64,000 bases of DNA from Herbidospora cretacea (GTDB lineage: Bacteria; Actinomycetota; Actinomycetes; Streptosporangiales; Streptosporangiaceae): positions 186,001-250,000 of the forward strand of contig NZ_BBXG01000004.1 in assembly GCF_001570605.1 (NCBI RefSeq). Direction: 5' to 3'. Position 1 is the stretch's first letter. The number at the start of each line of letters is the position of its first letter. A program made the translations under genes and the position numbers. This document shows positions 1 through 64,000 of the stretch, one piece after another. The notes beneath the pieces are model-generated. The model saw only the letters and a program-made list of their open reading frames with translations, made no database searches and had not been told where the DNA came from.

Positions 1-154
1 CGAGGCGGAACCGCCGGGAGGCCGTGGCCGTGGCCTCGTCGAGGACCGCCTGGGGGAACTCGTCGGGCAGGTCGAACTCCCGGCGCACCCGGTCGAAGCC
101 CTCGCTCAGGCGCGGCGGTCCGGCGTCGGGTATCCGGATTTTTCGGTGTGGCAC
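1..154 (-). CDS. RNB-domain ribonuclease, N-terminal fragment (cut by window edge)
   Basis: The minus strand opens with a GTG at 154 behind a GAGGGA ribosome site and stays open to the edge, giving 51 codons. The start (VPHRKIRIPDAGPPRL, then a D-E-F-P segment) resembles the N-terminus of actinobacterial RNase II/R-like RNB exoribonucleases, which degrade RNA 3' to 5'. The catalytic RNB core would lie outside the window, so the call rests on N-terminal resemblance only. It is downstream of, and co-directional with, the 5'-3' exonuclease gene, separated by 18 nt, so the two nucleases may share a transcript. Confidence 0.55.
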   Translation of the reverse strand, partial: MPHRKIRIPDAGPPRLSEGFDRVRREFDLPDEFPQAVLDEATATASRRFRL

Positions 155-172
155 GTCCCTCAACGTAGCGGT

Positions 173-1066
173 TCAGCCCTTCCCGAGCACGGTCAGCAGC
201 CGGTTCAGGGGGCTGTCGAGCCCGTAACGGTCGGCCAGGGCGACCAGCGCCTCGGGGTCGTGGGGCTTGGCCGGCACCTCGAACGGCACCGAGGGGATCG
301 GCACGTCATGGGCCACCTTCACCACGGCGGGCGCGACGGCCAGGTAGTCGCGGGCGGCCTCCAGCTTGTTCCGCGCCCCGGCCGGGAAGCCCTCGTCGCC
401 GACCGCCGCGAGCAGCGCGTCGAGGGACCCGAAGCGGGTGATCAGCGAGGCGGCCGTCTTCTCGCCGATCCCGGCCACGCCGGGCAGCCCGTCGGAGGGG
501 TCGCCCCGGAGGGTGGCGAAGTCGGCGTAGGCCTGGCCGGGGATGCCGTATTTCGCCGTCACCCACGCCTCGTCGACCGTCTGCAGGTTCCGGATTCCCC
601 TTACTGTGTAAAGGACCCGGCGCCGTTTGGCGTCGTCGACGAGCTGGAACAGATCCCGGTCGCCGGTGACGATCTCGACCGGCTGCGCAGAGGTCGCCGT
701 GAGGGTGCCGATGACGTCGTCGGCCTCGTACCCCTCGACCCCGAAGGACGCGATGCCCACGGCGGCGAGGACCTGTTCGATGACCGGAACCTGCGGGGCC
801 AGCGTGTCGGGGATCTCCTCCTCGTCGCCCGAGGCGACGCGATGGGCCTTGTACGACGGGATCGCCGCCACCCGGAACGCGGGCCGCCAGTCGGCGTCCA
901 TCGCCGCGACCAGATGGGTGGGGGAGTGCGCCTTCACCAGCGTGGCGATCATGTCGATCAGGCCCCGGACGGCGTTGACGGGCATGCCGTCAGGGGCGGT
1001 CATCGACTCCGGCACGCCGTAGTAGGCGCGGAAGTAGAGCGACGGGGTGTCGAGAAGCATCAGCAC
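173..1066 (-). CDS. 5'-3' exonuclease (PolA small-domain family)
   Basis: The 297-residue protein matches the stand-alone 5'-3' exonuclease/flap endonuclease family related to the N-terminal domain of DNA polymerase I. Visible features are the N-terminal LLDTPSLYFRAYYG segment, the acidic metal-site motifs around EGYEADDVIGTL and VTGDRDLFQLV, and a helix-hairpin-helix-like GLPGVAGIGEKTAASL segment that grips DNA. It should remove RNA primers or 5' flaps in the cytoplasm. The GTG at 1066 has GGGAG upstream and lies 4 nt past the stop of the phosphatase gene, so it is probably in the same operon. Actinomycetes often carry this as a second copy besides PolA, so it is unlikely to be essential. 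Confidence 0.92.
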   Translation of the reverse strand: MLMLLDTPSLYFRAYYGVPESMTAPDGMPVNAVRGLIDMIATLVKAHSPTHLVAAMDADWRPAFRVAAIPSYKAHRVASGDEEEIPDTLAPQVPVIEQVLAAVGIASFGVEGYEADDVIGTLTATSAQPVEIVTGDRDLFQLVDDAKRRRVLYTVRGIRNLQTVDEAWVTAKYGIPGQAYADFATLRGDPSDGLPGVAGIGEKTAASLITRFGSLDALLAAVGDEGFPAGARNKLEAARDYLAVAPAVVKVAHDVPIPSVPFEVPAKPHDPEALVALADRYGLDSPLNRLLTVLGKG

Positions 1067-1070
1067 CCGT

Positions 1071-1976
1071 CTATGCTCCCAGCACCCCCACCGCGAGCAG
1101 GCACGTGTCGTCGCGCGGATTGGGCCCGCCGACGGTCTTCAGCATCGCGTCGACGGTCGTGGGCAGGTCGGCCACGGTCAGCGACCCGGCCGCCGCGAGC
1201 ACCTGCGCCTGGCCCTCGTCGATGTCGCGGTCACGCCGCTCGATCAGCCCGTCGCTGAACATCAGCAGCACGTCGCCCGGCCGGAGCTGGACCTTGGCCA
1301 CGCCGTAGGCCGGTTTGAGGGCGGCCCCGAGCAGCACGCCGGGCGGGGCGACCATCGGCCGGGCGATCCCGCCGCGCACCAGCACCGGCACCGGGTGGCC
1401 CGCGCCGGCCCAGGTGAACCGGAGCGTCTTGGGGTCGAACAGGCCGACCACGGCGGTGGCGGTGGTGTCGTCGAGACGGGTCATCGTCAGCGTGTTGAGC
1501 CACCCGAGCATCGCGCCGGGGCCCTGGCCGGTCATCGCCAGCGCGGCCAGGCCGTGGCGGAGCTGGGCCATGTGGGCGATGGCGGGGATGCCGTGGCCGG
1601 ACACGTCGCCGACGGCCAGCAGGACCCGCCCGTCGGGCAGGTTGCTCGCCTCCCACCAGTCGCCGCCGAGCACGTTGAAGAGCTGCTCGGGCTCCCCGGC
1701 GACCTGCCGGTGGTGGCTGCCGACCGGGCGGTCCTCCATCGGCACGCAGCGCACGGCGACCCTGGCGCTGGGCAGCATCAGATCGGCGCCGGGCTCGGGG
1801 AGGATGGCGTCGCGCAGCAGATAGGTCAGCTCGCGCTGTTCCGCGAGGCGCGCCTCGGTCCGGTCGAGCCGGTCTCGCATCGAGGCGACCATGTCGGCGG
1901 CCGTGTGGGCGCCGACGAGGGCAGACTCCTCGATGGAGGTCAGGGGCGGCTGCTCGCCACCGGCGCCGCCGGTCAT
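1071..1976 (-). CDS. SpoIIE-type PP2C serine/threonine phosphatase
   Basis: A protein of about 301 residues with a coiled-coil-prone N-terminal segment (MRDRLDRTEARLAEQRELTY) followed by an SpoIIE/PP2C-like domain. Metal-binding Asp motifs are visible in GGDWWEASNLPDGRVLLAVGD, in DVSGHGIPA and in FSDGLIERRDRDID. Such enzymes usually dephosphorylate anti-sigma-factor antagonists in partner-switching cascades. No input domain (PAS, GAF) or anti-sigma kinase is seen here. The start was set at ATG 1976 because the longer reading frame upstream is low-complexity and overlaps the divergent peptidase promoter; ATG 2003 is an alternative. Confidence 0.85.
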   Translation of the reverse strand: MTGGAGGEQPPLTSIEESALVGAHTAADMVASMRDRLDRTEARLAEQRELTYLLRDAILPEPGADLMLPSARVAVRCVPMEDRPVGSHHRQVAGEPEQLFNVLGGDWWEASNLPDGRVLLAVGDVSGHGIPAIAHMAQLRHGLAALAMTGQGPGAMLGWLNTLTMTRLDDTTATAVVGLFDPKTLRFTWAGAGHPVPVLVRGGIARPMVAPPGVLLGAALKPAYGVAKVQLRPGDVLLMFSDGLIERRDRDIDEGQAQVLAAAGSLTVADLPTTVDAMLKTVGGPNPRDDTCLLAVGVLGA

Positions 1977-2116
1977 GGTGAGGCTCGCTCTCGGGAAACG
2001 CATGGTCCAAACGGGGTGAGAAGTGACAGGAGGGGGACGAGCCGTAAACGGCCCTGTGCGGAGCGTAGCATCGGTCTGGACGAGCTGCCGGGTTTTTCGC
2101 CGATCCACGCCACTTC

Positions 2117-2122
2117 TAGTAT
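2117..2122 (+). promoter_or_regulatory. -10 element of a leaderless promoter (M24 peptidase)
   Basis: TAGTAT ends 6 nt before the GTG at 2129, and no ribosome-binding site is present. This spacing is the usual arrangement for leaderless actinobacterial mRNAs. No convincing -35 box is seen. Confidence 0.55.
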
Positions 2123-2128
2123 GACGCT

Positions 2129-3247
2129 GTGACAACGGAGTCCCTTGACGTGTTTTCGGCCGACCGCCTCGACCTGGTGCGATCGGCCACCGCGGCGTCC
2201 GGCGTCGGCGCCCTGCTGCTGACCCCCGGCCCCGATCTGCGCTACGTGTCGGGCTACGACGCCCACGCGCTCGAACGGCTGACCTGTCTGGTCGTGCCGG
2301 GCGACGGCGGCGACCCCTTCATGATGGTGCCGCGCCTCGAACTGCCCGCCGCCCAGACGTCTGCGGCCGGGCGGCTGGGCGTGGAGTTCGTGCCGTGGGA
2401 CGAGACCGACGACCCCTACGCGGTCGTGGCCCGCAGGCTGGGCGAGGTCGGCAGTGTGGCGCTGGCCGACCGGATGTGGGCGATGCAGTCGCTGCGCTTC
2501 CGCGCCGCCCTCCCGGGGGCCGAGCAGGTGCTCGCCTCGACCGTGCTGCGCGACCTGCGGATGCGCAAGTCGGCCGCCGAGGCGGCGGCGCTGGCCGAGG
2601 CCGGGGCGGCGATCGACGCGGTCCACGCGCTGGTGCCCACGCTGCTGAAGGCGGGCCGGACCGAGCGCGAGGTCGGCCGCGACATCGCCGACGCGATCCT
2701 GGCCGCCGGCCACGTCACGATCGACTTCGTCATCGTCGCCTCGGGCCCCAACGGCGCCTCGCCCCACCACGACGTGTCCGACCGGGTGATCCGGCCCGGC
2801 GAGCCGGTCGTGGTCGACATCGGCGGCACGATGGCCACCGGCTACTGCTCCGACTCCACCCGCAACTACTGCGTGGGCGAGCCCCCGGCCGACTACGCGC
2901 GCTACTTCGCCGTGCTGCGGGAGGCGCAGGACGCCGCCTGCGAGGCGGTCCGCCCCGGGGTGACCTGCGAGTCGATCGACGCGGCGGCCCGCGAGGTGAT
3001 CGCGGCGGCCGGCTACGGCGACCTGTTCATCCACCGCACCGGCCACGGCATCGGCCTGGAGTCCCACGAAGACCCCTACATCGTGGCGGGCAACGACGAG
3101 GTGCTGGCGCCGGGCATGGCGTTCTCGGTCGAGCCGGGCATCTACCTGCCGGGCGAACACGGCGCCCGCATCGAGGACATCGTCATCTGCACCGACGACG
3201 GGGTTTCCCGCCTCAACAACTCGTCCAGGGATCTGGTGATCGTCTGA
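2129..3247 (+). CDS. M24-family metallopeptidase (Xaa-Pro aminopeptidase type)
   Basis: The 372-residue protein has a creatinase-like N-terminal domain (about 1-145) and a C-terminal pita-bread peptidase domain. All five metal ligands are in place: Asp230 (VVVDIGG), Asp242 (YCSDSTRN), His306 (HRTGHGIG), Glu335 (SVEPGIY) and Glu349 (ARIEDI). It should cleave an N-terminal residue preceding proline, or a related dipeptide, in the cytoplasm using two divalent metal ions. The GTG at 2129 fits a leaderless start. An Lrp/AsnC regulator follows 19 nt later on the same strand, which suggests control by amino acids. It is divergent from the SpoIIE phosphatase. Confidence 0.93.
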   Translation: MTTESLDVFSADRLDLVRSATAASGVGALLLTPGPDLRYVSGYDAHALERLTCLVVPGDGGDPFMMVPRLELPAAQTSAAGRLGVEFVPWDETDDPYAVVARRLGEVGSVALADRMWAMQSLRFRAALPGAEQVLASTVLRDLRMRKSAAEAAALAEAGAAIDAVHALVPTLLKAGRTEREVGRDIADAILAAGHVTIDFVIVASGPNGASPHHDVSDRVIRPGEPVVVDIGGTMATGYCSDSTRNYCVGEPPADYARYFAVLREAQDAACEAVRPGVTCESIDAAAREVIAAAGYGDLFIHRTGHGIGLESHEDPYIVAGNDEVLAPGMAFSVEPGIYLPGEHGARIEDIVICTDDGVSRLNNSSRDLVIV

Positions 3248-3253
3248 TTGCCG

Positions 3254-3259
3254 TACCGT
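3254..3259 (+). promoter_or_regulatory. -10 element, leaderless promoter of Lrp/AsnC gene
   Basis: TACCGT is followed by 7 nt and then ATG 3267, with no ribosome site. It lies in the 19-bp gap after the peptidase gene, so the regulator may have its own promoter as well as read-through. Confidence 0.45.
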
Positions 3260-3266
3260 TTGCGCA

Positions 3267-3707
3267 ATGGAGGAGATCGACAGGCGGATCGTCGCGTTGC
3301 TGGCCGCCGACGGACGGATGAGCTTCACCGATCTGGCCAAGGAGACCGGGCTGTCGGTGTCGGCGGTCCACCAACGGGTGCGGCGGCTGGAGAAACGCGG
3401 CGTGATCAAGGGTTACGCCGCGCTGGTCGACTTCGACGAGGTCGGGCTGCCGCTGACCGCCTTCGTGTCGATCAAGCCCATCGACCCGGCCGCCGCCGAC
3501 GACGCGCCCGACCGGCTGCGCCACCTGGCCGCCATCGAGTCGTGCCACAGCGTGGCCGGTGACGAGAGCTACATCCTCAAGGTGCGGGTGGGCTCGCCCC
3601 ACGACCTCGAGGAGCTGCTCAACCAGATCCGGGCCGCCGCCAACGTGTCGACCCGGACCACGGTCGTGCTCTCCACCCCGTTCGACTACCGGCCGCCCGC
3701 CGTCTGA
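3267..3707 (+). CDS. Lrp/AsnC-family transcriptional regulator
   Basis: A 146-residue protein with the family architecture. The N-terminal winged helix (IDRRIVALLAADGRMSFTDL to VHQRVRRLEKRGVIKGY) is followed by a RAM/AsnC ligand-binding domain from about residue 60, with the conserved G-D-E-S-Y-I-L-K-V strand that forms the amino-acid pocket. Such proteins form octamers and respond to amino acids. The adjacent aminopeptidase gene is the natural target candidate. Its last 22 nt overlap the 3' end of the convergent kinase gene. Confidence 0.93.
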   Translation: MEEIDRRIVALLAADGRMSFTDLAKETGLSVSAVHQRVRRLEKRGVIKGYAALVDFDEVGLPLTAFVSIKPIDPAAADDAPDRLRHLAAIESCHSVAGDESYILKVRVGSPHDLEELLNQIRAAANVSTRTTVVLSTPFDYRPPAV

Positions 3708-4645
3708 AAGGCCGCGCGGACGTTGTCGTAGGCCTCGGGGGCGGCGCCGAGGGCGTCCAGTCCCTTGAAGGCCGCGCCGACGATCGGGGGGACGTCGGCG
3801 ACGACGAGTTTGGCGTGCGGGGCCTGGGCGGCGTACCGGGCCTCGACCAGGCCGGTCAGGAACGGGTCGCGGGCGGTGAGCACGCCTCCGCCGAGCACCA
3901 CCTCACACGGGCCGTCGAGCAGGCCGATGCGGCGCATGGCGACGACGCCGAGCACGGCGATCTCGTCGGCCAGCCGGGTGATCACCTCGCGGGCGACCGG
4001 GTCGCCGTGGCGGGCGGTCTCCAGCAGCGGGGCCACCAGGTCGTGGAGGCGGTCGTAGGGCAGGTCGCCGAAGTGCAGGTCGACGACCACCTCCTCGACG
4101 GTCGCCTTGCCGAAGACCCGGCGGACCACGTCGGCCAGGGCGGTGGCGGGTCCCCGGCCGTCCTCGGCGCGGACGGCGTGCCAGAGGGCCTCCTCGGCGA
4201 TGCCGCCGCCTCCGCCCCAGTCGCCCGACAGCCTGCCCAGCGCGGGGAAGCGGGCCACCCGGCCGTCGGGGCCGACGGCGACGGCGTTGATCCCGGCGCC
4301 GCACACCACCGCCGCGCCCCACGGGCCGCTCGCGCCCGCTCTGAGCAGGGCGAAGGTGTCGTTGCCGACGACGATCTCGGGGGCGAAGCCGCGGCGGGCC
4401 ATCTCGTCGCGGAGCCGGACCTCCTCGATCGGCAGGTCGGCGCCCGCGACGTAGGCGAAGACGTGGTCGGCGTAGGGGCCCCGGCCGGGCAGGGCGTTCT
4501 CGATCACGTCGACGGCCGGGACCACGCCGCTGCTCTGCGGGGTGAACGGGCCGCCACGCCAGGTGCCGAGGACCACGCCGTCCTCGCCGACCAGGGCGAC
4601 GTCGGTCTTGCTGTTGCCGCCGTCGACCGCCAGGATCGTCCGCAT
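3686..4645 (-). CDS. BadF/BadG-type ATPase, N-acetylglucosamine kinase-like
   Basis: A 319-residue protein of the ASKHA sugar-kinase superfamily. The phosphate-1 loop is ILAVDGGNSKTDVAL at the N-terminus; VVGNDTFALL, VCGAGINAVAVG and a glycine-rich SGDWGGGGGIAEEAL follow, as in eukaryotic-type GlcNAc kinases. VVLGGGVL near residue 265 is the adenosine motif. It probably phosphorylates an amino sugar or a disaccharide-derived sugar with ATP. Its ATG overlaps the stop of the GH4 gene as TGATG, so translation is coupled. Substrate is not determinable from sequence alone. Confidence 0.88.
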   Translation of the reverse strand: MRTILAVDGGNSKTDVALVGEDGVVLGTWRGGPFTPQSSGVVPAVDVIENALPGRGPYADHVFAYVAGADLPIEEVRLRDEMARRGFAPEIVVGNDTFALLRAGASGPWGAAVVCGAGINAVAVGPDGRVARFPALGRLSGDWGGGGGIAEEALWHAVRAEDGRGPATALADVVRRVFGKATVEEVVVDLHFGDLPYDRLHDLVAPLLETARHGDPVAREVITRLADEIAVLGVVAMRRIGLLDGPCEVVLGGGVLTARDPFLTGLVEARYAAQAPHAKLVVADVPPIVGAAFKGLDALGAAPEAYDNVRAAFQTAGGR

Positions 4646-5901
4646 CAACGGGCCCACGACAGGTGGGCGCGGTTGGCCTCGACCAGGCGCGAGGCCAGCC
4701 CGGTCGCCAGGTCCGACTGGCCGACCAGCGGGTGGGCGAGCAGGGCGTCCCGCACGCGGCGTTCCCCGCCGCCGAGGGCCGCGGTCAGGGCCAGTTCCTC
4801 GTACGCCGACACGTTCGCGATCAGCCCCCGGTACAGCGGCTCGACCGGGTCGACGGCCAGGGGCGTGGCGCCGGACGCGCCGATCACGGCGGGCACCTCG
4901 ATGACCGCCTCGGCGGGCAGGAACGGCAGCGTGCCGCCGTTGCGGGTGTTCACCACCTGCACGTCGCCCCGGTCCCCGGCCAGCGAGGCGATCAGCGCGA
5001 CCGCCGCCTCCGAGTAGTAGGCGCCGCCGCGCTTGCCCAGCAGCTCGGGCTTGGTGTCGCTGGCGGGGTCGGCGTAGACGTCGAGCAGGGTCTGCTCCAT
5101 CGCGGCCACCTCGGCCGCCCGCGACGGCTTGACCCGCTGCTCGGCCACCACGTTGTCGTGCTCGTAGAAGTAGCGCAGGTAGTAGGAGGGCACGACCCCG
5201 AGGTCGCGCAGGATCCACTCGGGCACCCCGACCTCGGCCGCGATCGCGGCGGCGTGCTCGCCGAGCAGCCGGGGGAGCACCTCGCGCCCGTCCACGGTCA
5301 CCGAGCGTTCCCACGTGAGGTGGTTCAGGCCGACGTGGCCCAGCCCGATCGACTGCCAGGGCACGCCGAGCAGCCCGGCGAACCGCCGCTGCATCCCGAT
5401 CGCCACGTTGCAGAGCCCGATGGCCCGATGCCCGGCGTCCAGCAGCGCCCGGGTCACGATCCCGACGGGGTTGGTGAAGTCGACGATCCACGCGCCCGGC
5501 GCGCGGCGGCGGACCTCCTCGGCGATCTCCAGCACGACCGGGACGGTCCGCAGCGCCTTGGCCAGGCCGCCCGCGCCGGTCGTCTCCTGCCCGACGCAGC
5601 CGCACTCCAGCGGCAGCGTCTCGTCCACGTTCCGGGCCGCCTGGCCGCCGACGCGCAGCTGCAGCAGCACCGCCCCGGCCCCCTCGACCCCCGGCCCGAC
5701 CTCCGCGTGCTCGGTCACCACGGCGGGGTGTCCCGCGCGGGCCAGCATGCGGCGGGACATCCCGGCGACCAGGGACAGCCGGTGGGCGTCCGGGTCGACC
5801 AGGGCGACCTCACTCAGCGGCAGCTCGTCGCGCAGCCGCGCGAAGCCGTCGATCAGCTCTGGTGTGTACGTCGAGCCGCCCCCGACAACGGCGAGTTTCA
5901 C
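4645..5901 (-). CDS. Glycoside hydrolase family 4 (6-phospho-beta-glucosidase-like)
   Basis: A 418-residue NAD+- and metal-dependent GH4 enzyme. The dinucleotide-binding start VVGGGSTYTPELIDG is clear. The metal-site Cys164-Asn165 (GLCNVAIG), His194 (VGLNHLTW), VGQETTGAGG and DFTNP are family hallmarks. These enzymes cleave glycosides by a redox elimination mechanism, often on 6-phosphosugars. No PTS genes are nearby; the coupled kinase may supply phosphorylation, or the enzyme may act on unphosphorylated sugar. The GTG at 5901 directly follows the TGA of the ROK gene and has a strong AAGGAGGA site, so this is the second gene of a three-gene operon. Confidence 0.92.
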   Translation of the reverse strand: MKLAVVGGGSTYTPELIDGFARLRDELPLSEVALVDPDAHRLSLVAGMSRRMLARAGHPAVVTEHAEVGPGVEGAGAVLLQLRVGGQAARNVDETLPLECGCVGQETTGAGGLAKALRTVPVVLEIAEEVRRRAPGAWIVDFTNPVGIVTRALLDAGHRAIGLCNVAIGMQRRFAGLLGVPWQSIGLGHVGLNHLTWERSVTVDGREVLPRLLGEHAAAIAAEVGVPEWILRDLGVVPSYYLRYFYEHDNVVAEQRVKPSRAAEVAAMEQTLLDVYADPASDTKPELLGKRGGAYYSEAAVALIASLAGDRGDVQVVNTRNGGTLPFLPAEAVIEVPAVIGASGATPLAVDPVEPLYRGLIANVSAYEELALTAALGGGERRVRDALLAHPLVGQSDLATGLASRLVEANRAHLSWAR

Positions 5902-7083
5902 TCATCCTCCTTGTAGTTTCGATCCGAAGACCTCGTCCCGGACCACGTCCAGCCCCAGGTGCAGCGCCCCGGCCAGCACCGGGTTGCCCCCGACGGCCGA
6001 CAGCCGCAGCGGCGGCCGGGGCAGCGTGAGGGCGTGCAGTTCGCGTTCGGTCATCGCGCGCAGCGTCTCGCCGCCCGCCAGCGGCATCCCTCCGGCCAGC
6101 ACGATGACCTCGGGGTCGAGCACCGCCGTGATCGACGCCAGCCCCATGGCCAGGCGGCGGGCGATCTCCCGCAGCCCCTCGGCGGCCTCATCGGCGTTCC
6201 GGCCGCCGTCCTCGACGACCTGGACGGCGCGTTCCACGGCCTGCGCCGCGGACGTTCCACGGATGCCGCGCGCCCGCAGCAGCCGCAGCACCGCCTGGCC
6301 CCCGGCGAGCGCCTGGAAGCCGTGGTCGACCCGCTTGCCGACGTCGCGCGCGGTGGGCGCGCCGACGGCCGGCATGTAGCCGACCTCCCCGGCCCCGCCG
6401 GTCGCCCCCCGGTGCAGGCGGTCGCCCAGCACGATCGCCGAGCCGATGCCCGAGTCCACCCAGAGCAGCACGAAGTCGCCGTGCTTGCCGTGGGCGCGTT
6501 CGGCCAGCGCGACCAGGTTGACGTCGTTCTCCACGTCGACCGGCGTGCCGACACCCTCCGAGAGGGTCCGGACGAGGTCCGGGATGTGCCAGCCCGGGAT
6601 GTGGGCGGCGTAGCCGAGGCGGCCGGTGCCCGGGTCGACGGCGCCCTGGATGCCGATCACCACCCGGTTGACCCGGTGGGGCCACGCCTCGGCCAGGGCG
6701 GTGCGGACCTTGTCCACCACGTCGCCCTGCGCCCGCCCGGGGGTCGGCAGGGTGGACGTGCCGACGACCGAACCGGTGAGGTCGGCCACGGCGACCTCGA
6801 CCCGGTCGCGGGTCACGTCGAGGGCCGCCACGTGGGCCGCCCCGGCGTTGATGCGGTAGAGCTCGGCGGTCCGGCCGGGCAGGCCCTCGCGGATGCCGTC
6901 GAGGACCACCAGCCCGGCCTCCTGGAGGCGGAGCAGCAGCTGGGAGGCGGTCGGCTTGGACAGCCCGGTCAGGGCGCCGAGCTCGGGGCGGGTCAGCGGG
7001 CCCCGGTCGAGGAGGACCCGCAGCGCCGCGCGGTCGTTGATGGCCCGCAGCAGGCTGGGGGTTCCGGGGGTCGGCTGGCTCAC
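5902..7083 (-). CDS. ROK-family transcriptional repressor
   Basis: A winged-helix domain (LTRPELGALTGLSKPTASQLLLRL) precedes a ROK sugar-binding domain with VVIGIQGAVDPGTG, ENDVNLVAL and VLWVDSGIGSAIV. The start is placed at GTG 7083, giving 393 residues, because it sits exactly 7 nt after a -10 box with a matched -35; the longer ATG at 7119 would be inside the promoter. It should bind a sugar and release DNA. A 14-bp palindrome across its own -10 and start implies autoregulation of the ROK-GH4-kinase operon. Confidence 0.92.
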   Translation of the reverse strand: MSQPTPGTPSLLRAINDRAALRVLLDRGPLTRPELGALTGLSKPTASQLLLRLQEAGLVVLDGIREGLPGRTAELYRINAGAAHVAALDVTRDRVEVAVADLTGSVVGTSTLPTPGRAQGDVVDKVRTALAEAWPHRVNRVVIGIQGAVDPGTGRLGYAAHIPGWHIPDLVRTLSEGVGTPVDVENDVNLVALAERAHGKHGDFVLLWVDSGIGSAIVLGDRLHRGATGGAGEVGYMPAVGAPTARDVGKRVDHGFQALAGGQAVLRLLRARGIRGTSAAQAVERAVQVVEDGGRNADEAAEGLREIARRLAMGLASITAVLDPEVIVLAGGMPLAGGETLRAMTERELHALTLPRPPLRLSAVGGNPVLAGALHLGLDVVRDEVFGSKLQGG

Positions 7084-7119
7084 TTTGGAGAAAGTAAAGA
7101 AACCTTCCAAATAAGTCAA
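7082..7119 (-). promoter_or_regulatory. Leaderless promoter with overlapping operator, ROK-GH4-kinase operon
   Basis: On the minus strand TTGACT (7119-7114) and TACTTT (7096-7091) are separated by 17 bp. Seven more bases lead to the GTG at 7083. The palindrome ACTTT-N4-AAAGT (7082-7095) covers the -10 and the initiation region, which is where a bound repressor would block RNA polymerase. Its proximity to a ROK repressor gene makes it the likely binding site. Confidence 0.75.
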
Positions 7120-7178
7120 TCGCCCGAAACCGCATCGTGACCGGGGGCCTTCGCGGTACGCGTAGAATCTATCGGCCT

Positions 7179-9389
7179 ATGCCACAGTCATCCGCGCCCG
7201 AGCTGACCCGTGAACGCGACTATGTCGCCGGCCTCTACGACCGGCTCGACCAGTTGCGGGTGCGCACCCGTGAGCAGCTCGACGGCGTGCTCGCCCAGGG
7301 CGCGTTCGGCACCCACCAGAACCGGTCGGAACGCGACAACTTCGCCGTCATGTACTCCCAGCGCCTGGCCCGCCTGTGGGCCGTCGAGCGCGGCCTGTGC
7401 TTCGGCCGCCTCGACCTCGCGCCCGGCGAGGAGGAGACCCGGTTCTACATCGGCCGCATCGGCCTGACCGACGACGAGCAGCGGCGGTTGCTGATCGACT
7501 GGCGGGCCCCGGTCGCCCAGCCGTTCTACCGCGCCACCCCGGCCGCGCCGATGGGCGTGACCCGGCGCCGCCACCTCCACATCAAGGGCCGCACGGTCGT
7601 CTCGGTCGACGACGACCTGCTCGACCTCGACAGCCTGACCGCCGCCGACCGGGCCACCCTCAACGGCGAGGCCGCCCTGCTGGCCGCCCTCTCCGAGACC
7701 CGCACCGGCCGGATGCGCGACATCGTGGCCACCATCCAGGCCGAACAAGACCGGATCATCCGGGGCGACCTGTCGGGCGTGATGGTCGTGCAGGGCGGGC
7801 CGGGCACCGGCAAGACCGTGGTCGCGCTCCACCGGGCGGCCTACCTGCTCTACACGTACAGAGAGAGGCTGGAGCGCCGAGGGGTGCTCATCGTCGGGCC
7901 GAACCTCACGTTCCTGCGCTACATCGAGCAGGTCCTGCCGTCGCTGGGCGAGACCGACGTGCTGCTGTCGACGGTGGGGGAGCTGTTCCCCGGGGTGACC
8001 GCCAGGCGCGCCGAACCGGCCGCCGCCGCGGCGCTCAAGGGCGGGCTGCGGATGGCCGACGTGCTCGCCCGCGCCATCGCCGACCGGCAGCGCATGCCCG
8101 GCAAGCCCGTCGACATCCGGCTCGACCGCTACACCCTGCGGCTCGACCGGCAGACCTTCGAGGCGGCCCGCAACCGCGCGGTCAAGTCGCGCCGCCCGCA
8201 CAACCAGGCCCGCGCGGTGTTCGTGCGGCACCTGCTCAACACGCTGACCAAGCAGGCCGCCCGCAGCCTGGGCCGGGGCATGCTCTCCGACGAGGACTTC
8301 GCCGACCTGCGCGAGGACCTGCGGACCGAGGAGCCGGTGAAGGCCGCCCTCAACAAGCTGTGGCCCTACCTGACCCCCCACCAGCTCCTCATCGGCCTGT
8401 TCACCTCCACCGAGCGCCTGCTGGCGGCCGGCCTGAGCAAGGGCGAGGCCGCGCTGCTGCTCCGCGAGCCGCCGCGCAAGGGCGAACACTGGTGGAGCGA
8501 GGCCGATGTGCCGCTGCTCGACGAGGCGGCCGAACTGCTCGGCGACATCGACGAGGGCGTGCTGCGGGCCGCCCGCCGCGCCGAGGAGGAGCGCGAGCAG
8601 CAGCTCGCCTACGCCCGCGAGGTCCTGGAGATGACCGGCCTGGCCGACATCATGGACGCCGAGCGTTTCGCCGAACGCCAGCAGGCGGAAGAGGGATATC
8701 TCACAACGGCCGAGCGCGCCGCCCGCGACCGGACGTGGGCCTTCGGGCACGTGATCGTCGACGAGGCCCAGGAACTGTCGGCGATGGCCTGGCGCACGCT
8801 CATGCGCCGCTGCCCGTCGCGGTCGATGACGATCGTCGGCGACATCGCCCAGACCGGCTCGGCGGCCGGCGCGCCGAGCTGGAAGAGCGTGCTCGACCCC
8901 TACGTCCAGGGCCGCTGGCGCGAGTCCCACCTGACCGTCAACTACCGTACGCCCGCCGAGCTGATGGCGGTCGCGGCCGACGTGCTTACCCTGGTCGACC
9001 CGGCGCTGAAGGCCCCCGACTCGGTCCGCGAGAGCGGCGAGAAGCCGACCGCCGTCCGCACCGCCGATCTGGCCGCTGACCTGCCCGGGATCATCGAGCA
9101 GCAGAAGGTTCCCGACGGCCGGCTGGTCGTGATCGTGCCCGTGGGGCTCGACGTCGGGATGCCCCACATGACCGGTCCCGAGGCGCTCGACGCCGAGGTG
9201 GCGGTGCTCACCGTGACCGAGGCGAAGGGCCTGGAGTTCGACGCGGTCGTGGTGGTCGAACCGGCGAAGATCCTGGCCGAGTCGCCGCGCGGCGCCAGCG
9301 ACCTTTACGTGGCCCTGACCAGGGCGACCCAGCGCCTTTGCGTCGTCCACACCGGCCCGTTGCCCGACGTGCTGGCCAGCCTCCGATAG
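7179..9389 (+). CDS. helD: HelD-family RNA polymerase-recycling motor ATPase
   Basis: The 736-residue SF1 UvrD/Rep-like protein lacks the usual DNA-repair context. An N-terminal coiled-coil arm (ERDYVAGLYDRLDQLR) is followed by FGRLDL and RFYIGRIGL, LLIDWRAPVAQPFYRAT, Walker A GGPGTGKT (206-213), Walker B VIVDEAQEL (Asp528-Glu529) and the helicase motifs GDIAQTGS and VTEAKGLEFDAVVV. This layout matches HelD, which pries nucleic acid from stalled RNA polymerase and can confer rifamycin tolerance in actinobacteria. A TAGAAT box 10 nt before the ATG suggests a very short leader. It could instead be the HelR paralogue; I see no rifamycin-associated element upstream. Confidence 0.85.
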   Translation: MPQSSAPELTRERDYVAGLYDRLDQLRVRTREQLDGVLAQGAFGTHQNRSERDNFAVMYSQRLARLWAVERGLCFGRLDLAPGEEETRFYIGRIGLTDDEQRRLLIDWRAPVAQPFYRATPAAPMGVTRRRHLHIKGRTVVSVDDDLLDLDSLTAADRATLNGEAALLAALSETRTGRMRDIVATIQAEQDRIIRGDLSGVMVVQGGPGTGKTVVALHRAAYLLYTYRERLERRGVLIVGPNLTFLRYIEQVLPSLGETDVLLSTVGELFPGVTARRAEPAAAAALKGGLRMADVLARAIADRQRMPGKPVDIRLDRYTLRLDRQTFEAARNRAVKSRRPHNQARAVFVRHLLNTLTKQAARSLGRGMLSDEDFADLREDLRTEEPVKAALNKLWPYLTPHQLLIGLFTSTERLLAAGLSKGEAALLLREPPRKGEHWWSEADVPLLDEAAELLGDIDEGVLRAARRAEEEREQQLAYAREVLEMTGLADIMDAERFAERQQAEEGYLTTAERAARDRTWAFGHVIVDEAQELSAMAWRTLMRRCPSRSMTIVGDIAQTGSAAGAPSWKSVLDPYVQGRWRESHLTVNYRTPAELMAVAADVLTLVDPALKAPDSVRESGEKPTAVRTADLAADLPGIIEQQKVPDGRLVVIVPVGLDVGMPHMTGPEALDAEVAVLTVTEAKGLEFDAVVVVEPAKILAESPRGASDLYVALTRATQRLCVVHTGPLPDVLASLR

Positions 9390-9451
9390 CGGCCCTTGTA
9401 CCAGCCTGTCCCACCTGCGAAAACTTGGCGTTCCCGCTGCTGGGGAGCTGG

Positions 9452-9479
9452 TTGACATCTGCGCTCAGGTCGGTAGTTT
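9452..9479 (+). promoter_or_regulatory. Consensus-like promoter in the gap after helD
   Basis: TTGACA (9452-9457) and TAGTTT (9474-9479) are separated by 16 bp. No start codon with a real gene follows. The predicted transcription start is near 9486. Confidence 0.45.
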
Positions 9480-9485
9480 GCTGCG

Positions 9486-9608
9486 GAGTCCAGCACGGGA
9501 CTGACCGGTTGGCCGTCCTCAGACATCGTCGGATTCCGCGTCCGTGACGAGCGTCACCCGCACTTCGGGGCGCTCTGTAGCTCAGCCAGGCGCGGCGCCG
9601 GCGTTTTT
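9486..9608 (+). ncRNA. Candidate small RNA
   Basis: Between the promoter at 9452-9479 and a terminator-like hairpin (GCC-A-GGC, loop GCGGC, GCC-GGC at 9585-9602, then five T at 9604-9608) lies about 120 nt without coding signal. It contains a small perfect hairpin, GTGACG-AG-CGTCAC, at 9544-9557. Promoter plus U-tailed terminator is rare in this GC-rich window, which supports an independent transcript. No known RNA family is recognised. Confidence 0.33.
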
Positions 9609-9791
9609 GTCGGGGCGGGGCACTCCATCCGGGTGGGGGGTTGGACCCGGGAAGAGTTTCAGCGCCCAGTAGACAACGGAACTCCGCGCCCGCCGCCGAC
9701 GGGACGGAACCGGTCCGAAGGGCGCTCGAGACTCTGAACCGTCTCGTGAGTTGGGCCTGGGCACGTGGCACCCGTGCCCTGTGCGTAGCCG

Positions 9792-9839
9792 GATGGTCCT
9801 TGAGTTCTCCTGTGGCCACAGGAGAACTCAAGGACCATC
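9792..9839. repeat. Perfect 48-bp palindrome with no spacer
   Basis: Positions 9792-9815 are exactly mirrored by 9816-9839. The half-site begins GATGGTCCTTGAG and ends TCCTGTGG. There is no loop, so in DNA it could extrude as a cruciform, and in RNA it would form a 22-bp hairpin. It lies in the 556-bp non-coding gap between helD and lnt, 107 bp before the lnt start. It may be a bidirectional terminator, a dispersed palindromic element or a protein-binding site. The rest of 9609-9945 shows no gene. Confidence 0.9.
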
Positions 9840-9945
9840 GCTGTTCTTCCGGCCGATTCCTGACGCGGGCTTTCCTGTTTTGGGGCCCGCCGTCCGGCGC
9901 GGTAGCGTTCCGACCAGCCCCATTCGGTCTGGTTCAAGGAGACGC

Positions 9946-11505
9946 GTGCTCGCAACGGCGACCGTACGGTCGACCGCCCCGGCGTTCGCCCCACCCACGT
10001 GGGCGCGCGCGGCGCTCGCCGTCGCCGGCGGCCTGCTGATCTTCCTGGCCTTCCCGCCGCTCGGCTGGTGGTTCCTCGCCCCGCTCGGCGTCGCCCCGGT
10101 GGTCCTGTCGGTGTACGGCCTGCGTCCCCGCCGGGCCCTGTGGATCGGCTACCTGGCGGGCCTGGCCTTCATGCTCCCCGCCATGGCGTGGGTGCGGCCC
10201 ATCGGAGAAGACGCCTGGCTGGCCCTGGTCGCCATTGAGAGCGTTTTCTGGGCCGTCCAGGCCCTCCTGGTCTCCCTGGTGATCCGGATGCGGCTGTGGC
10301 CGCTCTGGGTGGCGTGCCTGTGGGTGCTCCAGGAGTGGGGGCGCAGCACGTTCCCCGTCGGCGGGTTCCCGTGGGCCCGCCTGGCCTTCTCCCAGGGCAC
10401 GTCCCCCTACCTGAAGTACGCCTCCCTCGGCGGCGCCCCGTTTGTAACTTTCACCGTCGCCCTGACCGGTTGCCTGCTCGCCTACCTGGGCGTCCACCTC
10501 TTCACCCGCGACTACCGCGAGCGCGTGGTCGCACTGACGGCGGCCGGGGTGATAGCCCTACCGGTGGTGGGGATGCTCATCCCCCTCCAGGTCGACGAGG
10601 GCAAGACGGTGAACATCGGGGTGATCCAGGGCAGCGTGCCCGGCAGGGAAGGGCTTGGCTTCTCCGCGACCGAGCCCGCCGTCGTGCTCAAGAACCACGC
10701 CGACGAGACCCACCGGCTGGCCGAGGCGGTCAGGGCCGGGAAGTACCCCAGGCCCGACCTGGTGGTCTGGCCGGAGAACTCGACCGACATCGACCCCTAC
10801 CGCAGCCCCGAGGCCTACTCGATCATCGACGCCGCCGTGAAGGACATCGGCGTGCCGGTGCTCGTCGGGGCCGTGGTGTCGCTCGGCGACGACGCGCGGG
10901 CGACCCGCAGCATCGTGTGGGACCCGGTCACCGGGCCCGGCGCCCACTACGACAAGCAGAAGCTGGTGCCGTTCGGGGAGTTCACGCCGTACAAGGACCT
11001 GGTCCTGTCGCTGTTCGAGCGGGCCGCCCTCGTCGGGAAGCAGTCGATCCCCGGTGACAAGCCGGGCGACCTCAAGGTCGGGCCGGTCACCGTCGGGGCC
11101 GTGAGCTGCTACGAGGTGGCCTTCGACACCGTCGTCAACGGGACCGTCCGCGCGGGCGGCTCGCCCCTGGTGGTGCAGACCAACAACGCGACCTACGAAC
11201 TGTCCAGCCTGCCGCCGCAGCAGCTCGCCATGTCCCGGATCCGGGCGGTCGAGCACAACCGCGCGGTGATCCCGGTCGCGACGACCGGCATCTCCGCCCA
11301 CGTCGCCCCCGACGGGGACATCCTGTGGGAGACGCCCGAACTCGTGGCGACGAGCACCGTGGTGACGGCTCAGGTGCGCACGCGTGACACCCTCGCGACT
11401 CGGGTAGGTGTTTGGCCCGAGATCATAATGATGTTGGCGGGAACGGGCGCTGTCGTCGCCGCAGCGGCCGCCGGGGTCGCCGCCCGGCGCAGCCGGCGGG
11501 ACTAG
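9946..11505 (+). CDS. lnt: Apolipoprotein N-acyltransferase
   Basis: A 519-residue membrane enzyme that adds the third acyl chain to lipoproteins. About six hydrophobic segments fill residues 15-215, followed by a nitrilase-like extracytoplasmic domain and one C-terminal membrane segment. The nitrilase catalytic triad is present: Glu277 (WPENS), Lys337 (HYDKQKLVPFGEF) and Cys388 (VSCYEVAF). GTG 9946 has AAGGAGA 5 nt upstream. The polyprenol-phosphate mannosyltransferase gene follows after 9 nt; in mycobacteria the two activities are fused in Ppm1, so the pair is an unfused version. Confidence 0.94.
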   Translation: MLATATVRSTAPAFAPPTWARAALAVAGGLLIFLAFPPLGWWFLAPLGVAPVVLSVYGLRPRRALWIGYLAGLAFMLPAMAWVRPIGEDAWLALVAIESVFWAVQALLVSLVIRMRLWPLWVACLWVLQEWGRSTFPVGGFPWARLAFSQGTSPYLKYASLGGAPFVTFTVALTGCLLAYLGVHLFTRDYRERVVALTAAGVIALPVVGMLIPLQVDEGKTVNIGVIQGSVPGREGLGFSATEPAVVLKNHADETHRLAEAVRAGKYPRPDLVVWPENSTDIDPYRSPEAYSIIDAAVKDIGVPVLVGAVVSLGDDARATRSIVWDPVTGPGAHYDKQKLVPFGEFTPYKDLVLSLFERAALVGKQSIPGDKPGDLKVGPVTVGAVSCYEVAFDTVVNGTVRAGGSPLVVQTNNATYELSSLPPQQLAMSRIRAVEHNRAVIPVATTGISAHVAPDGDILWETPELVATSTVVTAQVRTRDTLATRVGVWPEIIMMLAGTGAVVAAAAAGVAARRSRRD

Positions 11506-11514
11506 GAGGAGCCG

Positions 11515-12258
11515 ATGGACCGGACGTTTGGGCGCGTGCTCGTGATCGTTCCCACCTACAACGAGCGCGACAACCTGCCGCGCATCGTCGAACGGCTGCG
11601 CTCGGCGCTGCCCGACGCCGACCTCCTGGTGGCCGACGACAACAGCCCCGACGGCACCGGCAAGATCGCCGACGAGATCGCCGAGCGCGACGACCACGTC
11701 CACGTCCTCCACCGGCCCGGCAAGCAGGGCCTGGGCGCCGCCTACATCGCCGGCTTCCAGTGGGGCCTCGACCGCGACTACGACGTCCTCATCGAGATCG
11801 ACGCCGACGGCTCCCACCAGCCCGAGGAGCTCCACAAGCTGCTCGCGGCCGTCGAGGGGGGCGCCGACCTGGCGATCGGGTCGCGGTGGGTGCCCGGCGG
11901 GAAGGTCGTCAACTGGCCGACGTCGCGGGAGTTCCTGTCTCGGGGGGCCAACACGTACACGCGGATCATGCTCGGCATGCCGGTCCGCGACGCGACCGCC
12001 GGCTTCCGCGCCTACCGCGCCACCACCCTGCGCAAGATCGGCGTCGAGGGCGTGCAGTCGCAGGGCTACTGCTTCCAGGTCGACCTCACCCTGCGCACGG
12101 TCCGCGAGGGCCTGCGCATCACCGAGGTGCCCATCACCTTCGTCGACCGGGCCGTCGGGCAGAGCAAGATGAGCCGCGACGTGATGACCGAGGCGCTGTG
12201 GCGCATCAGCGTGTGGGGCGTCACGGGCCTGCCGGGGCGGTTGCGGCGCCGGCGGTAA
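11515..12258 (+). CDS. Polyprenol monophosphomannose synthase (GT2, Ppm1/DPM1 type)
   Basis: A 247-residue family 2 glycosyltransferase with the DPM1 pattern: VIVPTYNERDNLPRIV, the nucleotide-binding ADDNSPDGTG, the metal-binding DADGSHQPE, and the C-terminal GYCFQVDLTLRTVREGLRI then EVPITFVDRAVGQSKM. It should transfer mannose from GDP-mannose to polyprenyl phosphate at the inner membrane, supplying donors for lipoglycans or protein O-mannosylation. There is no membrane anchor, consistent with recruitment by the adjacent Lnt membrane protein. The RBS AGGAGGAG overlaps the lnt stop. Confidence 0.93.
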   Translation: MDRTFGRVLVIVPTYNERDNLPRIVERLRSALPDADLLVADDNSPDGTGKIADEIAERDDHVHVLHRPGKQGLGAAYIAGFQWGLDRDYDVLIEIDADGSHQPEELHKLLAAVEGGADLAIGSRWVPGGKVVNWPTSREFLSRGANTYTRIMLGMPVRDATAGFRAYRATTLRKIGVEGVQSQGYCFQVDLTLRTVREGLRITEVPITFVDRAVGQSKMSRDVMTEALWRISVWGVTGLPGRLRRRR

Positions 12259-12749
12259 GGCCGCGCCGCAGTCGGATTCACGGGGCGGTATGGCCCCCTC
12301 CATGCGTGGACGTCCCTGGCCTGGGTCGGCGTCGCCCTGATGCGGGCTTGAAATCATGATCCCGGTGCCGCGGTGACAGCGGTGGCCAGCACCAGCGGTG
12401 TCATGCCTTGATCGGCGTCGGCGAGGCGGTGTGGCGGGGGCGGTTCCCGCTACGAGTGGGAATGTCATGCTGCGACTGAGACGCGAGGCGGCGTGACACG
12501 CCGGCGTGGGGGAATGGCCCACGCTGCGGGCATGGGTGGTGTGGTGGGTAGCTTGGGTGCGCCGCCGGTCCGGTGGGGTGGTTTCGCCGTTGGCGGTAAG
12601 GTTTACGCCGCTCGTTGGATGGGCGAAGCGATGTGGCCAGCGGTTCCGTCGTCGCCTCGACGAGGTTTACGCCTGCGGCTGAGCGGGGAACCCGGGTTCC
12701 GCGCGGGTGCGTTGGAACCCCCGTAGGCTCGCGTGTGGAGGTGTGGCGA
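12259..12749. other. 491-bp gap without a recognisable gene
   Basis: No reading frame here has a plausible start or resembles a known protein. It contains small palindromes: GGCGTG-A-CACGCC at 12490-12502 and a perfect 14-bp GGAACCCGGGTTCC at 12687-12700. TAGGCT at 12724-12729 may be a -10 for fxsA. The sequence is G/T-rich on the plus strand and looks like decayed or regulatory DNA. Confidence 0.5.
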
Positions 12750-13229
12750 ATGCTGCGGATCGGGCTTTTCCTGGCGTTTCTCGTGGTGCCCGTTGTGGAG
12801 ATCTGGCTTTTGATCCAGATCGGTGAGGTCATCGGTGGGTGGACCACCGTCGGGTTGCTGATCGCCGACAGCCTGCTGGGGGGCTGGCTGGTGCGGCGTG
12901 AGGGCCGCCGGGCCTGGAGCGCGCTGCAGAAGGCGATCGAGTCGGGCCGCATGCCCGACAAGGAGCTCGCCGACGGCGCGTTGATCGTGGCGGGCGGCGC
13001 GCTGCTGCTGACCCCCGGTTTCTTCACCGACATCTTCGGCTTCTTCATGATCCTTCCGTTCACCCGGCCGTTCGCCCGGCGCGGCGCGGCCTGGTTCCTC
13101 GGACGCCGCGTGAAGGCGATGGCGGCCCGTTCGCCCTACGCGCCGTTCATCACGGGCCTGCCCCCGCAGGATGCCCGCCGTGACCGCCCGCGCGAGAACG
13201 TGGTGCGCGGCGAGGTCGTCGACGACTGA
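12750..13229 (+). CDS. fxsA: FxsA-family membrane protein
   Basis: A 159-residue membrane protein of the FxsA (suppressor of F exclusion of phage T7) family. It has an N-terminal hydrophobic helix (IGLFLAFLVVPVVEIWLLI), a GGWTTVGLLIADSLLGGWL segment, the family signature ADGALIVAGGALLLTPGFFTD and a further helix IFGFFMILPF. Function in actinomycetes is unknown. ATG 12750 has GGAGG 8 nt upstream. The C-terminal tail is charged and probably cytoplasmic. Confidence 0.92.
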   Translation: MLRIGLFLAFLVVPVVEIWLLIQIGEVIGGWTTVGLLIADSLLGGWLVRREGRRAWSALQKAIESGRMPDKELADGALIVAGGALLLTPGFFTDIFGFFMILPFTRPFARRGAAWFLGRRVKAMAARSPYAPFITGLPPQDARRDRPRENVVRGEVVDD

Positions 13230-13294
13230 CGTGAACCCTCCGGGCGGCTCGCGGTGATAGCTGGACGTCAAGCCGCACCGCCCGAGAGGATCCC

Positions 13295-13849
13295 ATGAGG
13301 GATGCCATTGCGACGGCCGGGGACAACGACCTCATCCAGCGTTCCCTGGCCGAGCCCGAGTGCTTCGCCGCCCTGTTCGACCGGCACGCACCCCATTTAC
13401 ACGCCTACGTGGCCCGTCGGCTGGGCCCCGACGCGGCCGACGACGTCGTCTCCGACACTTTCCTGGACGCCTTCCGCCGCCGCCACGTCTACTCAGGTCA
13501 CCACACCGACGCCCGGCCGTGGCTCTACGGGATCGCGTCCAACCTGATCGGCAAGCACCGCCGCAGGGAGACGGCCCGCTACCGCGCCTACGCCCGCAGC
13601 GGCCCGGACGAGACGATCGCCGCCCTCGTCGAGGAGGGCGTGACCACGCTCGCCGTGAACCGGCCCCTGCTGCGTGCCCTGGCGGCGCTGAAATCCGGCG
13701 ACCGCGACGTGTTGCTGCTGGTCGCGTGGGCCCAGTTCACCTACGGGGAGGTGGCGCTGGCCCTGTCGATCCCGGTCGGGACGGTCCGCTCCCGCCTGAA
13801 CCGCGCCCGGACCAGGGTCAGGGCCGCGCTGGAGGCGCCCGATGCGTGA
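13295..13849 (+). CDS. ECF-type RNA polymerase sigma factor
   Basis: A 184-residue sigma-70 group IV protein. Region 2 spans about 25-90 (FAALFDRHAP, DAADDVVSDTFLDAFRRR, ARPWLYGIASNLIGKHRRR) and region 4 about 125-180 (ALKSGDRDVLLLVAW, GEVALALSIPVGTVRSRLNRAR). No anti-sigma zinc-binding HxxxCxxC protein is adjacent; instead a CU044_5270-type membrane protein follows, as is typical of this actinomycete subgroup. The RBS GAGAGG precedes ATG 13295. Its TGA is embedded in an ATGCGTGA overlap with a mini-ORF. Confidence 0.92.
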   Translation: MRDAIATAGDNDLIQRSLAEPECFAALFDRHAPHLHAYVARRLGPDAADDVVSDTFLDAFRRRHVYSGHHTDARPWLYGIASNLIGKHRRRETARYRAYARSGPDETIAALVEEGVTTLAVNRPLLRALAALKSGDRDVLLLVAWAQFTYGEVALALSIPVGTVRSRLNRARTRVRAALEAPDA

Positions 13850-13928
13850 CCTCAGGACCGTTGCGAGGGGTCCGCTGTCCACTGCCGGCGCCGATGGATG
13901 GACGACCCCGGAGGCCGTCGATGCGTGA
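13842..13928 (+). CDS. 28-codon mini-ORF linking the sigma factor and CU044_5270 gene
   Basis: ATG 13842 lies in ATGCGTGA, overlapping the sigma stop, and has GGAGG 6 nt upstream. The frame runs 28 codons (MRDLRTVARGPLSTAG, then a T-T-P-E-A-V-D-A end) and stops inside a second ATGCGTGA that contains the next gene's ATG. Both junctions share the layout GGAGG-N6-ATGCGTGA. It probably arose by a 79-bp duplication of the gene start. It may be a translation relay or a decayed start; a functional peptide is not implied. Confidence 0.35.
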   Translation: MRDLRTVARGPLSTAGADGWTTPEAVDA

Positions 13929-14835
13929 TCTTGAGACCCTGTTCGAACGCCCCCCGGCCGGTGAGACCGACCTGGCCCACGCCCGTGCCCGGTTCGTGGC
14001 CGCCGCGGCGAGGAGCCGCCCCCGGGGGTGGCGGAACCGGCTGGGGCCGCTGCTGGCGGCGCTGGCGACCGCGCTGGTGGGCGTGACGGCGGCGGTGCTG
14101 CTGCGCCCGGTCCCGGCCGCCTTCCCGCCGCCGCCCGACCCGCCTGCGCGCCTCGACGCCCGGCAGGTGCTGCTGAAGGCCGCCGACGCCATGCTCAACC
14201 GGCCGCTGCGACTGGAGGCGAAGCCCGGCGAGTTCTTCCACGAGGGCCTGACCCATCGGTCCTGGGAGACGCCCGGAGGTGAGGTCACGTCCGGATGGAG
14301 CGAGAACTGGCTCCCGGCCGACGGCCGGGGTCCGTGGTTGTATTTCAACGGGATGGGCCAGGAAGTGCTCTTCTCGGAGCTCTGCTCCCGCCGCGACCCG
14401 GACAGGTGGTCACCCGATCTGCGGGCCGAGGTCACGCGTTCGGGGTCGCCCTCCTTGCGGTTCCGGGAGGTTCTCAGTCTCCTCGCGTCGGCGAACTTCC
14501 ACCCCGGCCGCGCGGCCGACCTGCTGAGGCTGGCGGCCGGACTGCCCGGCATCTCGGCCACGCACGCCCGCTACACCGCCGCCGGCCAACCGGCGATCAC
14601 CGTCGGTGTCGACGGCGACGGTTTCCGCGAGGAGCTGATCTTCGAGCCGGGCAGCTATGCGCTGCAGGGTCAGCAGATGGTGATCACTCGCCCGACCGTC
14701 CAGCGCCAAGGCGGCAAGACCCTCCCCGCGGGCGCCGTCTCCGGGCAGGCGATCACCTTGCTGGCCGTGGAGCCGGAGCTGCCGAAGACCCCCGCCGGAC
14801 GGAAACGGATGACCATGAAGACGCCATGTGGCTGA
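13921..14835 (+). CDS. CU044_5270-type membrane-anchored protein paired with the ECF sigma factor
   Basis: A 304-residue protein with a short cytoplasmic N-terminus (MRDLETLFERPPAGETDLAH), one membrane segment at about residues 44-62 (LGPLLAALATALVGVTAAVLL), a proline-rich stretch and a large extracytoplasmic domain. The organisation is that of CU044_5270 family proteins found next to ECF sigma factors in Streptosporangiales-type actinomycetes. The cytoplasmic tail may act as an anti-sigma element, but no zinc motif is present. GGAGG precedes ATG 13921 by 6 nt. Only 71 bp separate it from the sigma gene, so the two should be co-expressed. Confidence 0.78.
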   Translation: MRDLETLFERPPAGETDLAHARARFVAAAARSRPRGWRNRLGPLLAALATALVGVTAAVLLRPVPAAFPPPPDPPARLDARQVLLKAADAMLNRPLRLEAKPGEFFHEGLTHRSWETPGGEVTSGWSENWLPADGRGPWLYFNGMGQEVLFSELCSRRDPDRWSPDLRAEVTRSGSPSLRFREVLSLLASANFHPGRAADLLRLAAGLPGISATHARYTAAGQPAITVGVDGDGFREELIFEPGSYALQGQQMVITRPTVQRQGGKTLPAGAVSGQAITLLAVEPELPKTPAGRKRMTMKTPCG

Positions 14836-14850
14836 CGTCCTAACGCGACA

Positions 14851-14881
14851 GGGCGCCTTCCGGATGATCCGGAAGGCGCCC
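14851..14881. terminator. Bidirectional hairpin terminator
   Basis: Fifteen-bp perfect arms (GGGCGCCTTCCGGAT and its complement) flank one base. It lies between the convergent CU044_5270-type gene and rbpA and would serve both. There is no T-run, as is common for actinomycete terminators. Confidence 0.85.
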
Positions 14882-14904
14882 TCGCGTCGGTGGTGGGTCG
14901 GGGC

Positions 14905-15249
14905 CTACGCGCTCTTGCGCCGCTGTGCCCGCAGGATGGCCAGTCGCTCGTTCAGGACCTCTTCGAGGTCTTCGATCGAGCGGCGCTCCAGCAGCATGTC
15001 CCAGTGGGTGCGTGGGGGCTTGGCCTTCTTCTGCTGGGGCTGCTCGGCGTCGACCCGGAGAGCGGGGGAGCCGCAGTGACGGCACTCCCAGCTCGCGGGG
15101 ATCTCGGCCTCAGCGGCCAGCGGAACGGTGGTGTGGTGACCCCTGGGGCAGGTGTAGGACACCTCCTGGCGGGGTGCCAGATCGGTGTTGCGGTCGTTCT
15201 CGTAGCTGGTCGCGCCGAGCCGGGTACCGCGAAGTGCACGCTCGCCCAT
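14905..15249 (-). CDS. rbpA: RNA polymerase-binding protein RbpA
   Basis: The 114-residue protein is a clear RbpA. An N-terminal tail (MGERALRGTRLGATSYENDR) is followed by the core domain with zinc-type ligands Cys34, His38, Cys56 and Cys59, a basic linker (QQKKAKPPRTHWDM) and the sigma-interaction domain LLERRSIEDLEEVLNERL. RbpA binds the housekeeping sigma factor and stabilises open complexes in actinobacteria. AGGAGG precedes ATG 15249. An exact sigma-R type promoter lies upstream, which matches the known thiol-stress control of rbpA in Streptomyces. Confidence 0.97.
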   Translation of the reverse strand: MGERALRGTRLGATSYENDRNTDLAPRQEVSYTCPRGHHTTVPLAAEAEIPASWECRHCGSPALRVDAEQPQQKKAKPPRTHWDMLLERRSIEDLEEVLNERLAILRAQRRKSA

Positions 15250-15270
15250 GTTCTAAGCCTCCTGAGATCC

Positions 15271-15299
15271 CCCTATACGACAACAGCTATAGAGGGGTT
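15271..15299 (-). promoter_or_regulatory. Hairpin in the rbpA leader
   Basis: The transcribed strand reads CCCCTCTATA, an 10-nt loop region, then TATAGGGGG, forming a stem with one bulged base just upstream of the AGGAGG ribosome site. It may tune translation; no riboswitch class is recognised. Confidence 0.35.
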
Positions 15300-15315
15300 G
15301 GTCTCCACCATGTAC

Positions 15316-15341
15316 AACGCCTGATACCGTGTGTGGATTCC
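15316..15341 (-). promoter_or_regulatory. rbpA: Sigma-R/SigH-type promoter of rbpA
   Basis: On the minus strand GGAAT (15341-15337), an 18-bp spacer and GTT (15318-15316) match the sigma-R consensus GGAAT-N18-GTT exactly. It lies 67 nt upstream of the rbpA start. rbpA belongs to the disulfide-stress regulon of Streptomyces, so the match has a known precedent. Confidence 0.8.
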
Positions 15342-15396
15342 CACCCAAGACGTGATCCAATCGCGCTTTTTCCGGCGCTCGTGAACCGATTCGCCG

Positions 15397-16755
15397 TCAA
15401 ATCCGTTCTGGCACGTCGTTGCCCGCGGCCCTGATCGCCTTCGGCAGGTTGACGGAAGCGAGCAGCACCCCGCCGATCACGAAGAAGATCACCAGCGAGA
15501 CGATGCCGTACCGATAACTGTCGGTCAGCTGCAGGGCCAGGCCCAGGGTGAAGGATCCGATGAGCGTCGCACCCTTGTCACTGATCTCATAGAGGCTGTA
15601 ATACTCCGCTTCCCGCCCCTTTGGGATCACGTGGGAGAACAACGACCGCGACAGTGCTTGTGTTCCCCCCATCACGATCGCGATCGCGAAGCCGAGGGCG
15701 AAGAACAGCAGCGGCTGCTCCGGAGGCACGAAGTAGGCGGCCGCCACGACCCCGCACCAGGCCACCAGCGACCACAGGACCGTCTTGCGGGTGCCGACCC
15801 GCATCGCGACCCGGCCCAGCAGGATCGCGCCGAAGAACGCCACGAACTGGACCATGAGGATGGCCCCGATGCGGGTGGTCTCGTCGAGGCGCAGCTCCTG
15901 GTCGGCGTAGGTGGCCGAGAAGGAGATCACCGTCTGCACGCCGTCGTTGTAGGCGATGTAGGCGAGCAGGAACACCAGCGTCAGCGGGTAGCGGGTGATC
16001 AGGTCGCGGACGGTGAGGCCGAGCTGCCGCACGCTGAGCACCACGGCCCGGCCGGCGCCCTCACCGGCCGGCGCCTGCCCGCGCCGGTTGCGCAGCCGCA
16101 GCAGCGGGATGATCGTGAACCCGCCCCACCACAGGCCCGCCGAGGCCAGCGCGAGCCGCACCGCCGTGCCGGTCTCCATGCCGAGCGCCTCGGCGTTCAG
16201 GAACAGCCCGAGGTTGACGACCAGCAGCAGCCCGCCGCCCAGGTAGCCGAACCCCCAGCCGCGCGCCGACACCCGGTCGCGCTCCTCGGGCGTGGAGATC
16301 TGCGGCAGGAACGAGTTGTAGACGACGAAGGCCGCCGCGAAGCTGGTCTGGCCGATGATGAACAGCACCCCGCCCAGGATGTACGCCCCGTCGGCGACGA
16401 ACCACATCAGCAGGGTGGCCGCCGACCCCAGGTAGGCGAAGAAACCCATGATCTCTTTCTTGCGCCCGGTGTGGTCGGCCAGCGCCCCGGCGATCAGCAT
16501 CACCACGATCTGGCAGACCGCCGCCACGCCGACCACGAACGAGTAGTAGGCCGAGGGCCGCACGTCGAAGCCGATCACGTCGACGAACGGCGCCCCGTTC
16601 GCGGCGGTCTCGGCGATGTCGGTCAGGTAGGGCCCCAGGAACACGGTCATGACCGTGGTCGGGAAGGCCGAGTTGGCCCAGTCGTACCAGTACCAACCCT
16701 TCTGTTCGCGGGTTCTGGCCGTCGGGCTCTCGTCGATGACCTGGGGGGAAGTCAT
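15397..16755 (-). CDS. UMF1/Atg22-type MFS transporter
   Basis: A 452-residue polytopic protein with about 12 hydrophobic segments. The N-terminal QKGWYWYDWANSAFPTTVMT is the hallmark of the UMF1 (unknown major facilitator 1)/Atg22-like family, and the GALADHTGRKKE loop between helices 2 and 3 is the MFS motif A. Some relatives move amino acids, but the substrate here is unknown. It is co-directional with the upstream phosphodiesterase gene and with rbpA downstream, each separated by intergenic space with its own potential promoter. Confidence 0.9.
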   Translation of the reverse strand: MTSPQVIDESPTARTREQKGWYWYDWANSAFPTTVMTVFLGPYLTDIAETAANGAPFVDVIGFDVRPSAYYSFVVGVAAVCQIVVMLIAGALADHTGRKKEIMGFFAYLGSAATLLMWFVADGAYILGGVLFIIGQTSFAAAFVVYNSFLPQISTPEERDRVSARGWGFGYLGGGLLLVVNLGLFLNAEALGMETGTAVRLALASAGLWWGGFTIIPLLRLRNRRGQAPAGEGAGRAVVLSVRQLGLTVRDLITRYPLTLVFLLAYIAYNDGVQTVISFSATYADQELRLDETTRIGAILMVQFVAFFGAILLGRVAMRVGTRKTVLWSLVAWCGVVAAAYFVPPEQPLLFFALGFAIAIVMGGTQALSRSLFSHVIPKGREAEYYSLYEISDKGATLIGSFTLGLALQLTDSYRYGIVSLVIFFVIGGVLLASVNLPKAIRAAGNDVPERI

Positions 16756-16803
16756 TGCTGCTCGCTCTCAGGAGGGCCAAGCGTGTCGCGCTTGGAATCT
16801 GCC

Positions 16804-17589
16804 TCAGGTGGTGGGCCACTGGCCGCGCGCGGTGAGCACCTCGCGCAGCCCGGTGATGTTGTCGGTCATGATCCCGTCGACCCCGAGGTCGAGCAGGCGT
16901 TCCATGGTGGGGCGGTCGTCGATGGTCCACACGTGGACCTGCATGCCGATCGAGTGGGCGGTGCGGACGAACGCCGGGGTGACCACGCGCAGCCCGCGCC
17001 ACCCGACGGGCACCTGCGCGCACGGGACGCCGGAGCGGGCCAGCCCGGCCAGCATCCGCCCGTAGCCGCCCCGGGCCGAGGCCGTGCGCAGCGCCGCGAT
17101 CGCCCGCGGCCCCATCGCCGAGCACACCCGCGGCCCGCAGGCCCGCCGCGCCTGCGCCAGCCGCATGTCCGAGAACGAGGTCAGGCAGACCCGGTCGGAC
17201 GCGCCGGTGCGCCGCAGCACCCGGGCCAGCGGCACGATCGCCGGCGACTCCTTCACGTCGATGTTGACCTTCACGTCGGGCCAGGCGCCGAGCAGGTCCT
17301 CCAGTAGCGGGATCTCGTCGACCCCGCCGATGCGGGCCTTGGCGACCTCGCGCCAGGGCAGCCGGGAGATCCGCCCCCGCCGGTCGGTGACCCGGTCGAG
17401 GGTGTGGTCGTGAAAGGCCACGAGCTGCCCGTCGGCGGTGGCGTGGACGTCGGTCTCCAGGTAGGCGTATCCCATCGCGACGGCCTTCTCGAAGGCGGCC
17501 ATCGTGTTCTCCCGCCCTTCGGCGGCGCCGCCCCGATGGGCGAACGCGAGAGGCCCGGGATGATCGAGGAAGGCGAACCGTGGCTGCAC
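16804..17589 (-). CDS. Glycerophosphodiester phosphodiesterase
   Basis: A 261-residue GDPD-family TIM barrel. Catalytic and metal residues are visible in LAFAHRGGAAEGRENTMAAF (His-Arg and Glu), LETDVHATADGQLVAFHD (Glu, Asp, His) and VNIDVKE. It should hydrolyse glycerophosphodiesters to glycerol-3-phosphate plus alcohol. No signal peptide is seen, so it is probably cytoplasmic. GTG 17589 was chosen because the family homology begins a few residues later and CATACT sits 7 nt upstream, in leaderless spacing. The UMF1 transporter downstream is 48 nt away and may share the transcript. Confidence 0.92.
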   Translation of the reverse strand: MQPRFAFLDHPGPLAFAHRGGAAEGRENTMAAFEKAVAMGYAYLETDVHATADGQLVAFHDHTLDRVTDRRGRISRLPWREVAKARIGGVDEIPLLEDLLGAWPDVKVNIDVKESPAIVPLARVLRRTGASDRVCLTSFSDMRLAQARRACGPRVCSAMGPRAIAALRTASARGGYGRMLAGLARSGVPCAQVPVGWRGLRVVTPAFVRTAHSIGMQVHVWTIDDRPTMERLLDLGVDGIMTDNITGLREVLTARGQWPTT

Positions 17590-17633
17590 GAGCGTGAGTA
17601 TGCCCGGTGTGCGGGAGCCTTTCCACCTGCCTT

Positions 17634-17666
17634 CCCGGGTGCGGAGCGCCTGGCTCCGCACCCGGG
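17634..17666 (-). terminator. Hairpin terminator of the ABC exporter operon
   Basis: Thirteen-bp perfect arms (CCCGGGTGCGGAG and complement) flank a 7-nt loop. It lies 40 bp past the permease stop and before the phosphodiesterase start. Confidence 0.85.
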
Positions 17667-17705
17667 GGACGCCGGGGTGAACCGCACGGAACGCGCCGAC
17701 GTCGC

Positions 17706-20060
17706 TCAGGTGGCGCCCCCGATCCTCGCCGCGAGCACGGACGCCCCGGCGGCCAGCACCAGACAGGCGGCGACCACACCCCCGATGAGCGGCCAGGGGA
17801 TCACGAGAGGGACGTCCGCCCGCATGGCCTCGGCGAAGGCGCCGCGGATGCCCAGCAGCGCGGGCAGCGCGACCACCGCCCCCAGCCCGGCGCCCAGCAG
17901 CACCACCAGCGCCGACTCGGCCGCGAGGGTGCCGCGCACCTGCCGGGGCGTCGCGCCCGAGAGCCGCAGGACCTCCAGGTCGCGGACGCGTCCGGCCGCC
18001 GACATCACCATCGTGTTCACGATCGCCACACCCGCGTAGGCGGTGGAGACCACGACGAGGAGCAGGGTCGCGATCCACACGAGCCGGTCCTCCTCGGCGT
18101 CGGCCTCGGCCGAGTAGGTCGCGACGTCCACCACGCGAGCCCCCGCCCCGGGGTCGGCGGCCGGGCCGACGACGTAGGCCTCCTCGGCGAGGACCACGGG
18201 GTCGTGTCTCCGGAGCAGGCCCCGGGAGATCAGCACGTCGGCGCCGGCGTCCTTGACCGTGCCCGCGACGGTCAGGCGAGCGGAGGTGCCGTCTTCGAAG
18301 GTCACCGGCATCGTCGCGCCCGGCCTCAGGCCGCGATCCTCGGCCAGCCAGTCGGCCACCAGGATCCGGTCGTCGTGGCGGAGGGCGTCGAGCGGGCCCG
18401 TGGCGTCACCGGCGCGGGCCAGGAGTTCGGGGGTCGCCCCGATCGTGCTGAGAGGGTCGCCGTTCGGCTCGAAGAGGGCGCTGAACAGGGACGACTCACC
18501 ACCGGAGGCGTCGGTCAGGCCGGGCGTCCCGTCGGGGACGACGACCGCGTCGGCGCGGATCGTGGTGGCGCGGACGGCCGCGAACCCGGCGGCGGTCGTC
18601 TGCACCATCCCGGTGATCAGCACCGCGCAGCCCACGGTGACCAGCACCGGGGTGGCCGTGGCGGCGGTCCTGCGGACGGCGGTCCGGGCGTTCTCCCGGA
18701 CGAGCAGGCCGACCGCACCCCGCCCTCGGGCGAACGGCCACGACACGAGCCGGGCCACGGGCGGGACCACGACGGGGGACAGCAGCGCCAGACCGGCGAT
18801 CACCCCCATCGCGGCGACCAGGCCCGACATCACGAACGACCCTTCGGGGTCGGAGCCCAGCGCCGAGGCCACGCCCAGCGCGCAGAGGGCCAGCCCGGTG
18901 ATCCACCGCACGCGCGGCATCGGCCGGTCGTCCACCTCGGCCTCGCGCAGCGCCTCCAGAGGGCGCACCCGCGCGGCCCGCCGGGACGCCGACCACACCG
19001 CGACCAGCGTCACGACCACCCCGGCCACGAACGAGCCGGCGAGGGGGAGCGGCGACAGGCTCACCGTGAAGCCGTCGGGCTCGAAACCGACGTCGACCAG
19101 CACCGCGCCCAGCACGGGGGCGAGTGACGCGCCGGCCGCCACCCCCGCGGCCGTGGCGGCGACGCCGACGACGAGCGCCTCGCCGTAGACCATCCGCCGG
19201 ATCTGGCCCGGCGTCGCGCCGACGGCACGGAGGAGTCCGAACTCCCGGCGGCGATGCGCCACCCCGACCGCGAACGTCGACCCCACGACCAGGATCGAGA
19301 CGAAACCCGAGAGCACGGCCATGCCGGTGAGGACCTGGAGGCCGATCCAGCGGGTCCGCTCGTCGTCCCGCGACTCCAACGCGCTCCGGGCGTCTCCGGT
19401 GAGGACTGATCGCCCCACGTGGGCCGAAGCTTCCCCTGCGGCCTTCGCGACCGCCGCGATGTCGGCTCCCGGTTCGGTGACCAGGCCGATCGCGCGTATC
19501 CCGGCCGAGAGGCGCGCCGCCTCGGCGTCGCTCAGGTAGACCCCCGGCCCGTCGACTGTGCCGGACACGGTGTAGGTCACCGGACCGCGCACGGTCAGCA
19601 CGGACACCCGTGCCCCCGGACGAAGACCCAGGGACCGGTCGAGCGCCACTTCGCCCCGGCCGGGTGCGGTGCCCGCCGTCAGCGGGTAGGGCGCGAGCAT
19701 CGCCGTCGACCAGGCGTAGCCTCGGTCGGACGCGATGGGGCGGCCTGAGATGACCGGCTGGGCGTAGAAGGTCCGGTCGGGGATCGCCCGTCTCACGCCG
19801 GGGATCATGGCCAGGCGGTCGAGCAGGGCGGTGACCTGCTGGGGTGACCACGGCCGGTCGGGGGCGAAGTCGCCGTCTTGGCGATCGGTCTGCGGGGCCG
19901 AGACGAACACGGGTGTTCCGGCGAACCGGCCGGGCACCTCCGGGCCGGACGAGGTCAGGGCCAGGGTGCTCATCGAGACCAGCGTCATGCCGAGGAGCAG
20001 CACGACGAAGCCTCCGGCGAAGGAGTGCCACCGCTCCCGGACGGTCGCGAAGCTCAACAT
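17706..20060 (-). CDS. ABC transporter permease, FtsX/MacB type (duplicated core)
   Basis: A 784-residue permease with an N-terminal helix (SFAGGFVVLLLGMTLVSMST), a large periplasm-side domain (about 45-245), three membrane segments with the FtsX signature VGSTFAVGVAHRRREFGLLRAVGATPGQIRRM, then a second helix set with RLSGATPRQVRGTL near the C-terminus. This is the usual layout of actinomycete MacB-like exporters for peptides or lipids. The start ATG overlaps the ATPase stop (ATGTTGA). The operon is divergent from a two-component system that probably controls it, as in antibiotic-sensing modules. Confidence 0.92.
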   Translation of the reverse strand: MLSFATVRERWHSFAGGFVVLLLGMTLVSMSTLALTSSGPEVPGRFAGTPVFVSAPQTDRQDGDFAPDRPWSPQQVTALLDRLAMIPGVRRAIPDRTFYAQPVISGRPIASDRGYAWSTAMLAPYPLTAGTAPGRGEVALDRSLGLRPGARVSVLTVRGPVTYTVSGTVDGPGVYLSDAEAARLSAGIRAIGLVTEPGADIAAVAKAAGEASAHVGRSVLTGDARSALESRDDERTRWIGLQVLTGMAVLSGFVSILVVGSTFAVGVAHRRREFGLLRAVGATPGQIRRMVYGEALVVGVAATAAGVAAGASLAPVLGAVLVDVGFEPDGFTVSLSPLPLAGSFVAGVVVTLVAVWSASRRAARVRPLEALREAEVDDRPMPRVRWITGLALCALGVASALGSDPEGSFVMSGLVAAMGVIAGLALLSPVVVPPVARLVSWPFARGRGAVGLLVRENARTAVRRTAATATPVLVTVGCAVLITGMVQTTAAGFAAVRATTIRADAVVVPDGTPGLTDASGGESSLFSALFEPNGDPLSTIGATPELLARAGDATGPLDALRHDDRILVADWLAEDRGLRPGATMPVTFEDGTSARLTVAGTVKDAGADVLISRGLLRRHDPVVLAEEAYVVGPAADPGAGARVVDVATYSAEADAEEDRLVWIATLLLVVVSTAYAGVAIVNTMVMSAAGRVRDLEVLRLSGATPRQVRGTLAAESALVVLLGAGLGAVVALPALLGIRGAFAEAMRADVPLVIPWPLIGGVVAACLVLAAGASVLAARIGGAT

Positions 20061-20761
20061 GCCGCGGCCATCCGGGCGGCGACGGCCTCGGCCGTGAGGG
20101 GGGCGGTGAGTTCGTCGACCACGCGGCCGTCTTCGAGGAAGATCACCCGGTCGGCGCAGGAGGCCGTCACCGGGTCGTGGGTCACCATGATCATCGTCTG
20201 GCCGTGGTCGTCGACCAGGGCCCGCAGCATCCCCAGGACCTGGCGTGAGGTCTGGGTGTCGAGCTGGCCGGTCGGCTCGTCGGCGAAGACCACGGCGGGC
20301 CTGGTGATCAGCGCTCGCGCGATGGCCACCCGCTGCTGCTCGCCGCCCGACAGCCCGTTCGGCCGGTGGTGGGCGCGGTCGGCGAGACCGACCCGCGCCA
20401 AGGCCCCGCGGACGAGCTCGGGGGCGGCCGGGCGGCCGGCCAGACGCAGCGGCAGCGCCACGTTCTGCTCGGCGGTCAGCGCCGAGACCAGGTTGAACGC
20501 CTGGAAGACGAACCCGATCCGCTCGCGCCGCAGCACGGTCAGGCCGTGTTCACTCAGGGAGCCGAGGTCGGTGCCGTCGATGACGACCGTCCCGCCGGTC
20601 GGGCGGTCGAGCCCGGCCGCGCAGTGGAGCAGTGTCGACTTCCCCGAGCCCGACGGGCCCATGATCGCCGTCAGGGTGCCCGCGTCGAAGGTGGCCGTCA
20701 CGTCGTCGAGGGCGGTCACTGTGCCGTAGGTGCGGCGTACCGCTTCCAATCGAACCTTCAT
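20054..20761 (-). CDS. ABC transporter ATP-binding protein (MacB/LolD type)
   Basis: The 235-residue ATPase has Walker [10 protein letters not shown], the Q-loop segment FVFQAFNL, the signature [15 protein letters not shown], Walker B VVFADEPT and an H-loop in MVTHDP. It powers the downstream FtsX-type permease. ATG 20761 was chosen because homology begins at [13 protein letters not shown]. Only 110 bp separate it from the divergent histidine kinase; that gap holds a palindrome likely to be a response-regulator site. Confidence 0.94.
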
Positions 20762-20819
20762 GGGGTCCAGCGAACTCGCTCGGCCCCGGCGGCACATTGG
20801 TGCTGCGGCGAGAGACGAA

Positions 20820-20837
20820 GGTAGTCCTGGCACTACC
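20820..20837. promoter_or_regulatory. Inverted repeat between ABC operon and histidine kinase
   Basis: GGTAGT-N6-ACTACC has perfect 6-bp arms. It lies 22 bp before the kinase -10 box and 58 bp from the ATPase start. It is the best candidate operator for the LuxR-type response regulator encoded at 22346. Confidence 0.55.
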
Positions 20838-20871
20838 GTGCCCCGCCGGGCTGATCGGTTACGGTCGGGGC

Positions 20872-22074
20872 GTGCTGATCCAGACCGCCATGACGGCGAT
20901 GACGCGCCGGCCACTGGCGTTCCTGAGCTCGTCGTGGCCGTGGCGCGCGCTCGCCTACCTGCTGGCCAGCGCGGTCTACGCCGTGACCGCGTGCCTGCTC
21001 ATCTACACGGCCTACCTCTACGGCACGGGCACCGCGGCCGCCGCCGCCCTGCTCGTCCTGGTGCTGCTGGCGCTGCCGGCGGCGGCGTTCGAGCGGTGGC
21101 GGCTGCGGCTGGTCGACCGGGTTCCCGTCGACGACCCCCACGTGAAACCCCCGGAGAGGGGAGTCCGGGCCTGGGTCTTCACCCGGGCACGGGAGCAGGC
21201 GACCTGGCGCGAGTTCGGGTTCACGGTCGTCGCGCTGTCGGTGCTGTGCTGGATGGACCTGGGGCTGGTCTCCTCCGCCTTCTGGCTGCCGGCGCTGCTG
21301 ATGTCGGGGCCGTTCCAGCCGAGCCTGCACTGGGCCGACGGCCTGCCGCTGGCGCTGGGCGGAGTGCTGCTGGTGCCGCTCTCGGCGTACATGCTGGTGG
21401 CCTGGGCGGGCACCCGGGCCATGATCACGCGGGCGGTCATCGCGCCCGGCGACGCCGAGGTCATCCGCTCGCGGGCCCGGCTGGTCGACGCGTTCGAAGC
21501 CGAACGCCGCCGCATCGAGCGCGACCTCCACGACGGCGCGCAGCAGCGGCTGGTCTCCCTCAGCATGAAGCTCGGCCTGGCCCGTCTCGACCTGCCGCCC
21601 GGTTCGCCCGCCGAGACGCAGGTCGCCGACGCCCATGAGGAGGCCAAACGCGCCCTGGCCGAGCTGCGGGAACTCATCCGCGGCATCCACCCTCAGGTGC
21701 TCACAGACCGAGGGCTCGGCGCGGCCGTGGAAGACGTGGCGGGGCGATCGCCCATCCCGGTCGACGTCGACGTCTCACTCCCCGGCCGGCTGCCCCCGCC
21801 GATCGAGGCCGCCGCCTACTACGTCGTCTCCGAGGCGATGACGAACATCGCCAAGCACAGCGGGGCCCGCCACGGCCTGGTCTACGGGCGCCTGCGGGAC
21901 GGCGCGCTGGTGGTGGAGGTCCGGGATGACGGAGTGGGCGGAGCCGACCCCGCCGGAGGATCGGGACTGGCCGGCCTGGCCGACCGCGTCGCCGTCACCG
22001 ACGGCGTGATGACCCTGTCGAGCCCGCCCGGCGGTCCGACCTCGTTACGGGTGGAGATTCCGTGTCTCATCTAG
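20872..22074 (+). CDS. Sensor histidine kinase (NarL/LiaS-type, HisKA_3)
   Basis: A 400-residue kinase. Several N-terminal membrane segments fill about residues 17-180, followed by the HisKA_3 dimerisation helix with the phospho-acceptor His in RRRIERDLHDGAQQRLVSL and an HATPase domain (SEAMTNIAKHSGARHG, DDGVGG, GSGLAGLADRV). The absence of a large sensor loop suggests intramembrane sensing. GTG 20872 has TACGGT six nt upstream and no RBS, fitting a leaderless start. The response regulator follows after a repeat-filled 271-bp spacer. Confidence 0.9.
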   Translation: MLIQTAMTAMTRRPLAFLSSSWPWRALAYLLASAVYAVTACLLIYTAYLYGTGTAAAAALLVLVLLALPAAAFERWRLRLVDRVPVDDPHVKPPERGVRAWVFTRAREQATWREFGFTVVALSVLCWMDLGLVSSAFWLPALLMSGPFQPSLHWADGLPLALGGVLLVPLSAYMLVAWAGTRAMITRAVIAPGDAEVIRSRARLVDAFEAERRRIERDLHDGAQQRLVSLSMKLGLARLDLPPGSPAETQVADAHEEAKRALAELRELIRGIHPQVLTDRGLGAAVEDVAGRSPIPVDVDVSLPGRLPPPIEAAAYYVVSEAMTNIAKHSGARHGLVYGRLRDGALVVEVRDDGVGGADPAGGSGLAGLADRVAVTDGVMTLSSPPGGPTSLRVEIPCLI

Positions 22075-22345
22075 GTCCGTGTCCGGATAGCCGGTTTGGG
22101 GATGCCGCGCCCCCTTTAGGTCCGCCCGGATGGCCCGTGGGGGATTCCGCGTCCCCTTCAGGTCCGTGTCCGGATCGCCCGTGGGGGGATGCCGCGCCGC
22201 GGATTCGGAGGAGACCGATGGAGGTTTCAGGTCCGCGTCCGGATGGCCTGCGTGGAGATTCCGCGCTGCACATGCGGAGGAAGCCGGTGGAGGCCTTATG
22301 TCTCCCGTGTGGAGGTGCCGTGTGCCGCTTTCGGAGAGATCTGGC
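22073..22345. repeat. Imperfect tandem repeats between kinase and regulator genes
   Basis: AGGTCCG(TG)TCCGGAT-like blocks start at 22073, 22118, 22159 and 22229, each followed by a G(T/G)GGGGATNCCGCG-like block; unit length varies from about 41 to 70 bp. The first block is the kinase stop region, whose last codons read GTGGAGATTCCGTG. The unit end resembles the regulator start (CGTCTCCGGATAGC). The spacer therefore looks like repeated duplication of the gene junction. Confidence 0.75.
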
Positions 22346-22999
22346 GTGCCTCGTCTCCGGATAGCGCTGGCCGAAGACGGCGTGCTGCTGCGTGAAGGGC
22401 TCGTCGGGCTGCTCGACCGGTTCGGCCATGACGTGGTCGCCGCGGTCGGTGACGGCGAGGCGCTCATCGCCGCCGTGGCCGAACACGAGCCCGACATCAT
22501 CGTCGCCGACGCCCGCATGCCACCCGGCTTCACCGACGAGGGGTTGCGGGCCGGGCTCACGCTGCGGGCGAGCCGCCCGCGGCTGGCGGTGCTGGTGCTG
22601 AGTCAGTACGTCGAACAGACCTACGCCGCCGAACTGCTCGACTCCGGGGGTGGCGTGGGCATCGGCTACCTGCTCAAGGATCGCATCGGTGAGGTGCGCG
22701 AGTTCGTCGACGCCGTGGAACGGGTCGCGGCCGGGCACACGGTCGTCGACCCCGAAGTGGTGCGGCAACTGCTCAACCGTCGCCGGGAACCGCTGTCCCG
22801 GCTGACTCCCCGGGAGCGCGAGGTGCTCGGTCTGGTGGCGGAGGGCCGCTCCAACGCCGCGATCGCCCGCGCGCTCGTGGTCACCGAGGCGGCGGTCGCG
22901 AAGCACATCGCCAGCATCCTGGCCAAACTCGACCTGCCTCCGGCCGAAGACGATCACCGGCGGGTGCTGGCCGTGCTCGCCTACCTGCGGGGACGGTGA
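22346..22999 (+). CDS. LuxR/NarL-family response regulator
   Basis: A 217-residue regulator with a receiver domain (RIALAEDGVLLREGLVGLL, phospho-acceptor Asp in DIIVADARMPP, switch Lys in YLLKDRIGEV) and a C-terminal GerE helix-turn-helix (RLTPREREVLGLVAEGRSNA to VAKHIASILAKLDLP). GTG 22346 was chosen because receiver homology starts there and GGAGAG is 8 nt upstream. The reading frame continues upstream through the repeats, but that part is repeat translation. It is the partner of the kinase at 20872. Confidence 0.93.
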   Translation: MPRLRIALAEDGVLLREGLVGLLDRFGHDVVAAVGDGEALIAAVAEHEPDIIVADARMPPGFTDEGLRAGLTLRASRPRLAVLVLSQYVEQTYAAELLDSGGGVGIGYLLKDRIGEVREFVDAVERVAAGHTVVDPEVVRQLLNRRREPLSRLTPREREVLGLVAEGRSNAAIARALVVTEAAVAKHIASILAKLDLPPAEDDHRRVLAVLAYLRGR

Positions 23000-23029
23000 C
23001 GCGGAAGGTGCGCTTGTATGGTGCCGGCG

Positions 23030-23250
23030 GTCGGATTGAGCCGGGGGTTGGAGTCGGGTCGGGGTCGGTTTGGGCACCAAGCCGAGCTGGGCGGGCAGGT
23101 CGTATAGCCGGCCGCGGTCAGCTGCCACCACAAGTGGTGTGATCCCGGTACGACTACCTCGACCACGGGCAGGCCGGGGTCCGGCACGGTCTGGTCGAGG
23201 GCGAGCATCTCCATCCCCCGCTCCTCGACCGGCGCGCGGGCCATGGCCAC
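23030..23250 (-). pseudogene. Remnant of a YcaO-type (thiazole/oxazole peptide) cyclodehydratase C-terminus
   Basis: On the minus strand, one frame from about 23244 reads VEERGMEMLALDQTVPDPGL, PVVEVVVPGSHHLWW and then loses similarity. A second frame continues GRLYDLPAQLGLVPKPT near 23095-23045. Together they follow the YcaO C-terminal pattern DQT-PD-GLPVV-V-VPG-HFW, then GRLYDVPVRLG and a proline-rich end. A frameshift lies near 23105. Only about 60 residues remain and nothing upstream looks like the catalytic YcaO core. It implies a lost RiPP biosynthesis locus. Confidence 0.6.
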
Positions 23251-23516
23251 AGGTCTCCGGTGGTAGGCCCGGGTCTGAACCAGGCCGGGGGCGGTGGCGG
23301 CCGGGGACGCGTGAGGCTGGGTGCGGAGCGGCATCAGAGTCGGTGTCCGGCGCGGTCGTTGTCGGGCGGGTGCAGCGTCGGCCGGGTCGGAGTGGGACCG
23401 GGAGACGGAGAGGGATTGGGGGCGGCCAAAGTGGATCGAACCGCCCGGAACCCTGGTAGCAGGACGCGCTTGGTCTCAACAGACCAGCAAACGACATCGC
23501 GCGCTGCAGGCGAGCG

Positions 23517-23998
23517 CTCAGAACGCGCTGCTCAGAACGCACCAGTCGGGAGGGGCGGGACTCGTCAGTCGGATCGCGCCGGTCAAGACGGTCTGATCGG
23601 GATGGTCTGCTCAGAACGCGCTGCTCAGAACGCGCCGGTCGGGAGGGGCGGGACACGTCAGTCGGATCGCGCCGGTCGAGACGGTCCGGTCGGGACGCGC
23701 CGGTCAAGATGGTCTGGTCGGGACGGTCTGGTCGGGGCGCGCTGCTCAGAACGCGCCGGTCGGGAGGGGCGGGACACGTCAGTCGGATCGCGCCGGTCGA
23801 GACGGTCCGGTCGGGACGCGCCGGTCAAGATGGTCTGGTCGGGACGGTCTGGTCGGGGCGCGCTGCTCAGAACGCGCCGGTCGGGAGGGGCGGGACACGT
23901 CGGTCGGATCGCGCGGGTCAAGACGTTTGATCGAGACGGTCTGTTCGGGATGGTCTGGTGGGGACGCTCTGGTCGGACCATTCTGGTCAGAATGCGCT
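23517..23998. repeat. 121-bp tandem repeat array
   Basis: Two apparently identical 121-bp units span 23624-23744 and 23745-23865, flanked by diverged partial units from 23517 and 23866. Each begins CTCAGAACGCGCCGGTCGGG and contains an internal microrepeat of the form GGTCNRGANG. The right end merges into the last codons of the arginase-family gene, whose 3' end has a similar CTCAGAAC-like sequence. No spacers, so this is not a CRISPR. The region 23251-23516 shows no gene. Confidence 0.88.
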
Positions 23999-24778
23999 GT
24001 TCAGAGCCTCGGACACGGTTCGGATCACGTTGTCTTCGTGGGGGATCTGGTTGAGGGGCGCGTGTTCGGTGAGGGCTGCGCCGATCACGCCGTCAAGGCC
24101 GGCGATCAGGTCGGCGAGTCGGTCGGGGTGCACCCCGCCGGGTTCCGGGTAGCACGTCGAACCGAACACCTCCGGATCCAGCACGTCGAGGTCCACGTGG
24201 ACGTAGACCGGCCCCGTCAGTCCCTCGAAGGCCCGGTGCAGGTCGGGGACGCCGTACCGGCGGATGCCCTGTTCCCGCAGGTAGGCGTGTTCCGAGTCCG
24301 CGCCCGCCCGTTCGCCGGCGATGATCACCTGGCTCGGTTTCAGCGGCCGGTCCGGGGTCAGCCCGGCCAGCTCGTCGTCGCCCAGCAGCGCCCGGACGAC
24401 CATCCCGTGGAACGCCCCCGACGGAAGGGTCGACGGGCTGTAGACGTCGGGGTGCGCGTCGATCCACAGCACCGTCAGCGCGTCGCCGTAGCGGTCGTGG
24501 GCGGTGGCGATCGACGGGATGTCCACGGCGCAGTCGCCGCCGACGGTGATGATCCGGTCGTCGACGCCCTCCAGGGCCTCGAAGGTCCGGCGCTGGACCT
24601 CGATCAACGTGTCCCGGGCGCGGATGCCGCCGGACTTCGGGGTCGTCCCGGGGGTCGGCACCGTCACCACCGTGTCGGCTGTGATCAGGGCGGATGCGCG
24701 GTGGGCGCCTTCCGTCAGGCGGGGGGCTCGCGCGTGGGCTGAGCCCTGCCACTGCGGTACGCACAGGACCGTGGTCAT
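23987..24778 (-). CDS. Arginase/agmatinase/formiminoglutamase-family protein
   Basis: A 263-residue ureohydrolase-fold protein. Metal-site motifs are VGGDCAVDIP (residues 79-88), WIDAHPDVYSPSTLPSGAFH (Asp107, His109, Asp111) and VHVDLDVLDP (Asp196, Asp198). The first ligand, His in canonical GGDHS, is Cys83 here, a variation I recall from an uncharacterised arginase-like subfamily, so arginase activity should not be assumed. It probably hydrolyses a guanidino or amide substrate. No strong RBS precedes ATG 24778. Its 3' end lies against the 121-bp repeats. Confidence 0.82.
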   Translation of the reverse strand: MTTVLCVPQWQGSAHARAPRLTEGAHRASALITADTVVTVPTPGTTPKSGGIRARDTLIEVQRRTFEALEGVDDRIITVGGDCAVDIPSIATAHDRYGDALTVLWIDAHPDVYSPSTLPSGAFHGMVVRALLGDDELAGLTPDRPLKPSQVIIAGERAGADSEHAYLREQGIRRYGVPDLHRAFEGLTGPVYVHVDLDVLDPEVFGSTCYPEPGGVHPDRLADLIAGLDGVIGAALTEHAPLNQIPHEDNVIRTVSEALNSAF

Positions 24779-24862
24779 TCCCGCAGTCCTACCCGAAAGT
24801 CGGGCCGTCCGGCGACCTTCGGCCGAGGCGGGGTGACCGTCGCCGCGTCTAGCGTCGGGCGC

Positions 24863-25084
24863 ATGCGAAAAGGTCCCCGGCTTCTCGGTCTGCTGCTGTT
24901 CGCGATGGGGGTCAGCGGCACCGTCGATCATCTGGCCGCGCAGCCCGTGATGGGCGTGCTGCTGAACGCGCCCAACCGCTGGATCTTCGAGCGGCTGGAG
25001 GTCTTCGAGGGGCGGGAGGTCTTCGCGAACCTGTCGCTCGCCTTCGTGGGGGTCGTGCTGGTCGCGTTCTCGTTTCGGCGCTAA
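24863..25084 (+). CDS. Small membrane protein of unknown function
   Basis: A 73-residue protein with two predicted membrane segments (LLGLLLFAMGVSGTVDHL and LSLAFVGVVLVAFSF) joined by a charged loop. Start ATG 24863 is supported by TAGCGT at 24850-24855, exactly 7 nt upstream, with no RBS, so the mRNA is probably leaderless. It is divergent from the arginase-family gene by 84 bp. No family recognised. Confidence 0.65.
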   Translation: MRKGPRLLGLLLFAMGVSGTVDHLAAQPVMGVLLNAPNRWIFERLEVFEGREVFANLSLAFVGVVLVAFSFRR

Positions 25085-25095
25085 CCTTCCCTATT

Positions 25096-25114
25096 GTTCC
25101 CTATAATAGGGAAC
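25096..25114 (+). promoter_or_regulatory. Operator palindrome overlapping a consensus -10 of the HTH gene
   Basis: GTTCCCTAT-A-ATAGGGAAC has perfect 9-bp arms and ends immediately before the ATG at 25115. It contains TATAAT (25102-25107), exactly 7 nt from the ATG, so the message should be leaderless. An extra half-site TTCCCTAT precedes it at 25087. A protein bound here would block the promoter; the encoded HTH protein is the obvious candidate. Confidence 0.8.
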
Positions 25115-25525
25115 ATGCAGCCCTATTCCGTCGAACAGGTCGCCAATCTTCTGGGTCTTCACGTCAAGACCGTCCGCAACTACGTGCGTGACGGGAAGCT
25201 GAAGGCCGTCCGCATCGGCAAGCAATATCGCATCACCCGTGAGGATCTGGAGGCCTTCACCGGCCAGCCGGTCGTGCCCGAGGCGGTGCGGCGGCAGCGG
25301 GGGGTGGAGGTGTCGGCGGTCGTCCAGGTCGACGCGATCAGCCGGGAGCGGACCGATCGGCTGACCAACGCGCTGATCGCGGCGGCCAACTCCGGCGGGG
25401 AGGGGAAGCTGCGCGTCGAGGCCATCTACGACGAGGTCAGGGCCTCCTTGAAGATCATCGTCATCGGGGGCGCGGCCGACGCCGCCGCGCTGCTCACCAT
25501 CGTCGACAGCCTCACCCAGGAGTGA
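25115..25525 (+). CDS. MerR/excisionase-type helix-turn-helix regulator
   Basis: A 136-residue protein with an N-terminal winged HTH of the excisionase/MerR type (YSVEQVANLLGLHVKTVRNY, VRDGKLKAVRIGKQYRIT, REDLEAFTG) and a C-terminal domain of about 75 residues (VVQVDAISRERTDRLTNALI, then LRVEAIYDEVRASLKIIVIG) with no recognised family. The palindrome on its own promoter suggests autorepression. A DUF4180 gene follows with the RBS inside its last codons, so the two form an operon and may share a ligand signal. No integrase is near, so a phage role is unlikely. Confidence 0.88.
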   Translation: MQPYSVEQVANLLGLHVKTVRNYVRDGKLKAVRIGKQYRITREDLEAFTGQPVVPEAVRRQRGVEVSAVVQVDAISRERTDRLTNALIAAANSGGEGKLRVEAIYDEVRASLKIIVIGGAADAAALLTIVDSLTQE

Positions 25526-25527
25526 TC

Positions 25528-25866
25528 ATGCACTTCACGCTTCCCGCCGACGGCCCGCCGATCGCCACCGAGGCCGACGCGCTCGACGTCATCGGGGCCA
25601 CCTTCGGGCAGGGGGTGACCTGGGTGGTCGTCCCGGCCGAGCGGCTGTCCGACGCGTTCTTCTCCCTGCGGACCGGGCTCGCGGGCGCGGTCCTGCAGAA
25701 GTTCGTCCAGTACGGCTTGCGCCTGGCCGTCATCGGGGACGTCTCCCGGCACGTCGCGGCCAGTGACGCCTTCCGTGACCTGGTCCGGGAGTGCAACCGG
25801 GGCGACCAGACGTGGTTCCTGCCGACGACGGAGGAGTTCGACGCCCGAGTCACGGCACGCCGATGA
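25528..25866 (+). CDS. DUF4180-domain protein
   Basis: A 112-residue protein matching DUF4180 (ATEADALDVIGATF, ERLSDAFFSLRTGLAGAVLQKFV, YGLRLAVIGDVSRHV, NRGDQTWFLPTTEEF). The fold is thought to be a small alpha/beta domain, function unknown. ATG 25528 has AGGAG 6 nt upstream, 2 nt after the HTH stop; a GTG at 25522 is less likely. It is regularly co-encoded with MerR-like regulators, as here. It overlaps the convergent azlD by 17 nt. Confidence 0.88.
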   Translation: MHFTLPADGPPIATEADALDVIGATFGQGVTWVVVPAERLSDAFFSLRTGLAGAVLQKFVQYGLRLAVIGDVSRHVAASDAFRDLVRECNRGDQTWFLPTTEEFDARVTARR

Positions 25867-26146
25867 GCCGCAGCAGCGCGGTGGTGGCCGCCGCCCCGAT
25901 GACGATCACCGGGAACGGCGCCCGCCGCAGGGCCAGCGCCCCCGCCACGACCACCCCGGCGGGCCGCGCCCAGCCGCCGGACGACGACGTGACGACCAGG
26001 GCGAACAGCAGCACGAGGGCCGCCGTGGACAGCAGGGCCTCCAGGCGGGGCGGAAGTCGTACCCGACCACGGAGGAGAGGGCCCGCCAGCCGGAACGCGA
26101 GCGTTCCGGCGGCGAGCGCCACGATCGCGGCGATCGGCATGTCCAT
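25850..26146 (-). CDS. azlD: AzlD-family branched-chain amino acid exporter subunit
   Basis: A 98-residue protein with about four membrane segments (AAIVALAAGTLAFRLAGPLL, LLSTAALVLLFALVVTS, GVVVAGALALRRAPFPVIVI), matching the small AzlD subunit that pairs with AzlC to export branched-chain amino acids or analogues. ATG 26146 has AAAGGGA upstream. It lies 77 bp after azlC on the same strand. Confidence 0.88.
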   Translation of the reverse strand: MDMPIAAIVALAAGTLAFRLAGPLLRGRVRLPPRLEALLSTAALVLLFALVVTSSSGGWARPAGVVVAGALALRRAPFPVIVIGAAATTALLRLIGVP

Positions 26147-26223
26147 CTCGGGTCCCTTTCGGTCGGGGTGGCATGTGGGGGTGGCGGGGGATCGTCCATG
26201 ATCACGATCGGTCGCGCGGCGGC

Positions 26224-26868
26224 TCAGGCTTCCTTCGGCCGGGCCAGCAGGCCGAGGAGGGACAGCAGCACCGGCAGCCCGGCCGGCAGGACCGTCGAGG
26301 CGGCCAGGGCGATCACGCCGCCGGTCAGGACCGGGACGCGCACGCCGCGGTCGGCCAGGGCGGGCATGATCAGCGCCACCAGGACGGCGGGGAAGGCGGC
26401 GTCGAGGCCCAGGGCCCCGACGTCGCCGATCGCGGCGCCCGCCAGCGCGCCGGCCACGACCGAGGCGTTCCACGCCGCGAACAGGGCCAGGCCGCTGGTC
26501 CAGAAGTAGTCGTGGCGTTCGCGGGGGCCCGCGCCCTTCAGGGCGAAGGCCACGGTCTCGTCGGTGATGAGGTGCACTCCCGGCAGGCGGTTCCCGACCA
26601 CGTCGGCGACGGCGAAGCCGAAGGGGAGCAGGCGGGCGTTGAGGATCAGGCCGGTCGCGACCGCCGCGACGGCTCCGCCGCCGCCCATCAGGATGCCGAT
26701 CGCGGCGAACTGGGCGCCGCCGGCGAACACGATCAAGGACATCACCACCGGCACCCATGGGTCGAAGCCCCCGGAGACGGCGATCGCGCCGAAAGACGCC
26801 CCTACGATGGCGTCGGCCACGCAGACCAGGGCGATGTCCCGCAGCGCTGTTCGCGATATCGAACGCAT
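26224..26868 (-). CDS. azlC: AzlC-family branched-chain amino acid exporter subunit
   Basis: A 214-residue membrane protein with the AzlC pattern: an N-terminal GASFGAIAVSGGFDPWVPVV helix, FAGGAQFAAIGILMGGGGAV, LILNARLLPFGFAVA and LITDETVAFAL. With AzlD it should form an amino-acid exporter. ATG 26868 was preferred to 26895 because a TTGACG/CATTCT promoter places it 7 nt after the -10. It is divergent from a cupin-type XRE regulator, a common arrangement in which the regulator represses azlCD. Confidence 0.92.
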   Translation of the reverse strand: MRSISRTALRDIALVCVADAIVGASFGAIAVSGGFDPWVPVVMSLIVFAGGAQFAAIGILMGGGGAVAAVATGLILNARLLPFGFAVADVVGNRLPGVHLITDETVAFALKGAGPRERHDYFWTSGLALFAAWNASVVAGALAGAAIGDVGALGLDAAFPAVLVALIMPALADRGVRVPVLTGGVIALAASTVLPAGLPVLLSLLGLLARPKEA

Positions 26869-26875
26869 GGCCAAT

Positions 26876-26912
26876 AGAATGAACACTACGGACATCGTTC
26901 GTCAAGGCGAAC
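26876..26912 (-). promoter_or_regulatory. azlCD promoter with operator over the -35
   Basis: On the minus strand TTGACG (26905-26900), 18 bp, CATTCT (26881-26876), then 7 nt to the azlC ATG. The inverted repeat GTTCG-N6-CGAAC (26897-26912) covers the -35; a further CGAAC half-site follows at 26929-26933. The divergent XRE protein is the likely binder. Confidence 0.65.
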
Positions 26913-26936
26913 AATCGGACTTGTGGAGCGAACGGC

Positions 26937-27494
26937 TTGGACACCTCCGCCGCGTTGATCACGCTCATCGCCGCCTCGATCCGTCGGGAACGCGACCGGG
27001 TCGGCCTGTCGCTGACCGAGCTCGCCAAACGGGCCGGGATCGCCAAGTCGACGTTGTCGCAGCTCGAAGCGGGAGGCGGGAACCCCAGCGTGGAGACGCT
27101 GTGGGCGCTCGCCGTCGCGCTGGGGGTGCCGATCAGCCGGCTGATCGATCCGCCCCGGCCGCATGTGCGGGTGATCCGCGCGGGGGAGGGGCCGGTCACC
27201 CACTCGGAGCGGGCCGACTACGCGGCGACGCTGCTGGCCTCCTGCCCGCCCGGGGCGCGGCGCGACCTGTTCCGCATCGACGCCGAGCCGGGCGAGGCGC
27301 GCACCTCCGACCCGCACAACCCGGGCACGCTGGAGCACGTGATCATGGGGCTCGGGCGGGCCCTGGTCGGGCCGACCGAGGGGCCGGTGGAGCTCGGGCC
27401 CGGTGACTACATCACCTACCCTGGCGACGTGCCCCACGTCTTCCGCGCCCTGGAACCCCGGACCACCGCCGTGATCGTCATGGAGCACGTGTGA
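26937..27494 (+). CDS. XRE-family regulator with cupin domain
   Basis: A 185-residue protein: helix-turn-helix at 13-67 ([35 protein letters not shown]) and a C-terminal cupin (about 110-182, [20 protein letters not shown]) that would bind a small ligand. TTG 26937 fits a GGAG 9 nt upstream and the full HTH. Regulators of this build usually repress a neighbouring divergent transporter, here azlCD. The stop overlaps the next gene (GTGA), so the pentapeptide protein is co-translated. Confidence 0.88.
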
Positions 27495-28198
27495 CCGAGC
27501 TGCACTCCGACTGCGCCTCCTGCGCCGGCCTGTGCTGCGTGGAGCTGCCGTTCACGAGATCGGCCGACTTCGCCGTCGACAAACCGGCAGGGAAGCCCTG
27601 CGCCAATCTGACCGGTGACTTCCGCTGCCGCATCCACGACCGCCTGCGCGAGAGCGGCTACCAGGGCTGCGTGACCTTCGACTGCTTCGGCGCGGGGCAA
27701 CGGGTGACCAGGGCGCGGCTCGACGTCGCGCTGTTCCCGCTGATCCGGCAGCTGCACGAGCTGCTCTGGTACCTGGAGGAGGCCTCTCGGCACGGCCACA
27801 CCGCCGACCTGCTCAAGGAGACCGAGGCGCTGGCGGCGTCCCCGGTCATCGACCCCCTCCAGATCGGCGAGCTGCGCGGCCGGGTCGGGGCGCGGCTGGG
27901 GGAGATCAGCGAGCGGGTGCGCGGCCGGTCCCGGGAGATGCGCCGTGACCTGGCCGGGGCGAAACTGCGCGGCCAGGACCTGCGCAACGTCAGCCTGCGC
28001 GGGCGGCTCCTCATCGGGGCCGACCTGCGCGGCGCGGACCTGCGCACGGCCGACCTGCTCGGGGCCGACCTGCGGGGGGCCGACGTCCGGGGCGCGGACC
28101 TGCGCGGCGCGCTGTTCCTGACCCGCCCCCAGGTCGCCGCCGCCCGGGGTGACCGGACGACCCGCCTCGACCTCGATCGGCCCGGCCACTGGACGTAG
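27491..28198 (+). CDS. Cysteine-rich N-terminal domain with C-terminal pentapeptide repeats
   Basis: A 235-residue protein. The first 65 residues are cysteine-rich ([41 protein letters not shown]), resembling the zinc/iron-sulfur-like YkgJ type. The last 80 residues hold about 10 pentapeptide repeats of the form A(D/N)LRG ([20 protein letters not shown]), which form a right-handed beta-helix. Some pentapeptide proteins protect gyrase by mimicking DNA; nothing here proves that role. GTG 27491 overlaps the regulator stop by 4 nt. Confidence 0.82.
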
Positions 28199-28262
28199 CC
28201 AGGTCGCGAGGACGGCCGGGCGAGCCGGTCCCTCCCGGAATCGGCCGCCTGGGCCTGCTGAT

Positions 28263-29525
28263 CTACGGCGTGCGCTGTTCCTGACCGGCGCGGTCCGGTT
28301 CGACCACGGGCCGTGACCCCATCTCGCGCCACTCCGGGCGCAGGCCCGTGAGGGTGGTGGTGAGGAAGTAGGCCGCGCCGCAGAACACCAGCACCGGGAC
28401 CAGGCCGGTCGCGGCCACCGCCGCGCCCGCCAGGAGGCCGCCGAGGGGGATGCCCGCCCAGGCCACGGCGTCACTGAGGGAGTTGACCCGGCCCAGCATC
28501 GCCTTCGGGATGCGCTCGAAGTAGATCGCGCCGATGATCGGGTTGAGGAAGCCGCCGCCGAAGCCGCCGATCGCGAAGACCGTGATGACGGCCCACAACG
28601 GCACGTCGACGGCCAGGATCAGGAACCTCGGCGCGCCGATGACCAGGAAGCCCAGGAAGAAGACCAGGCGGCGCGGCAGGCGGTGGGCGACCACGGCGGC
28701 GATCAGGGCGCCCGCGACCGCGGCGATGCCCATGGCGCTGGAGGCCAGGCCGATGGCGGCGGGGCCGCCGCCGCTCTCCTTGGCCCACACCGGGAGCAGC
28801 AGGGAGGCGAAGGCCGCGTCGAGCAGGTTGGTGATCCCGACCATGACCGTGATGGTCAGCATGAGGCGTTCGTTCTTCAGGAACGCGAAGCCCTCGCCGA
28901 AGCTGCGCCAGTAGCCGGACTTCGGCCCGGTCTCGGCCGGACGGTGGCCCATGTCCTTCGGCAGGACGGTGGCGACGATCACCGAGCCGAGGGCGAAGCA
29001 GACGGCGTTGACGACCAGGCCGATCATCGGGCCCGTCAGGGCCACCAGCACGCCCGCGACGGCGGGGCCGACCGTGGAGGCCAGGCGTTCGGCGACGCCC
29101 GCCAGGCCGGCCGCCCTCTCCAGGGGGATCCGGCCGCGCTCGGCCGCCTCGGGGACCATGATCTCCTTGGCCAGGTCGCCGGGGCCGCGCACCCCGCCGA
29201 TGACCGCGACCAGGACCAGCAGCAGCGGGAACGACAGTGACCCCGAGACGTGCAGGATCGGGATCATCGTCGCCGCCGCCGCGCTCACCGCGTCGGCCTG
29301 CCAGGACATCCGGCGCGGCCCGACCCGGTCGACGACGGGGCCGGAGAGGGCCTTGACCAGCACGTACGGAGCCATCTCGCAGAACGCGACCAGCCCGGTC
29401 TGGGTGACGCTGCCGGTGGTGACCAGCACGAACCACGGGATGGCGATCGACGAGACGCGGGTGCCGGTGAGGGCGACGAGGGAGGCCGCGAACAGGCCCG
29501 CGACCGGGCGCCACGAGCGGGTCAT
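28263..29525 (-). CDS. MFS exporter
   Basis: A 420-residue MFS transporter of the enterobactin-exporter/MFS_3 type, with about 12 hydrophobic segments (LFAASLVALTGTRVSSIAI, GLVAFCEMAPYVLVKALSG, VDRVGPRRMSW as motif A). Proteins like this export drugs or siderophores. ATG 29525 overlaps the ArsR-like repressor stop as ATGA, so expression is coupled and the repressor probably controls the pump. The convergent pentapeptide gene ends 64 bp away. Confidence 0.9.
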   Translation of the reverse strand: MTRSWRPVAGLFAASLVALTGTRVSSIAIPWFVLVTTGSVTQTGLVAFCEMAPYVLVKALSGPVVDRVGPRRMSWQADAVSAAAATMIPILHVSGSLSFPLLLVLVAVIGGVRGPGDLAKEIMVPEAAERGRIPLERAAGLAGVAERLASTVGPAVAGVLVALTGPMIGLVVNAVCFALGSVIVATVLPKDMGHRPAETGPKSGYWRSFGEGFAFLKNERLMLTITVMVGITNLLDAAFASLLLPVWAKESGGGPAAIGLASSAMGIAAVAGALIAAVVAHRLPRRLVFFLGFLVIGAPRFLILAVDVPLWAVITVFAIGGFGGGFLNPIIGAIYFERIPKAMLGRVNSLSDAVAWAGIPLGGLLAGAAVAATGLVPVLVFCGAAYFLTTTLTGLRPEWREMGSRPVVEPDRAGQEQRTP

Positions 29526-30076
29526 GACGGCTCCGGCAGGGCGTGGATGACGACCACCACGCGCTCGGCGTCGTCGGGGGCGGGCGTGCCCTCGTGGCGG
29601 TAGCGGCGGACGACGGCGTGCAGCTCCTCGACGAGGCCGTGGGCCTCCTCGGGAGTGAGCTGCAGCGACCAGTCGCTCAGGTCGAAGACGTCGCGCCACT
29701 CGCGGGGCATCGTCTGGGAGGCGGCCACGGTGCGCTGGGCGCGCTGGGCCTGGGAACCGGCGATCGACTGGAGGTAGATCAGCGCCGCCTCGGGCTCCTG
29801 CTCGGCGAGGTCGCGGTCGTTGAACTCGGTGCCCCGGTGGACCGACCGCCACCAGCGTTCGCGGCCGTTGCCCCGGTCGACGTCCTCGTCGACGAACCCG
29901 GCCGCCGCGAGCTGGCGCAGGTGGTAGCTGGTCGCGCCGGACGTGAGCGCGAGGCGCTCGGCGAGGCCGGTCGCGGTGTGGGGGCCGTAGAGCCGCAGCA
30001 GGCCGAGGAGCTGGACCCGGACCGGGTGGGCCAGCGCCCGCAGGCCCTTGGCGTCGAGGAAGACGGACTCGTTCAT
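29522..30076 (-). CDS. ArsR-type winged-helix regulator
   Basis: A 184-residue protein with an ArsR-like winged helix at about 5-75 (LRALAHPVRVQLLGLLRLYG, TATGLAERLALTSGATSYHL, RQLAAAGFVDED) and a longer C-terminal helical region, a pattern seen in actinomycete repressors paired with MFS pumps. No cysteine metal site is present, so it senses an organic ligand. Start ATG 30076 has a GGTGG-like site; ATG 30088 is an alternative. A 44-bp nested palindrome starts 17 bp upstream. Confidence 0.88.
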   Translation of the reverse strand: MNESVFLDAKGLRALAHPVRVQLLGLLRLYGPHTATGLAERLALTSGATSYHLRQLAAAGFVDEDVDRGNGRERWWRSVHRGTEFNDRDLAEQEPEAALIYLQSIAGSQAQRAQRTVAASQTMPREWRDVFDLSDWSLQLTPEEAHGLVEELHAVVRRYRHEGTPAPDDAERVVVVIHALPEPS

Positions 30077-30092
30077 GAGGACCACCATAAAA

Positions 30093-30136
30093 CGCAAAGA
30101 GTTCTTTGCAAAGACCTTTGCAAAGAACTCTTTGCG
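30093..30136. promoter_or_regulatory. 44-bp nested palindrome, divergent operator
   Basis: Twenty-one-bp perfect arms flank the dinucleotide AC. Inside are two self-complementary CTTTGCAAAG decamers (30104-30113 and 30116-30125) and outer half-sites CGCAAAGA and TCTTTGCG. Four equivalent half-sites suggest two repressor dimers. It lies between the ArsR-MFS operon and the alcohol dehydrogenase gene and is AT-rich compared with its surroundings. Confidence 0.85.
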
Positions 30137-30196
30137 GTTCGGTCTGCCCGAAAACACCCCATAGGTGATGTCTGAGATGTCCAGCATGATGGTGGT

Positions 30197-31186
30197 ATGC
30201 GCGCGTTCGTGATCACAGGGCCGTTCCAAGGCGAGGTCCGGGATGTCGAACCGCCCGTGCCCGAGCCCGGGGACGTGATCGTGCGGGTGGAGCGCGCGGG
30301 CGTCTGCGGGACCGACGCGGAGTTCTTCACCGGGGACATGGCCTACCTGCACGACGGGCAGGCGCGCTATCCGCTGCGGATCGGGCACGAGTGGTGCGGC
30401 GTGGTGACCGCGCTCGGCGCGGGCGTCCCGAAGGAGTGGCTCGGACGGCGGGTGACCGGCGACACCATGCTCGGCTGCCAGAAGTGCGCCCGGTGCCGGA
30501 GCGGCAGGCAGCACCTGTGCGCCGACAGGTTCGAGATCGGGATCCGGTACGGCTACCCGGGCGCGCTGGCCGAGTTCCTGCCCGTCCCCGTCTTCGCGCT
30601 GCACGCCCTGCCCGACAGCGTCGGGCCGGTGGCGGGCGCGATGGTCGAACCCGGCGGGAACGCGCTGCGCGCCGTCCGGGCCGCCGGGGCGGGACCGGGG
30701 GAGCGGGTGCTGATCCTCGGCCCGGGGACGATCGGCCTGCTGGCCGCCATGTTCGCGGTCGCCGAGGGCGCGGAGGTCCACCTGCTCGGCCTGTCGACCG
30801 GGTTCGCCGAATCCCTCGGCTTCACCTGCCACACCGGAGTGCCCGACCTGCCGTTCGACGCCGTCATCGACGCCTCCAACGCCGCCGCGCTCCCCGCCCT
30901 CGCCGCCGAGACCGTCGAGCCCGGCGGGCGGGTGGTCTACATCGGCCTGGCGGGGGAGCCCAGCCTGGTCGACACGCGGGTGATCGCGCTGAAGGACCTG
31001 AAGGTCACCGGGGTGCTCAGCGCGTCAGGGGGTCTCGCGGGGGCCATCGAGCGGTACGCCTCCGGCGCCGTCGACCCCACGCCGCTGGTCGGCGCGACCA
31101 TCGGGCTCGACGACGTGGCCGGGGCGCTGGCCGGGAAGCGGGACCCCGGCCGGCCACCCAAGATCCACATCGATCCCGTCAGTTGA
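30197..31186 (+). CDS. Zinc-dependent medium-chain alcohol/polyol dehydrogenase
   Basis: A 329-residue MDR enzyme. Catalytic zinc ligands appear in AGVCGTDAEFF (Cys) and RIGHEWCGVV (His-Glu), and structural zinc cysteines in LGCQKCARCRSGRQHLC. The NAD(P)-binding motif is LILGPGTIGLLAAM. It probably oxidises a sugar alcohol or related alcohol; substrate unknown. It is divergent from the ArsR-like repressor, with the nested palindrome between, so it may be under the same control. Confidence 0.9.
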   Translation: MRAFVITGPFQGEVRDVEPPVPEPGDVIVRVERAGVCGTDAEFFTGDMAYLHDGQARYPLRIGHEWCGVVTALGAGVPKEWLGRRVTGDTMLGCQKCARCRSGRQHLCADRFEIGIRYGYPGALAEFLPVPVFALHALPDSVGPVAGAMVEPGGNALRAVRAAGAGPGERVLILGPGTIGLLAAMFAVAEGAEVHLLGLSTGFAESLGFTCHTGVPDLPFDAVIDASNAAALPALAAETVEPGGRVVYIGLAGEPSLVDTRVIALKDLKVTGVLSASGGLAGAIERYASGAVDPTPLVGATIGLDDVAGALAGKRDPGRPPKIHIDPVS

Positions 31187-31568
31187 CGTGCCTCTTCAGC
31201 AGGCGCAGCAGCTTCGGGTAGGTGGGCAGCGCGCGGACCTCGGCCAGCCCGGCGCGGTAGTCGGGGTTGGCCAGCAGCGGGTCGAGCGCCGGGTCGGCCG
31301 GTGACTTGGGGTCGACGTTGCGCAGGTAGGTCTTCAGGTCGACGCCGTCGATCCTGATCGACTTGTACTCGTCGAGGATGCGCGGCAGCGACGGTTCGAT
31401 CATGGTGGCCCGGCCGGACAGGGCGAGCTGCTGGAAGAAGTTGAGCTTGCCCGCTTTGACCAGGTAGTACGCTGTCTGCCGGTCGGGTGACGGCCGGGCG
31501 TCGGCCGAGGCCGGGGACATCGCGGCGAACACGGCGAGCGGCAGGATCGCGAGGGCCAGTCGTCTCAT
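31179..31568 (-). CDS. Secreted protein of unknown function
   Basis: A 129-residue protein with a clear signal peptide (MRRLALAILPLAVFAAMSPA, cleavage near SADA). The mature part is basic, with RILDEYKSIRIDGVDL and a C-terminal PKLLRLLKRHVN. No cysteines and no recognised domain. It overlaps the convergent dehydrogenase gene by 8 nt. Its own promoter should lie in 31569-31625. Confidence 0.7.
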   Translation of the reverse strand: MRRLALAILPLAVFAAMSPASADARPSPDRQTAYYLVKAGKLNFFQQLALSGRATMIEPSLPRILDEYKSIRIDGVDLKTYLRNVDPKSPADPALDPLLANPDYRAGLAEVRALPTYPKLLRLLKRHVN

Positions 31569-31625
31569 GCCGCCGACAGTAGGGACGGCGCGCCGGCCGC
31601 CCGGCCCGACGCCGCCGGGGCTTTC

Positions 31626-32483
31626 TCAAATCCAGACGGAATGATCGTCGACGTAAGGGGCGAGCAGGCCCGTCATCAGCGGGTCGCCCTGACCGTGCAG
31701 GTCGTTGGCGGCGATGCCGCGGACGATGCCCGCCAGCAGGTCGGCGACCTGGATCCGGGCGTCGAGGTGGGACTCGACGAGGCGCAGCCCGTCCAGCGGG
31801 CAGGCCCGGCGCAGCAGGCCGACGCGCTCCTCGGTCAGGGTCGTCTGCCGGTCGTGCACGATCGTCACCGGCCGCCCGCCGCCCCAGAACTCGACCGCGC
31901 GCACGATCGCCGGCAGCAGCGGGTCGAGCGGCGCGGCCGTCGTGGGGTTCGCGGCCAGGCGGGTCCGCAGGTCCTCGACCTGGGGCCGGGCCTTGGCCAG
32001 GCGGCGCATCACGTCACCGGCCTCGCCGTGGGTCAGGGCCAGGTCGTCGACCAGCGCGAACACCTCGGCGATCGAGCGGTCGGAGTGGGGGCGCATGAGG
32101 TCGTTGAAGCCCTCCAGCAGGTCGCGCCACCGGGCCCCGAACGCGTCGGGGGCCAGCCGGTAGAGGCGGTCGCCGTCCTCGCCGACCAGGCCGGTGATGC
32201 GGCGGGTCATGTAGAGGGTCTTGTCGGTCAGGTGGACGCGCGCGTGGCCCTGGAGGGGGCCGGTCGGGCCGAGCAGCCACTGGAGGGCCAGCCGGTGCTT
32301 GGCCCGCCGGATGACGAACGACTTGTACTCGGTGATGGGGGAGGGGGCGCGGTGGCGGACCTCGTCCATGCAGGCCGCGGCCTCGTCGAGGGTGAGCGCG
32401 ATGCTCGCGTGGGCGAACACGTCGGTCACCCCGCCGATGAGCTTCTCGCCCTCCGCTCCCGATTCGTCACACCCGATCTCCAT
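31626..32483 (-). CDS. DUF3800-like putative nuclease-fold protein
   Basis: A 285-residue protein beginning MEIGCDESGAEG, with HDRQTTLTEERVGLL and a C-terminal SHLDARIQVADLLAGIVRGI. This D-E-S-G start, a central H-D-(R/Q) and a late (D/Q)-AD-L-A-G segment are features of DUF3800, an RNase H-like fold family often linked to mobile or defence genes. No defence partner is seen here. Start ATG 32483 is preferred; ATG 32492 is possible. It is divergent from the GNAT gene by 38 bp. Confidence 0.68.
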   Translation of the reverse strand: MEIGCDESGAEGEKLIGGVTDVFAHASIALTLDEAAACMDEVRHRAPSPITEYKSFVIRRAKHRLALQWLLGPTGPLQGHARVHLTDKTLYMTRRITGLVGEDGDRLYRLAPDAFGARWRDLLEGFNDLMRPHSDRSIAEVFALVDDLALTHGEAGDVMRRLAKARPQVEDLRTRLAANPTTAAPLDPLLPAIVRAVEFWGGGRPVTIVHDRQTTLTEERVGLLRRACPLDGLRLVESHLDARIQVADLLAGIVRGIAANDLHGQGDPLMTGLLAPYVDDHSVWI

Positions 32484-32509
32484 AAAGGTCATTAGACATG
32501 ACCGGCTTG

Positions 32510-32515
32510 TATGGT
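32510..32515 (+). promoter_or_regulatory. -10 element, leaderless promoter of GNAT gene
   Basis: TATGGT ends 6 nt before ATG 32522, with no ribosome site. Confidence 0.5.
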
Positions 32516-32521
32516 GCCGTC

Positions 32522-33244
32522 ATGGATCAGCAGCCCGAGTGGTGGACGCTCGAACGCAGCGCCGCCCGCGCGTGGCCGGCCGCCCACACCGAGGAGCGCG
32601 ACGGCTGGCTGCTCCGACACACCCCTTCGGTGCCCCGCCGCCGGATCAACTCCGCGCTGCCCCTCCACGGCTCCAGCCCGTCGATCGAGGCGGTGGAGAG
32701 CTACTACCGCGCCCTCGGCCGGGCCGTCACCGTGCAGGTCAGCCCGTCAGACACCTACACGGAGCTCGACGCGGAACTGGCGGCCCGGGGCTACCACCGC
32801 GACGCCCCGACGCTGATCCTCACCGCCCCGGCCTCGGGCTTCGACGACGAGGGAGCGGCCGAGCGGGTCGGCGACCGGGCCCGCTGGCCGGAGGTCTTCG
32901 CCGCGCTCGACGACCGGGCCGCCACGCTTGAGGTCATCCTCCGGATCCCCGAACCGGTCGCCCTCTTCGCCGCCACCGTCGGCGGTGAGACCGCCGGGAT
33001 GGGCGTCTTCGCCGTCGACGGCGGCTACGCCGGTGTCTTCTGCATGGTCACGCACCCGCGCCACCGCCGCGCCGGGATCGCCTCGGCCGTCCTGGCCGCC
33101 GGGGCGGCCTGGGCCGGCGGCCAGGGCGCGCGGCGGCTCTACCTCCAGGTCGAGGAGGACAACCCGCCCGCCCGCGCCCTCTACGCCCGCGCCGGGTTCA
33201 CGGTGTCGCACGGCTACCACTACCGCGTACTCCCCGGGATGTAG
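32522..33244 (+). CDS. GNAT-family N-acetyltransferase
   Basis: A 240-residue acetyltransferase. The acetyl-CoA motif is in MVTHPRHRRAGIASAVLAAG, followed by LYLQVEEDNPPARALYARAG, the C-terminal GNAT helix-strand that closes the pocket. The N-terminal half (WTLERSAARAWPAAHTEERD, GWLLRHTP) matches the two-domain GNAT proteins of actinomycetes. Acceptor unknown. Start ATG 32522 fits a TATGGT box 6 nt upstream. Confidence 0.9.
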   Translation: MDQQPEWWTLERSAARAWPAAHTEERDGWLLRHTPSVPRRRINSALPLHGSSPSIEAVESYYRALGRAVTVQVSPSDTYTELDAELAARGYHRDAPTLILTAPASGFDDEGAAERVGDRARWPEVFAALDDRAATLEVILRIPEPVALFAATVGGETAGMGVFAVDGGYAGVFCMVTHPRHRRAGIASAVLAAGAAWAGGQGARRLYLQVEEDNPPARALYARAGFTVSHGYHYRVLPGM

Positions 33245-33330
33245 CCGGGCCGCCCACCCGCGCACGACGCGCCCGGCCCACGTGGCGGCGACGCTTGGCG
33301 GCGTTGACTTCTCACGTGGGGAGACCACCG

Positions 33331-33690
33331 ATGAACACGGCTTATCTGGGCGCGCGGCGCGTCATGGCACTGATCCTCGCCGCCGCCCTGCTCATCCAGG
33401 GCATCACGGCGGGCCTGCTGCTGGCGTCGCCGGGCGGGCGGGGCATCCACCGGGCCACCGCGATCCTGGTGCTGCTGGCGGCGATCGGCTCGCTCGTCGT
33501 CGCGATCATGACGAGGGAGCGGAAGCAGATCGTCCCGGGGGTGATGGTCCTGCTCCTGGTCTTCGTGCAGATGTATCTGGGGTTCGCGCACTTCAAGGCG
33601 CTGCACGTGCCCATCGGCATGATCATGTTCGGTGGGGTGGTGCACGTGCTGAGCACCCTCTACCCGGCCCGGCAGCACGCCCCGGCATGA
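33331..33690 (+). CDS. Four-helix membrane protein, likely partner of the multicopper oxidase
   Basis: A 119-residue protein with four hydrophobic segments (VMALILAAALLIQGITAGLL, ATAILVLLAAIGSLVVAI, VMVLLLVFVQMYLGFA, IGMIMFGGVVHVLS). His residues in or near helices (HRATAIL, GFAHFKALHV, VVHVLS) could bind heme or copper. ATG 33331 has GGGGAG 7 nt upstream. The stop overlaps the oxidase start as ATGA, so they are translated together and probably cooperate in electron or copper transfer. Confidence 0.75.
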   Translation: MNTAYLGARRVMALILAAALLIQGITAGLLLASPGGRGIHRATAILVLLAAIGSLVVAIMTRERKQIVPGVMVLLLVFVQMYLGFAHFKALHVPIGMIMFGGVVHVLSTLYPARQHAPA

Positions 33691-35120
33691 GGCTCACCCG
33701 GCGAGAGGCCCTGGCCGTCGTCGGCCTGGGCGGGTTCGCCCTCGTCACGGGGTGTTCGCTGCTGGCGGGCACCCCGGTGCCGCAGGTCCTGCGCAGCACC
33801 GCCCCCCTGCCGCGGCCGTTCGCCGTGCCGCTGCCCCTCCGGCCGTTCGCCCGGCCCACCCGGCGCGGCGACGCCGACTATTACGACATCACCGCACGTC
33901 AGGCGGTCGCAAGCATCATCCCCGGGCTGCGCACGCCCATCTGGGGGTACGACGGCGTGTTCCCCGGCCCGGTCGTCGAGGCCCGGCGGGGACGCCGGAC
34001 CGTGGTGCGGCTGACCAACGGCCTGGGCGTGCCGACCGTCCTGCACCTGCACGGCGGCCACACCCCGGCGGCCTCCGACGGGCACCCGCTGGATCTCGTA
34101 CCACCGGGGGCTACCCGCGAATACGACTATCCGATGACGCAGCGGGCCGCCACGCTCTGGTATCACGACCACCGCATGGACTACACCGGGCCGCAGGTCT
34201 GGCGGGGTCTGGCCGGTCTGTTCCTGGTCCGCGACGACGAGGAGGACGCGCTGCCGCTCCCGAAGGGCGAGCGCGAGATCCCGCTGGTGATCTGCGACCG
34301 GTCGTTCGCCGCCGACGGCACGATGCCCTACCCCGGCCGGCCGGGGAAGCCCGGGGCCAAAGAGGCGTACATGGGCGGCGTGCTGGGGGACGTCACGCTG
34401 GTCAACGGCGCGCCGTGGCCGGTTCTCCGGGTCGCCCGCGCCCGTCATCGGCTGCGCGTCGTCAACGCGTCGAACGCGCGTCCCTACGAGCTGTCGACCG
34501 GTGGCCCGATCGTCCAGATCGGCAGTGACGGCGGCCTGCTCCCGGCTCCGAGGACCCTGGACTCCGTCCGGCTCTCGCCCGGCGAGCGGGCCGATCTCAT
34601 CGTCGACTTCGCCGCCCACCGGATCGGTGACCGGGTCGAGCTGCGCGACCTGGCCGGCGACGGCCCCGTCATGCGCTTCGACGTCGACCGCGACGCCCCC
34701 GACGACTCGTCGATCCCGTCGGCGCTGTCCCGGGTGGACCGGATCGACCCCGCCTCGGCCACGGTGACCCGCGACTTCGAGTTCTCCAGCGGCAGCCTGC
34801 ACGGCGGCACCGGCTGGCTGATCAACGGCAAGCCTTACGACGCCAACCGGGTCGACGCCACGGTGAAGCTCGGCGCGACGGAGATCTGGCGCTTCACCAG
34901 CGACGTCAGCCACCCGATCCACCTGCACCTGGCGCACTTCCAGGTGATGGCCGACGGCGTCCCCGACCCGGCCTGGAAGGACACGGTCGAACTCCGGGAG
35001 GCCCAGACGATGGAGGTGATCGCCAAGTTCGACGGCCATCCGGGCCGGTACGTCTTCCACTGCCACAACCTCGAACACGAGGACATGGCCATGATGGCGA
35101 CCTTCGACGTCATCCCCTGA
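33687..35120 (+). CDS. Multicopper oxidase, Tat/lipoprotein-type export signal
   Basis: A 477-residue three-cupredoxin oxidase. The N-terminus carries a twin Arg ([20 protein letters not shown]) ending in a lipobox-like LVTGC. Copper ligands are [26 protein letters not shown] and the type-1 cluster [16 protein letters not shown] with Cys, two His and Met. It should oxidise Cu(I) or phenolic substrates and reduce O2 outside the cell membrane. It is coupled to a four-helix membrane protein, and the operon has no copper chaperone. Confidence 0.93.
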
Positions 35121-35759
35121 ACCGGGGCACCACCAGCCCCGACTCGTAGGCGGCGACCACGGCCTGCGTCCGGTCGCGCAGGCCCAGCTTGCCGAGCACC
35201 CGGCTGACGTGGGTCTTCACCGTCTCCTCGGTGACGGTCAGCCGCTGGGCGATCTCCGGGTTCGACAGCCCCTCGGCGATGAGCCGGAGCACCTGCGTCT
35301 CGCGGGGCGTCAGCCCCTCGATCGACACCCTGGGCGACACTCTGGCCCGGAGCTGGGCGAACTCGCCGATGAGCCGCCGGGTGACGGTGGGCGCGAGCAG
35401 CGCCTCCCCGGCGGCCACCACCCTGACGGCGTCGAAGAGCCGCTCGGCGGTGACGTCCTTGAGCAGGAAGCCGCCGGCTCCGCGCGCAGGGCGTCGTAGA
35501 CGTACTCGTCGAGGTCGAAGGTGGTGAGGATGAGCACCCGGGCGCTCGCCGACAGCCGCCGGGTGGCCTCGATGCCGTCCATGACGGGCATCCGGACGTC
35601 CATCAGCACGAGGTCCGGCGCGGTCGCGGCGCAGACCCGCACCGCCTCCGCGCCGTCGGAGGCGGTGCCGACGACGGCGAGGTCGGGCTGGGTGGCCAGC
35701 AGGTCGGCGAACGCCGACCGGACGACGGGATGGTCGTCGGCGATGACGATCCTGATCAC
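35110..35759 (-). pseudogene. LuxR/NarL response regulator, frameshifted
   Basis: Receiver domain in one frame from GTG 35759: [20 protein letters not shown], phospho-acceptor Asp in [13 protein letters not shown], then [15 protein letters not shown]. After that the frame turns to nonsense, while the +1-shifted frame continues with [20 protein letters not shown] and a GerE HTH ([20 protein letters not shown]). One C is missing in the plus-strand run at 35478-35481; restoring it would give [10 protein letters not shown], the expected switch-Lys segment. It is either a real inactivating deletion or a sequencing error. It overlaps the kinase stop (GTGA) and belongs with it. Confidence 0.85.
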
Positions 35760-36802
35760 GCCGTCCTCCCGGGGAGGGTCGCCTCGACCATGAACCCGCC
35801 GCCTCTCACCGCTCCTGTCCGCAGCGTCCCGCCCACCGCGCAGGCGCGCTCCCGCATGCCCGCCAGGCCCAGCCCCTCGACCGGGTCGTCGACGGCTGGC
35901 CCGTTGTCCCGCACCACCACCCGCAGCGCACCCGCCCCGTAGGCGAACTCCACGTCGACCGCCGCGCCCGGCGCGTGCCGCCGGGCGTTGGTCAGCGCCT
36001 CCTGGACGATCCGGTACGCCGCCAGTTCCGCCACCGGGTCCAGAGCGATCGGCGTGCCGCGCAGGATCAGCCGGGTCGCCCCGCCGGAGGCCGCGCGGGC
36101 CGTGTCCACCAGGGCGTTCAGCTCGCGCAGGCCCGGCTGGGGGGCGCGTTCGGGCTGCCCGGTGTCCTCGCGGAGCACGCCGAGCAGGCGGCGCATCTCG
36201 GTCAGCGCGCTCCGCGCGGCGTCGCCGATCGCGCGCAGCCGGTCGGCCCCGGCGGGCGGCAGCCCGGGGGTCGCCAGGCGGGCCGTCTCGGCCTGGACGG
36301 CCACCATCGAGATGTGGTGGGCCACCACGTCGTGCAGCTCGCGCGCGATCCTGGCCCGTTCGCCGGCCGCGCTGCGGCGCAGCAGGCTCTCCTCGATCAC
36401 GTCCCGCGCCGCCTCGCTGACCCGGGCCTTCCTCCTGGCCTGCCAGGTGATCCCGGCCATCGCGGCCGACGGCGCGAGGGCCAGCACGGGCGCCTGGACG
36501 ATCAGCGCCAGACCCGCGGCCGAGCAGGCCAGCGCCGCCCTCTCGGAGGTCTCGCCCAGGCGGAACAGCGCGATCATGGTGGCGGCCAGGCCGGCGTACG
36601 CGGGGTCCCGGAACGCCGTCACCGACAGCACCGTCGCCGCCGTGACCAGCACGGCGGCGGCCGTCCGCTGCGGCCACAGCAGCACCAGCGGCAGGGTCGT
36701 CGCCAGGCCCACCAACGCCAGGACCATCGACTGGGACACCCCCAGCCCGAAGGCCACCACCACCAGGACACCTGCGACGGCACGCCCGTTCACGCAGGTC
36801 AT
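35756..36802 (-). CDS. Sensor histidine kinase (NarL/DesK type)
   Basis: A 348-residue kinase with several N-terminal membrane segments in residues 8-130 ([53 protein letters not shown]), the HisKA_3 helix [20 protein letters not shown] with the acceptor His, and HATPase motifs [13 protein letters not shown] and [16 protein letters not shown]. No extracellular sensor domain is visible. ATG 36802 has CATAAC 7 nt upstream. Its partner regulator downstream is frameshifted. The divergent ABC operon at 36906 is the likely target. Confidence 0.9.
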
Positions 36803-36891
36803 TCTGCCCGTTATGGGGTGGGCGGACATCCCTCGTACGAGCTACCCGAAGACCGCTCCGCCGCGCGACGCGGGGGCCGAGGGCGCGACCC

Positions 36892-36897
36892 TAGGGT
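36892..36897 (+). promoter_or_regulatory. -10 element of the ABC operon
   Basis: TAGGGT ends 8 nt before ATG 36906. The intervening GGAG is too close to the ATG to be a normal ribosome site, so a leaderless start is likely. Confidence 0.45.
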
Positions 36898-36905
36898 TCC
36901 GGAGC

Positions 36906-37805
36906 ATGGATGTGACCGTCACGGGGCTGCGCAAACGCTTCGGCCCCACACAGGCGCTCGACGACATGACCTTCACCGTGCGGCCGGGCGTCGTCACCGG
37001 GTTCGTCGGCCCCAACGGGGCGGGCAAGTCGACCACGATGCGGATCGTCGTCGGCCTCGACCGGCCCGACGAGGGATCGGCGCTGGTGGGCGGGGTGGCG
37101 TACACGAGCATGAAGAGGCCGTTGACCCACGTCGGCGCCCTGCTCGACGCGTCGGCGCTGCAGCCGAGCCGGACCGCCCGCAACCACCTGCTCTGGCTGG
37201 CCCAGTCGCAGGGGCTCGGCGCGCGCCGGGTCGACGAGGTCCTCGGCCAGGTCGGCCTCGCCACGGCCGCGCGCCGCCGGGCGGGCGGCTACTCCCTCGG
37301 GATGCGGCAGCGGCTCGGCCTCGCGGCGGCGCTGCTGGGCGACCCGCCGGTGCTGCTGTTCGACGAGCCGTTCAACGGGCTCGACCCGGAGGGGATCGCG
37401 TGGATCCGCGGCCTGCTGCGCTCACTCGCGGCCGGCGGCCGGGCGGTGCTCGTGTCGAGCCACCTGATGAGCGAACTCCAAGATGTCGCCGGGCACCTGA
37501 TCGTGGCCGGCCGCGGCCGGGTCGTCGCCGACCGCGCGGTCGACGACCTGATCGCGGCCGCCTCGGACGGCAGGGTCACCCTGCGCACGACCGCGCGCGA
37601 GGAGGCCATGGAGGCGCTGGCCCGTGCGGGCGCGACCGTGACCGTGACCGGCGGCGACGCGGTGACCGTGGCGGGGCTGTCCGGCGCGGAGACGGTGGCG
37701 GCGCTGACCGCCGCCGCGGTGCCGTTCGCCGAGGTCAGCGCCCATCGGGCGACGTTGGAGGAGGCCTACATGGAGCTGACCCGAGAGAGCGTGGAGTTCC
37801 GGTGA
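36906..37805 (+). CDS. ABC transporter ATP-binding protein
   Basis: The 299-residue ATPase has Walker A GPNGAGKST, signature YSLGMRQRLGLAAALL, Walker B VLLFDEPFNGLD and an H-loop in LVSSHLMSEL. The C-terminal extension (about 210-299) is typical of DrrA/CcmA-type drug or lantibiotic exporters. Two permease genes follow with 4-nt GTGA overlaps. It is divergent from a two-component system. Confidence 0.94.
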   Translation: MDVTVTGLRKRFGPTQALDDMTFTVRPGVVTGFVGPNGAGKSTTMRIVVGLDRPDEGSALVGGVAYTSMKRPLTHVGALLDASALQPSRTARNHLLWLAQSQGLGARRVDEVLGQVGLATAARRRAGGYSLGMRQRLGLAAALLGDPPVLLFDEPFNGLDPEGIAWIRGLLRSLAAGGRAVLVSSHLMSELQDVAGHLIVAGRGRVVADRAVDDLIAAASDGRVTLRTTAREEAMEALARAGATVTVTGGDAVTVAGLSGAETVAALTAAAVPFAEVSAHRATLEEAYMELTRESVEFR

Positions 37806-39277
37806 TCCCGCTGCTGAGGTCCGAATGGACCAAGTTCCGCACGGTACGCGGCTGGGTCGCCGGGTCGATCGCCGCCGTGCTGCTCACCGTGGGCGTGGGG
37901 CTGCTGGGCGCGGCCGGGACGGTCCGGTCGTGCGACGGGCCCCAGGGGGACGTCTGCCCGGTGACCCCGATCGGGCCCGGCGGGCAGGCCGTCAACGACC
38001 GGTTCTCCTACTACCACCAGGCCCTTCCCGGCGACGGCTCGATCACGGTCAGGGTCGCCGGGCTGAGCGGCGTCATCACCTATCCGCCGCCCGATCACGA
38101 CGAGATCGTCGCGGGCGTGGTGCCCTGGGCGAAGGTCGGCCTCATGGTCAAGCGGGACCTGCGCCAGGGCTCCGCCTACACGGCCGTCATGGTCACCGGC
38201 GAGCACGGCACCCGCGTCCAGGACGACTTCGTCGGCGACCTCGCGGCCGGCGGCGATCGGTGGCTGCGGCTGACCCGGACCGGCGGCACCCTCAAGGGCG
38301 AGTCGTCACCGGACGGCAGATCGTGGGACGTGATCGTCGAGAAGCCCTTCCCCGGGCCCGCCCTCATCGGGCTGTTCGCGGCCTCACCCTGCGACGTCAC
38401 CCTCTCCCAGGGCACGCTCGGCGGCACCATCGGGGCGTGCCGCCTCACCAACGTCACCGGGAAATTCGAGGACGTGGCCGTCGAGGGGGCGTCCGGGACG
38501 TGGGCGCACGACGACGTCGGCGGTGAGACCGGCGCGCCGCCGCTGTCCGTCGGGTCGGCCCGGCAGTGGGGGAGCACCGTCCAGCTCACCGGGTCGGGCG
38601 ACGTCGGGCCGGCGGGCATGGAGGGCGGCGCGGTCCTCGAACGGACGCTGACCGGCGCGTCCATCGGCCTGATCGCCGTCATCGTGGTCGGGGTGCTGTA
38701 CGTGACGGCCGAATACCGGCGCGGCCTGATCGGCGCGACGCTGGCGGCCAGCCCCGGGCGGAGCGGGGTGCTCCTGGCCAAGGCCGCCGTGGTCGGCACG
38801 GTGACGTTCGCGGGCGGCCTCGTCGCCGCGGCGGTCGCGGTCCCGGTCGGGATCCGGCTCATGCGCGACCGGAACAACGACATCGCGCCGGTCACCGCGC
38901 TCACCGAGGTCCGGGTGATCGTCGGCACGGCGGCGCTGCTGGCCGTGACCGCCGTGCTGGCCCTGGCGCTGGGCGCGATCTTCCGGCGGAGCGCGGCGGC
39001 GGTCATCACCGCGATCGTGCTGGTCCTGCTGCCGCAGATCCTCGCCACGGCCTCGGTCATCCCGTCGTCGGCGGCCGAATGGCTGCTGCGGGTCACCCCG
39101 GCGGCCGGGTTCGCGATCCAGCAGAGCATCCCGGCGTATCCGCAGGTGGAGGACTACTACATCCCCGCTCTCGGCTACTACCCGCTGCCGCCGCTGGGCG
39201 GGTTCGCGGTGATGTGCGCCTACGCGGCGGTCGCGCTGGCGGCGGCGATCGTGCTGCTGCGCCGGAGGGACGCGTGA
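37802..39277 (+). CDS. ABC-2 permease with a large inserted extracellular domain
   Basis: A 491-residue permease. SEWTKFRTVRGWVAGSIAAV starts helix 1; five more helices lie after about residue 275 (ASIGLIAVIVVGVLYVTAEY, VTFAGGLVAAAVAVPVGI, AALLAVTAVLALALGA). Between them sits an approximately 230-residue domain. It includes VKRDLRQGSAYTAVMVTGEH, RWLRLTRTGGTLKGESSPDG and SWDVIVEKPFPGPALIGLFA, which resemble DUF1349 concanavalin-like sugar-binding domains. That is an unusual fusion for a permease and may serve as a cell-surface sensor. Confidence 0.87.
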   Translation: MIPLLRSEWTKFRTVRGWVAGSIAAVLLTVGVGLLGAAGTVRSCDGPQGDVCPVTPIGPGGQAVNDRFSYYHQALPGDGSITVRVAGLSGVITYPPPDHDEIVAGVVPWAKVGLMVKRDLRQGSAYTAVMVTGEHGTRVQDDFVGDLAAGGDRWLRLTRTGGTLKGESSPDGRSWDVIVEKPFPGPALIGLFAASPCDVTLSQGTLGGTIGACRLTNVTGKFEDVAVEGASGTWAHDDVGGETGAPPLSVGSARQWGSTVQLTGSGDVGPAGMEGGAVLERTLTGASIGLIAVIVVGVLYVTAEYRRGLIGATLAASPGRSGVLLAKAAVVGTVTFAGGLVAAAVAVPVGIRLMRDRNNDIAPVTALTEVRVIVGTAALLAVTAVLALALGAIFRRSAAAVITAIVLVLLPQILATASVIPSSAAEWLLRVTPAAGFAIQQSIPAYPQVEDYYIPALGYYPLPPLGGFAVMCAYAAVALAAAIVLLRRRDA

Positions 39278-39996
39278 TCCGGGCCGAGTGGACGAAGTTC
39301 CGGACCCTGCCCGGTCTGCCGTGGCTCGTCCTCCTCCTCGTGGCCCTGACCGTGGGCACCGGGGCGGCGGCGACGGCTCTCGTCCCGTGCTGCGACGTCC
39401 TGCCGTCGCGGGTCTCGCTCGCGGGCGTGCAGGCCGGGCAGCTCGCCGCCGTGGCGCTGGCGGTCGGGGTGATGGCGGGGGAGTACGCGACCGGCATGAT
39501 CGCCGTCAGCTTCCTCGCCGTCCCGGCCCGGGGGCGGCTGCTGGCCGCGAAGGCGCTGCTCGCCGGGGGCGTCACCCTGGCCGGGGCGCTGGTCGCGATC
39601 ACCCTGTCGGCTCTCGTCGGGCCGGGCGTCACGCCGACGGCCTTCTTCGGGTCGATCGGCTACCTGGTGCTGGTGTCGCTGTTCGCGCTGGGCGTGGCCG
39701 CCGCCGTCCGGGACCCGGCCGTCGCGATGGGGGTCGCGCTCGGGATCCTGTACGGGTTCCCGCTGGTCATCCGGATGATCCGGGACCCCGCCTGGCAGGA
39801 GCGGCTCGCCTGGGTCTCGCCGATGGAAGCGGGGCTGGCCGTCCAGGGAGGGCTGCCGCCCATCGGCCCGTGGGCCGGGCTGGGCGTGCTCGCCCTGTGG
39901 GCGGCGGGGGCGCTGGCGGTCGGGCGGTCGCGGATGGGCGGAGGCGAGTCGGCGATCAGCGTTCGCGTGCGTAGGCGTAGAGGGTCACGGCGGTGA
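39274..39996 (+). CDS. ABC-2 permease
   Basis: A 240-residue permease with about six membrane segments (LPWLVLLLVALTVGTGAAAT, AGQLAAVALAVGVMAGEYAT, LAAKALLAGGVTLAGALVAI). The N-terminal RAEWTKFRTLPG echoes that of the preceding permease, so the two are paralogues and may form a heterodimer. GTG 39274 overlaps the previous stop. Its last 41 nt overlap the convergent DUF4436 gene. Confidence 0.88.
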   Translation: MIRAEWTKFRTLPGLPWLVLLLVALTVGTGAAATALVPCCDVLPSRVSLAGVQAGQLAAVALAVGVMAGEYATGMIAVSFLAVPARGRLLAAKALLAGGVTLAGALVAITLSALVGPGVTPTAFFGSIGYLVLVSLFALGVAAAVRDPAVAMGVALGILYGFPLVIRMIRDPAWQERLAWVSPMEAGLAVQGGLPPIGPWAGLGVLALWAAGALAVGRSRMGGGESAISVRVRRRRGSRR

Positions 39997-40897
39997 TGAA
40001 CGCGATCTCGATCCCCAGCAGCTTGTCCAGGATGGTGAATGCGGAGATGTCGGACGGGACCAGGACCTGACGCAGCGAGATGACCGCCAGCAGAGCGGCC
40101 GCCAGCTCCAGGGAGCTGGTGTTCCTGCTCTGACGGCCGAACGCGAGGGCGAGGATGAGCAGGATGGGGGTCGCCAGGATGGCGTACACGAACACGAGTG
40201 CGTTGGGACGTCGGGTCAGGTCGATCTGGACGGCGGTGTCCAGGCGCAGCCGGTGGATCGCGTTGCTGCCGGGCCGGGTGCCTGCGACCTCGCCGCCGGT
40301 GTCCACGTAGTAACCGAAGGCGCTGTCGCGTAAGCGCGGGAGGGTCCAGTCACTCAGATTGTTGTTGAGCTGGATGGTGGAGATGTAGAGCATGAGCGTC
40401 TTCGGAGAACTCCGCTCGGTGCCGTCGGCCAGCGGTGGGAGTTCCACGCTGTCGGGGACGGTGATCTCGATCTGGAATCTTGCGGAGTAGCGGTCGTGCG
40501 GATATGCGGTCATGGAACCTGTCAGCGGCACCTTGAAATCCGGGAGCGGCGCGAAGGTGGCGTACATGTCGCTCAGACGGATCTGCGTGGAGATCGTTTC
40601 GGTGGTGGTGCCCGCCGTGGCCACCCCCGTCGCGCCTGACCTGACTCTCATCGTTCCCAGAGCTTCTCCGTCCACCTCCGGCAACCGGAGCTGCAGGTCC
40701 GCGCTGATGGTCGCCTGACGTGCGCGCAGATCGATGTCGCGGACACCCAGGAAGACCGTGCCGTCGTTGGACAACTCCACGCCGAGCCGGCCGTTCGGCC
40801 CGCCCAGTTCGTCGCCCTCCCCTATGGGGAAGGCGACGAGGGACCAGCCGGCCAGGAGAGTCACAGCCAAGGCGATGATGGCGAGCGCTGCACGCAC
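39956..40897 (-). CDS. DUF4436-type membrane protein
   Basis: A 313-residue protein with an N-terminal signal-anchor (AALAIIALAVTLLAGWSLVA), an extracytoplasmic region of about 190 residues (VELSNDGTVFLGVRDIDLRA, FQIEITVPDSVELPPLAD) and three C-terminal membrane segments (LVFVYAILATPILLILALAF, LAAALLAVISLRQVLVP, GIEIAFITAVTLYAYAR). The layout matches DUF4436, function unknown. GTG 40897 has GGAG 7 nt upstream. Confidence 0.78.
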   Translation of the reverse strand: MRAALAIIALAVTLLAGWSLVAFPIGEGDELGGPNGRLGVELSNDGTVFLGVRDIDLRARQATISADLQLRLPEVDGEALGTMRVRSGATGVATAGTTTETISTQIRLSDMYATFAPLPDFKVPLTGSMTAYPHDRYSARFQIEITVPDSVELPPLADGTERSSPKTLMLYISTIQLNNNLSDWTLPRLRDSAFGYYVDTGGEVAGTRPGSNAIHRLRLDTAVQIDLTRRPNALVFVYAILATPILLILALAFGRQSRNTSSLELAAALLAVISLRQVLVPSDISAFTILDKLLGIEIAFITAVTLYAYARER

Positions 40898-41145
40898 TGA
40901 TCACTCCGCTGAGGTCTGCCGTTCACGCGAATGGGGAGGGTGACGATTCCGCCCACGTTCATTCTCCGCACGAACGGCGGGTCAGGATGGGCCGATGACG
41001 ACTCCGGTCCGGTCCGGATCGTGACCGCCGTTCTTCGCGACGGCTCGGGTGGCGCCGTATCTCTCGATGCTCACCGCCCTGCTCGACGTGTGAGGGCACC
41101 GCGGCCCTAGGCTTGCCCAGGTCAGAGGCCTGAAAGGGGGGCAAG

Positions 41146-42060
41146 GTGTCACTTTCGGACGCGGAGCTGGTGCGGGCCGCCGTGGCGGGGGACGTGACCG
41201 GTCTCGGGCTGCTGCTCTCCCGGCACCGGGCTGGCATGCACGCGGTCGCGCTGGGCGTCCTGGGGCACGGGCCCGACGCCGAGGACGCGGTGCAGGACGC
41301 CATGCTCGTCGCCGTGCGGAAGATCGACGAGCTGCGCGACCCGGACGCCGCGGGCCCGTGGCTGAGGGCGATCACGCGCAACGCGTGCCGGGCCCGGCTG
41401 CGGACGGCGAGCGCCGTGCCGCTCCCGGACGGCGAGCTTCCCTCGCGCGACCCGACCCCGGAGGAGCTGCTGGAGCGCCGGGCCCTGCGCGACTGGGTCT
41501 GGCGCGCCATGGCGGACCTCTCCGAACCGGTCAGGCTGGCCGCCCTGCTGCGCTACTTCAGCGACGTCTCCTCCTACGACCAGATCGCCGCGCTGTGCGA
41601 GGTGCCCGTCGGGACCGTCCGCAGCCGGTTGAGCCAGGCCAGGGCGAAGCTGGCGGCGGCCCTGGTGGACACGGCCGACGCGGCCCACGACGACGCCGCC
41701 GCGCTGACCAGGGCCCGCCGCCGGGAGGCCGAGGAGATGCTGGCGGCGGCCCGGCGCGGCGCGTTCGCCGACGTGGTGCGGGACCACTGGCGGCCCGACG
41801 TCGAGTTCGTCGGGCCGGGCGGGGAACGGGCCGACGACGGCCGGGCCTTCGCCGTCCGAGGCATGGAGGCCGACCTGGCGGCGGGGGTCCGGCAGCGACT
41901 GGTCGAGGTGGTGGCCGGTCCCGGCCTGAGCATCTGGCGGGCCGACCTGATCAGCCCGCCCGGCGACCCCGGGCACTGCCCGCCCAGCCTGGTGTGGCTG
42001 CACCACTTCCGCGAGGGGCGGGTCCGGCGGCTGCGGCTGTTCCACCCGCGCGTGACGTAA
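41146..42060 (+). CDS. ECF sigma factor with C-terminal NTF2/SnoaL-like domain
   Basis: The 304-residue protein has sigma region 2 (about 5-75, LLLSRHRAGMHAVALGVLG, DAEDAVQDAMLVAVRK), region 4 (about 115-175, LRYFSDVSSYDQIAALCEV, PVGTVRSRLSQARAKLAAAL) and a C-terminal domain of about 110 residues ending VWLHHFREGRVRRLRLFHPR, typical of SnoaL-like folds. Such tails regulate sigma activity in cis without a separate anti-sigma factor. GTG 41146 has AAAGGGGGG upstream. An alpha/beta hydrolase follows 99 bp later behind a hairpin. Confidence 0.9.
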   Translation: MSLSDAELVRAAVAGDVTGLGLLLSRHRAGMHAVALGVLGHGPDAEDAVQDAMLVAVRKIDELRDPDAAGPWLRAITRNACRARLRTASAVPLPDGELPSRDPTPEELLERRALRDWVWRAMADLSEPVRLAALLRYFSDVSSYDQIAALCEVPVGTVRSRLSQARAKLAAALVDTADAAHDDAAALTRARRREAEEMLAAARRGAFADVVRDHWRPDVEFVGPGGERADDGRAFAVRGMEADLAAGVRQRLVEVVAGPGLSIWRADLISPPGDPGHCPPSLVWLHHFREGRVRRLRLFHPRVT

Positions 42061-42114
42061 GCCACACGGAACCGGCCGAACTTCATCCCCTGCCGCCGCA
42101 TCCCGTTCACGTCA

Positions 42115-42139
42115 GCCGGGCCCCGCTCCGGGGCCCGGC
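42115..42139 (+). terminator. GC hairpin between sigma factor and hydrolase genes
   Basis: Eleven-bp perfect arms (GCCGGGCCCCG and complement) flank CTC. It may terminate or attenuate transcription from the sigma gene. The hydrolase ribosome site lies 9 nt downstream, so it could also hide that site. Confidence 0.65.
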
Positions 42140-42159
42140 ACGGAACGTAAGGGATGACG

Positions 42160-43023
42160 ATGACCCACGAGATCACCATCGACGGCGTGCGCCAGGTCTT
42201 CCACGTCGCGGGCAGCGGCCCCGTCTGCGTGGTGCATTCGGGCGGCCCCGGCATCGCCTGGGAGTACCTGCGGCTGCCGGCCCTGGAGGAGCACCTGACC
42301 ATGGTCTACCTCGAACCGATCGGCACCGGCTCCTCCGGCCGCCTGGACGACCCCCGCGACTACCGGATCGGCACCTACGCCCGGTTCCTCCACGGCGTCG
42401 TCGAGCACCTGGGCGAGCCCGCCGTCTTCCTGCTCGGCCACTCGCACGGCGGTTTCGTCGTCCAGCGCTACGCCCTCGACCACCCCGGCCGCGTCGCCGG
42501 GGCGATCCTCTACTCCACCTCGCCCGTCACCGGGGAGGAGTTCTGGGGCGACGCGATGGCCCGCATCGCCGCCTTCCCGCAGCGTCTCCCGCACCGCCCC
42601 GAGGCCGGTGAGATCCCCGCGGCGTTCCAGCGGGCTCTGTCCGCGCAGGACGACGAGGCGTACACGACGTCACTGCGCGAGATCCTGCCCGCGTACTTCG
42701 CCGACTACTGGACTCACGAGCGGGACCTCGACCCGATGCGCGCGGCCCTCACCGCGTGGATCGACCCGATGCGCGGCGAGGAGCCCGCGCCGTTCGACGT
42801 GCGCGAGGAGCTCCGCTCGCTCGCGGTCCCCACGCTGATCGTCTCCGGTGTGCACGACTTCTTCGGCGGTACGCGCTGGGCCCGCCTCGCCCACGAGCTC
42901 ATCCCCGGCTCCCGGCTGGCCGTGCTGGAGGAGAGCGGTCACATGGGCCATCTCGAACAGCCTGAGGAGTTCACCCGGGTGGTCGCGGAGTTCGTCCCTA
43001 TTCGGGCCAGGGGGAATTCCTGA
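42160..43023 (+). CDS. Alpha/beta hydrolase (proline iminopeptidase-like)
   Basis: A 287-residue hydrolase of the S33 type. The oxyanion region VVHSGGPGIAWEY, the nucleophile elbow LLGHSHGGFV (Ser) and the terminal SGHMGHLEQPEEF (His) with an Asp in VSGVHDFFGG complete the triad. Substrate unknown; peptides, esters or lactones are possible. ATG 42160 fits the TAAGGG site; ATG 42154 adds two codons but is too close to it. Co-directional with the ECF sigma gene, so it may be a target or partner. Confidence 0.9.
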   Translation: MTHEITIDGVRQVFHVAGSGPVCVVHSGGPGIAWEYLRLPALEEHLTMVYLEPIGTGSSGRLDDPRDYRIGTYARFLHGVVEHLGEPAVFLLGHSHGGFVVQRYALDHPGRVAGAILYSTSPVTGEEFWGDAMARIAAFPQRLPHRPEAGEIPAAFQRALSAQDDEAYTTSLREILPAYFADYWTHERDLDPMRAALTAWIDPMRGEEPAPFDVREELRSLAVPTLIVSGVHDFFGGTRWARLAHELIPGSRLAVLEESGHMGHLEQPEEFTRVVAEFVPIRARGNS

Positions 43024-43636
43024 TCACCTCGACGAAGTCGCTCCGGACGAAGCCGGGCACGAAGTGCGCCAGGACGTCCGCCTTGACGTTGCCGAACGTC
43101 GTCTCGGGGCGCTTCTCGATCCCCTCGGTGAACGCGGCCAGGATCCGGTTCTTGAAGTCGGGGCGGGGATGGGCGGCCACCACCGCCTCGCGGGTCTCCT
43201 CGGTGACCGCGTGGTAGCCGATGCCCAGCACGTCGAGCTCCACCCCCCGGGTGACCAGGGCGATCTCGGGGGCCATGTGCAGCGGGATCTCCGGCGTGGT
43301 GTGCAGGGCGATGGCCGTCCACACCACGTCGGCCTCCGGGCCGCTGACCCCGTGGCGGTGCAGGAAACGGCGCGCCTGGTCGGCGCCGTCGATCTCGAAC
43401 CGCTGCCCGGTGGTGCCGAACCGGGCGGTCAGCCCGAGATCGTGGAACATCGCGGCCACGTACAGCAGCTCAGGGTCGAAGTGAAGCCCTTGATCACGCC
43501 CGCGCAGTGACCCCCACAGGAACACGCGCCGGGAGTGGTCGAACAGCAGGGGTGAGGCCACCTCCTCGACCAGCTCGGTCGCCTCTCGCGCCAGGGGGCT
43601 GTCGGGGATCCGCACGCCTGCGATCGCCTTGCTCAT
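42998..43636 (-). CDS. HD-domain phosphohydrolase-like protein
   Basis: The 212-residue protein has the HD metal motif: His34 (LLFDHSRRVFLWG), His65-Asp66 (MFHDLGLT), and later His and Asp residues (AIALHTTPE, VTRGVELDVLG). HD proteins hydrolyse phosphates or nucleotides, though some members of this small subgroup act on cyanamide-like or other substrates. It is divergent from the GlxA-type regulator, which probably controls it. It overlaps the convergent hydrolase by 26 nt. Confidence 0.83.
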   Translation of the reverse strand: MSKAIAGVRIPDSPLAREATELVEEVASPLLFDHSRRVFLWGSLRGRDQGLHFDPELLYVAAMFHDLGLTARFGTTGQRFEIDGADQARRFLHRHGVSGPEADVVWTAIALHTTPEIPLHMAPEIALVTRGVELDVLGIGYHAVTEETREAVVAAHPRPDFKNRILAAFTEGIEKRPETTFGNVKADVLAHFVPGFVRSDFVEVIRNSPWPE

Positions 43637-43690
43637 GATGTGCTCCGCTTCCTCGTCCAGGTGGCCTGAGTTCCAGGATCACGAGAGGCG

Positions 43691-43696
43691 TAGAGT
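43691..43696 (+). promoter_or_regulatory. -10 element of a leaderless leader-peptide transcript
   Basis: TAGAGT is followed by 7 nt and ATG 43704, the start of a 12-codon ORF that ends on the next gene's ATG. Confidence 0.6.
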
Positions 43697-43703
43697 GGGG
43701 GCC

Positions 43704-43742
43704 ATGTCTTTTGTGACGGACGAACCACAGATTCGGACATGA
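43704..43742 (+). CDS. 12-codon leaderless upstream ORF coupled to the GlxA-type regulator
   Basis: It encodes MSFVTDEPQIRT and ends in ATGA, where the regulator's ATG 43739 begins. The regulator itself has no ribosome site, so its translation may depend on ribosomes that finish this small ORF. The peptide has no run of any amino acid, which argues against classic attenuation. Confidence 0.5.
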   Translation: MSFVTDEPQIRT

Positions 43743-44725
43743 GCCATCGGGTGGGCTTCGTGGTGTTCGACGGCGTGACGATGCTGGACGTCAGCGGCCC
43801 CGCCGAGGTCCTGCACCAGGCGAGCCGGGACGGTCACCCCTACGACCTCGTCCTGATCTCCGCGTCCGGCGGACAGGTCACCACGTCGACCGGCATGCCG
43901 CTGAGCGGGGTCGTGACGCCCGGCGACGCCGGCCCGGTCGACACGGTGCTCGTCGCCGGCGGCGACCGCCTGGCCGCGCGGCCCGTGGAAGCCGATCTGC
44001 TGGCGACGGCCCGCGCCGTGGCCGCCGGCGCGACGCGGGTCGCCTCGGTGTGCACCGGCGCTTTCGTCCTGGCCGGGCTCGGCCTGCTCGACGGACGCCG
44101 GGCCACCACGCACTGGCGGCACGCCGCCACCCTCGCCCGCCGTCATCCCCGGGTGCGCGTCGAGCCGGACGCGATCCACATCCGGGACGGCCGCTACATC
44201 ACCTCGGCGGGCATCAGCGCGGGCATCGACCTGACGCTGGCCCTCGTCGAGGACGACCACGGAGCCGAGACCGCCCGCCGCGTCGCCCGGGAACTAGTCG
44301 TCTTCATGCGGCGGCCGGGCGGTCAGTCGCAGTTCACCGCCGCCACCACTCCGCCCGCGCGCAACGAGCTCCTGCGGACTTTGATCGACTCCGTGCTGGC
44401 CGACCCGGCCGCCGACCACACGCTGCCCGCCATGGCCGGGACGGCGGCCGTCAGCACCCGGCACCTGACCCGCCTGTTCCACACCGAACTGGGCGCCACC
44501 CCCGCACGCTGGGTCGAGCGGGTCCGGCTCGAACACGCCCAGCGGCTCCTCCTCGACGGGCACAGCGTCACCGCGGCGGCCCGCGACAGCGGATTCGGCA
44601 GCGACGAGACCCTCCGCCGCGTCTTCGACCGGCACCTGGGCGTCACCCCCACCGCGTACTGCCGGCGGTTCGCCACCACCGGAACGACCTCCGCAGCCGA
44701 GGAGGAGGCGCACCAGGACGGATGA
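43739..44725 (+). CDS. GlxA-type AraC-family regulator with DJ-1/PfpI domain
   Basis: A 328-residue regulator. The N-terminal class I amidotransferase-like domain (VGFVVFDGVTMLDVSGPAEV, VASVCTGAFVLAGLGLLDG with the Cys nucleophile position) is followed by an AraC HTH (RHLTRLFHTELGATPARWVE, VTAAARDSGFGSDETLRRVF). Such proteins sense small metabolites and usually activate genes. The divergent HD-domain gene is its likely target. Expression is probably coupled to the 12-codon ORF upstream. Confidence 0.92.
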   Translation: MSHRVGFVVFDGVTMLDVSGPAEVLHQASRDGHPYDLVLISASGGQVTTSTGMPLSGVVTPGDAGPVDTVLVAGGDRLAARPVEADLLATARAVAAGATRVASVCTGAFVLAGLGLLDGRRATTHWRHAATLARRHPRVRVEPDAIHIRDGRYITSAGISAGIDLTLALVEDDHGAETARRVARELVVFMRRPGGQSQFTAATTPPARNELLRTLIDSVLADPAADHTLPAMAGTAAVSTRHLTRLFHTELGATPARWVERVRLEHAQRLLLDGHSVTAAARDSGFGSDETLRRVFDRHLGVTPTAYCRRFATTGTTSAAEEEAHQDG

Positions 44726-44743
44726 CCTCCGGCCGGTGGTGGG

Positions 44744-45655
44744 TCAGGTCACCTTCAGGACGGCTTTGCCCGCCACCCGCCTGCCCAGCAGAGCCCCGGC
44801 GGCCTCGGCGATCCGGTCCCACGGGCCCTGCCAGCCGATCTCCGGGGACAGCCGCCCCGCCGCCACGTGGCCGAGCAGGGTGGACAGGTCGGGGCCGGGG
44901 TCGGCCACGTCGCCGAAGCTGGTGATGGTCTTGGCCCGGCCCAGGGAGAACAGGGAGTTCGGCGCGAGGACCGCCGGTTCGCCCGAGGCCCAGCCGATGG
45001 CCTGCACGTCGCCCCCGGGCGCGAGCAGCGCCCACGCCGCCGTCAGCTGAGGCCCTCCGACCGTGTCGAGGACGAGGTCGACCGGCTGGTCGATCCCCTC
45101 CAGGCCGACGACGACCTCGTGGGCGCCGAGCGCGGTCAGGCCCGTCGCGCGGGCGGGGGAGCCGACGGACGCGATGACGTGGGCACCCCCCAGGGCGGCC
45201 AGCTGCACGGCGTAGCGGCCGACGCCGCCGGACGCGCCGGTGATCAGGACGCGGCGGCCGAGGATCGGGCGGGAGCGGAGCGTGCGCAGCGCCGTCAGGC
45301 CGGCCATCGGGAGGGCGGCGGCGTCGGACAGCGCCACCCCCTCCGGGACGGCGGCGACCGCGTCCGTGGTCACGGCCAGGTGCTCCGCCCACGCGCCGGG
45401 GCCGAAGGCGGCGACGGGGGTGCCGGCTGCCGGGCCGGTGCCGTCGGCGGCGGGGCGGACGACGACCCCGGCCGCGTCGTAGCCGTGGACGGTCCCGGCG
45501 GGGAGCCGGTGGGCGAAGGCCACCTCGCCCCGGTTGAGGGAGATATGCCGCACCTCCACGACCAGCTGGTCCGGGGCCGGGCGGGGGACGGGGGCGGTGC
45601 CCAGCCGGAGGGAACCGGGGGCGTCGGGGTCGACGACGAGGGCGCGCATGGTCAT
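44744..45655 (-). CDS. Zinc-free NADPH:quinone oxidoreductase (MDR family)
   Basis: A 303-residue reductase. The NADPH-binding motif is VLITGASGGVGRYAVQLAAL, the N-terminal barrel includes EVRHISLNRGEVAFAHRLPA and VHGYDAAGVVV, and no zinc-ligand Cys cluster is present. It should reduce quinones or other alpha,beta-unsaturated carbonyls. It is divergent from a TetR gene with two matching operators between, so repression by that TetR is very likely. Confidence 0.9.
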   Translation of the reverse strand: MTMRALVVDPDAPGSLRLGTAPVPRPAPDQLVVEVRHISLNRGEVAFAHRLPAGTVHGYDAAGVVVRPAADGTGPAAGTPVAAFGPGAWAEHLAVTTDAVAAVPEGVALSDAAALPMAGLTALRTLRSRPILGRRVLITGASGGVGRYAVQLAALGGAHVIASVGSPARATGLTALGAHEVVVGLEGIDQPVDLVLDTVGGPQLTAAWALLAPGGDVQAIGWASGEPAVLAPNSLFSLGRAKTITSFGDVADPGPDLSTLLGHVAAGRLSPEIGWQGPWDRIAEAAGALLGRRVAGKAVLKVT

Positions 45656-45692
45656 CGGGAGGGCTCCGTGAGGTCGCGTACGGGCAGAAAAA

Positions 45693-45745
45693 CGGACCAT
45701 CGGTCCGGATGGCGCGGACGCTACGATATCCGGACCAGTGGTCCG
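45693..45745. promoter_or_regulatory. Twin TetR operators
   Basis: CGGACC-ATC-GGTCCG (45693-45707) and CGGACC-AGT-GGTCCG (45731-45745) share 6-bp arms and 3-bp centres, 38 bp apart. TACGAT at 45722-45727 could be the -10 for the TetR gene, with the second operator at its transcription start. The first lies 37 bp upstream of the reductase ATG. Confidence 0.8.
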
Positions 45746-45765
45746 AATCAACGGGGAGCGAGCGG

Positions 45766-46338
45766 ATGAGCGAACGCGCCGACGCGGCCCGGAACCGGGT
45801 CGCGGTGCTGCGCGCCACCGAGCGGCTCCTCGCCGAGGGCGGGGGCGACCACGTGTCCCTCGATCGGGTCGCCGCGCTCGCCGGGGTCGGCAAGGGGACC
45901 GTCTTCCGGCGGTTCGGCAGCCGGGCCGGGCTGCTGCGGGCGTTGCTGGAGGAGCGGTCGTCCGAGCTCAGGGAGGCGGTGCGCGACGGCGCGCCGCCGC
46001 TGGGGCCGGGCGGGCCGGTGCGTGAGCGGATGCTGGCCTTCCTCGACGGGCTGGGCGCGATCGCCGAAGGCAACGCGGTGCTGCTGTCGGCGCATGGGCA
46101 GGCCTGCGCCGACGACAAGTACACCGACCCGAGCTACCTGTTCTGGCACGGCCACCTGTGCGGCCTCCTGGCCGAGGCGCGGCCCGACCTGGACGCCGGG
46201 TTCCTCGCGCACGGCATCCTGGCGCTCTTCGACGGCGCGCTGATCCGGCACCTCACCCCGCCGGGCGATCCGCGGCGCTTCACCCGGTCGGTCCAGGAGA
46301 TGGCGCTCGCGCTCTTGGGGGCCGAGGGCGTCACCTGA
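45766..46338 (+). CDS. TetR-family repressor
   Basis: A 190-residue protein with HTH at about 12-55 (RVAVLRATERLLAEGG, VSLDRVAALAGVGKGTVFRR) and a ligand-binding helical domain (ERMLAFLDGLGAIAEGNAVL, GHGILALFDGALIRHL in part). ATG 45766 has GGGGAG 8 nt upstream. Twin palindromes in the divergent gap point to control of itself and of the quinone oxidoreductase. Confidence 0.92.
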   Translation: MSERADAARNRVAVLRATERLLAEGGGDHVSLDRVAALAGVGKGTVFRRFGSRAGLLRALLEERSSELREAVRDGAPPLGPGGPVRERMLAFLDGLGAIAEGNAVLLSAHGQACADDKYTDPSYLFWHGHLCGLLAEARPDLDAGFLAHGILALFDGALIRHLTPPGDPRRFTRSVQEMALALLGAEGVT

Positions 46339-46381
46339 CCGGCGGGCCCGGCCGGAAGGTGTTCATTGGAGCAGGCCGTTA

Positions 46382-46552
46382 TCTCACAGTGAGAATGACT
46401 TCGGGCTCTCGGGACTCGCGAGCCCGTGGCGGCTGAGCTGGGCCTTCGGCGCGTCTCCCCTGGCCGTCCGCGACGCGCCGTCGCCGTATCCCCTCGCATG
46501 CCGGTTGGGGTGTCTATCCCGGAGGTTAGCCCTGCCGTCCGGATCCGGACGG
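46382..46552. other. Gap before the SPFH gene with two palindromes
   Basis: The 259-bp gap holds TCTCAC-A-GTGAGA (46382-46394) and a perfect 18-bp palindrome starting CCGTCCGGA (46535-46552), plus a GGGCTC/GAGCCC hairpin near 46404-46426. These may be a terminator for the TetR gene and operators for the SPFH gene. No gene seen. Confidence 0.5.
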
Positions 46553-46597
46553 TTCTCTGTTCCCACTGGGGTGTGAGTCCACGGGAGCGGGAGCGAC

Positions 46598-47266
46598 ATG
46601 GGCCTGATACGCGGGGAACTGATCGACATCGTCGAATGGAACGGCGGGCGGCCGGGGGTCGTCGCCTGGCGGTACCACCGGCCGTTCGACGAGCTCAAGA
46701 ACGGGACCAAGCTGATCGTCCGGGAGTGGCAGGTCGCCCTGTTCGTGCGGGGCGGTCAGATCATCCGGGAGTGTCACGCCGGGACCCAGACCCTCCAGAC
46801 CGCCAACGTGCCGGTGAAGAGCAGACTGCTCGGTTTCCGGTACGGCTTCCGCTCCCCCGACAAGGCCGAGGTCCACTTCGTCAGCACCCGCAGGTTCACC
46901 GGCCTGAGATGGGGCACCCGGCGGCCCGTCGCGCTGCGCGACCCCGACGTGGGACCGGTCATGGTCGCCGCCCACGGGAGTTTCTCCTTCCGCGTCGCCG
47001 ACCCGACGAGCTTCCTCAACCAGATCGTCGCCGGGCAGCCGCTCGTCGAGGCCGAGCAGGTGGCCGAGGCGATCAGGGGGCCGCTGCTGCGGCGGCTGAC
47101 GAGCACGCTCGCGGCCTGGTCGGCGACGCGGCCGGTGCTCGACGCGCTCAACGACGCGGCGCTGCCCGACGAGGTGGCCGCCGCCGTCAGCCGGGACCTC
47201 GCCGAGGCGGGGCTGGAGGTCTTCGACATCGACATCGGGGGGCTGACGAGGCCTTATGTTGTGTGA
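46598..47266 (+). CDS. SPFH/band-7-type protein
   Basis: A 222-residue protein with an SPFH-like beta domain (VIVREWQVALFVRGGQIIRE, GTQTLQTANVPVKSRLLGF, HGSFSFRVADPTSFLNQIV) and a C-terminal helical segment (VAEAIRGPLLRRLTSTLAAW, AAVSRDLAEAGLEVFDIDIG). No membrane segment is obvious, as in cytosolic virion-core/YdjI-type SPFH proteins. These assemble into rings at membranes under envelope stress. A zinc-ribbon protein overlaps its end by 11 nt. Confidence 0.8.
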   Translation: MGLIRGELIDIVEWNGGRPGVVAWRYHRPFDELKNGTKLIVREWQVALFVRGGQIIRECHAGTQTLQTANVPVKSRLLGFRYGFRSPDKAEVHFVSTRRFTGLRWGTRRPVALRDPDVGPVMVAAHGSFSFRVADPTSFLNQIVAGQPLVEAEQVAEAIRGPLLRRLTSTLAAWSATRPVLDALNDAALPDEVAAAVSRDLAEAGLEVFDIDIGGLTRPYVV

Positions 47267-48260
47267 TCTGTGTGGCGGCGTGACCGAGTACGTCCCGGGG
47301 GCAGACGGGATGCGCTGCCCGTACTGCCAGGATTTCCAGCCTCTCCTCACGACCGGGCCGGCGGTGCGGCGGCCGGTGGAGACGCTGCGCGGGCACCTGC
47401 CCGTGACCCCCGCCGAGGAGCAGCGGGTGGTCTGTCCCCGGTGCGCGACCGCGTCCACGCCCTCCCTGCTGTCCTCGCGGTGCCCGGCCTGCGCGACGCC
47501 GATCGTGCGGGAGCTCGGCGGCGAGGTGCGGCCCGGCGCGCTGGTGCCGTTCGCGATCGACCGGTCCCGCGCCCTGAAGGCCCTCGACGACTGGGCCGCC
47601 ACGTTGTGGTTCGCGCCCGGATCACCGGCGAGGATGTCGGAGACCGCGTCTGTCACGGCCACGTTCGTCCCGGCGTGGGTGTTCGACCTGGAGACGGTGA
47701 GCCGTTACACGGGGCGGCGCGGCGACCACTACTACCAGGTCGAGACCTACGAGAGCGGCGGGGAGACCAGGACCCGGTCGGTCCGGCGGACCCGCTGGAG
47801 CCGCGCGAGCGGCACGGTCGCCCGGCGGTTCGCCGACGTCGTGGTGCCGGCGACGGAGCAGCGGCGGCCGGTGACGCTGCCGGGCAAGCCGGTGCCGTTC
47901 CAGGCCGAATACCTGTCGGGCGTGGCGACGCCGCGCTACACCGTCCCGCCCGACGAGGCGCTCCACCAGGCCAAGACCTCGGTGGCGCGGCGTGTCCGGG
48001 CGGCCTGCCGGGCCGACATCGGCGGCGACGAGCGGCGACTGCACTCGGTCGACACCCGGTATCCCTCGATGGACGGGGATCTGGTCCTGCTGCCGTACTG
48101 GACCGGGGACTATCTGGTCGAAGGCAAGACCTGGCGCTTCACCGTCGACGGGGCCACCGGCGAGGTGCGCGGGCGACGCCCCTACAGCGCCGTCAAGCTG
48201 ACCGTGCCGCTCGTCGTGCTCGCGCTGCTCGTGGCGGCGCTGCTGCTGGTCATCCTGTGA
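47256..48260 (+). CDS. Zinc-ribbon membrane-anchored protein paired with SPFH
   Basis: The 334-residue protein has two N-terminal zinc ribbons: CDLCG with CPYCQ (residues 3-26) and CPRCA with CPACA (about 66-85). A middle domain rich in Arg and Tyr follows (VPAWVFDLETVSRYTGRRGD, HYYQVETYESGGETRTRS). A single C-terminal membrane helix (LTVPLVVLALLVAALLLVIL) ends the protein. It should bring the SPFH protein to the membrane. Function is unknown. It is convergent with the TetR gene by an 11-nt overlap. Confidence 0.78.
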   Translation: MLCDLCGGVTEYVPGADGMRCPYCQDFQPLLTTGPAVRRPVETLRGHLPVTPAEEQRVVCPRCATASTPSLLSSRCPACATPIVRELGGEVRPGALVPFAIDRSRALKALDDWAATLWFAPGSPARMSETASVTATFVPAWVFDLETVSRYTGRRGDHYYQVETYESGGETRTRSVRRTRWSRASGTVARRFADVVVPATEQRRPVTLPGKPVPFQAEYLSGVATPRYTVPPDEALHQAKTSVARRVRAACRADIGGDERRLHSVDTRYPSMDGDLVLLPYWTGDYLVEGKTWRFTVDGATGEVRGRRPYSAVKLTVPLVVLALLVAALLLVIL

Positions 48261-48915
48261 TCCCGGCGAGCAGGCGGCGCAGGCCGACGGTCACCACCGG
48301 GGTCACGTCGCTCTCCTCGGGCGCGCCGAGCAGGCTCATCAGGACCGGGAAGCGGTAGGGGGTGACGCGCCGGGCCAGCACCCGGCCGTAGTCGGCCGCC
48401 GCGGCGGTGTCGGTGTCGTGCTGGACCCGGGCCAGGTCGCGGACCGCGCTGGTGACGAAGGTCGCCATCGGGATCAGCTCGGCCCGGTCGAGGGAGGTCC
48501 GCGACAGCGGCGCCAGCAGCGCCTCGAACCAGGCCAGGCCGTTGGGCCCGAGCGGCGCGCCGGTCGCGGGCACCCGGGCCACCCACGGATGGGCCAGGAA
48601 CATCCGCCACATCGCCTCGACCACGCCCTCGACCTCGGCCCGCCAGTCGTCGCCGGACGGCGCGGGCGGCCGGCCCATCGCGGTGTCGGCCATCGCGGTG
48701 ACCAGTTCGTCCTTGCCGGTGACGTAGCGGTAGAGGGCCATCGAGGTGCAGCCCAGTTCCTTGGCCACCCGCTGCATCGAGAGCGCGGCCAGGCCCTCGT
48801 CGTCGGCGATGGACACCGCCACCCCGACGATCATGTCGGCGGACAGCCGGGGGCGGGCCTCCTTCACGGGCTTGGCGCGCCACAGCAGGTCGGCGGTCGC
48901 ATCGAGGTCAGCCAT
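48250..48915 (-). CDS. TetR-family repressor with TetR_C-type domain
   Basis: A 221-residue protein with HTH at about 26-70 (DMIVGVAVSIADDEGLAALS, MQRVAKELGCTSMALYRYVT) and a C-terminal domain (MWRMFLAHPWVARVPATGAP, LSRTSLDRAELIPMATF) like the tetracyclin-repressor C-terminal family. ATG 48915 has AAAAGGGAAG upstream. It is divergent from the SARP-type regulator, with a GTTTAT palindrome between, so it may repress that regulator. Confidence 0.9.
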   Translation of the reverse strand: MADLDATADLLWRAKPVKEARPRLSADMIVGVAVSIADDEGLAALSMQRVAKELGCTSMALYRYVTGKDELVTAMADTAMGRPPAPSGDDWRAEVEGVVEAMWRMFLAHPWVARVPATGAPLGPNGLAWFEALLAPLSRTSLDRAELIPMATFVTSAVRDLARVQHDTDTAAAADYGRVLARRVTPYRFPVLMSLLGAPEESDVTPVVTVGLRRLLAGITG

Positions 48916-48930
48916 AACTTCCCTTTTCCC

Positions 48931-48945
48931 GTTTATTCCATAAAC
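48931..48945. promoter_or_regulatory. Palindrome between TetR and SARP genes
   Basis: GTTTAT-TCC-ATAAAC has perfect 6-bp arms in the AT-rich 60-bp divergent region. It is the probable TetR operator for both promoters. Confidence 0.65.
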
Positions 48946-48975
48946 TTGATTTACAGCATATATGCGGGGGTGCGG

Positions 48976-50928
48976 ATGGCTGTCTTACGTTTTGGGGTCC
49001 TGGGGCCGCTCAGCGTCGACCAGGGCCCGGTTCCCGGGGCGAAGAACCGCGCGCTGCTCGCCACGCTGCTGCTGCGGGCGGGCCGGCTCGTCACGATCGA
49101 CCAGCTCGCCGAGCGGTTGTGGGACGACGACCCGCCGGGGAACCCCCGGCGGGTGGTGCAGACCCACGTCGTGCGGCTGCGCCGGTGGCTCGGGGACGGG
49201 GCCGAGATCCACACGCGCGGCGGCGGCTACCTGATGGAGCTCGACCACGAAAGGCTCGACCTGCTCGGCTTCCGGCGGCTGCTCGCCGAGGCCGCCTCGG
49301 AAGGCGATCCCGGACGCGAGCGCGACCTGCTGCGCCGGGCCCTGGCGCTCTGGCGGGGGCCGGTCTGCGCCGACGTCGCGTCCGGCGCGCTGCGGGAGCT
49401 CGACGTGCCGGTCGTCGCCGAGCAGCACCAGCGGGCGCTGGAGCGCCGCATCGACCTCGACCTGCGGCTCGGCCACGACCTCGCGCTGATCGCCGAACTG
49501 CGGGCGCTGACCTCGGAGTTCCCGCTCCGCGAGCGCTACTGGGCGCAGCTCATGGCGGCCCTGCACGGCGGCGGGCGGCGGGCCGAGGCCCTGGACGCCT
49601 ACCGCGCCGCCTTCCGGCGCCTGCGCGACGAGCTCGGCATCGAGCCCGGCCCCGAGCTGCGCGAACAGCACGAGGCGATCCTGGCCGGACAGCCGCTCCG
49701 GACGGCCGCGCCGATCCCTGTGCCGATCCCTGTGCCGATCCCTGTGCCGATCCCTGTGCTGATCCCTGTGCCGCCGATTCCCGTGCCGAGAGAGCTGCCG
49801 CCCGACGTGCTCGGCTTCCAGGGCCGCGAGAGCGACCTGGCCGACCTCGCCGGGCAGGACGTCACGGCCGTCGTCGGCCCGGCCGGGGTCGGCAAGACCG
49901 CGCTGGCGGTGCGCTGGGCCAACGCGGCCGCCGCCGACTTCCCCGACGGGCAGCTGTACGTGAACCTGCGCGGCCGCGCCGCCGGTCCGCCGGTGGAGCC
50001 GCCGGCCGCGCTCCGGTCGATGCTGCGCGGCCTGGGCGTCACCGACGTCCCCGCCGAGCTCGCCGAGGCGGCGGCGCTGTTCCGGTCGCGGACCGCCGGG
50101 CGCAGGCTGCTCGTCGTGCTCGACGACGCGCGCGACAGCGCGCACGTCCGGGCGCTGCTCCCCGGGCGCGGCGCGGTCACCGTCGTGACCAGCCGCGACC
50201 AGCTCCGTGACCTGGTCGTCGCCGGGACGGCCCGCCGGATCGTCCTCGGCCCGCTGCGGCAGGGCGACGCGCTGGCGCTGCTGGCCGGGGTAGTCGGCCC
50301 CGAACGCGTCGCCCGGGAGCCGGAGGCGGCCCGGCGGCTGGTCGCCCGGTGCGACCACCTGCCGCTCGCCGTCCGGGTCGTCGGCGAACGGGTCACCCGG
50401 CGGCCCGGCCTGCCGCTGCGCTCGCTCCCGGCCGAGCCGTTCACCGAGGTGCAGACGGCCATCTCCTGGTCGTACGACGCCCTCGACCCCCCGGCGCAGC
50501 GGGTGCTGCGGTTCGCGGGCGGGCTCCATCCCGCCGGGGAGATCGACCCGGGCGGGCTGGCCGCCATGCTGCGGCTGTCGCCGGAACGTGCCGAGAACCA
50601 TCTCGACACGCTGGTCGCCGGGCATCTGGCCGAGCCGACCCCGGCGGGCCACTATCGGGTGCCGCCGCTGGTCCGGGAGTTCGCGGCCGGCCGCCCGATC
50701 GCGCCCGACGACCGGGAGGCCGGGATCGACGCCCTGCTGGCCTGGTATCTCGACCGGGTCGACCACGCCTGCCCGGGATGGCTCGACTGGCACTGCGAGG
50801 TGCTCAACGCCCTGCCCGGCTGGGCGGCCGGGCACGGGAGGCCGAGGGTCGCCCGGAGGCTGACGTCGATGACAGAGTCGCTGCGGGCGCGGCTGCTCGC
50901 GCCGGGCCAGAGCGGGGTGCCGCTCTGA
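48976..50928 (+). CDS. AfsR/SARP-type regulator: OmpR-like DNA-binding, BTAD and NB-ARC domains
   Basis: A 650-residue regulator. An OmpR-type winged helix (3-95, LLLRAGRLVTIDQLAERLWD, VVQTHVVRLRRWLGDGAEIH), a BTAD (about 100-245, ALERRIDLDLRLGHDLALIA, LRDELGIEPGPELREQHEAI), a Pro-Ile-Val linker and an NB-ARC ATPase (Walker A VVGPAGVGKT, Lys307; Walker B LLVVLDDARD; VVTSRDQL; LPLAVRVVGE) are present. No C-terminal TPR sensor follows. Such proteins switch on secondary metabolism, so the NRPS region to the right is a candidate target. Start ATG 48976 has GGGGG upstream. Confidence 0.92.
   Translation: MAVLRFGVLGPLSVDQGPVPGAKNRALLATLLLRAGRLVTIDQLAERLWDDDPPGNPRRVVQTHVVRLRRWLGDGAEIHTRGGGYLMELDHERLDLLGFRRLLAEAASEGDPGRERDLLRRALALWRGPVCADVASGALRELDVPVVAEQHQRALERRIDLDLRLGHDLALIAELRALTSEFPLRERYWAQLMAALHGGGRRAEALDAYRAAFRRLRDELGIEPGPELREQHEAILAGQPLRTAAPIPVPIPVPIPVPIPVLIPVPPIPVPRELPPDVLGFQGRESDLADLAGQDVTAVVGPAGVGKTALAVRWANAAAADFPDGQLYVNLRGRAAGPPVEPPAALRSMLRGLGVTDVPAELAEAAALFRSRTAGRRLLVVLDDARDSAHVRALLPGRGAVTVVTSRDQLRDLVVAGTARRIVLGPLRQGDALALLAGVVGPERVAREPEAARRLVARCDHLPLAVRVVGERVTRRPGLPLRSLPAEPFTEVQTAISWSYDALDPPAQRVLRFAGGLHPAGEIDPGGLAAMLRLSPERAENHLDTLVAGHLAEPTPAGHYRVPPLVREFAAGRPIAPDDREAGIDALLAWYLDRVDHACPGWLDWHCEVLNALPGWAAGHGRPRVARRLTSMTESLRARLLAPGQSGVPL
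49711..49770 (+). repeat. In-frame 12-bp tandem repeat coding the Pro-Ile-Val linker
   Basis: Five exact-length copies of CCGATCCCTGTG (the fifth starts CTG) encode PIPV repeats between the BTAD and NB-ARC domains. A degenerate sixth copy follows at about 49774-49785. Slippage would change linker length without breaking the frame. Confidence 0.92.
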
Positions 50929-50940
50929 CCGGCGCTGGGA

Positions 50941-52188
50941 TCAGAGCGTGCCGCTCGCGGTGCCGGAGAACACGTTCGCCGGGTCGTACCGCCGCTTGAC
51001 CTCGATCAGCCGCTCGCGGGTCGCGCCGGGCCAGATCGCCGCGACGTCGTCCTGGCTCAGCTCGCTGAGGAAACCCACGTACGCGCCGGTGGCCTCCGGC
51101 TCCAGCGCCGCCCACAGCGCGTCGAAGGCGGGCAGCCGGGCCGGGTGCTGATCGGGCGTGCCGAGCAGCCCGGCCAGGGCCATCACCTCGCTGTCGCGGT
51201 GGGGGAACGCGGTCGCGCCGGCGGGCACCCGGTTCATCGCGCCGCCGAGGCCCCGGACCGACACCCCCGCCATCGGGGTGGCCTCGGCGAAGGCGAGCAT
51301 CGCGCGGATGTGGTCGTCGGTCAGCTCGCGCAGGAAGCGGTTGCGCATGTGGGGCTGCCAGTCGGGCGGCGGGGCGGCCGCTTCGAGGATGTCCGGGTAG
51401 GGCACCACCTTGACGTCCACGCTGGTCGGCTCGGCGAGCGTGGTCAGCGCGTCGAGCGCGCCCGCGTCGGCGTGGCAGGCCAGCACCATCGTCGCGCCGG
51501 GCACCCGCGCCACCGCGCTGGTCAGGCCGTCCCCGGCCGCGCGGTGCACCTCACGCCAGCCCTTGAAGACGCGCTCCGCGTCGGCGGCGGCGTACCCGAT
51601 CTGACCGAAGGCGACCTCGGTGACACGGTGGGCGCGCAGCTCCGCGCGGGTCACGATCGCGGCGGTGCCCGCGCCGCCGCGCACCGCCCAGAACAGGTCG
51701 GGATGGTCCGCCGCGCTCACCCTCAGCACCCCGCCGTCGGCCGTCACGACCTCGGCGGCGACCAGATGGTCGATGGTCAGGCCGTGTCTGCGCAGCAACC
51801 AGCCCAGGCCGCCACCGGTCAGCAGCCCGCCCACGCCCACGTTCGAGGTGTCGCCCGAGGAGACCGCCAGGCCGTGCGGGGCCAGCGCCTTCGACACCGC
51901 GCCCCAGGTGGCGCCCGCGCCCACCCGCACCAGGTCGTCGCCGAGCGGTTCGACCTGGTCGAGAGGGGACAGGTCGATGACCAGGCCGCCGTCGTTGGTC
52001 GACAGCCCGGCCAGGCTGTGCCCGCCGGAGCGGACGGCGACCCGCAGGCCGTGCGCCTTGGCGTGCCGGAGCGCGTCGGCGACCTCGGCCGCGTCGGCGC
52101 AGGAGGCCACCAGGGCGGGGGAGCCGCCGGGGCCGAAAGTGTGACGGAAGGGGTCGAAGCCGGGATCACCAGGTCGGAGGAGAGTCAT
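50941..52188 (-). CDS. FAD-dependent oxidoreductase of the BBE/PCMH type
   Basis: A 415-residue protein with a PCMH FAD-binding domain (VAVRSGGHSLAG with the flavinylated His57 position, VGVGGLLTGGGLGWLLRRHG) and a C-terminal BBE-type end (VKRRYDPANVFSGT). The second flavin link, usually a Cys in G-x-C-x-x-V-G, is replaced by Thr-Ser (GDTSNVGVGG), so FAD should be singly attached. Such enzymes oxidise sugars or act in natural-product pathways. It overlaps no neighbour, with 12 bp to the convergent SARP gene. Confidence 0.9.
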   Translation of the reverse strand: MTLLRPGDPGFDPFRHTFGPGGSPALVASCADAAEVADALRHAKAHGLRVAVRSGGHSLAGLSTNDGGLVIDLSPLDQVEPLGDDLVRVGAGATWGAVSKALAPHGLAVSSGDTSNVGVGGLLTGGGLGWLLRRHGLTIDHLVAAEVVTADGGVLRVSAADHPDLFWAVRGGAGTAAIVTRAELRAHRVTEVAFGQIGYAAADAERVFKGWREVHRAAGDGLTSAVARVPGATMVLACHADAGALDALTTLAEPTSVDVKVVPYPDILEAAAPPPDWQPHMRNRFLRELTDDHIRAMLAFAEATPMAGVSVRGLGGAMNRVPAGATAFPHRDSEVMALAGLLGTPDQHPARLPAFDALWAALEPEATGAYVGFLSELSQDDVAAIWPGATRERLIEVKRRYDPANVFSGTASGTL

Positions 52189-52240
52189 GGCGCGACGCTA
52201 GGACCGGCCGCCTTCACGGCTGCGACAGCCCGACGTCAGG

Positions 52241-53134
52241 TCATGCGCCGGGGTCACGGGATGAGCGGATCTCGTCTCTCAACGCGCGGGCCACCTGGGC
52301 CATCAGCGCCTCCGCGCCCGGCTGGCGGACGGCCGCGACCCGTGACTCGGTCATCGCGGCCACCGCGTAGACCTGGCCGTCGGCGTGTTCGACCACGCCC
52401 ACCTCGTGGCGCAGGTTGAGCATCGTGCCGGTCTTGGACGACCACGTCGTCAGGTCGGAGGCGAAGTCGGGGGCCAGGCGCTGGCGGAGCACGTTGTCGG
52501 CCATCAGGCCGCGCACCCGTTCGGCCACCCACGGGTCGATCCTGGACGGCCGCCACAGCGCTTCCAGCAGGTCGGCGAAGGCGCGGGCGGTGCCCGACGA
52601 CGCCCGGGTCACGTCGAGCTGGGGGACCGGGTGGCCGCGTCCGGCGGTCGCGCCCTCGATGGCCAGCACGTGGGCCAGGTGGCCGCCGAGGTGCTCGACC
52701 GGGCTGTCGGTCAGGTGGCGCAGGGTGTGGCGGACGGAGATGCCGCGCAGGCCGTACTCCTCCAGCAGGGCGGCCACCATCGCGGGCGGGGTCAGGTCGA
52801 ACAGGGCGTCGCCCGCCGTGTTGTCGCTGACCGTCATGGTCAGCAGGAGCAGGTCGTCGACGGCGATCTCGGCCGGGTGGCGGAAGCGGCTGACGCCGGT
52901 CGGGCCGGGGGAGAAGCGGGCGCCGGGGCCGACGGTCAGGCGGGCCGCGCCGTCGAGTTCGCCGCGCCTGATCCGCTCCAGGGTGGCCACCGCCAGCGGG
53001 ATCTTGACCAGCGACGCCGTGGTGAACTCGACGTCGGGGTCGATCCCGATCTCCTCGCCGGTGCGCAGGTCGCGGACCAGGAACGACCCTCGCAACCCGC
53101 CGTCGTCGAGCATCCGGCGCAGCTCACGGATCAC
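52241..53134 (-). CDS. SxxK serine hydrolase, class A beta-lactamase-like, without signal peptide
   Basis: A 297-residue protein with Ser41-Leu-Val-Lys44 (TASLVKIPLA), Ser104-Asp-Asn (VSDNTAGD) and Lys235-Thr-Gly (SSKTGTML), the three active-site motifs of class A beta-lactamases. The Glu166 motif is not evident. No signal peptide, so it is cytoplasmic unless exported otherwise. It may be an esterase, a D-amino-acid peptidase or a beta-lactam hydrolase. GTG 53134 overlaps the LysR stop by 4 nt, so both are expressed together. Confidence 0.85.
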   Translation of the reverse strand: MIRELRRMLDDGGLRGSFLVRDLRTGEEIGIDPDVEFTTASLVKIPLAVATLERIRRGELDGAARLTVGPGARFSPGPTGVSRFRHPAEIAVDDLLLLTMTVSDNTAGDALFDLTPPAMVAALLEEYGLRGISVRHTLRHLTDSPVEHLGGHLAHVLAIEGATAGRGHPVPQLDVTRASSGTARAFADLLEALWRPSRIDPWVAERVRGLMADNVLRQRLAPDFASDLTTWSSKTGTMLNLRHEVGVVEHADGQVYAVAAMTESRVAAVRQPGAEALMAQVARALRDEIRSSRDPGA

Positions 53135-54000
53135 GTGTCGACCCCCAGACAGGCCGCCACCCGACGCCATCCCCGCACCCGCTCGGCGTCGTCCCCGATG
53201 GCGGCGGCCACAGCGTACCCGCGCACGAGCCGGATCTCGCCGATCGGCCGCCAGTCCAGGCCGAGCTCGGCGGCCTGGCGGGGGGAGCAGAGCAGCAGGT
53301 CGGTGGAGACCATCACCTCGGCGGCGGCGGTCGTCAGCGACGGGGCGAGGACGACCTGGGCGGGCAGCAGGCCGGCGGCGTCCCTGATCCGGAAGAGGGG
53401 GTCCCGGATGTGCGGCACGTCGTCCTCCGGCTGCGTCCAGATCCTCCTCCGCCGGCCGGACCTGTCGGCGCGGACGGGGCGCAGGCTCTCCACGTACACG
53501 ACCGGACCCGGGGGACCCGGCACGCCGGCCAGGCCCAGTTCGACCACCCACGTCGCGCCGTCCTCCGGCGTGCCCACCAGGGCGGCCCGGACCTCCCGCG
53601 ACCGGGCCAGCTCGGCCCTGATCCCGGCGCCCGCGCCGACCACCTCCAGGTCGACGCCGGCCTCGCGCGCCTCCACCGTCAGCAGCGCCAGGTCGCGCAC
53701 GGCGCAGATCTCCGGGACCGCCAGGCGGAGCGGTTTCAGCAGCGCCTGGCCGGCCTCCCACTCCATGTCGTCGGCGAGCCGGACCAGCCGCTGGGCCGAG
53801 GGGAGGAGGTCGCGGCCGAAGTCGGTCAGCAGCGCGCCGCGCGCGGACCGGTCGAACAGCTTGGCGCCGAGGTGCTGTTCCAGGGCGGCGATCCGGCGGC
53901 TGGCCACCGGCTGGGGGACCTGAGAGGCCGCGGCGCCCTCGGTGAAACTGCCGCGCTCGCTGACGTTGACGAACACTCTCCAGGCCGCCAGTAGGTCCAC
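53131..54000 (-). CDS. LysR-family regulator (AmpR-like position)
   Basis: The 289-residue LysR protein has HTH at about 3-65 (AWRVFVNVSERGSFTEGAAA, PVASRRIAALEQHLGAKLFD) and a two-lobed effector domain. It lies between a beta-lactamase-like gene on its own strand and a class A beta-lactamase on the other, the arrangement of AmpR-controlled systems. GTG 54000 has CATAAT 8 nt upstream, so the mRNA is probably leaderless. The predicted operator covers that box. Confidence 0.92.
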   Translation of the reverse strand: MDLLAAWRVFVNVSERGSFTEGAAASQVPQPVASRRIAALEQHLGAKLFDRSARGALLTDFGRDLLPSAQRLVRLADDMEWEAGQALLKPLRLAVPEICAVRDLALLTVEAREAGVDLEVVGAGAGIRAELARSREVRAALVGTPEDGATWVVELGLAGVPGPPGPVVYVESLRPVRADRSGRRRRIWTQPEDDVPHIRDPLFRIRDAAGLLPAQVVLAPSLTTAAAEVMVSTDLLLCSPRQAAELGLDWRPIGEIRLVRGYAVAAAIGDDAERVRGWRRVAACLGVDT

Positions 54001-54008
54001 GAACTGGA

Positions 54009-54076
54009 ATTATGCCATGAATGCATAATGTAGGCTTCAAGTGTCTTTGACGGTATTTACGCTGACAGAACAGACT
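54009..54076. promoter_or_regulatory. LysR operator and divergent promoters
   Basis: ATTATGC-N7-GCATAAT (54009-54029) has perfect 7-bp arms and the T-N11-A shape of LysR boxes. Its left arm contains the regulator's own -10 (CATAAT on the minus strand). On the plus strand TTGACG (54047-54052), 18 bp, CAGACT (54071-54076) and 7 nt lead to the beta-lactamase ATG, a leaderless layout. Confidence 0.7.
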
Positions 54077-54083
54077 CACCGGC

Positions 54084-54932
54084 ATGCTTCCTCTCGTGAT
54101 GTCCCTCGCCCTGCTCACCGGCGGCGTGACTGCGCCGCAGACCTCGGCGGTCGCGGACCTGCGCGCGCTGGAGACCTCCTTCAAAGGCCGGATCGGGGTG
54201 TACGCCGTCGACACCGCCACCGGCAGGACGGTCGCCTACCGCTCGGGTGAGCGCTTCCCGCTGGCCTCGACCTTCAAGGGCGTGCTGGCGGCGGCCGTCC
54301 TGGACAAGGAGCCCGACATCCTCGGCAAGCGGATCCTCATCAAGAAGAAGGACCTGCTGGCCTACTCCCCGGAGACCGAGAAGCACGTCGGCTCGCGCAT
54401 GACCGTGGCCGAGCTGGCCAGGGCCGCCGTCACCAAGAGCGACAACGCCGCGGCCAACCTCCTGCTGAAGGAGGTCGGCGGCCCCAAGGGCCTGACCCGC
54501 TACTTCCGCGGCCTGAACGACCACGTCTCGCGCCTCGACCGCACCGAGCCCGGCCTCAACCAGTGGAGCCCCGCGGAGGTCCGCGACACCACCACCCCGG
54601 CCGCCATCGCCGCCGACCTCAGGGTCCTCACCGTGGGGAACGCCCTCGACGCCGGCGACCGCCGGAAGTTCACCGGCTGGCTGGTGGCCAACGAGACCGG
54701 CGACAAGCGGATCCGCGCGGGGCTGCCGAAGAGCTGGCGGATCGGCGACAAGACCGGCACGGGCGGCACCTACGGCACCGCCAACGACTACGCGATCATC
54801 TGGCCGAAGGGTTCGAAGAAACCGATCATCATGGCGATCTACACCAACCGCACCGCGAGGAACGGCACCGCCGACGACTCCGTCATCGCCCGAGCCGCCA
54901 CGATCGCGGCCCGTGGCCTCGGGAAACTCTGA
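54084..54932 (+). CDS. Class A beta-lactamase
   Basis: A 282-residue enzyme with a short signal-like N-terminus (MLPLVMSLALLTGGVTA). The catalytic set is complete: Ser62-Thr-Phe-Lys65, Ser119-Asp-Asn, Glu155 (RTEPGLN, the deacylating residue) and Lys223-Thr-Gly-Thr-Gly-Gly. It should hydrolyse penicillins outside the membrane. Its TGA shares a base with the penicillin-binding protein's ATG (TGATG), an unusual coupling of a lactamase to a target enzyme. The divergent LysR is the likely controller. Confidence 0.94.
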   Translation: MLPLVMSLALLTGGVTAPQTSAVADLRALETSFKGRIGVYAVDTATGRTVAYRSGERFPLASTFKGVLAAAVLDKEPDILGKRILIKKKDLLAYSPETEKHVGSRMTVAELARAAVTKSDNAAANLLLKEVGGPKGLTRYFRGLNDHVSRLDRTEPGLNQWSPAEVRDTTTPAAIAADLRVLTVGNALDAGDRRKFTGWLVANETGDKRIRAGLPKSWRIGDKTGTGGTYGTANDYAIIWPKGSKKPIIMAIYTNRTARNGTADDSVIARAATIAARGLGKL

Positions 54933-57208
54933 TGCGCCTGCGCAACATGCCCGCCCTGCTCGTCGCCGGCATCGCCGCGGGGGTGCTCACCGCCGGGATC
55001 GGCGTCCCGGTCGGGCTCGCCCTCAGCGGCGCCGTCGAGGCCATCGACCTCAGCCCGATGGAGCTGAGCGAGCCCCCGCTGGCGGAGAAGACCACCCTGC
55101 TCGACGCCGACGGGAAGCGCATCGCCCAGTTCTACGACCAGTTCCGCGAGAACGTGGACATCGGCCAGGTCGCCCCGATCATGCGCACCGCGATCGTGGC
55201 GATCGAGGACGACCGCTTCTACCAGCACGGCGCCATCGACCTGGAGGGCACCATCCGGGCGCTGGCCGCCAACCTCAACGCGGGCGGCGTCGCCCAGGGC
55301 GGCTCCAGCATCACCCAGCAGTACGTCAAGCAGGTCCTGCTCAACAGCGCCACCACCGACGAGGCCAAGGCGGCGGCCCTCGCCCCCAGCTACGTCCGCA
55401 AGCTCAACGAGCTGCGTTACGCGCTGTCGGTCGAGGAGAAGTACACCAAGGACCAGATCCTCGGGAAGTACCTGAACATCGCCTACTTCGGCGCGGGCGC
55501 CCACGGCATCCAGGCCGCCGCCAAGCGCTTCTTCGGCGTCTCGGCGTCGAAGCTGAACCTGGTGCAGTCGGCGACCCTCGCGGCGGCGGTCCGGCTGCCC
55601 ACCTCCACCGACCCGGAGGGCGGCAAGACCAACCGCGACGCGCTGCTGGCCCGCCGCAACGTCGTCCTCGACCGGATGGCCGAACTCGGCAAGATCACCC
55701 CCGCCGAGGCGGCGAAGGCGAAGAAGTCGAAGCTGGGCTACAAGGGCGTCCCGATCCCCGGCGGCTGCGAGACGAGCGACTACCGCTACTTCTGCCAGTA
55801 CGTCTCCGCCGAGATCCTGGCCGACAAGACCTTCGGCAAGACCCGGGCCGACCGCGAACGCGCCCTCAAGCAGGGCGGCATGACGATCCGGACCACCCTG
55901 AACCCGAAGATGCAGCAGGCCGCGCAGAAGGGCATCGAGGCCTACGTCGGCAGGAAGGACGGCCCGGTGGCCGCCCAGGCGCTCGTCGAACCGGGCACCG
56001 GCGCGATCCGCGCGATGGCCGCCAGCCGGAACAACCTCGACTACAACGTCGTCGCCGACCGCGCCCACGGGGGCCTGGGCGGTGTCCAGGCCGGGTCGAC
56101 GTTCAAGACGTTCACCCTGCTCACCGCGCTGAACCAGGGCATGCGGCTGAGCGACGGCTTCAACGTCGGCGCCTCCTACAACGCGCCGTCGCCCTCGGCG
56201 TTCACCGACTGCGCCGGTAACGCGGTGGGCGACCCCTCGCACGCCGTGACCAACGACGAGGGCTCGCCCGGCCACACCACCCTGCAGACCGGCACGTGGG
56301 GCTCGGTCAACACGTTCTTCATGAAGCTGGAGGAGCACGTCGGCCTCTGCGAGACGGTGAAGACGGCCAAGTCGCTCGGCATCAAGCGCGCCGACGGCAA
56401 GAAGCTCCAGGAGTTCGAGACCTTCACGCTCGGCATCAACGAGATGGACCCCGTCACCGTCGCCACCGCCTACGCGGCGATCGGCGCGCGCGGGAAGTAC
56501 TGCCCGCCGATGGCGATCACCGCGATCACCGACCGGAACGGGAAGAAGACGACGTTCGAGCCGAAGTGCCAGGACGCGATCGACCCCGAGGTGGCCGACG
56601 CGGCGGCCGACATCCTGTCGGGCGTCTTCACCAAGGGCACGATGTCGGGCGTCGGCGGCATCGGCCGCCCGGCGGCCGGCAAGACCGGCACCAACGACAA
56701 CCAGTCGAGCGCCTGGTTCGCCGGGTTCACCCCCGACCTGGCCGGCGCGGTCAGCCTGGCCGACCCGCGCGGCGCGAGCACCCACCGGCTGAACAACGTG
56801 ACGATCGGCGGCCGCTGGTACGGCTCGGTGTTCGGCGCGACCGTCCCCGGCCCGATCTGGAAGGCCACCATGTTGGCGGCCCTGGAGGGCGTCCCGGCCA
56901 CCCCGTTCACCCCGATCAACCAGGAGCGGTTCGGCGCGGTCAGGTCGTACGACGACTTCTGGGGCGACGAGCCCTGGGACGAGTACGGCGAGGGCCCGCC
57001 GGACGACTTCGGCCCCGGCCCCGACGACCCCGGCGTGACCTCGGTCGATCCCGGCCGGAACGACCAGGGCCAGAACGGCCCCGGCCCGCGCGACCAGAAC
57101 GGCCCCGGCCGGAACGACCAGGGCGGCCCGCGCGGTGGCCAGGACGTCAACCCGTGGGACGGCCAGGGCGGCGGACAGGGCGGCGGACAGGGCGGCCGGG
57201 GGAACTGA
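54932..57208 (+). CDS. Bifunctional class A penicillin-binding protein
   Basis: A 758-residue protein with an N-terminal anchor (LLVAGIAAGVLTAGIGVPVG), a GT51 glycosyltransferase domain (Glu92 in AIEDDRFYQHG, GGSSITQQYVKQ, YLNIAYFGAGAHGIQAAAKR) and a transpeptidase domain with Ser389-Thr-Phe-Lys392, Ser458-Val-Asn460 and Lys584-Thr-Gly-Thr. The last 50 residues are Gly/Asn/Gln/Pro-rich. It polymerises and cross-links peptidoglycan. Coupling to the beta-lactamase and control by LysR suggest an inducible, possibly resistant variant rather than the housekeeping copy. Confidence 0.94.
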   Translation: MRLRNMPALLVAGIAAGVLTAGIGVPVGLALSGAVEAIDLSPMELSEPPLAEKTTLLDADGKRIAQFYDQFRENVDIGQVAPIMRTAIVAIEDDRFYQHGAIDLEGTIRALAANLNAGGVAQGGSSITQQYVKQVLLNSATTDEAKAAALAPSYVRKLNELRYALSVEEKYTKDQILGKYLNIAYFGAGAHGIQAAAKRFFGVSASKLNLVQSATLAAAVRLPTSTDPEGGKTNRDALLARRNVVLDRMAELGKITPAEAAKAKKSKLGYKGVPIPGGCETSDYRYFCQYVSAEILADKTFGKTRADRERALKQGGMTIRTTLNPKMQQAAQKGIEAYVGRKDGPVAAQALVEPGTGAIRAMAASRNNLDYNVVADRAHGGLGGVQAGSTFKTFTLLTALNQGMRLSDGFNVGASYNAPSPSAFTDCAGNAVGDPSHAVTNDEGSPGHTTLQTGTWGSVNTFFMKLEEHVGLCETVKTAKSLGIKRADGKKLQEFETFTLGINEMDPVTVATAYAAIGARGKYCPPMAITAITDRNGKKTTFEPKCQDAIDPEVADAAADILSGVFTKGTMSGVGGIGRPAAGKTGTNDNQSSAWFAGFTPDLAGAVSLADPRGASTHRLNNVTIGGRWYGSVFGATVPGPIWKATMLAALEGVPATPFTPINQERFGAVRSYDDFWGDEPWDEYGEGPPDDFGPGPDDPGVTSVDPGRNDQGQNGPGPRDQNGPGRNDQGGPRGGQDVNPWDGQGGGQGGGQGGRGN

Positions 57209-57212
57209 CGCC

Positions 57213-57575
57213 TCAGCGGGACTCGTAGGACTCCCGGGCCGACAGCACCTGCGGGAGGTTGGCCCGGGACCACGCGCACATCGTGTCGAGCGGCCCGACC
57301 AGGGAGTGGCCGAGGGGCGCGAGTTCGTAGACGACCTTCGGCGGGATCCCCGGATGGGCGGTCCGGGTCACCAGGCCGTCGCGCTCCATCGCGCGCAGCG
57401 ACTCGGTGAGGACCTTCGGGGTGATGCCGGTCAGCGGGACCTTGAGCTCGGAGAACCGGCGGGGCCCGTCCTGGAGACAGCGGATGATCTTGGCGGTCCA
57501 CTTGTCGCCGATCCGGATCGGGGCGGTGACGGGCGCGCACCCGGTGAACATGTCGGGGTCCAGAGGCTCAGCCAC
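57213..57575 (-). CDS. HxlR-family winged-helix regulator
   Basis: The 120-residue protein has the HxlR pattern: Cys13 (MFTGCAPV), IRIGDKWTAKIIRCLQDGPR, FSELKVPLTGITPKVLTESL, RAMERDGLVTRTAHP. Many members sense oxidants or aldehydes through a Cys. GTG 57575 is the likely start; MFTGC at 57551 is an alternative. It is divergent from the NAD(P)-binding gene, whose expression it should control. Confidence 0.87.
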   Translation of the reverse strand: MAEPLDPDMFTGCAPVTAPIRIGDKWTAKIIRCLQDGPRRFSELKVPLTGITPKVLTESLRAMERDGLVTRTAHPGIPPKVVYELAPLGHSLVGPLDTMCAWSRANLPQVLSARESYESR

Positions 57576-57610
57576 CTCAGTATCGTTGCAGAAACCGAGG
57601 GGTGGCCGGT

Positions 57611-57616
57611 TAGCGT
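57611..57616 (+). promoter_or_regulatory. -10 element of the NAD(P)-binding gene
   Basis: TAGCGT ends 8 nt before ATG 57625 and no ribosome site is present, so the message is probably leaderless. Confidence 0.45.
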
Positions 57617-57624
57617 CACGCCCC

Positions 57625-58209
57625 ATGAGAATCGTGATTTTCGGAGCGGGCGGCCGAGCCGGCCGCCGCATCGTGGCCGAGGCGCGGGCGCGCGGCCACG
57701 AGGTCACCGCCGCCTTCCGGGACGTCGCCGACGTCACCGACGCCGCCTCGGTGGCGTCCCTGGCCGCCGGGCACGACGCGGCCGTCATGGCCGCCTCGCA
57801 GCTCGACCCGGCCTTCTTCCCCCGCGCCGCCGCCGCATTGATCGAGGGCCTGACCGGCGCGGAGACCGGCCGGCTGGTGGTGATCGGGATCGGGACGACG
57901 CTGGAGACGGCCGACGGCGTGCCGCTCTACCTCACGCCCGGCTTCCCCGCCGACGCGCGGGCCTTCACCGAGGGCCATGCCGAGGAGCTGGAGCTGCTGC
58001 GGCGGTCGGACCTCGACTGGGTGGTGCTGGCCCCGCCGCCGGTCTTCCTGCACGACGACCCCGCGACCGGGCGGGTCAGCGCGGGCGGCTCGCGGGTGCC
58101 CGCCGACGAGTCGTTCGGCTACCCCGACCTGGCCGTGGCCGTGCTCGACGAGGTGGAGCAGCCTCGCCACCACGGAGAACTGGTGGCGCTCAGCTGCGAC
58201 CGGCCATGA
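57625..58209 (+). CDS. NAD(P)-binding (NmrA/SDR-a-like) oxidoreductase
   Basis: The 194-residue protein starts with the dinucleotide motif [20 protein letters not shown] and contains [11 protein letters not shown] and [11 protein letters not shown], as in NAD(P)H-binding atypical short-chain dehydrogenases. It may reduce quinones or act as a redox sensor. HxlR regulators often govern such genes. It overlaps the convergent SDR gene by 20 nt. Confidence 0.88.
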
Positions 58210-58957
58210 CGCCGCCGTCCACGTCCCAGACGGCGCCGGTCACCCAGTCGGCCTGGTCGGACAGCAGGAAGGCGACGGTGGCGGCGACGTCGTCCGGGGT
58301 GCCGATGCGGCCGAGCGGGTGGAAGCCGTCGAACCTGTCGAGGACGGCGTCGACCCGCTCCCTCGGGATGAACTCCTCGTAGATCGGGGTCCGGACGAAG
58401 GCCGGTGCCACCGCGTTGACGCGGATCCCGTAGGGCGCGAGTTCCATGGCCAGGTGCTGGGTGAGCGCGTGCAGCCCGGCCTTCGCCATCGAGTAGGCCG
58501 ACGACGGCGTGGCGGCGACCGCCTGCCGCGCCCACATCGAGCCGATGTTCACCACGGCCCCCCGCTCCCCGCGGTCGATCACGTTCTGGACGACCGTCTG
58601 GGTGATCAGGAAGAACGCCCGGTTGAGGATCTGGTAGCGGTCGAAGTCCTCGGGCGTGTGGTCGAGGAAGAGCTTGGGCGCGAAGACGCCGGCGGCGTTC
58701 ACCAGGAGGGTGGCGTCGGCGTGCCACTCCGTCAGGTCGGCGCGGAGCCGGTCGACGGCCTCAAAGTCGGTCAGGTCGGCGGCCAGACCGTGGGTCTTGC
58801 CGTGGACGGCGAGGTCGGCCGCCGCCTGGTCGGCGCGTGACCGGGTCCGGCCGGCGACGACGGCGCTGCCGCCGCCCGCCAGGACGCGCCGCGCGACGGC
58901 GAGGCCGATGCCGCTCGTCCCGCCGATGACGATGACCTTCCTGTTGGTGAAGTCCAT
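58190..58957 (-). CDS. Short-chain dehydrogenase/reductase
   Basis: The 255-residue classical SDR has cofactor motif [24 protein letters not shown], the catalytic Ser ([10 protein letters not shown]) and YSMAK, plus a C-terminal [20 protein letters not shown]. Cofactor preference is not decided by sequence alone. It is downstream of the LysR gene on the same strand by 65 nt and could be a tailoring enzyme for the NRPS product. Confidence 0.92.
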
Positions 58958-59022
58958 GCTTCCGACGGTAGGACGTGGAGACGGACGCCGGTAGAGGATC
59001 TTGGCGAATCAGGACATAAGCC

Positions 59023-59895
59023 TCATTTATGGCTGGCGAGTTCTCGGGTCAGCCGGGCGAGCTCGTCGCCGAGCGCCGAGTCGACGCCCCACACCGCCTC
59101 GAAGGAGATCCGCACCTCATGGCCCCCGTCCGTCAGCGGACGGTGGGGCACGCCGGGCGAGCTGAGCTTGGCGAGCGGGATCAGCGCCGCTCCGAGGCCG
59201 AGCGCGGCCCACTGCTCCAGGACGCGGTAACTGGAGACCTCCCCGGGATAGGGCCGCAGCGGCAGGTCGTGGGAGCGGAAGAGCCGCCTGATGAACATCG
59301 TCAGCCCGCACTGCACGGGCACCAGCAGGATCTGCTCCCTGCTCGCCTCGCCGAGCTCGATCGGGGCGCCCGCGCCGCAGCCGACGACGACGACCGTGTC
59401 CGTGTCGACCACGCGGTGCTCGTAGCCGGGCATGGGGGCGACGGCGGGCATCAGGATGACGTCGAGCTCACCGGAGGCCAGGCTCTGCTGGAGATCATGG
59501 ATGAGAGCCTCACGCACCAGCAGGTCGCGGAAACCGGGCCGGCGGCGCACCACGCCGAACGTCCGGGCGACGAGATGGGAACAGAGAGGCGAGAAGCCCA
59601 TGCGGATCTTCGGCTCGCCGGGCTCGGTCAGCCGCTGCGCCTCCGCCGCGACGGACCCCAGCGCCACCAGGGCGCTGTCGATCAGCGGCAGGATCCTGGC
59701 CCCGAAGGCGGTCGGGGTCACGCCCCGCGGCGACCGGTCGAACAGCTTGCCCCCGAGGCGCTCCTCCAGCTTGGCGATCCCGTTGGACAGGGCGGGCTGG
59801 GTGACGCCGTAGGCACGGGCGGCGGCGCTGAACGACTTGGTCTCGGCGACCGCCTGCGCGTAGCGGAGTCCTTCGAGGTTGAGCCGCTCGATCAT
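59023..59895 (-). CDS. LysR-family regulator downstream of the NRPS
   Basis: The 290-residue protein has HTH at about 5-65 (LEGLRYAQAVAETKSFSAAA, RAYGVTQPALSNGIAKLEER) and a LysR effector domain. ATG 59895 is preferred because GGAGG lies 8 nt upstream; GTG 59901 is too close. It begins 24 nt past the NRPS stop on the same strand, so it may be co-transcribed with the NRPS, and it may regulate the SDR gene that follows. Confidence 0.9.
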   Translation of the reverse strand: MIERLNLEGLRYAQAVAETKSFSAAARAYGVTQPALSNGIAKLEERLGGKLFDRSPRGVTPTAFGARILPLIDSALVALGSVAAEAQRLTEPGEPKIRMGFSPLCSHLVARTFGVVRRRPGFRDLLVREALIHDLQQSLASGELDVILMPAVAPMPGYEHRVVDTDTVVVVGCGAGAPIELGEASREQILLVPVQCGLTMFIRRLFRSHDLPLRPYPGEVSSYRVLEQWAALGLGAALIPLAKLSSPGVPHRPLTDGGHEVRISFEAVWGVDSALGDELARLTRELASHK

Positions 59896-59919
59896 GGACA
59901 CGCCTCCACGCTGGGAGTT

Positions 59920-62900
59920 CTACTCCTTCACCCTAACCTTCCCGCCCAGGTGGAGCGGGGCGGCCTCCACGCCCGCCGCCCGCACGGCCTCCCAGTGAGC
60001 GAGGGCCTGGTCCGGCTCCACCAGCCCGTGGACCACAGGGAGATCGATCAGGGACTCCAGGCGGCACGACGCGATGGTCCCCGGCAGCCAGGGCGCGGGC
60101 ACGTCCTCGGCCAGCCGCCGCTCGATCCCCGGAAGCGCCAGCAGACCGCCGCCGACGATCGTCACGTCGTCCCTGGCCAGGGCCTTGGCGACGTCGAAGC
60201 AGTGGGGGAAGGAGTCGTCCACGACGATCGCGCCGGGCCGCAGCCGGTCGACGTCGATCACGACGTCGTGGCCGCTCACCGCCGCCACGATCAGGTCGGC
60301 CTCGTGGACGGCGTCCACGCCGCAGATCTCGGCGTCCGGGTGGAGTCCCTCCAGCCGGGCCGCGCGGTCGCACAGCAGCAGCCGCTCCGGCCGGTCCTCC
60401 ACGGCCAGCAGCAGGCCGAGCGAGGAGCGGCCGATCGACCCCAGCCCGACGAAGGCGACGGTCAGGTCGCGCAACGACCGCCCGGCCAGCGCCGCCCGCA
60501 CGGTCAGCACGACCGAGACGGCGGTGGCGGCGTGGCCGGTGGTGACGGGCACCCGGGTCCGCCTCGCGACGTCGAACCCGTAGCCGGTCAGGGAGGGGAT
60601 CATCCCGGCCAGCGAGACCTTGCGGGCGCCGAGCGTGGCGGCGTACTCGACGGCCTCGGCGGTTCTGGCGGCCAGGTCGGGGGCGGCGGCCAGTTCGTCG
60701 GCGAACAGCGGCAGGCAGACGAAGCCCGAGCGGCCGAGCGGGGTGGTGAGCTCCTCGGCCAGCCGGAAGCGGCCGCTGGGGAACAGCAGAGCGCGCAGGT
60801 CCTCGCGGGGCATCGGGGGAGCTCCCGCGAGGGCGAGCAGATCGCCGGGGGAGGGCAGGTATCCGACCAGGGCGGCGTCCAGGGTCGTCAGTTCGGCGCG
60901 GAGCAGGCGTTCGAGGCGGTCGAAGCCGGCCACGGTCGCGCGGAGGACCACCCGCAGGCCGTCCCGCAGGCCATCGACGGAGGGCCGGACCGCGAGGAAG
61001 GTCTCCGCGCCGACCGGGGCGATCTCCGCGTCGAGGTCCCAGGTCAGGCTCAGTTCGCGGCCCTCCAGCGGGCCGAGCGCGGTGAAGTCGAGGTGGCTGA
61101 AGAAGAACCGCGCCGCCCTGATGTCGGCGACTCCGGCCGTGCGGGCGGCCGTCACCGCGTCGGCCATCGCCCGCAGCTCACCGGAGACGGGCCTGACCGC
61201 GACGGCGCTCGCATAGGGCCCGAAGACCAGGTGGGCGTCCGGCGGTGCGCTGTCCCGGCCGGTCACCGCCACGCCGAGCAGGAGATCGTCCTGTCCGGTG
61301 AAGGCGGCCAGCGCGCGCCGGTAGGCGGCCAGCACAGCCACGAACAAGGTCGTGCCGGCCTCGGCGGCGGCCCGGCGCAGCGCGGTGGCGTCGACGGTGA
61401 AGGCCGCCGAGCGGGCCGGGCCGGGGTCCACCACCGGTCTCCGGTACGCCTCCCGCGCCTGTTCTGCCTGGGGAAGCCGGGCCACGTGATCGCGGAAGGT
61501 GCTGCGCGGGACCGGGAGGTCGATCCCGTCGTAGGCGGCGAGCAGCTCCCGCGCGAGCAGCGCGGCGCTGTAGCCGTCGCCGATCAGATGGTGGGCGTGC
61601 ACGACCAGCACGTGCTCGTCGGGAGCCACCGTGATCAGCCGCAGGCGCAGCAGCGGCCACGCCCACGGCTCGAAGACCCTGGCCCTCTCCTCGGCGATCC
61701 TCCCGGCGGGGTCGGCGGCCTCCTCGAAGACGACGGGCAGCCGCAGCCCGGCCGGGAGCTCCTGCTGCCCGTCCCCGGGGAAGACCGTGCGCAGCATGCC
61801 GTGCCGGGCCACGCAGGCGTCGACGGCGCGCTGGAAGCGCGGGCGGTCGACGTGCCCGCGCACCCGCAGCGTGGCCAGCCACGACTGACCCGCCAGCAGG
61901 AATCCCTTCTGGGCGGGCGTCAGCGGGAACGGGCCGTCGCTCCTGTCGGCCGGGAAGGCCTCGGCGGGTTCCGCGTCGTCGATCGCGCGGGCCAGCGCGG
62001 CCAGGGTGCCGTGCTCGTAGACGACCGTCGGGCGCGGCAGGGTGGCGAACTGCTCGCCGAGCCGGGCGAACACCTGGAGGATCATGATCGAGTCGCCGCC
62101 GAGGGCGAAGAAGTCGTCCTCCCGGCACACCCGGGGCACCTCCAGCAGCGCGCGCCAGACCTCGGCCACCCGCTCCTCGGTCGGGGTCGCGGGTGGCGTC
62201 CCGTGCAGTTCCCGCCGGTCGATCTTGCCCGTGCCGGTCTGCGGGAGCGCGGGCGTGATCGCGATCCGGGCCGGGATCATGTACGCGGGCAGCACCGCCC
62301 CCAGGTGCCCGCGCAGCGCCCCGGGATCGGGGTCGCAGCCGGGGCGCGGCTCGACGAAGGCGCTCAGCCGCTCGCCCGTCAGCACCACGGCGGCCCGCGC
62401 GACCTCCGGGTGGGTGTGGAGCGCCGCCTCGATCTCCCCCGGTTCGACCCGGTGGCCGCGCACCTTGACCTGCGCGTCGATCCGGCCCAGGAAGACCAGG
62501 TCGCCGTCGGCGTCGCGGCGGACGCGGTCGCCGCTGCGGTACCAGCGCACCCCGTCGCGTTCGACGAACCGGCCGGGCTCGTCGAGGTAGCCGGGGGTGA
62601 GGCCGATCCCGGCGATGAGGAGTTCGCCCGACTCGTCCACGTCGACGAACATGCCCGCGACAGGGCGGCCGATGGGGATCGCGGTGACGTCGTCGGCGGG
62701 GCGTTCGTCGATGACGTGGCAGGTCGCGTTGATCGTCGCCTCGGTGGGGCCGTAGAGGTTGGCGATCCGGACGCCGGGGCCGAACAGGTCGTACCAGCGC
62801 CGCACGTGCTCCGGCGGGAGCGCCTCGCCGCCGACGTGGATCCAGCGCAGCCGGTGCTCGAACGGGCCGGCGTCCAGCAGCCGGGACCACAGGCTGGGCA

Positions 62901-64000
62901 CCGAGCTCCAGACCGTCACGTCGCGCAGCCGCCCGGCCAGCAGGCCGGGGTCGCGGACCTCCTCCCGCGTGAACGTCACCACGGTCGCGCCGACCAGCAG
63001 CGGGGCCAGCAGCTGGCGGACCGACGCGTCGAAGCAGATCGACGCCGTCTGGGCCAGGCGGTCGCCCCGCCGGTAGCCGAACGTGCCGATCGCCCAGTCG
63101 AGGTAGTTCTCCACCGCCCGGTAGGTGATCGGCACGCCTTTGGGGCGGCCGGTCGAGCCGGAGGTGAAGATGACGTAGGCGACGCCGTCGCTGGGCGGGG
63201 CGTCGTAGGAGCCCTCGGGGTCGGCGTCGACGTCGGTGACGACGGTGGTCACGCCGCAGCGGGCGAGCTGGTCGCGGCGGCGGGCCTCCGGGTGCGTCGC
63301 GTCGAGCGGGACCCAGCCCGCGCCCGCCCGGACGATGCCGACCAGGCCGACGACCGTGTCGACGCCGGGTTCGGTCATCAGGCCGATCAGGTCGCCCTTG
63401 CCGCGCAGGCGGGCGGCCAGCGCGGCGGAGCGCCGGTCGAGCTCGGCGTAGGTCACCCGGACCGTGCCGGTGTCGACGGCGACCGCGTCGGGGGTGGCGC
63501 GGAACTGCGCGCGCAGCCGGGCCGCCAGGCCTTCCCGTTCCGGGGTCGCGCTGAGTTCGTCCAGGTATTCGGCGGCCAGCCGCCGCACCGTGTCGCGGCG
63601 GAACAGGCGGGCCGGGAAGTTCCAGGTGAACCGCAGCTCACCGCCCGACTCCCAGCAGAGCAGGCTGAGCCTGGTCGCGGCCGACGCCGTTCCGGCGGCG
63701 GTGACGGTGACCTCCACCGGGCAGGCCGGGTCGGTCGCCACCGGGAACCGGGCGAAGCTGAACGACGCCGGGCTCGCCGTGCGGGGACCCTCGGCGGCCG
63801 GCAGCAGGCGGGCCAGGTCGACGCCGGTCGGGGTGGCGTGCCGTTCGGCGTCCCGCCAGGTGTCCCGCAGCCGCGCGGCCAGGTCCTCCAGCGGTTCGCC
63901 GGGACGCACGCCCGTCACCAGCGGGAGGGTGTCGGCCAGCGGGCCCACCAGGCGGTCGACGCCCGGGAGGCGGATCTCGCGGCGGGCCCGCGCGACGTTC
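59920..64000 (-). CDS. Nonribosomal peptide synthetase (partial): C-A-T-C with C-terminal AAR-like Rossmann domain
   Basis: The frame is open to the edge; 1359 codons are visible. Counting from the codon at 63948: end of a condensation domain (1-135), adenylation domain (about 145-580; FTSGSTGRPKG, YGPTEA, GRIDAQVKVRGHR), carrier domain (about 590-660, Ser620 in LGGDS), a full condensation domain (about 670-1020, His786-His787-L-I-G-Asp791-Gly in VHAHHLIGDG), then a 315-residue domain with GLGSIG (1168-1173). The last resembles cyanobacterial acyl-ACP reductase: LVGYLPSPGDLLALAG, VSLAGMIPSLTGYG, TTGHAATAVS, VDDSFPHCFD. No thioesterase or standard reductase follows. By eye the adenylation code is D-A-R-S-H-G-L-I-N-K, not one I recognise. 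Confidence 0.93.
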   Translation of the reverse strand, partial: NVARARREIRLPGVDRLVGPLADTLPLVTGVRPGEPLEDLAARLRDTWRDAERHATPTGVDLARLLPAAEGPRTASPASFSFARFPVATDPACPVEVTVTAAGTASAATRLSLLCWESGGELRFTWNFPARLFRRDTVRRLAAEYLDELSATPEREGLAARLRAQFRATPDAVAVDTGTVRVTYAELDRRSAALAARLRGKGDLIGLMTEPGVDTVVGLVGIVRAGAGWVPLDATHPEARRRDQLARCGVTTVVTDVDADPEGSYDAPPSDGVAYVIFTSGSTGRPKGVPITYRAVENYLDWAIGTFGYRRGDRLAQTASICFDASVRQLLAPLLVGATVVTFTREEVRDPGLLAGRLRDVTVWSSVPSLWSRLLDAGPFEHRLRWIHVGGEALPPEHVRRWYDLFGPGVRIANLYGPTEATINATCHVIDERPADDVTAIPIGRPVAGMFVDVDESGELLIAGIGLTPGYLDEPGRFVERDGVRWYRSGDRVRRDADGDLVFLGRIDAQVKVRGHRVEPGEIEAALHTHPEVARAAVVLTGERLSAFVEPRPGCDPDPGALRGHLGAVLPAYMIPARIAITPALPQTGTGKIDRRELHGTPPATPTEERVAEVWRALLEVPRVCREDDFFALGGDSIMILQVFARLGEQFATLPRPTVVYEHGTLAALARAIDDAEPAEAFPADRSDGPFPLTPAQKGFLLAGQSWLATLRVRGHVDRPRFQRAVDACVARHGMLRTVFPGDGQQELPAGLRLPVVFEEAADPAGRIAEERARVFEPWAWPLLRLRLITVAPDEHVLVVHAHHLIGDGYSAALLARELLAAYDGIDLPVPRSTFRDHVARLPQAEQAREAYRRPVVDPGPARSAAFTVDATALRRAAAEAGTTLFVAVLAAYRRALAAFTGQDDLLLGVAVTGRDSAPPDAHLVFGPYASAVAVRPVSGELRAMADAVTAARTAGVADIRAARFFFSHLDFTALGPLEGRELSLTWDLDAEIAPVGAETFLAVRPSVDGLRDGLRVVLRATVAGFDRLERLLRAELTTLDAALVGYLPSPGDLLALAGAPPMPREDLRALLFPSGRFRLAEELTTPLGRSGFVCLPLFADELAAAPDLAARTAEAVEYAATLGARKVSLAGMIPSLTGYGFDVARRTRVPVTTGHAATAVSVVLTVRAALAGRSLRDLTVAFVGLGSIGRSSLGLLLAVEDRPERLLLCDRAARLEGLHPDAEICGVDAVHEADLIVAAVSGHDVVIDVDRLRPGAIVVDDSFPHCFDVAKALARDDVTIVGGGLLALPGIERRLAEDVPAPWLPGTIASCRLESLIDLPVVHGLVEPDQALAHWEAVRAAGVEAAPLHLGGKVRVKE

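Follow-up and report, generated by a model that had tools for sequence, protein, structure and literature searches.

A putative Cys-dependent thioester reductase domain of the AAR/PigE/TamH kind behind the last condensation domain of a Herbidospora cretacea PKS/NRPS

A hybrid PKS/NRPS gene of Herbidospora cretacea, the 3' part of which lies in the 64,000-nucleotide stretch of DNA analyzed here (the window), probably encodes a self-contained assembly line that ends in a Cys-dependent thioester reductase of the acyl-ACP reductase (AAR) type and releases its product as an aldehyde. The terminal domain, in the following called TR, comprises about 320 residues directly behind the last condensation domain, C2. 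If this reading is true, such a C2-TR assembly line would be predicted to make a lipo-amino aldehyde, or the cyclised form of one, in place of an unknown release, and it would illustrate how one release step can be shared between a condensation domain and a Cys-type reductase. Lipo-amino aldehydes are a reactive, often protease-inhibiting class of compounds. The main limit on novelty is a set of PDB structures, which shows that others have already met this kind of domain in an NRPS-type protein.

Gene and domain order

The features are collected in Table 1. The stop codon of the minus-strand NRPS frame is located at 59920-59922, and the full open reading frame, which reaches past the right window edge, comprises 3716 aa counted from the first GTG. 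Pfam analysis of the whole protein revealed two AMP-binding stretches, three carrier domains, a ketosynthase, an acyltransferase, a KR and three condensation matches; neither a thioesterase nor a transaminase domain was found in this whole-protein search. Read from the sequence, the domain order is FAAL-ACP-KS-AT-KR-ACP-C1-A-PCP-C2-TR.

Table 1. Features of the 3' part of the gene and of its downstream neighbours (window positions).
Feature	Position	Strand	Basis
3' part of hybrid PKS/NRPS gene	59920..64000	-	open frame, right window edge to stop
Adenylation domain	62206..63573	-	Pfam AMP-binding; specificity residues D-A-R-S-H-G-L-I-N read by hand
Peptidyl carrier domain (GGDS)	61975..62175	-	Pfam PP-binding; GGDS in 72/72 loci
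Second condensation-type domain C2	60916..61938	-	Pfam Condensation; phmmer match to tyrocidine synthetase 3 (2jgp), 8e-22
HHLIGDG (HHxxxDG) motif of C2	61573..61593	-	H, H, D and G in 73/73 loci with letters
C-terminal thioester-reductase domain (TR), AAR/PigE/TamH kind	59923..60882	-	similarity searches, alignment
GLGSIG dinucleotide-binding loop	60430..60447	-	G, G, S and G (four columns examined) invariant in 80/80 loci
Cys1250 (DDSFPHC)	60199..60201	-	not the AAR catalytic position
Predicted catalytic Cys1295 (TIASCRLES)	60064-60066	-	aligned with AAR Cys294
LysR-type regulator gene	59023..59901	-	Pfam; 18 bases downstream of NRPS gene
SDR oxidoreductase gene	58190..58957	-	Pfam; further downstream, at 65 bases

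The AT carries xAFH, the malonyl signature of acyltransferases, and is thus of the malonyl type. Since FAAL and KR are combined with a single malonyl-type acyltransferase, a 3-hydroxyacyl chain is predicted. The specificity code of the adenylation domain, read by hand, is not known to match any described code. By a simple pattern the code could be read in 58 of 80 loci (22 were not read by it): 42 are identical to that of H. cretacea, 13 carry LVN, two DARLH and one DARSQ. In C1 of H. cretacea, Ser takes the place of the first motif His, as in 6 of the 67 loci with letters at this position, and the second His is kept in all 67.

The gene is very probably pks/nrps-1 (s04-orf226) described by Komaki et al. 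in 2015 (PMC4599437), because that gene is located on scaffold 4 and shows the same domain order up to C2. It was listed there with 3534 aa as CoL/ACP-KS/AT/KR/ACP-C/A/T-C and as conserved in all five type strains; by arithmetic, the published length places the gene start near window position 70524. The table of 2015 likewise gives a malonyl AT and leaves the amino acid unpredicted. In contrast to the domain order given above, the published listing stops at the last C without a reductase, and in the main text of PMC4599437 no word starting with 'reductase' occurs, the term being present only within ketoreductase and enoylreductase.

Kinship and conserved residues of the TR domain

TR contains, in sequence, LVGYLPSP, VSLAGMIPSLTGYG, TTGHAATA, GLGSIG, VVDDSFPHC and VGGGLLALPG. 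From such motifs the initial annotation had proposed an AAR-like domain behind the last condensation domain, in agreement with the phmmer, NCBIfam and profile searches reported here; the domain had also been placed correctly, at 59920..60870, and only its limits have to be shifted to 59923-60882. A phmmer search against solved structures gave 9e4x (1.9e-30), 9e4s (2.5e-30) and PigE 4ppm (1.6e-9), and no further match to E 1. Among the NCBIfam models, PigE (NF053554) was matched with 8.7e-14 and 50.8 bits and AAR (TIGR04058) with 3.8e-7 and 29.7 bits, where the curated cut-offs of 850 and 449.7 bits, respectively, were not reached. With a profile built from 14 sequences, all relatives of the window's own domain, the values improved to 2.8e-88 for 9e4x and 3.1e-18 for PigE, and the AAR of S. 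elongatus appeared at 1.9e-4 to 6.4e-4, followed by erythronate-4-phosphate dehydrogenase (8e-4) and malic enzyme (1.2e-3). The similarity to 9e4x and PigE in the profile search spans most of the domain. Taken alone, the apparent link between TR and AAR is weak; it runs via PigE, whose connection to AAR was made by others on the basis of sequence comparison and modelling.

On the excised domain no Pfam family scored above its cut-off. In the whole protein F420_oxidored reached 22.0 bits compared to a cut-off of 21.6, with no single stretch passing alone. Further weak matches concern SbnB (0.0012) and FolD (0.0044) and, for the excised domain, Sacchrp_dh (0.013) and F420_oxidored (0.025). Among solved structures the nearest relatives are 9e4x and 9e4s, then PigE, then AAR, with unrelated dehydrogenases close behind AAR. 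Judged from this similarity, which is far above chance, TR is an AAR-related, nucleotide-binding domain and predicted thioester reductase of the AAR/PigE/TamH kind, belonging to an NRPS-linked branch.

The R domains of the SDR type known from NRPSs release the carrier thioester as an aldehyde with NAD(P)H and belong to a different fold family. An assignment of TR to this type was rejected, as no SDR-type Pfam match falls in the C-terminal region; the Epimerase and adh_short matches of the protein are located in the KR at 1814-1950.

The entries 9e4x and 9e4s (also 9e50, 9e56 and 9e4u) are deposited in the PDB as 'Amino acid adenylation domain protein' with chains of 399 and 425 residues. They resemble TR over about 335 residues, with the Cys in the same column and the motifs DDSxPHCF and LCD. 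No paper naming 9E4S or 9E4X was found in the open-licence literature, where absence is weak evidence. PigE and TamH, from the prodigiosin and tambjamine pathways, contain the same kind of domain at the N-terminus and the C-terminus, respectively, and a Cys-based formation of an aldehyde from a thioester was reported or proposed for both (Cys296 in PigE, putative Cys887 in TamH). There, TR is fused to a transaminase, of class III in PigE proper (NF053554), whereas here it is fused to NRPS domains without any transaminase. AAR (TIGR04058; S. elongatus structures 6JZQ and 6JZU) shares Cys294 and the order of the motifs; unlike TR, it is free-standing and passes its aldehyde on to ADO. A free-standing acyl-ACP reductase is also described in the FAAL/NRPS cluster of nocuolin. 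Further literature cited is PMC8341465, PMC9594044, PMC7089970, PMC5333925 and PMC6256058.

The module had been called new. This holds for the C2-TR layout, which was not described in the literature found, and a search of the open-licence literature for an NRPS with AAR and a thioester reductase or AAR-like domain gave no paper, again with absence as weak evidence. It does not hold for the domain as such, given the related NRPS-type structures, PigE and TamH, and the gene listing of 2015. TR passes neither curated cut-off, and the published listing ends at C2.

Identities to the window were compared for 52 loci (L035 onward) outside the nearest genera, out of 57 near-full-length ones. The medians are 0.64 for TR, 0.68 for KS, 0.65 for A, 0.57 each for C1 and C2 and 0.34 for the C2-TR linker; FAAL, compared over 21 loci, shows 0.66. 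TR is among the best-conserved domains of the protein, about level with the A domain.

In the initial annotation the catalytic Cys of AAR seemed to be replaced by Gly/Ala beside M-I-D-G-G-Y, and Cys1250 was noted as another Cys nearby. Such a replacement is not in line with the alignments. In the profile alignment QMFACFAEAML of AAR stands opposite IASCRLESL, and counting along the row identifies the AAR Cys as residue 294, so that its counterpart is Cys1295 in the numbering of that annotation. A MAFFT alignment of 35 sequences shows Cys in this column in 31 cases and Ser in three of the four sister sequences with TR behind a PCP (L016, L017 and L018); the row of L142 is empty. Across 80 loci the Cys1295 column holds Cys in 79 and a gap in one. 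A loss of the catalytic Cys was hence rejected on the grounds of two alignments and of all 79 loci with a residue. Cys1250 is a separate residue in DDSFPHC, and its column contains Cys in 72 loci, Ala in 7 and a gap in 1. According to the AAR literature, Cys294 carries the acyl chain and aldehydes are formed from acyl thioesters through it, and the C294S variant is unable to form the thioester. Considering the Ser in L016–L018, not every domain of the clade need be such a reductase.

The second strand of TR ends in LLLCD; its Asp aligns with AAR Ala188, and Arg189 falls opposite a gap. This Asp is constant in all 79 loci with a residue and is also present in 9e4x. An Asp closing the second strand usually points to NADH. 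As it stands where AAR has the Ala188-Arg189 pair of its NADPH site, NADH is the predicted cofactor of TR. In AAR the phosphate of NADPH is reported to be surrounded by Arg189, Arg193 and Arg314, and Arg189 of this pocket has no equivalent in the window's TR. The TR of TamH is also described, by prediction, as NADH-dependent.

Distribution, sister architectures and gene neighborhood

TR was found in all seven Herbidospora genomes. Within the own family, 19 of 341 genomes matched at E 0.001. In ten, the own genome among them, the domain is located in frames of 3501-4640 aa; the others are weaker or show another layout. Four genomes of the family (G239, G272, G237 and G260) contain TR relatives at 33-37% identity in other settings. 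For Streptomyces some match was obtained in 50 of 295 genomes, and, counted among the matches listed, the frame around it reaches 3700 aa or more in 38 of the 295; three (G800, G834 and G1021) carry TR pieces only, in frames below 200 aa. An even draw of 396 genomes across the phylum gave 54 matches at E 0.001, where a long frame occurs only in the own genome and three others, the rest being free-standing or weak partial matches.

Out of 181 pattern matches 130 were confirmed as relatives, and 80 loci were kept, from Herbidospora, Streptomyces, Micromonospora, Actinoplanes, Couchioplanes, Nonomuraea, Microtetraspora, Ornithinimicrobium and Nocardioidaceae. The proposed fusion of a condensation with an AAR-like domain recurs in these actinobacteria: C2 directly precedes TR in 76 of the 80 loci, and in the other four TR lies at a sequence edge (L083, L091 and L101) or is split across two frames (L068). 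Because the 10-kb flank frequently stops inside the gene, the complete order from FAAL to TR can be followed at some of the loci only.

Sister architectures lack C2. Among the four family genomes with relatives at 33-37% identity, one locus (L126) encodes C-A-PCP-TR, confirmed by Pfam except for TR, and two others (L127 and L128) A-carrier-TR as far as detected. All three lie next to a PKS gene of its own and have genes for acyl-CoA dehydrogenases in the vicinity; two of them also have thioesterase and FAAL genes. At the fourth locus, L129, the gene caller did not delimit the gene. A free-standing relative of TR occurs within an NRPS/PKS cluster of Pantoea. In a FastTree phylogeny, a split supported at 0.988 keeps all 11 C-TR sequences on the same side, and the four PCP-TR sequences cluster with 9e4x and the Pantoea protein at a support of 1.000; in contrast to the window's TR, 9e4x thus groups with the PCP-TR and free-standing forms outside the C-TR clade. 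We take the tree and the sister architectures to mean that TR acts on a carrier domain in the sister proteins and that C2 is particular to the C-TR clade.

The LysR-type gene next to the NRPS gene has a match only in H. mongoliensis among 81 loci compared by tblastn. The same holds for a close copy (93%) of the SDR gene, for which all other matches in these loci show at most 34%; in H. mongoliensis both copies lie beside its NRPS gene. A survey of 83 genome groups and the 25 largest families, made with a simple gene caller and limited to frames of up to 1500 aa, revealed no other gene regularly beside the NRPS gene. Upstream, where DNA of varying length from the own genome and from 16 further ones was covered, the only recurring family is the gene's own FAAL end, and the largest other neighbor family occurs in 14 of the 83 groups, downstream only. 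Release is therefore likely to take place within the protein or by unlinked enzymes. Neither an annotated product nor recurring tailoring genes were found. The gene looks like a one-gene pathway, though an unlinked partner may exist, and since it seems to stand alone, one cloned gene may suffice for testing. Plasmid searches yielded a single copy, in Streptomyces, as well as two relatives that are free-standing. The plasmid copy, from Streptomyces fungicidicus, is located between WGR-domain and TerB-family genes, near hydrogenase-maturation genes.

Release step and role of C2

In the favored explanation, FAAL would activate a fatty acid, which would be extended once with malonyl-CoA and reduced to the 3-hydroxyacyl stage. 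C1 would link this chain to a single PCP-bound amino acid. From the PCP, the acyl-aminoacyl thioester would then move to Cys1295 of TR, where a hydride, predicted to come from NADH, would reduce the bound chain, and the product would leave as an aldehyde that may cyclise or react on. The simplest predicted product is a 3-hydroxyacyl-amino aldehyde, for which spontaneous cyclisation or further reduction can be envisaged. A carrier-bound substrate is the natural reading, because TR directly follows the carrier domain in the sister proteins without C2. The lack of a thioesterase in the protein, the conserved Cys and the NRPS-derived nearest relatives 9e4x and 9e4s support a reductive release. Of the release or tailoring module suspected earlier, release is thus the most likely part; the suspicion of a dehydrogenase had rested on a lost Cys that is in fact present. 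Against this explanation, purified PigE is reported to have shown no reduction in vitro, and TamH to have given no product with acyl-CoA; activity is thus difficult to demonstrate in this family.

The presence of C2 between PCP and TR is unexpected for a simple reductive release and counts against the favored explanation. As cut, C2 comprises 341 residues compared to about 390 in C1 and is about 50 residues shorter by pairwise alignment. Its HHxxxDG motif is constant in H, H, D and G (76 loci aligned, 73 with letters at the motif), and the domain, which is conserved, looks catalytically intact. Epimerisation and condensation domains can be separated by a motif rule. By its HHLIGDGYS, C2 is of the condensation kind, and as no epimerisation model of NCBIfam matched to E 0.01, an epimerisation domain was rejected. 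Most likely C2 acts on the PCP-bound chain before the reduction.

Alternatively, C2 might be a structural or gating spacer without chemistry that holds TR in position or protects the PCP, while TR would perform a simple reductive release. This possibility deserves a tentative place. It is a sub-case of the favored explanation, so that the confidences in the two overlap, and it would account for the shortened C2 and for sister architectures in which TR manages without it. In an idle domain the HHxxxDG motif would, however, be expected to drift, and a decaying spacer is disfavored by its constancy and by an identity of C2 equal to that of C1, far from that of the linker.

Somewhat more doubtful is a composite release unit of C2 and TR, in which C2 would close a ring, add a second nucleophile in the chain or hand the chain to Cys1295 for reduction by TR, giving a product beyond the reach of either terminal C domains or reductase domains by themselves. 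If true, this would be a widespread single-gene actinobacterial pathway whose reductase was left out of the published listing found.

We consider it unlikely that C2 itself releases the product as an amide, ester or ring and that TR then acts as dehydrogenase or reductase on the free compound. The intact motif, the conservation of C2 on the level of C1 and its position immediately ahead of TR would be in accordance with such a role, but a dehydrogenase acting on a free product would not need the thioester-accepting Cys kept in all 79 loci, and in the sister proteins TR directly follows the carrier domain.

That TR is a non-catalytic remnant is very improbable: the Ser in three of four PCP-TR relatives and the TR pieces in 3 of 295 Streptomyces genomes would fit, yet 79 or 80 of the 80 loci agree in the Cys, the checked GxGxxG columns and the second-strand Asp, with an identity about that of the A domain. 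An assignment to another Rossmann family (ornithine cyclodeaminase/SbnB, FolD, saccharopine dehydrogenase or F420 oxidoreductase), as the weak matches listed above might suggest, has a negligible probability, since these are partial and lie around the nucleotide-binding half only, whereas those to 9e4x and PigE are many orders stronger and, with the profile, extend beyond the Cys.

Active-site changes in the thioester-reductase relatives

In the alignment, the catalytic Cys column of the C-terminal thioester-reductase (TR) domain, corresponding to Cys294 of cyanobacterial acyl-ACP reductase (AAR), is occupied by Ser in three of four PCP-TR relatives (L016, L017, L018), sister proteins whose TR directly follows the carrier domain without C2. 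Other TR motifs are retained despite this exchange. An AAR carrying the equivalent Cys to Ser change is unable to form its acyl-enzyme.

Variation in the upstream domains

The first condensation-type domain (C1) of the Herbidospora gene (L002), located beyond position 64000 of the window, exhibits SHxxxDG in place of HHxxxDG, a form shared by 6 of the 67 loci with residues at this motif. In the acyltransferase (AT) domain, the active Ser is missing (G-H-S to G-x-G) in 8 of 57 near-full-length relatives (L079, L087, L092, L097, L100, L102, L103, L105); seven of these loci bear the name Micromonospora or Micromonosporaceae KJ-029, and the eighth belongs to Actinoplanes. With 60 to 107 residues less than in the window, the aligned AT region is shortened at all eight loci, and the malonyl group may be supplied there by a source other than their own AT domain.

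Free-standing relatives and an antisense frame

Two free-standing TR relatives were located on plasmids. The Pantoea protein has two adenylation-domain proteins and a luciferase-like monooxygenase as neighbours. On the Streptomyces plasmid, genes for an acyl carrier protein and a ketosynthase come a few genes after the relative. An even sample of 396 genomes of the phylum (E 0.001) revealed 26 further loci (L134-L159) with free-standing AAR-like proteins, encoded in frames of 359-458 aa, in small genomes of 0.8-2.8 Mb. Fifteen were aligned, giving 14 usable rows; all 14 contain the Cys and carry GR where the cofactor is bound, and GATGSIG and ACMAET are present in most of them. The open frame opposite the NRPS gene is probably a side effect of that gene's high G+C third positions.

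Coordinates of the plasmid-borne TR relatives and the antisense frame
Feature	Locus	Position	Strand	Remarks
Free-standing TR relative	L108	7581-8867		Annotated hypothetical; Pantoea plasmid NRPS/PKS cluster
Free-standing distant TR relative	L109	7662-8855		Streptomyces plasmid
1657-aa open frame	window	59029-63999	+	Antisense to NRPS gene
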